Positions 1-16,384 of a stretch of 16,384 bases of DNA are shown here, piece after piece; the first letter of the stretch is position 1, and every line of letters starts with the position of its first letter. The position numbers were made by a program, and so were the translations under genes. The notes beneath the pieces were generated by a model. That model saw only the letters and a program-made list of their open reading frames with translations, ran no database searches and was not told the DNA's origin. The stretch comes from Eubacterium sp. (lineage in GTDB: Bacteria; Bacillota; Clostridia; Peptostreptococcales; Anaerovoracaceae), in NCBI GenBank assembly GCA_017419895.1, contig JAFOKI010000193.1, positions 1 through 16,384 on the forward strand, in the 5' to 3' direction.

Positions 1-53
1 CCGAAGCCCACGACGAGCACACGTTTTCCTCTTACATTATCGAGATTTGACAT
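1..53 (-). CDS. murD: UDP-N-acetylmuramoylalanine--D-glutamate ligase MurD, N-terminal fragment
   Basis: Only the first 17 complete codons lie in the window; the gene runs off the left edge. The fragment reads MSNLDNVRGKRVLVVGF and the next codon begins GG, which is the usual MurD opening: a short lead-in, then the first beta strand and the glycine-rich turn of the N-terminal Rossmann-like domain that binds the UDP part. MurD adds D-Glu to UDP-MurNAc-L-Ala in the cytoplasm. The ATG at 51-53 follows a strong AAAGGAGG ribosome site (62-69 on the complement). The gene lies 35 bases downstream of mraY, in the standard mraY-murD order, and so is almost certainly co-transcribed with it. Identification rests on the short peptide plus synteny; the peptide alone would not prove it. 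Confidence 0.82.
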   Translation of the reverse strand, partial: MSNLDNVRGKRVLVVGF

Positions 54-88
54 AACGCCGTCCTCCTTTCTGTTCCTGCTTTATATTG

Positions 89-1084
89 TCATATCCTGGT
101 GAGAATGAACGCGACCGCGCAGCACGCGCACGCTATTCCCCAGAACATCGTTACTACTTTTGTTTCTTTCATGCCGCCGAGCTCGAAATGATGATGTATC
201 GGTGACATTCTGAACACTCTCTTTCCCGTTGTCTGAAAAGATATTACCTGGATTATCACGGATGCGGATTCCATAACATATACAAATCCCGCTATCGGGA
301 TCAGCAGTTCTGTCTTTGTCAGAATCACAGCTGCTGTAAGCCCCGCTCCGAGAGCCATGGAACCGGTATCGCCCATGAATATCTTTGCTGGATAATGATT
401 GAATAACAGAAAACCGAGGCACGCGCCGCATATCGCGAAGCAGAACACCGCACTCGCTTTTCCGTCGGTACCCGGAGCAAAAAGCCCCTGCATCGTAGAT
501 ATGATCACACCGAAGAACATGGCGACTATCGCAGTCACACCTCCGCAAAGCCCGTCGAGCCCGTCCGTAAGATTAACGCTGTTCGCCATGGCCACCATGA
601 CAAAGACTATAAACGGGATGTACAGCGCCCCAAAATCGACATCGCCGATGACAGGTATCCATACCATGCTCCCATGCGCAGTAAACCTCATCACATAAAC
701 CGCAAGCAGTACCGCAAAAAGCACCTGAAGCGCGAGTTTCTGCCACGCTCTGAGGCCGAGATTGTGTTTTTTAGCCACCTTTATGAAGTCGTCCAGAAAA
801 CCGATCAGTCCGAACAGAAGTCCAGCGACAACTATGATGACCATGTCGGCCATATTCGCGCCTGTAACGATCCCGCATACGATCGCAGCCGCCATGATGC
901 CGGCATAAATCGCGACTCCACCCATGGTCGGGGTTCCCTGTTTGGACATATGGGACTCCGGCCCTTCCTCACGGATGAACTGCCCAAACTGTTTTTTTCT
1001 GAGATACGGGATCTCGATTTTCGTGAAAAGTGCCGTCAGCACGAATGCCAAAACGATGGTTAAAAGTCCTGATGTAAAATGCAT
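89..1084 (-). CDS. mraY: Phospho-N-acetylmuramoyl-pentapeptide-transferase MraY
   Basis: MraY transfers phospho-MurNAc-pentapeptide from UDP to undecaprenyl phosphate, making lipid I at the inner face of the membrane. The 331-residue product has the family's length and about ten hydrophobic segments. Signature motifs are in order: LDDFIKV (97-103) with the aspartate pair, NLTDGLDGL (171-179), FMGDTGS (236-242) and the PIHHHFE loop (295-301) that contacts substrate. The N-terminal TPTMGG (51-56) is also typical. The ATG is one base beyond the murF stop (TGACATG), with CGGAGAG as ribosome site inside the end of murF, so translation is probably coupled to murF. No key residue is missing. Confidence 0.97.
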   Translation of the reverse strand: MHFTSGLLTIVLAFVLTALFTKIEIPYLRKKQFGQFIREEGPESHMSKQGTPTMGGVAIYAGIMAAAIVCGIVTGANMADMVIIVVAGLLFGLIGFLDDFIKVAKKHNLGLRAWQKLALQVLFAVLLAVYVMRFTAHGSMVWIPVIGDVDFGALYIPFIVFVMVAMANSVNLTDGLDGLCGGVTAIVAMFFGVIISTMQGLFAPGTDGKASAVFCFAICGACLGFLLFNHYPAKIFMGDTGSMALGAGLTAAVILTKTELLIPIAGFVYVMESASVIIQVISFQTTGKRVFRMSPIHHHFELGGMKETKVVTMFWGIACACCAVAFILTRI

Positions 1085-1085
1085 G

Positions 1086-2477
1086 TCACTCTCCGAATAC
1101 TATTACCTTAGCGTTTCCTATACCTGTCGAATTGGATCCCTTGAGAAGCACCACGTCACCTTCCGCGAACACAACGTCTGCCGCGTTCTTCATTTCATCG
1201 AGAGATCCATAAGTGAATATACCAAGCGGCTTAACTCTTCCGGCCGCCGCTGCTTCTGCTTCCGCTCCGGAGGCTATCGCTCTCGCCTTTTCACCGACTG
1301 TCATGAGAATATCTATGTCCGTATGCGCCGCGGCTGCTCCAACATTTTTGTGGAGCGTCTCGGAATCGCTCCCGAGTTCGTTCATGTCAGCGAGGATAGC
1401 GATTTTCCTTTTGCCGTTCGAATTGGCGAGCGTCTTAACGGCCGATATCATCGAATCCGGAGCCGCGTTGTATGAATCGTCGATCACCGTGATTCCGCCG
1501 CGCTCCTCTGTTCTGAGGCGGCTCCCTGTTATGTCAAGATTCCTAAGACCGTTCTGAGCCTGATCGATGTCTATCCCAAACTCACTTGCCGCCGCGATCG
1601 CGAGGGCTGCATTGACGGCATTGTGTTCACCGGCGACCGGAAGCTCGATTTTCCTGCTCGTTCCATCATGCGTCAGAATGAATTCCGTCCCTGTGAGTCC
1701 GTGTTCTTTCACCCCGCTCACTTGCCAGTCGAAGTCATCTTCGTATCCGACAGTCACGATCCTGAAATCGCCTTCTATACCGTCCTTCGACAGCATGTCA
1801 TTCGACGCGTTGATCACGAGCACATTAGAGCTGTCCATGAAATCGGTGATTTCGAGTTTGGCCGCGCGGATGCCTTCTCTTCCGTTTTCGAAGAATTCTA
1901 TATGCGACACACCGATATTGGTGATCACAGCTACTTCGGGTCTGACTATGTTTGTAACGCGGTGTATTTCACCCGCGTGATCCATGCCTTCTTCAAAAAC
2001 TCCTGCCTGCACTCCTTCTTCAAATGAGAACACCGTAATCGGTACTCCAACCTGATTATTGAAATTCTTGATAGGTTTTCCGGTCACATATTTCTCGGAC
2101 ATGATGTAGTACAGCATATCCCTTGTTGTCGTCTTTCCGACGCTTCCTGTGACCGCGACTCTCCTTATATCCAGCTTTTCAAGGCAATGCTTGGCAAGCG
2201 CCTGCATAGCATCGAGCGTATCTTCAACGAGGATCACGTTAGCGCCTTCAGGCGCTTTGTCCGGTTCGGACACCATGAAATCCCTGCAGCCGTTTTCGAA
2301 AGCCTGAGGTATGAACCGGTGCGCGTCGTGATTCTCGCCTATGAGAGGTATGAACAAAGCACCGCCTCCGGCTTCTCTCGAATCCGTACAGACACTTGTG
2401 ACAATGCCTCCGGGTCCACCCGATATAAAACGCCCGTTAACCGCTTCTGCTATTTCACTGATCGCTATAGGTACCAT
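1086..2477 (-). CDS. murF: UDP-N-acetylmuramoyl-tripeptide--D-alanyl-D-alanine ligase MurF
   Basis: MurF joins D-Ala-D-Ala to UDP-MurNAc-tripeptide using ATP, the last cytoplasmic step before MraY. The 463-residue protein shows the three-domain Mur ligase layout. The N-terminal domain contains TDSRE (31-35) and GENHDAHRF (47-55). The central ATPase has the P-loop TGSVGKTTT (110-118), NFNNQVGVP (138-146) and NIGVSHIEFF (187-196). The C-terminal domain carries DDSYNAAPDSM (333-343). The first P-loop Ser/Asn position is Val here, but the GKTT lysine and hydroxyls are kept. The start ATG has AAGGAG upstream, overlapping the end of the PBP gene (its TAG is three bases before this ATG). The PBP gene precedes it directly, with no murE between them. 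Confidence 0.96.
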   Translation of the reverse strand: MVPIAISEIAEAVNGRFISGGPGGIVTSVCTDSREAGGGALFIPLIGENHDAHRFIPQAFENGCRDFMVSEPDKAPEGANVILVEDTLDAMQALAKHCLEKLDIRRVAVTGSVGKTTTRDMLYYIMSEKYVTGKPIKNFNNQVGVPITVFSFEEGVQAGVFEEGMDHAGEIHRVTNIVRPEVAVITNIGVSHIEFFENGREGIRAAKLEITDFMDSSNVLVINASNDMLSKDGIEGDFRIVTVGYEDDFDWQVSGVKEHGLTGTEFILTHDGTSRKIELPVAGEHNAVNAALAIAAASEFGIDIDQAQNGLRNLDITGSRLRTEERGGITVIDDSYNAAPDSMISAVKTLANSNGKRKIAILADMNELGSDSETLHKNVGAAAAHTDIDILMTVGEKARAIASGAEAEAAAAGRVKPLGIFTYGSLDEMKNAADVVFAEGDVVLLKGSNSTGIGNAKVIVFGE

Positions 2478-2480
2478 GTC

Positions 2481-4463
2481 CTACTCCTTATAGATGTATA
2501 TCGTCGTATTTCTTTCAACCACAGTTCCCGGCTTTGGATACTGGTCTACTACCTCAAAATTCTCTGCGGTTGTTCCGGCCGGTACCACTTCACAGCTGAG
2601 GCCGATACCGTTCAGGCTGGATCTCGCCGCTGATGATTTCATTCCTACCACATCAGGAACCTGTACCATACCGGCGCTGTTCGCCGTTTCCTGCTCGTTC
2701 GTGTATTTCGGATCAATCTCGAGATACGGAAGCGCGTTCTCCAAAAACTCTTTTGCGATAGGCGCGGCGACCATGCTTCCCGTATTTGATCCTTTTGGTT
2801 TTTCCACTATGGCGAGCACCGTTATCCTGGGATCATCCATCGGAGCCATGCCGAGGAACGAAGAATATGTACTGCTCGTGTATTTCCCGTTCTCCGCAAT
2901 GTTGGCTGTACCGGTCTTTCCTCCGATCCTGTATCCATCTATCTTCGCGTTTCCGCCTCCGCCTTCCGCTACGACGTATTCCATTATGTCGCACATCTCG
3001 GAAGCGGTTTTTTCGGATATCACCTGACGGACTTCTTCCGTCTCGATTTCTTTTACTATGTTTCCGTCCTGGTCAGTGATCTTTTTCACTACCCTGGGCT
3101 TCATGATAATGCCTTTGTTGCCGATCGCGTTCACCGCCGTCAGAAGCTGGATCGGAGTCACCGCGATTCCCTGCCCGTAAGACATAGTAGCAAGATCTAC
3201 ATTGGTCAGATCGCTTATCGGTCTTATGAGCGCTTTTTCTTCGCCCGGAAGCTCGATGTGCGTTTTGTCACTGAAACCGAACATGTCTATGTAGTTATAG
3301 AATTTCTCGGCTCCGAGTCTCATGACGAGTTCCACCTGCACGGGGTTGCACGAGTTTCCGACTGCTTCGACGAGGTTTTCTTTGCCATGGCCAACATGCC
3401 AGCAGTGCAGTATCACGCCGTCAACATTGATCCAGCCCACGTCGTTGAACTTGTCTTTCGGAGTGGTCACGCCTTCCTCGAGAGAGGCTGATGTCGTTAT
3501 CAGTTTGAACGTAGAACCCGGCTCGTACAGATTGCTGATCAGCGGATTCTTCCACATCTCGCTGAGGTACGCAGTCTGTTCTTTCCCGTCCATCTTGTCG
3601 AATTTCTTTTTGTCTTTTTCGTTGATTGGTTCCGTCGCGTTGTTGGAGTCATAAGAACCGGTGCATGCCATCGCCAGAACGTCTCCCGTGGTGGGATCCA
3701 TGGCGAGGAACATTACCCTTGAGGCTTTCGTTTTCTTGAGCCCCGTTTCAATAGCCTGCTCGGCGTAATGCTGGAGTACTTCGTCCAGCGTAAGAGTAAT
3801 ATTGTAACCGTCTGTCGCATTGTAGTATCTTTTGCTGCCGTAAGCCAGAGTGTTGCCGTTTACGTCTGTATCCTGCACCCAGCGCCCCGGGATGCCGCTC
3901 AGGTAATTATTGTATGTCGATTCAATGCCTGTACGGCCTTCGTTGTCATCATTCACGCTTCCGAGAAGCTGCGACAGCGATGTGCCGAACGGATAGTATC
4001 GCTTTGTACCTTTCGCTATCGAGACGCCGTTTATCTCCATGTCCTTGATCTTTTCACATGTATCATTCTCCTGGTATTTGGCGATCTGGATGAGCGTCTG
4101 ACTCGAACCGAAATCTGCCTTGAGTTCTTCTGAACTCATATCCAGGAGTGAAGCGAGTTTCTGGGCTATCTCGTTCTGTTTTTCGTCATTGGGATACGCA
4201 TCCCTCAAATCGCCCGGTCTCAGCCAGATCGAATAGCAGGTCGCGCTCGTAGCGAGCTCATTACCGTTCCTGTCGTAGATATTTCCGCGTTTCGCTTCCA
4301 GTGGGATATCACTTGTTTGCTGTTCTATTGCCATCTGCCTGTATTCGTCCGCGCGGACCACCTGTATCCATGCCGTGCGCACAGAAAGAACAGCCAGAAG
4401 GACCGAGATTATGGCGAATGCAATCAGTATTCTTTTCTTGTTATTGGTCGGAACTCCGTTCAT
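2481..4463 (-). CDS. Class B penicillin-binding protein with one C-terminal PASTA domain (FtsI/SpoVD family transpeptidase)
   Basis: This is a monofunctional D,D-transpeptidase that cross-links septal or spore-related peptidoglycan outside the membrane. With the ATG at 4463 it has 660 residues: a short cytoplasmic tail, one membrane anchor (about 11-33), a PBP dimerisation domain (RGNIYDRNG near 59-67), and the transpeptidase with STFK (317-320, active-site Ser), SCN (371-373) and KTG (516-518). A single PASTA domain follows (about 600-660, starting VQVPDVVGM). A TTG start four codons upstream is open, but it lies within the GAGG ribosome site that serves the ATG, so I prefer the ATG. Position after ftsL suits the division PBP. 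One PASTA domain and Clostridial context equally suit a SpoVD label, so no symbol is given. Confidence 0.93.
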   Translation of the reverse strand: MNGVPTNNKKRILIAFAIISVLLAVLSVRTAWIQVVRADEYRQMAIEQQTSDIPLEAKRGNIYDRNGNELATSATCYSIWLRPGDLRDAYPNDEKQNEIAQKLASLLDMSSEELKADFGSSQTLIQIAKYQENDTCEKIKDMEINGVSIAKGTKRYYPFGTSLSQLLGSVNDDNEGRTGIESTYNNYLSGIPGRWVQDTDVNGNTLAYGSKRYYNATDGYNITLTLDEVLQHYAEQAIETGLKKTKASRVMFLAMDPTTGDVLAMACTGSYDSNNATEPINEKDKKKFDKMDGKEQTAYLSEMWKNPLISNLYEPGSTFKLITTSASLEEGVTTPKDKFNDVGWINVDGVILHCWHVGHGKENLVEAVGNSCNPVQVELVMRLGAEKFYNYIDMFGFSDKTHIELPGEEKALIRPISDLTNVDLATMSYGQGIAVTPIQLLTAVNAIGNKGIIMKPRVVKKITDQDGNIVKEIETEEVRQVISEKTASEMCDIMEYVVAEGGGGNAKIDGYRIGGKTGTANIAENGKYTSSTYSSFLGMAPMDDPRITVLAIVEKPKGSNTGSMVAAPIAKEFLENALPYLEIDPKYTNEQETANSAGMVQVPDVVGMKSSAARSSLNGIGLSCEVVPAGTTAENFEVVDQYPKPGTVVERNTTIYIYKE

Positions 4464-4487
4464 GATTTGCCTCAATTAACGAAAACA

Positions 4488-4509
4488 GCCGGACATGTAT
4501 CCGCCCGGC
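4488..4509 (-). other. Small GC-rich hairpin in the ftsL-PBP gap
   Basis: The 73-base gap between ftsL and the PBP start is the longest inside this cluster. It holds GCCGG (4488-4492) facing CCGGC (4505-4509), or alternatively CGGA (4490-4493) facing TCCG (4500-4503). On the transcribed strand the hairpin is followed by TGTTTTCG. The stem is only 4-5 bp and the T run is broken, so it is at most a weak attenuator or RNA-processing site. Confidence 0.25.
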
Positions 4510-4536
4510 ATTTTTCTGAATATACTTTTATAAGCT

Positions 4537-4869
4537 TCAGCTCCCCGCATAAGCCTCTCTCCTGAGCACCGCCGCGAAGTTCTGTTCCGGCGCGTCATTT
4601 TCGGTTATGTAAACACACTCGTCAGGTGTCGGATAGACCATGCCGAGATCTCTTTTCGCCACCGATTCCAGGTGGTCTATGTTGTTTGCCGATTTTATCT
4701 TGACGCTGAGTGTGTCGACTTCGCCCTGGAGCGCTTCATTCTGTTTTATCAGTATATTGTTCTCATGTCTGAGTTCGGCGGCGAGCGCTGTCATTACGAC
4801 CGTCGCTATCAGAATGAACCCGATAAGCATTATTCCGACTAACACTTTCTTTCTTTCGGCGGCTCTCAT
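4537..4869 (-). CDS. ftsL: Cell division protein FtsL-like (septum initiator, DivIC/FtsL type)
   Basis: This is a small bitopic division protein that pairs with DivIC and helps recruit the septal synthase. The 110 residues comprise a basic cytoplasmic tip (MRAAERKK), one membrane helix (about 9-31), then an extracytoplasmic coiled coil (about 32-66, rich in E, N, Q, L and K). Next comes the conserved-type tail AKRDLGMVYPTPDECVYI (71-88). Sequence conservation in this family is low, so the call leans on size, topology, the LGM-P-x-YI tail and position between rsmH and the PBP gene. The ATG has GGGAGTG/GAGAG upstream and starts 19 bases past the rsmH stop. The last 20 or so residues look unstructured. 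Confidence 0.85.
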   Translation of the reverse strand: MRAAERKKVLVGIMLIGFILIATVVMTALAAELRHENNILIKQNEALQGEVDTLSVKIKSANNIDHLESVAKRDLGMVYPTPDECVYITENDAPEQNFAAVLRREAYAGS

Positions 4870-4888
4870 TTTCTCTCACTCCCGTTTG

Positions 4889-5824
4889 TTATATCTTTTC
4901 AAGTACCCTGAGCTTTGCGCTTCTTGCTCTCGGGTTCTCCTCGAGCTCGCGGCCTCCGGGCACTATGGGTTTCTTTGTTATGCGTCTTGCGTCCGGCACA
5001 TTTCCGCATACGCACACCGGGAATCCCGGTGGACAAGTACATGGGTTTTCGTGCTTAGCGAACGCTTTTTTAACTATCCTGTCTTCCAGCGAGTGGAATG
5101 TTATAATCGCTAGCCTTCCGCCCGGCGCGAGGACTTTTATAAACGACTCGACTGCTCTCTCGAGACCTCCGAGTTCATCGTTGACCTCTATCCTGATCGC
5201 CTGGAATGTTCTCTTGGCCGGGTGCGGTCCTTCGCGTCTTGCCGAAGCCGGTACGGCAGCTTTTATTATGTCCACGAGTTCGAATGTTGTTCCGATCTCT
5301 TTCTTTCGTCTGTTTTCGGCTATGAACGACGCGATTCTTGAAGCCCAACGCTCTTCGCCGTATTCTTTTATGATCCTTGTCAGCTCGTCCCTGCTGTAGG
5401 TGTTCACCACGTCCGCCGCGGTGAGTCCGTCCGCGCTGTCCATCCTCATATCGAGCGGCGCGTCATGCATGTACGAGAATCCTCTCTCAGGATTATCCAG
5501 CTGGAATGACGAAACTCCCAAATCGAGAAGCGCTCCGTCAAGAGCCGGTATATCGTGCTTTCTCAGCACCTGCTCTATATCCGCGTAATTGCTCTTCTCA
5601 AGAATCACCCGCGCCTTTACGCCCTCCAGCCTCGGAGCGGCTGCGTCCAGCGCGTCCTGATCTCTGTCTATTCCCAGGAACAGGCCTTCATCCGACAAAG
5701 CTTCACATACCGCTCTCGCGTGTCCGGCTCCACCGAGCGTGCCGTCCGCGTATATGCCGTCCGGCTTGATCGCAAGCGCTTCCACACATTCATCCAGCAG
5801 TACAGGTCTATGTGAGAATTCCAT
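4889..5824 (-). CDS. rsmH: 16S rRNA (cytosine-1402-N4)-methyltransferase RsmH (MraW)
   Basis: RsmH methylates N4 of C1402 in the 16S rRNA decoding centre using S-adenosylmethionine. From the ATG at 5824 it has 311 residues. Visible signatures are the family opening [12 protein letters not shown], the SAM-binding [10 protein letters not shown] (27-36), LLDLGVSS (99-106), NPERGFSY (111-118), DMRMD (125-129) and [10 protein letters not shown] (243-252). A Cys-rich [13 protein letters not shown] stretch (262-274) is common in Gram-positive homologues. A GTG three codons upstream is open but has no ribosome site, whereas the ATG follows AGGTGG at good spacing and gives the canonical N-terminus. 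It starts 12 bases after the mraZ stop and is part of the same transcript. Confidence 0.96.
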
Positions 5825-5836
5825 ATCCGCCACCTG

Positions 5837-6277
5837 CTAGAAGTCGTAGCCTTCAGTGATCCCGGCGTATTTCTCGTGACTGAAGCTGAATTCTTCGACG
5901 TCAGCATCGCTGTCCCATGTTGCCTTGCTCCAGACCTCGATTTTATTCGTCGCGCCTACGGTCACTACATCCTTTTTGATATTGAGATCTCTGATAAACC
6001 CCTGAGGCAGCACCACTCTTCCCTGCTTATCGACTTCTGTATTGACAGCGTTTTTGGAGATGGTCCTCAGGATAGCCCTGGATTCCTTTTTGCTTTCACG
6101 GAGGGAACTCATGATGTGCATCATTCTTTCATTCCAAGCCTGCTCGGGATAGATCTCTATGCATGGATCAACACCCTTGGCCAGAATGCACTTCTGCCCG
6201 AGTTCGTCGCGCATTTTCGACGGGATTATCAGTCTGTTCCTGTCGTCTATTGAGTTGTTATACTCGCCTACGAACAT
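5837..6277 (-). CDS. mraZ: Transcriptional regulator MraZ
   Basis: MraZ is the DNA-binding protein at the head of most dcw clusters and regulates its own operon through direct repeats near the promoter. The 146 residues contain two SpoVT/AbrB-type swapped-hairpin domains. Each has the D-x-x-x-R signature: D11...R15 in the first (DDRNRLIIP, with Asn where Gly is common) and D83...R87 in the second (DKQGRVVLP). The ATG is preceded by AAGGAGG at a rather long spacing of about 11 bases. It is the first gene of the operon, with promoter and candidate operator immediately upstream. The C-terminal 20 residues are acidic and aromatic, as is common in the family. Confidence 0.95.
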   Translation of the reverse strand: MFVGEYNNSIDDRNRLIIPSKMRDELGQKCILAKGVDPCIEIYPEQAWNERMMHIMSSLRESKKESRAILRTISKNAVNTEVDKQGRVVLPQGFIRDLNIKKDVVTVGATNKIEVWSKATWDSDADVEEFSFSHEKYAGITEGYDF

Positions 6278-6303
6278 CTGAGTAGAATCCTCCTTAATAC
6301 TGT

Positions 6304-6340
6304 CTCCATTTTACTCCATCATACTCCATTTCGCAACCAC
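6304..6340 (-). promoter_or_regulatory. Candidate MraZ operator: four TGG boxes at 10-11 bp spacing
   Basis: On the transcribed strand four boxes occur in the mraZ leader, read here as CCA on the plus strand at 6306, 6316, 6326 and 6337, a spacing of 10, 10 and 11 bp. The inner ones share ATGGAGTA. Characterised MraZ operators are short TGG-containing direct repeats at one-helical-turn spacing next to the mraZ start. The position, between the proposed -10 and the ribosome site, suits autorepression. Binding itself is inferred. Confidence 0.72.
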
Positions 6341-6351
6341 TTTATTTCTCA

Positions 6352-6380
6352 TTTTTACCGCGAAAACGTTCATATTTCAA
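6352..6380 (-). promoter_or_regulatory. Predicted sigma-A promoter of the mraZ/dcw operon
   Basis: On the complement, TTGAAA (6375-6380) and TAAAAA (6352-6357) are separated by exactly 17 bases. The -35 matches consensus at 5 of 6 positions and the -10 at 4 of 6. The transcript would start near 6345, leaving a leader of about 68 bases that contains the TGG boxes. It is the best promoter-like pair in this gap, but the -10 is weak. Confidence 0.5.
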
Positions 6381-6405
6381 CGTTTTCGAACGTTTGTTCA
6401 CGAAC
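6361..6405. promoter_or_regulatory. Palindrome cluster overlapping the mraZ promoter, including a LexA-like GAAC-N4-GTTC site
   Basis: A perfect 10-bp inverted repeat, CGAAAACGTT (6361-6370) and AACGTTTTCG (6379-6388), with an 8-base spacer sits across the proposed -35. Next to it is GAAC-N4-GTTC (6388-6399); read on the complement it fits the inner 12 positions of the Gram-positive SOS box (CGAACRNRYGTTYC) and misses both outer ones. AACGTT occurs three times (6365, 6379, 6389). The structure is directly visible; the regulator is not known. Confidence 0.5.
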
Positions 6406-6468
6406 CTCCGGCGCTCCCAGACACAAGATATAGTGTTTCATCCTTAGGGCGGCAACTATATATTCCGT

Positions 6469-6497
6469 CCCAAAATGCATAAAAACAGCATTTTGGG
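6469..6497. repeat. Perfect 10-bp inverted repeat
   Basis: CCCAAAATGC (6469-6478) and GCATTTTGGG (6488-6497) flank a 9-base A/T-rich spacer. No T run follows on the transcribed strand, so it is not a standard terminator. It lies between the terminator at 6503-6542 and the mraZ promoter and could be an operator, or a second stem slowing read-through. Confidence 0.6.
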
Positions 6498-6502
6498 CAT
6501 AA

Positions 6503-6542
6503 AAAAACAGCGAAAAAATTTTTCATTTTTTTCGCTGTTTTT
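6503..6542 (-). terminator. Rho-independent terminator downstream of the thioesterase gene
   Basis: A 16-bp perfect stem pairs 6503-6518 (A5-CAGCG-A6) with 6527-6542 (T6-CGCTG-T5) around an 8-base loop. On the minus strand the stem ends in an uninterrupted T run of seven. It lies about 85 bases beyond the thioesterase stop and ahead of the mraZ promoter, insulating the dcw operon. Confidence 0.8.
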
Positions 6543-6583
6543 CTACTATATTATGCGATCACTGCGTGACCATAGCTCCATAT

Positions 6584-6604
6584 CGCTCCCGGACGCTCCC
6601 GGGA
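6584..6604. repeat. Short tandem CGCTCCCGG repeat with hairpin potential
   Basis: CGCTCCCGGA (6584-6593) is followed at once by CGCTCCCGGGA (6594-6604). TCCCGG (6587-6592) can also pair with CCGGGA (6599-6604). Nearby, GTAAGGCG (6609-6616) pairs with CGCCTTAC (6636-6643) across the thioesterase stop codon. Neither has a T run; they may form secondary structure at the 3' end of that mRNA. The rest of 6543-6628 shows nothing recognisable. Confidence 0.35.
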
Positions 6605-6628
6605 CACAGTAAGGCGCGCTTTTTTAAG

Positions 6629-7381
6629 TCAGATCCGCCTTACTCCGATCAGCATTTCGACATTTTTTTCGCCATCGACCTTCGTCTCAAAAGCATGCAC
6701 TTCCTCGGCATTCGGATCCTTTGCAAGATCCAGCGGCGCATCCGCGTGATAGATCTCGATGTCGGATCCAAGAGTCCCCTCATGCATAAACCTGATATTG
6801 ACCGACGTGAACACTTTCTTGCCGATATCAGGAATCAACCCCCAGAGGAAATTCGGGTAATAAGTATTGTTCATATGTCCGTTGGTATCGGTATCTTCGT
6901 ATCTCACGGTCCTGATTCCCGCAGGCTGCATATCCAGACCTGACGGTATTCGGAATTTCTTGGGTATATTCATTTCATGCGGTTCCCCACTCTCATACGT
7001 AGAGAAATCTATCGCGTCAGCCGGGACAAGTGTGTTGTTTATGAAATCGACAGAAGCCCACTCGCTGTACCCGCGTACGCAGAGTTCATCTCCCCTCCAG
7101 ATTTCATAACATCTTCTGAGAGTGGCTCGTTTTGCCGGGTTGCTCCAGGTCCTGACCTCTATCATATCCCCATGCTTAAGCGGAATAAGCATCTCTACAA
7201 CCATTCTGGTAACGATAAGTGCTATCCCTCTTTCAAGAAGGTCATTATACGAAGGCTTCCTGTCGCTCATCTGGTGGTCTGCCGTTTCCTGCAGATATCT
7301 TATTAATTCAGTAGGCCGTATATTCCTGTTTACATCCACATCGTGGAACAACACTTCAAACTGCTTTGTGTACTTCTTCAT
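6629..7381 (-). CDS. Acyl-ACP thioesterase, double-hotdog (FatA/FatB, TE14 type)
   Basis: The enzyme hydrolyses acyl-acyl carrier protein to release a free fatty acid in the cytosol and may set chain length or membrane lipid supply. The 250 residues form two hotdog repeats: the N-terminal one from about 1 to 130 (FEVLFHDVDVNRNIRP, LIRYLQETADHQ) and the C-terminal one from about 155 to 250. The second has DTNGHMNNTYY (165-175), giving D165, N167 and H169, the conserved Asp/Asn/His of this thioesterase family. Length fits bacterial homologues. The ATG at 7381 is clear, but the ribosome site is weak (AAGAGAAAAG). It lies 111 bases after the M20 gene, with hairpins between, so it may be only partly co-transcribed. 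Substrate chain length cannot be read from sequence. Confidence 0.85.
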   Translation of the reverse strand: MKKYTKQFEVLFHDVDVNRNIRPTELIRYLQETADHQMSDRKPSYNDLLERGIALIVTRMVVEMLIPLKHGDMIEVRTWSNPAKRATLRRCYEIWRGDELCVRGYSEWASVDFINNTLVPADAIDFSTYESGEPHEMNIPKKFRIPSGLDMQPAGIRTVRYEDTDTNGHMNNTYYPNFLWGLIPDIGKKVFTSVNIRFMHEGTLGSDIEIYHADAPLDLAKDPNAEEVHAFETKVDGEKNVEMLIGVRRI

Positions 7382-7412
7382 TTTCAGTCTTTTCTCTTAA
7401 TCCTTCTAACAA

Positions 7413-7429
7413 AGCCGCCTGCTGCGGCT
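7413..7429 (-). terminator. Second hairpin after the M20 gene
   Basis: AGCCGC (7413-7418) pairs with GCGGCT (7424-7429) around a 5-base loop. On the transcribed strand it is followed by TTGTTAGA. The T run is short, so termination would be partial. It may instead be a leader structure for the thioesterase mRNA. Confidence 0.35.
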
Positions 7430-7446
7430 CCACCTCTAACAAATAT

Positions 7447-7465
7447 GCCCGGCGGTTCGCCGGGC
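7447..7465 (-). terminator. Hairpin after the M20 peptidase gene, probable terminator
   Basis: GCCCGGCG (7447-7454) pairs perfectly with CGCCGGGC (7458-7465) around a 3-base loop. Outer AACAAA (7438-7443) and TTTGTT (7471-7476) could extend it after small internal loops. On the minus strand it follows the M20 stop by about 28 bases and is followed by ATATTTGTTAG, a weak T tract. Confidence 0.55.
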
Positions 7466-7492
7466 ACCGCTTTGTTTTCAAACTGCCAAAAC

Positions 7493-8674
7493 TTACAGCA
7501 GAATGTCCTTCGCTAGCACGTCCAGCACAGCTTTTACCCTGTAGATGTCATCCAGTTCGACATATTCATTAGGTTTGTGCGCAACGCCGAGGTCTCCCGG
7601 GCCGTAAGAAATACAGTTGATATTTCCGGTCGTTGCCGCAATAACAGCCGTATCGGTGTAGCCTGCGAACAGACCTTCCTCGACCGTTCCCGTAACCTTT
7701 TCCACTGCGTCCTTGACATATTTCAGGAATGGGGAATCCGGATCCTTGGCAATTGGCGGTCTGCCGGAAAGCACATGAACATCAAACGTAACGCCGGGCA
7801 CCTTTTCCATAGCCTCTGCAACAGCCTCGTGTGCCATTTCGATCGACTTTTTATTGTCGATAGGCGGTACGAGTCTCATGTCGATAAGTACCTCGCATTT
7901 CTCGGGAACGATGTTTATATTGAGTCCGCCATTTATGATGCCGTATGTGGCTGCAGTGCGCCCAAGCTCGGCATGCGGCGGGCACGGCGCGATCCTTTTG
8001 TTGAAAGCGCTGATGAACTCAGCCATGCCGGATACCGCGTCAATCCCTGTTTCGGGTATACTTGCGTGCGCGCTTTTACCGATCGCGGTGATCTTGAACC
8101 ACGTTTTGCCCTTATGGGAAACTTTTACTTTGCCTTCTGTCGGTTCATTGTCTAGCACCCACGAATCCTTTGTTACCCAGCCGGCTTCGATGGCTTTGTC
8201 GGCGCCGACCATGTCAGCCTCCTCATCTACCGTTGCGATATACATGAATGAGTGTTTCGGGGTTATACCGTTTTCTTTAAGATACTTAGCCATGTCCTTG
8301 AATGCCACAAGACTGCAGGCAAGGCCGGATTTCATATCACATGAGCCTCTTCCCCACATTCTGCTGCCTATTATCCTGGCTTCCGTCGGGCTTCCAATAT
8401 CATCTCTCCAGCCGCCACCGATCGGAACCACGTCCATATGGCACATGAAAACGAGTCGCTCAACATCGTTTTCGCCGGGTATATAAGCAATTATGTTATC
8501 TCTTCCGGGAAAAACTTCCTGTCTGTGCATTTCAGCACCGGTCTTCTCCAGATATGAATAGACGAAATCCCCCATTTCTTTTTCAAACGGTCCATCATAT
8601 GTGCCGGGGTTCTCGCTCTTGATCCGTACCATTTCCTGTGTAAGTCTTACGACTTCATTCTCATGAAATTCCAT
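7493..8674 (-). CDS. M20-family metallopeptidase / deacylase (ArgE/DapE/CPG2 type)
   Basis: This is a cytosolic di-zinc amidohydrolase that removes an acyl group from an amino acid or cleaves a short peptide; the exact substrate cannot be fixed from sequence. The 393 residues show the M20 layout. The catalytic domain has FMCHMDVVP (H79, D81), GRGSCDMKSG (bridging D113) and the E151-E152 pair in TVDEEAD (catalytic base and ligand). A dimerisation domain at about 185-295 contains SAHASIPETG (His 203). The last metal His is H366 in GVAHKPNEYVE. All metal ligands are present. The ATG has AAAGGA upstream and a separate promoter. Its neighbours do not point to DapE or ArgE function: no lysine or arginine genes are adjacent. 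Confidence 0.88.
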   Translation of the reverse strand: MEFHENEVVRLTQEMVRIKSENPGTYDGPFEKEMGDFVYSYLEKTGAEMHRQEVFPGRDNIIAYIPGENDVERLVFMCHMDVVPIGGGWRDDIGSPTEARIIGSRMWGRGSCDMKSGLACSLVAFKDMAKYLKENGITPKHSFMYIATVDEEADMVGADKAIEAGWVTKDSWVLDNEPTEGKVKVSHKGKTWFKITAIGKSAHASIPETGIDAVSGMAEFISAFNKRIAPCPPHAELGRTAATYGIINGGLNINIVPEKCEVLIDMRLVPPIDNKKSIEMAHEAVAEAMEKVPGVTFDVHVLSGRPPIAKDPDSPFLKYVKDAVEKVTGTVEEGLFAGYTDTAVIAATTGNINCISYGPGDLGVAHKPNEYVELDDIYRVKAVLDVLAKDILL

Positions 8675-8715
8675 AAGCCATCCTTTCTTCTACGAGCGCA
8701 CATTTTCTACTAAAC

Positions 8716-8745
8716 AATATAACAGATTCTGACGAAAAATGGCAA
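8716..8745 (-). promoter_or_regulatory. Predicted sigma-A promoter of the M20 gene
   Basis: On the complement, TTGCCA (8740-8745) and TATATT (8716-8721) are 18 bases apart, each one mismatch from consensus. A TG sits one base ahead of the -10 (extended -10). The leader would be about 35 bases. 8746-8853 beyond it shows nothing I recognise. Confidence 0.65.
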
Positions 8746-8853
8746 AGAATGTTGCTTTTTTGGCAGTTTCAAACCATTTCGGAGCAGCAGTATACAAAGA
8801 TTTCAACCCGCAAACAGTAATTTAAAACAGCAATTTCCATTTACGGACAAAGC

Positions 8854-8874
8854 TTATTTGTGAGCCGCAAATAA
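8854..8874. promoter_or_regulatory. Inverted repeat upstream of the ilvB promoter, possible operator
   Basis: TTATTTG (8854-8860) and CAAATAA (8868-8874) form perfect 7-bp arms with a 7-base spacer. They end 26 bases before the -35 of the ilvB promoter, a place where an activator or upstream repressor could bind. No known consensus is matched. Confidence 0.35.
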
Positions 8875-8900
8875 ATAATCAGCATTTTTATTGTTTGAGT

Positions 8901-8929
8901 TTGACAATTTTCTGTTTATGGTGCATACT
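8901..8929 (+). promoter_or_regulatory. Predicted sigma-A promoter of ilvBN
   Basis: A perfect TTGACA (8901-8906) and CATACT (8924-8929, 4 of 6) are separated by 17 bases, with TG one base before the -10. Transcription should begin at about 8936-8937, right at the leader ATG. This also shows that the open frame running in from 8895 ahead of ilvB is not translated. Confidence 0.75.
8906..8920 (+). promoter_or_regulatory. CodY-box-like sequence within the ilvB promoter
   Basis: The 15 bases match the CodY consensus AATTTTCWGAAAATT at 11 positions; the first nine match perfectly and the second half is poor. It overlaps the -35 end and spacer, where CodY would repress. CodY control of ilvB is established in Bacillus, but four mismatches in A/T-rich DNA is marginal. 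Confidence 0.3.
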
Positions 8930-8937
8930 ATTGAACA

Positions 8938-9006
8938 ATGGCACTTTTCATAAGTTTAGCCGTGAACATCATAAAACAAGATCAGGCATACAGGAGGATA
9001 ATATAA
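8938..9006 (+). CDS. Putative ilvB leader peptide, 22 codons, rich in Ile/Leu/Val
   Basis: An ATG about one base from the predicted transcription start opens a 22-residue frame, MALFISLAVNIIKQDQAYRRII. Eight of 22 residues are branched-chain (Leu x2, Val x1, Ile x5, four of them ATA). Its TAA shares one base with the ilvB ATG (TAATG), and the ilvB AGGAGG site lies inside it as the two AGG Arg codons. Translation would therefore begin leaderless and pass through the ilvB ribosome site. This would suit control by branched-chain amino acid supply, through stalling and coupling, but no terminator or strong antiterminator hairpin is visible. It may be a chance frame. Confidence 0.35.
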   Translation: MALFISLAVNIIKQDQAYRRII

Positions 9007-10628
9007 TGATCACCGGCGCAGACGCAATGGTACGCTGTCTGGAAGAAGAAGGCATCACAAAGATTTTCGGGTATCCGGGCGTAGCCATCGCACCATTTTA
9101 CGATGGACTTTACAGATCTTCGATCGAACACATACTGGTAAGACAGGAGCAGGCAGCTGGTCACGCAGCGAGCGGATATGCCAGAGTCTCAAGAAAACCT
9201 GCAGTATGCTGCACTTCTTCGGGACCCGGCGCAGCCAACCTTATAACCGCGCTGGCTACCGCATATGCGGACAGTATCCCAATCATCGCTATTACAGGCC
9301 AGGTATCCAGTGAACTTCTCGGTAAAGACGTTTTTCAGGAAGCAGACATCAGAGGAGCCACTGAATCATTTGTTAAGTACAGTTATCTTGTCAAAGATCC
9401 GGATGATATACCCAGGATATTCCGCGAAGCTTTCCATATAGCTTCAACCGGCAGAAAAGGACCGGTTTTGATCGATGTTCCTATTGACATCCAGAACGCG
9501 GAGCTCACAAAGGAATTCGCTTATCCTAAAACCATCAAGATCCGCGGTTATAAACCGGATCCCGCTCTCAACAAGCCGCAGCTCAAACGCGTCGTAGAGG
9601 CACTGAACGAGGCTGAAAGGCCTCTGATGTGCGTGGGCGGAGGCGCTATCCTCGCTGACAGCGAAAAACAAGTTAGAGCATTCTGCGAAAAGTTCAACAT
9701 TCCCCTCGTCTCCACAATGATGGGGATCGGAGTTATGCCCAAAAAGCATCCTTTGTATTTCGGAATGCTGGGAAATAACGGTAAACCTTATGCCAACAGA
9801 GCCGTCAATCACAGTGACCTTCTGATCGTAGCAGGAGCCCGGCTCGCCGACAGAGCCGTCGCAAACCCGCGCACGCTTGAAAAAAGAGTCCCCGTTATAC
9901 ATATAGACATAGACACCGCCGAGATCGGAAAGAATCTCGGTCCCATGATCCCGTTGGTCGGCAATATCAAGAAGGTGCTTGATCAGCTCATGAAAGAAAA
10001 CATCAAAAGAACATCGGACGACTGGCTGAACAAGCTGCAGGAAATCAAAACCTCAACAGTAGACAGACGCATTTTCAGCGACGAACTCGTGAACCCGAAT
10101 TTCCTCGTACAGACGCTCAGCGAGAAGATGGATGATGATGCCATCTATGTCGCGGACGTCGGACAGAACCAGCTCTGGTCCGCAGACAATTATGTCATGA
10201 AAAACGGCCGTTTTCTCACCACAGGCGGGATGGGTACTATGGGTTATTCCATACCGGCTGCTATCGGAGCAAAAATGGCAATGCCTAAAAAGCAAGTCGT
10301 CGCAGTATGCGGAGACGGTTCATTCCAGATGTCAATGAACGAGATAGCGACAGCAAAAGTCAACGATATCCCGATCAAGATAGTTATCATGAAAAACCGG
10401 GTACTGGGACTTGTGCGTGAATATCAATACAACACCTATGAGAAGCGCTACTCCGGAATAGACCTTTATTCCTATCCTCACCACGAAAAAATCGCGGAGG
10501 CATACGACATGGATTACTTCCATTGCGACTCGAACGATGAATTAGGCGATGTTATAGACCGCTTCCTTTCATCCGACAAAGCCTCCCTGCTCGTCTGCGA
10601 TATCGAAACAGAAAACAAGGTCAAATGA
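9006..10628 (+). CDS. ilvB: Acetolactate (acetohydroxyacid) synthase large subunit
   Basis: This ThDP- and FAD-dependent enzyme condenses two pyruvates to 2-acetolactate, or pyruvate with 2-oxobutyrate, as the first common step to Val, Leu and Ile. The 540 residues are in order: an N-terminal PYR domain with catalytic Glu48 in RQEQAAGHAASGYAR, SSGPGAANL (71-79) and FQEADIRG (110-117); a central FAD domain (about 190-330, VIHIDIDTAEIGKN); and a C-terminal PP domain with GMGTMGYSIPAAIGAK (408-423), the metal-binding GDGSFQMS (436-443) and N464. The start at 9006 follows AGGAGG; an upstream in-frame extension crosses the promoter. Where most synthases have the 2-oxobutyrate-selecting Trp (RQWQ), this one has Tyr473 (REYQ). 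ilvN follows 16 bases on. Confidence 0.92.
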   Translation: MITGADAMVRCLEEEGITKIFGYPGVAIAPFYDGLYRSSIEHILVRQEQAAGHAASGYARVSRKPAVCCTSSGPGAANLITALATAYADSIPIIAITGQVSSELLGKDVFQEADIRGATESFVKYSYLVKDPDDIPRIFREAFHIASTGRKGPVLIDVPIDIQNAELTKEFAYPKTIKIRGYKPDPALNKPQLKRVVEALNEAERPLMCVGGGAILADSEKQVRAFCEKFNIPLVSTMMGIGVMPKKHPLYFGMLGNNGKPYANRAVNHSDLLIVAGARLADRAVANPRTLEKRVPVIHIDIDTAEIGKNLGPMIPLVGNIKKVLDQLMKENIKRTSDDWLNKLQEIKTSTVDRRIFSDELVNPNFLVQTLSEKMDDDAIYVADVGQNQLWSADNYVMKNGRFLTTGGMGTMGYSIPAAIGAKMAMPKKQVVAVCGDGSFQMSMNEIATAKVNDIPIKIVIMKNRVLGLVREYQYNTYEKRYSGIDLYSYPHHEKIAEAYDMDYFHCDSNDELGDVIDRFLSSDKASLLVCDIETENKVK

Positions 10629-10644
10629 GAAAGGAGACAACGCT

Positions 10645-11115
10645 ATGAAAGGCATTTTTTCAGTACTTGTTGAAAACAAAGACGGCGTTCTGTCTCAGAT
10701 CTCGGGACTGTTCGCCAGAAGAGGCTACAATATAGACAGCCTTGCAGTCGGAGAAACGGAACATCATGACATATCAAGCATGACTATCGTATCTACCGGG
10801 GAAGACTGGAAGATCGATCAGATAGAGAAACATCTGAACAAGAAACTTGATGTCATTAAGGTCCGCCGTCTCGACGAACTCGATTCGGTAGCATTGGAAA
10901 TGATGCTGATCAAGGTTTCGTACAATCAGCAGAACCGCGCCGCGCTTCTCGAAACCTGCCTTGCAACCGGCGCACAAATAATGGTCATGACGCCGAAATA
11001 CATGCTGATCGAGATACATAACGCACCGGATATGATAGAAAACTTCATCGGCCTGGTTAAGGCTTACGGTATACTTGAAATACAAAGGACCGGAACGATC
11101 GCGCTGAGCAAATAA
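10645..11115 (+). CDS. ilvN: Acetolactate synthase small (regulatory) subunit
   Basis: IlvN binds the large subunit, raises its activity and carries the site for feedback inhibition by valine. The 156 residues open with an ACT domain (about 3-75): FSVLVENKDGVLSQISGLF, then RRGYNIDSLAVG (25-36). This is the classic IlvN/IlvH start, with the Gly-Val-Leu loop and Asn of the valine site retained. A second regulatory domain covers about 80-155. Length is typical of the single-ACT form. An AAGGAG site (10631-10636) lies 8 bases before the ATG. It is the last gene of the two-gene unit and is followed at once by a strong terminator. Confidence 0.95.
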   Translation: MKGIFSVLVENKDGVLSQISGLFARRGYNIDSLAVGETEHHDISSMTIVSTGEDWKIDQIEKHLNKKLDVIKVRRLDELDSVALEMMLIKVSYNQQNRAALLETCLATGAQIMVMTPKYMLIEIHNAPDMIENFIGLVKAYGILEIQRTGTIALSK

Positions 11116-11122
11116 CGAACAC

Positions 11123-11152
11123 AAAACGGGGACCGTGACCGGTCCCCGTTTT
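11123..11152. terminator. Bidirectional Rho-independent terminator between ilvN and the convergent oxidoreductase operon
   Basis: A 13-bp stem pairs 11123-11135 (AAAACGGGGACCG) with 11140-11152 around the loop TGAC. A T run follows on the plus strand and TTTT ends the stem on the minus strand. It lies 8 bases past ilvN and 37 bases past the gamma-subunit stop, so it can serve both. Confidence 0.9.
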
Positions 11153-11189
11153 TATTGCTTTGTTTCAAACTATGCCAAATGTTTTCAGC

Positions 11190-11738
11190 CTATTTGGCCT
11201 GCTTTTTGATCTCTTCCATTCCTCTATGGAGAGCCTCTATGTTGAGAGGAACGAGCTGCGGTTTCTTGACACCGAACATAGCTTTGATCATCTCAACAAC
11301 TGTTTCAGCATGAACGATACCCGTTGCCTGTACGTATGCGCCCATCATTACCATGTTCGCGACTTTCAGGTTACCGAGCTCACTCGCGATATCGACACAA
11401 GGTACATAGTAAGCGTTGACATCTGTCCTCGTTACTTTGTCCTCAACTACCGAGCTGTTGACGAAGATGTTTCCGCCCTTTACAACTCTCGGCTCGAATT
11501 TGAGGAGAGAAGGCTTGTTCATCGCGATCAGGTCTGTCGGATAATTGAATACCGGGGAACCGATCGGCTCATCGGAAATGACCACGCTGCAGTTCGCCGT
11601 GCCGCCTCTCATTTCAGGACCGTACGACGGAGCCCATGTGACTTCAAGCCCTTCATTCATTCCTGCTTCTATCAGGGATTTTCCCACTGCGAGAACGCCC
11701 TGGCCTCCGAATCCGGAGATACAAATTTCACTCTTCAT
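11190..11738 (-). CDS. 2-oxoacid:ferredoxin oxidoreductase, gamma subunit
   Basis: This is the gamma subunit of the four-subunit enzyme that oxidatively decarboxylates a 2-oxoacid to acyl-CoA and reduces ferredoxin, or runs in reverse. The 182 residues match the family's size, with the glycine-rich GFGGQGV (9-15) near the N-terminus. YGPEMRGGTANCSVVIS (39-55) follows, which in this family lies near the CoA-binding region. No Fe-S motif is present, as expected. An AAAGGAG site precedes the ATG, 16 bases after the beta stop. It is the last gene of the operon. It is paired here with separate alpha, beta and delta genes, as in VOR and KOR enzymes, unlike the fused pyruvate enzyme. Confidence 0.9.
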   Translation of the reverse strand: MKSEICISGFGGQGVLAVGKSLIEAGMNEGLEVTWAPSYGPEMRGGTANCSVVISDEPIGSPVFNYPTDLIAMNKPSLLKFEPRVVKGGNIFVNSSVVEDKVTRTDVNAYYVPCVDIASELGNLKVANMVMMGAYVQATGIVHAETVVEMIKAMFGVKKPQLVPLNIEALHRGMEEIKKQAK

Positions 11739-11754
11739 TATGGCGCTCCTTTCT

Positions 11755-12498
11755 TTACTCAGCGGTTTTATCTTTCACGACACCAAGCGGATAGTACGGA
11801 ATCATGTTTTCCGTAAGCCACTTGTTCGCATCGATCGGCGAAAGTCCCCAGTTGGTCGGACATGTCGAGAGTACTTCTATGAAAGTGAATCCCGCACCCT
11901 GCATCTGGAGTTCAAATGCCTTTTTAATAGCCTTTTTGGCCTTGTTGAGATTCGGAATATCCTTAACGCAGACTCTCTCCGCGTATGCAACACCGTCGAG
12001 CGTCGACAGGAGTTCAGCGACTCTAATCGGTTTTCCGGCCTGCTCTACAGTTCTTCCGAACGGGCTTGTCGTTGTCTTCTGTCCGATGAGCGATGTAGGA
12101 GCCATCTGACCGCCCGTCATTCCGTAAATAGCGTTGTTTACGAAAATCGTCGTGAATTTTTCGCCTCTCATTGCGGCGTGTACGATCTCGGCAGCTCCGA
12201 TGGAAGCGAGGTCGCCGTCACCCTGATACGTGAATACCGGCTGGTCCGGATGTGTCCTCTTGATCGATGTCGCTACTGCGGGAGCGCGTCCGTGAGCGGC
12301 ATTGAACATGTCGCAGGCAAAATACTTGTCCGCGAATACCGCGCAGCCTACCGGGCATACGCCGATCGCCGTTTCGATCATATCAAGTTCTTCAAGAACT
12401 TCAGCCACGAGTTTGTGGATTATACCGTGGTGGCATCCCGGGCAGTAATGAAGTTCAACATCCGTAAGTCCTTTTGATTTCTGATATACGACTGCCAT
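11755..12498 (-). CDS. 2-oxoacid:ferredoxin oxidoreductase, beta (ThDP-binding) subunit
   Basis: The beta subunit holds thiamine diphosphate and the proximal part of the active site. In its 247 residues are HYCPGCHHG (17-25, the Cys-x-x-Cys-His-His segment), GVCPVGCAVF (46-55), the ThDP/Mg motif GDGDLASIG (93-101) closing with NNAIYGMTGGQ (121-131), and a C-terminal EVLSTCPTNWG segment. These are normal for VOR/KOR beta subunits. The ATG is one base past the alpha stop (TAATATG), with GAGGAGGG ahead, indicating tight translational coupling of alpha and beta, which assemble together. Substrate (2-oxoisovalerate, 2-oxoglutarate or another) is not settled by this subunit. Confidence 0.92.
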   Translation of the reverse strand: MAVVYQKSKGLTDVELHYCPGCHHGIIHKLVAEVLEELDMIETAIGVCPVGCAVFADKYFACDMFNAAHGRAPAVATSIKRTHPDQPVFTYQGDGDLASIGAAEIVHAAMRGEKFTTIFVNNAIYGMTGGQMAPTSLIGQKTTTSPFGRTVEQAGKPIRVAELLSTLDGVAYAERVCVKDIPNLNKAKKAIKKAFELQMQGAGFTFIEVLSTCPTNWGLSPIDANKWLTENMIPYYPLGVVKDKTAE

Positions 12499-12499
12499 A

Positions 12500-13573
12500 T
12501 TACTTACCCTCCTCTATAAGTTCCATAACCTTTTCGGAAATCTCCTCTACCGTCGGGATCATACCGCCGGTACGTCCGAAGAATGCTACGGGTTTAGCTC
12601 CCGCGACAGACATCTTGACGTCGTCGAGCATCTGGCCTCTGCTCATCTCGACACAAAGGATATGCTTTACATTGTCCTTCATCGCGAGTTCGTGGAGAGC
12701 TTCCTCCGGATACGGCCACAGGACCTGAGGTCTGAACAGACCGACTTTTACTCCCTGAGCCCTGAGCTGTCTTACAACAGAGAGGGAGATACGGGCAGGT
12801 GTTCCGTAAGCTACAATGACGACTTCCGCGTCATCACAGTTTACTTCCTCGTATCTGACTTCGTTTGCTTTCATGAGCTGGGCCTTCTTCTCAAGATATT
12901 CATTGAATACCTCGTCGTCTTCCGGCTCAGCAAAGATCGTCTTGATCACGTGATGCTTTTCCGCGCCGTGACGTCCGCAGGCAGCCCATTCTTCTTTCGA
13001 TGGAAGCTCGCGCTTGGGAACCTCTCTCCATTCGATGGGCTCCATCATCTGACCGATAAGTCCGTCTACGAGAACGAAGCACGGATTTCTGTACTGGTCA
13101 GCAATATCGAATGCTTCCTGGATAAAATCTACTGCTTCCTGCATGTTTGCCGGAGCAAGTACAACACACGGGTGGTCTCCGCTCGCGCCGCCCTTTACCA
13201 TCTGATAATAGTCCGCCTGTCCGGGCTGGATAGTTCCAAGTCCCGGGCCGCCTCTCATGCAGTTCATGAGAACGCACGGTACTTCAGCGCCTACCAGATA
13301 AGAGATACCTTCCTGCATGAGCGAAACGCCAAGAGAAGAAGATGATGACATTACTCTCTTGCCTGTCCCGCCTGCACCATAAAGCATATTGATGGTTGCG
13401 ACCTCAGATTCCGTCTGAAGGAAAACACGGCCGACTTCCGGCATACGCTTTGACATATATTCAGGAATCTCACTCTGCGGTGTGATAGGGTATCCGAAAT
13501 ACGCGTCGCAGCCGGCTTTGATGGCAGCTTCGGCCATCGCTTCATTACCTTTCCAAAGCTCTTTCTTTGCCAT
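12500..13573 (-). CDS. vorB: 2-oxoacid:ferredoxin oxidoreductase, alpha subunit (VorB-type, branched-chain 2-oxoacid)
   Basis: The alpha subunit carries the pyrimidine-side ThDP domain and a C-terminal transketolase-like domain. The 357 residues include GYPITPQSEIPEYM (27-40), with the conserved TPQSE, TESEVATINMLYGA (54-67) and SSSSSLGVSLMQEG (76-89). Then come MRGGPGLGTIQPGQADYYQ and a GLIGQMMEP segment. These match proteins usually named 3-methyl-2-oxobutanoate:ferredoxin oxidoreductase (VorB). Proximity to ilvBN is consistent with branched-chain 2-oxoacids, but KOR-like activity or a broad range cannot be excluded. The ATG has AAAGGGGA upstream and starts 13 bases past the ferredoxin stop. 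Naming of VOR subunits differs between sources; here vorB means alpha. Confidence 0.85.
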   Translation of the reverse strand: MAKKELWKGNEAMAEAAIKAGCDAYFGYPITPQSEIPEYMSKRMPEVGRVFLQTESEVATINMLYGAGGTGKRVMSSSSSLGVSLMQEGISYLVGAEVPCVLMNCMRGGPGLGTIQPGQADYYQMVKGGASGDHPCVVLAPANMQEAVDFIQEAFDIADQYRNPCFVLVDGLIGQMMEPIEWREVPKRELPSKEEWAACGRHGAEKHHVIKTIFAEPEDDEVFNEYLEKKAQLMKANEVRYEEVNCDDAEVVIVAYGTPARISLSVVRQLRAQGVKVGLFRPQVLWPYPEEALHELAMKDNVKHILCVEMSRGQMLDDVKMSVAGAKPVAFFGRTGGMIPTVEEISEKVMELIEEGK

Positions 13574-13586
13574 TTCAGTCCCCTTT

Positions 13587-13799
13587 CTAAAACTTCTCGA
13601 CCGTTATGATCGAATCAGGACAGATCTTTGCGCAGCTCGCGCACGCGATACACTGCGTGATGTCCGTGACTCCTGCGGGATGATATCCCTTGCGGTTCGT
13701 CGCGTTCATATCGAGTTCGACGATCTTCTTGGGACATACAGCGACACAAAGTCCGCATCCCTTGCAGCGATCAACGTTAAACGTTACTTTCGCTTCCAT
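13587..13799 (-). CDS. 2-oxoacid:ferredoxin oxidoreductase, delta subunit (2x[4Fe-4S] ferredoxin)
   Basis: This 70-residue iron-sulfur protein carries electrons from the ThDP site to external ferredoxin. It has two complete CxxCxxCxxxCP motifs: C12, C15, C18, C22 and C50, C53, C56, C60. The second cluster arm is separated by a longer insert (about 26-48), as in VOR/POR delta subunits and unlike simple clostridial ferredoxins of about 55 residues. The start follows AGGAGG at 9 bases, and the gene lies directly upstream of the alpha subunit. The order delta-alpha-beta-gamma matches many VOR operons. Confidence 0.92.
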   Translation of the reverse strand: MEAKVTFNVDRCKGCGLCVAVCPKKIVELDMNATNRKGYHPAGVTDITQCIACASCAKICPDSIITVEKF

Positions 13800-13833
13800 G
13801 CATTGAACCTCCTCTGATACTACAATATTACAA

Positions 13834-14526
13834 TTACTCCCATGGCTTTTTCATATATATATCGATAGGAAACACATCTCCGGGATCCACACCGGAAACG
13901 AGCCTCCGCACAGCGGTGTGACACACGACCGGAAGCCCCGTAAGTTCAGAAACTTTCGATGAAAGTTCCCGACCCTCTGCCAGTTCTTCCTCCGTTGTTT
14001 CACCGCAAAGATGCGTATTATCGATTATGCCCGTAGCTTCGATCCTGCACGCTGCTTCTATTGCTCTGATATACGATACTGCCGCCTCCGGCGTTGCCGT
14101 CTGCGGTCTGTTCGCGTTCACAACAACAAAGAGTTCATGCGGGACATTTTTGATCATGTCGCTGTATCTCCCGAGCACTCTGGCCCCGACCGGATCACCG
14201 CCGACATCGAAAATCGCAAACAGCTCCGGATCGTCAAAAGCCGCGTAAATGTCTCCGGGAAGAGCGGGTATATCTGCGTTTTGTATCGTCTGCGCGCTTG
14301 TTATTACCCTAATACCTTTTTCCTCAAAAAGATTTTTCTTTTCTCTGGAACGAAAATACGGATTCACGATATCGATGTCAATTATAGCCATCTTTCTGTC
14401 CGAATCCGCGTAAGCAAGCGCCAGGTTGACCGCAAATTCGGTCTTTCCGCTGCCGTAGTGCCCTGTTACCAAAACGATTTTGGCACTGTCCATTCTGTTT
14501 TTTAGTTCTTCCGGAATATATGACAT
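13834..14526 (-). CDS. P-loop ATPase of unknown function, first gene of the oxidoreductase operon
   Basis: The 230 residues form a single P-loop NTPase domain resembling the MinD/ParA/CooC (SIMIBI) class. Walker A is GHYGSGKTE (22-30), without the extra lysine of the deviant KGGxGKT form. A switch-like DIDIVNPYFRSRE (50-62) follows, then Walker B-like FAIFDVGGD (103-111) and VVVNANRPQT, which may be the base-recognition loop. There is no signal peptide, membrane helix or Cys-rich motif. The gene sits 34 bases before the ferredoxin subunit and is the first gene after the operon promoter. It could act in cofactor or metallocluster loading or in regulation of the enzyme, but the function is not known to me. 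The ribosome site is weak (AAAGAG). Confidence 0.8.
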   Translation of the reverse strand: MSYIPEELKNRMDSAKIVLVTGHYGSGKTEFAVNLALAYADSDRKMAIIDIDIVNPYFRSREKKNLFEEKGIRVITSAQTIQNADIPALPGDIYAAFDDPELFAIFDVGGDPVGARVLGRYSDMIKNVPHELFVVVNANRPQTATPEAAVSYIRAIEAACRIEATGIIDNTHLCGETTEEELAEGRELSSKVSELTGLPVVCHTAVRRLVSGVDPGDVFPIDIYMKKPWE

Positions 14527-14563
14527 AGTGCTCTTTGTACTTTCTCCGATACATCTTTCTTTA

Positions 14564-14592
14564 AGAATACTTTATACAGCGTTTAATGTCAA
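14564..14592 (-). promoter_or_regulatory. Predicted sigma-A promoter of the ATPase-oxidoreductase operon
   Basis: On the complement, a perfect TTGACA (14587-14592) and TATTCT (14564-14569) are 17 bases apart. The leader would be about 30 bases. The -10 region contains GAATAC on the plus strand (14565-14570), which is also the core of the inverted sites near gntR. Confidence 0.65.
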
Positions 14593-14649
14593 TAAATTGT
14601 GCGCGAGTATATGAGAAAAGCGCAAGTATACATGTTTTTTTGTGAAAGA

Positions 14650-14676
14650 CAACAAAATACATTCCTCCTTTTGTTG
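14650..14676. repeat. 8-bp inverted repeat in the gap before gntR
   Basis: CAACAAAA (14650-14657) faces TTTTGTTG (14669-14676) over an 11-base spacer. It lies between the two divergent promoters and has no T run. Role unknown; the remainder of 14597-14733 is A/T-rich with nothing I can name. Confidence 0.4.
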
Positions 14677-14733
14677 CCTCAATCTAAATTTATTCCGTCT
14701 GCGGCAGATGCCTTATTCTCAAAAACTTTTTAC

Positions 14734-14762
14734 TTGAAATTGTATTCACAAACATATATAAT
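14734..14762 (+). promoter_or_regulatory. Predicted sigma-A promoter of gntR
   Basis: TTGAAA (14734-14739) and a perfect TATAAT (14757-14762) are 17 bases apart. The transcript would begin near 14769, giving a long leader of about 130 bases that contains the second inverted site. Confidence 0.75.
14738..14748. promoter_or_regulatory. Inverted site 1: candidate GntR operator in the gntR promoter
   Basis: AATTGTATTCA overlaps the end of the -35 and the spacer of the gntR promoter. Its exact reverse complement occurs at 14837-14847. ATTGTAT half-sites are common among FCD-type GntR operators. Autoregulation is inferred. Confidence 0.5.
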
Positions 14763-14836
14763 TACATGCGTATCACGAACATTTTCGGCAGCTTTGTATC
14801 GATTGGCTTTGTTAGTGCAGCAACGATGGACAATTA

Positions 14837-14847
14837 TGAATACAATT
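14837..14847. promoter_or_regulatory. Inverted site 2: candidate GntR operator in the gntR leader
   Basis: TGAATACAATT is the exact reverse complement of the site at 14738-14748. It is embedded in CAATT-N8-AATTG (14831-14848). A separate short palindrome, CATAC-N5-GTATG, follows at 14851-14865. Confidence 0.5.
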
Positions 14848-14897
14848 GCTCATACGCCAAGTATGCCGATATCCCCGAATAAGAAAGAGGTACCCGG

Positions 14898-15584
14898 ATG
14901 TCGAATAATATCGAAACCGAAAACAACGCATCGCTGAGCGAAGCTGTCTACGAAGAGCTCAAACGCCGTATATCCGGCGGCATGTATGAGCCGGGCGAAA
15001 AGCTCGTCACAAAGGAGATCGCCGAGGATTTTGGCGTCAGCCGTACACCTGTAATAGTTGCGGTAAACAGGCTTGCGGCTGAAGGGATAGCGACAGCTGT
15101 CCCCCAGCAGGGAGTATTCGTCAAGAAATTCTCCGTCCGTGAACTCCATGACATACTTGTCATCAGAAGGATGATTGAACTCTATTCGATCGGACCCGTC
15201 ATCAGAACCATGCAATTCGACAGACAGGCCGCGAAAAAGCTTACAGAAGTCAGCGCCGAACTCTACCAGATCGATGTCAACGATTACGTCAGGGCATTCG
15301 AGATCGAGAACGCCTTTCATTCAATGATCATACACATGACGGGCAATGCGGAGCTCGAAAAGGTGTTTGCGTCAGAGCACTGCCTTGACGTCACCAGGCA
15401 GGTGTACCAGATTGCCGGTATGGGCATCTCCGATGTCGAAATCGGCCGTTCAGAGCACAAGAAACTCGTTGAGCTTATGGAGGCGGGCGATGAAGAAGGA
15501 GCCCGCGCTGTGATGGAAATTCACACTAACAGGCCGATAGAGCTTCTGAACTGGCTCATAACGACCGGCAGAATGGACCGGTAA
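14898..15584 (+). CDS. GntR-family transcriptional regulator, FCD subfamily
   Basis: This is a DNA-binding repressor or activator with an effector-sensing FCD domain. Of 228 residues, about 13-75 form the winged helix: LSEAVYEELKRRI, YEPGEKLVTKEIAEDFGVSR with TPV, and the wing PQQGVFV. About 84-215 form the all-helical FCD domain. Candidate metal-site His residues are H141 (AFHSMII), H187 (SEHKKL) and H209 (EIHTNRP), with E137 where an Asp often sits. FCD regulators sense small organic acids or similar metabolites. The ATG has AGAGG 7 bases upstream. It is divergent from the oxidoreductase operon with its own promoter and paired operators, so it may control that operon, itself or both. The ligand is unknown. 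Confidence 0.9.
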   Translation: MSNNIETENNASLSEAVYEELKRRISGGMYEPGEKLVTKEIAEDFGVSRTPVIVAVNRLAAEGIATAVPQQGVFVKKFSVRELHDILVIRRMIELYSIGPVIRTMQFDRQAAKKLTEVSAELYQIDVNDYVRAFEIENAFHSMIIHMTGNAELEKVFASEHCLDVTRQVYQIAGMGISDVEIGRSEHKKLVELMEAGDEEGARAVMEIHTNRPIELLNWLITTGRMDR

Positions 15585-15620
15585 CCACAATCATCGTCCG
15601 ATCCATAAAAAAGCAGCAAT

Positions 15621-15674
15621 AAAAAACAGGCATCCCCGAACGGCTTCAGCAGCCGGTCAGAGATGCCATTTTTT
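15621..15674. terminator. Bidirectional terminator between gntR and the GatD-like gene
   Basis: GGCATC (15629-15634) pairs with GATGCC (15662-15667), and inside it CGGCT (15641-15645) pairs with AGCCG (15651-15655). The outer stem is flanked by A6 (15621-15626) on the left and T6 (15669-15674) on the right, so it can end transcription from both sides of this convergent pair. Confidence 0.8.
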
Positions 15675-15678
15675 ACAC

Positions 15679-16384
15679 TTAGAATTTTTCCGGTCTTTCG
15701 GCAGGACTTGTCAAAGCCGTCCGTTTATTCATGATGAATTCTTTCTTTGTTTCGAATGATTTACGCTCCAGACTGTCGTCGAACGCGATATCGATTCCGT
15801 CGCCGCGGGCTGCCGCTGCGGCAGCGATTACCTGACGTGTAAGCCATGGCGACAGTATCAGCATCGGTCCGAGCGTGTTTGTAAAGATAGAATTATTCTT
15901 CATTACGCCTTCAGTCCGGTCTTTTCCATTGTTCCCATAACCATAGACCAGTTTACCGAACGGCACCTCATCACCGACAAATACGTCAGTCATCTGGATC
16001 TGGGATCCAATGATTTCCATGTCTTCGCCATTGTATGATGCGCTGAAATAAAGATCGTCACCGTATGCAAAAGCGCGTTCTTTTGTCGTGACATCTATAA
16101 GGCCCGTACCTTCTAGTACTGTACCGTCCATCATAGTTATTTCTTTTCCGAAAACAGCAGCCGTAGCTCCGGTTACAATGAGAGGCCTGCCCGAATCCAC
16201 AAATTCCGCAATGGCGGCTTTGTGTGATGAGAAGAAACTGATCACTTCCCTGAACGAAGCCGCAGAACCCGGCGAAACCAGTATGACGTCATACGAAAGC
16301 GCATCGAACGCGTCATCAAGCTCGATATCATCTGTTAAAACCGTATATCCCGCGAGCCCGGCAAATCTCTCGAGAGCCATTAAA
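15679..16384 (-). CDS. GatD-like glutamine amidotransferase domain protein lacking catalytic Cys and His (partial at right edge)
   Basis: GatD is the glutaminase partner of MurT in amidating the glutamate of lipid II. This protein follows the GatD/CobQ-type class I GATase pattern. MALERFAGLAGYTV corresponds to the segment after NLYGDxGN. DGTVLEGTGLIDV (85-97) and GKLVYGYGNNGKDRTEGV (142-159) align closely with GatD. At the nucleophile elbow (family ICGGYQ) it reads VTGATAAVFG (69-78), so Cys becomes Thr70. At the catalytic His (family TYLHGP) it reads TNTLGP (167-172), so His becomes Leu170. The early GGG-x-D/E loop is also changed (SPGSAAS). The ATG at 16380 is internal to the homology and the frame stays open to the edge, so the true start is probably outside. 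The frame is intact, which suggests a maintained pseudoenzyme. Confidence 0.72.
   Translation of the reverse strand, partial: LMALERFAGLAGYTVLTDDIELDDAFDALSYDVILVSPGSAASFREVISFFSSHKAAIAEFVDSGRPLIVTGATAAVFGKEITMMDGTVLEGTGLIDVTTKERAFAYGDDLYFSASYNGEDMEIIGSQIQMTDVFVGDEVPFGKLVYGYGNNGKDRTEGVMKNNSIFTNTLGPMLILSPWLTRQVIAAAAAARGDGIDIAFDDSLERKSFETKKEFIMNKRTALTSPAERPEKF

Follow-up and report, generated by a model that had tools for sequence, protein, structure and literature searches.

The closest described system is the MurT/GatD lipid II isoglutaminyl synthase of S. aureus, S. pneumoniae and S. pyogenes, by which the alpha-carboxyl of D-Glu is reported to be amidated (PMC6301993). For the S. aureus enzyme, the GatD variants C94G and C94S are described as dead with glutamine (PMC3266927, PMC6113224), and amidation of lipid II with ammonia at pH 8.5 is described for MurT together with GatD C94G, with no use of ammonia by the C94G enzyme reported at pH 7.5 and no amidation reported for MurT alone even when ammonia was given (PMC3266927). 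The same report mentions, with the data not shown there, that S. aureus MurT stands in for MurE in vitro by adding lysine (Munch et al., PMC3266927). MurT would thus accept an amino acid and need GatD bodily, not as a glutaminase, if another nucleophile is given, and from this it is proposed that the pair described below, MurT*/GatD*, may be a bridge ligase.

MurE couples Lys, Orn or DAP to the gamma-carboxyl of D-Glu, whereas MurT* is proposed to act on the other carboxyl; in both cases a diamino acid would be linked to a D-Glu carboxyl at the expense of ATP. MurT* scores as MurT in NCBIfam, and its MurE match is weak (39 bits, cut-off 257). Peptidoglycan bridges are also built by FemAB-type transferases, the known ones of which place amino acids from aminoacyl-tRNA onto the side-chain amine of residue 3; bridge building is what they have in common with the present proposal, and they are unrelated to GatD and MurT. 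In group-B walls, which were classed about fifty years ago, the bridge begins at the D-Glu alpha-carboxyl. The peptide Gly-D-Glu is described as characteristic of the B type (PMC4156110). No enzyme for the bond between the D-Glu alpha-carboxyl and the bridge amino acid was found in the open-licence literature (titles, abstracts and terms, with few subscription journals).

The GatD-like gene of the window

The window, that is, the whole stretch of DNA that was analysed (16,384 bases), is an entire contig, and so there is no sequence to its right. A GatD-like ORF (GatD*) is located on the reverse strand at 15679..16383 and consists of 234 codons and a stop codon (15679-15681); its frame is open up to the contig end at 16383, where about 14 N-terminal residues are lost. 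The protein P0001 (248 aa, 97% identical to GatD*) starts about 14 residues further upstream and is free of any frameshift, in accordance with the open frame described in the first-pass annotation and against a frameshift in the unseen N-terminus. The class I glutamine amidotransferase fold as in GatD, which had also been claimed there, is present in GatD*, with structure-database matches to 9sq9 (E 6.4e-15), 5n9m (E 8.9e-10) and 6gs2 (E 9.4e-10). The NCBIfam GatD scores of the truncated protein were 55.8 and 44.3 bits, by which the cut-offs of 400 or 450 are not reached.

The columns of the catalytic Cys and His were set by using the structure-database match alignment and MAFFT alignments, with residues numbered from the ATG. 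The GatD nucleophile Cys is absent, and Gly71 (residue 72 of 234; 16168..16170, reverse strand) stands at the aligned site; the catalytic His is absent as well, and Leu170 (residue 171 of 234; 15871..15873, reverse strand) takes its place. The earlier assignment of Leu170 was thereby confirmed, whereas Thr70, which had been placed opposite the Cys, is one residue out of register. According to the alignment, the canonical Y-x-H-G-P/S segment is replaced by FTNTLGP (15865..15885, reverse strand), and SQIQM (15991..16005, reverse strand) is found where canonical GatDs have FENH. By analogy with the S. aureus mutants, glutamine-dependent amidation of D-Glu by GatD* would not be expected.

Elsewhere in the window, as read from translations alone, a division and cell-wall cluster (mraZ, rsmH, an ftsL-like gene, a penicillin-binding protein gene, murF and mraY) occupies 89-6277 of the reverse strand, and 8895-13573 holds acetolactate synthase subunits followed by three 2-oxoacid ferredoxin oxidoreductase subunits on the other strand.

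Conservation and hosts of clade A

A protein search with GatD* gave 47 homologues, and none of the 44 long ones has a Cys at the nucleophile column or up to 3 columns to either side, which speaks against a relocated nucleophile near this site. Protein homologues and genome loci together made up 95 distinct members of what is here called clade A. Cys and His are both gone in 95/95: the nucleophile column holds Gly in 89, Ser in 5 and Ala in 1, and the His column holds Leu in 89, Val in 5 and Met in 1. The motifs TN.LGP and LHG.RG were nearly or fully invariant in 20 aligned members. In a tree of 118 GatD-like sequences, built by a quick method with every third clade A sequence taken, clade A forms one clade (SH-aLRT 100). 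The dN/dS of gatD* could be computed for 49 of 61 pairs and lay at 0.05-0.23, which indicates purifying selection; dS was saturated in many pairs, and the pairs are not independent.

Judged from sequence, these data support GatD* as a maintained inactive amidotransferase that forms a branch of the MurT/GatD family, much as the first-pass annotation had supposed, and no earlier description of the branch was found in the literature searched. A decaying gene is ruled out by the many genomes with orthologues, a lack of which would have spoken for decay, and by the dN/dS values. Even when mis-assembly is included, such an origin is scarcely credible: the missing catalytic residues, the position at a contig end and the incomplete genome would fit it, against which stand the intact state of the orthologues, the purifying selection and the conserved motifs.

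From a scan of named genomes, 110 loci were obtained and 80 were kept. The hosts of clade A include Aminicella, Hornefia, Emergencia, E. pyruvativorans, E. minutum, E. callanderi, E. barkeri, E. aggregans, many Acetobacterium, Anaerofustis, Mogibacterium, uncultured Clostridia and Bacilli, and one record titled Collinsella. Among 292 genomes of the window's class, any match was present in 153 and clade A in 10 (at least 257 bits, with the next match at 152). In the window's genus group (17 genomes), clade A was present in 11 and a second dead GatD type in the other 6, and no intact GatD was seen among the 17. The Collinsella record (sp. AK_207A, locus L134) carries a clade A locus with an adjoining ornithine racemase, which may reflect transfer or a mis-assigned contig; Collinsella has a group A wall. 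At 130849-131574 of contig C1 in genome G162, the reading frame of a GatD match is interrupted by five stops (2 TGA, 3 TAA), which may mean a decaying copy or another genetic code.

The MurT-like partner

A MurT-like gene (MurT*) lies at most 30 bp upstream of gatD*, or overlaps it, in 76 of the 78 paired copies of the named loci; for 7 further gatD* copies in these loci no MurT was found by pattern search. Of the 87 MurT* partners of clade A, 86 keep the ATP loop GTNGK(S/T) and all 87 keep the leading CxxC of the ribbon; GAN is kept in 83 or more. In contrast to the MurT/GatD synthase of S. aureus, S. pneumoniae and S. pyogenes, clade A is without Cys and His, scores far under the family cut-off, has the DNAAD/ADGRD loop of MurT replaced, and mostly has Asn for the triad Asp. 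The column of this Asp (D349) holds Asn in 77, Val in 5, Asp in 4 and a gap in 1 of the 87, and Asn was also placed opposite D349 in the PDB alignment of one MurT*, with residues counted by hand. The S. aureus D349N variant is reported to be severely impaired (PMC6113224). A MurE-like DNP motif in the QENPET loop of MurT* was considered and dropped; the MurE motif aligns to the DNAAD loop (Munch et al., PMC3266927).

Contig C91 of the window's genome encodes the N-terminal 189 residues of MurT* (63% identical to the MurT* of Eubacterium pyruvativorans). The gene runs off the contig end there, and an assembly break within the operon is therefore most likely; the adjacency of murT* and gatD* in this genome is inferred from the relatives, in which the Asp/Asn site was likewise read, the window's own MurT* ending before it. 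In 50 named clade A genomes, which cover 50 of the 80 kept loci, a single MurT_C match was present in 41 and no match above 66 bits in 48; one genome (G379) gave an intact-like score of 116. MurT* thus seems to take the place of the intact MurT/GatD pair in clade A genomes.

GatD* might instead serve in regulation or as a scaffold, its pocket sensing a ligand, with the chemistry of MurT* unchanged and a separate glutaminase in charge. Dead enzymes often become regulatory, and the fold and the new motifs are conserved; the triad Asp of MurT* is changed too, a second gatD was not found in the window's genome (assembly 84% complete), and nothing specific points to such a role, which makes it improbable.

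Proposed reaction

On balance, MurT*/GatD* is somewhat likely to be a ligase that joins a bridge amino acid to the D-Glu alpha-carboxyl, which is the group-B bond. GatD* would be the non-hydrolysing partner of the MurT-type ligase MurT*, by which the alpha-carboxyl of D-Glu-2 in the peptidoglycan precursor would be phosphorylated with ATP, as is thought for MurT and the Mur ligases. An amino acid, and not glutamine-derived ammonia, would attack the acyl phosphate with its amino group, so that the glutaminase site would be of no use and would be dismantled. GatD* would be kept because MurT needs its partner, as the inactivity of S. aureus MurT without GatD even with ammonia implies, and the old pocket perhaps helps to hold the donor. 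The donor would most likely be D-ornithine where an ornithine racemase is linked, and maybe D-Lys, D-Dab or Gly elsewhere; the product would be the bond between the D-Glu alpha-carboxyl and the bridge amino acid by which group-B peptidoglycan is defined. The first-pass annotation had left the role open among scaffold, regulator, use of free ammonia and binding of another ligand, and the evidence points rather to a switch of donor, with an amino acid used instead of ammonia.

If the proposal is true, a two-gene candidate for the group-B bond is provided, a group-B wall might be predictable from a genome, and an amidotransferase would be seen to turn into an amino acid ligase through loss of its glutaminase. 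The known nucleophile is lacking in many proteins that carry the annotation glutamine amidotransferase or lipid II isoglutaminyl synthase.

Racemases and other neighbours of gatD*

Ornithine racemase (Orr) is known from ornithine fermentation. Of the 93 clade A loci with room for it, 17 have an ornithine racemase gene on the same strand directly 3' of gatD*, and one more has it on the opposite strand; none was found directly after gatD in 22 intact loci or in 36 other dead loci. The Fisher p values for this adjacency were 0.04 against the intact loci alone and 0.0003 against the intact and other dead loci together, and they, like the p values given further below, count related loci as independent and serve as guides only. 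Three of these Orr-like proteins gave 434, 339 and 443 bits with NCBIfam Orr, all below the curated cut-off of 480. An arginase-like gene follows in 4 loci, and the one that was tested gave 206 bits (cut-off 228).

Racemase adjacency is a minority trait within clade A. It is absent from the close relatives of the window, and an Orr-like gene of the window's genome is located elsewhere, on contig C164. Genome-wide Orr was rejected as a marker: the family is present in 12/12 clade A relatives and 40/49 others (52/61 in all), so its presence alone says nothing and adjacency alone separates the groups.

Two tandem MurT*-GatD* pairs followed by an ATP-grasp gene weakly like D-Ala-D-Ala ligase were seen at L097, L098, L099, L101 and L106 (two of them titled otherwise than Mogibacterium); the tandem pairs perhaps represent two successive additions. 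Such loci would also suit an amino acid ligase that works on another carboxyl or polymer than the peptidoglycan D-Glu alpha-carboxyl, and Mur-type ligases serve several polymers. Against this, D-Glu is the known acceptor of MurT, and the hosts and the neighbours (FemAB, racemases and, once, MurE) point to the wall, and another acceptor is accordingly regarded as doubtful.

Disarmed GatD in Microbacteriaceae

Under the proposal that MurT*/GatD* makes the group-B bond, unrelated group-B bacteria would be predicted to carry a disarmed GatD as well. In an actinobacterial sample, a GatD match was present in 142/246 genomes; in 50 loci that were read (the 30 best-scoring and 20 from the low-scoring end, and so not a random draw), Cys was kept in 45 and lost in 5. 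Two of the five Cys-less GatDs were 100% identical to a protein of A. intestinalis (Agromyces) and 88% identical to one of Microbacterium, respectively, and Cys was absent from all of the 120 homologues listed for each (of 579 and 237 matches, respectively). Both genera belong to Microbacteriaceae, for which group-B-type peptidoglycan is reported (PMC10978784), with examples in PMC5945732 and PMC10757982. The other three of the five (L288, L289 and L290), from actinobacterial genomes of 1.7, 1.9 and 2.5 Mb, have a GatD of the SGN/TGN dead type.

Within the family, matches were obtained in 75 of 100 genomes and 70 loci were read, with genomes of weak or partial matches left out (G646, G647, G650, G666, G669, G690 and G729). 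Cys was lost in 56 of the 70 loci, and Cys and His were kept in 14; loci are not equal to genomes here, since G691 and G703 each carry an intact and a dead gatD copy. Of the 28 loci in the order sample, 26 were intact and the other two, L338 and L339, were Microbacterium-like (L339, from genome G636, has a GatD with Microbacterium relatives, and L338 was placed by its motif and score only); L308 and L309, which came up in this sample as well, were counted with the family. With L338 and L339 left out, 56/70 dead family loci against 0/26 dead order loci gave p 1e-13.

In the dead Microbacteriaceae loci, His is mostly kept, the MurT Asp is kept in 22/22, and the ADGRD loop is altered in all 21 shown of the 22. 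Ser for Gly in KNPxG was found in 22/22 dead family loci, 1/10 intact family loci and 3/26 order loci. GatD is disarmed differently in Microbacteriaceae than in clade A, and the kept Asp and His count against the ligase proposal.

An alanine-racemase-like gene (TIGR00492 119 bits, cut-off 168) was present in the fetched flank of 9/22 dead loci of the family and of both dead loci in the order sample, and in that of none of 81 intact loci or of L288-L290. Across ten genomes, its strand relative to gatD was the same in five and opposite in five, the latter half counting against the proposal. In the test, 10/23 dead loci against 0/78 intact loci gave p 6e-8 (10/26 dead with L288-L290), where 23 stands for the 22 family loci and L338, L339 being of the same genome as L291 and counted once, and 78 understates the 81 intact loci, some of which share a genome. 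At L291 (Microbacterium-like), an alanine racemase C-terminal domain alone (2916-3617) and a gene with both domains (3620-4651) were seen after gatD*, possibly as a two-part racemase.

For clade A, the link to the wall concerns Acetobacterium and the E. limosum group, both of which have group-B walls and are among its hosts. Eubacterium is listed with B2alpha walls in a review (PMC11382707), and the wall of E. limosum is reported to contain Lys and Orn (PMC4791908); one review table and one composition were found for Acetobacterium and E. limosum wall chemistry in the open-licence literature. A dead GatD may follow group-B walls, the clade A hosts compared being Acetobacterium and the E. limosum group, a minority. 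The 14 intact loci of Microbacteriaceae and the Collinsella-titled clade A record stand against a strict match.

These patterns bear on the main rival, in which D-Glu is still amidated by MurT*/GatD* from free ammonia with GatD* as a structural subunit. High ammonia levels are normal for amino-acid fermenters, the ATP loop is kept in MurT*, and S. aureus MurT with GatD C94G is reported to amidate at pH 8.5 with GatD required; at pH 7.5, however, ammonia is not used by that enzyme according to the same source (PMC3266927). The loss in GatD moreover tracks a group-B family, whose walls bear an amino acid on the carboxyl concerned; racemases are linked to dead gatD loci, and the DNAAD/ADGRD loop is replaced. 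Amidation from ammonia is considered unlikely on these grounds, less so than the other alternatives. For the broader form of the amino acid ligase reading, we see about an even chance: MurT/GatD pairs with a killed glutaminase would be the missing group-B ligases, and the donor switch would have arisen separately in Bacillota and Microbacteriaceae by disarming of GatD, with a racemase recruited alongside (ornithine racemase, sometimes with arginase, in the former and an alanine-racemase relative in the latter).

Other GatD groups without catalytic residues

Outside clade A, 40 GatD-like sequences fail the Cys/His column test, one of them by His alone, and they fall on the tree in groups of 23, 12, 4 and 1. 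Because these 40 are without a linked racemase, the glutaminase may be lost for other reasons too; no racemase was found near the other dead clostridial loci (28 loci fetched with about 5 kb). Clostridial GatD-like genes beside MurT, without Cys and His and of the TGN... and TY.LGP types, were seen at L218, L221, L226-L245, L248, L257 and L013-L025. The single sequence keeps Cys and has Gln for His (L182, 672-1427). The third dead group consists of four loci of one genus and sits next to intact GatDs on the tree, and in all four (L220, 2610-3662; L222; L224; L225) a FemAB gene overlaps the end of gatD.
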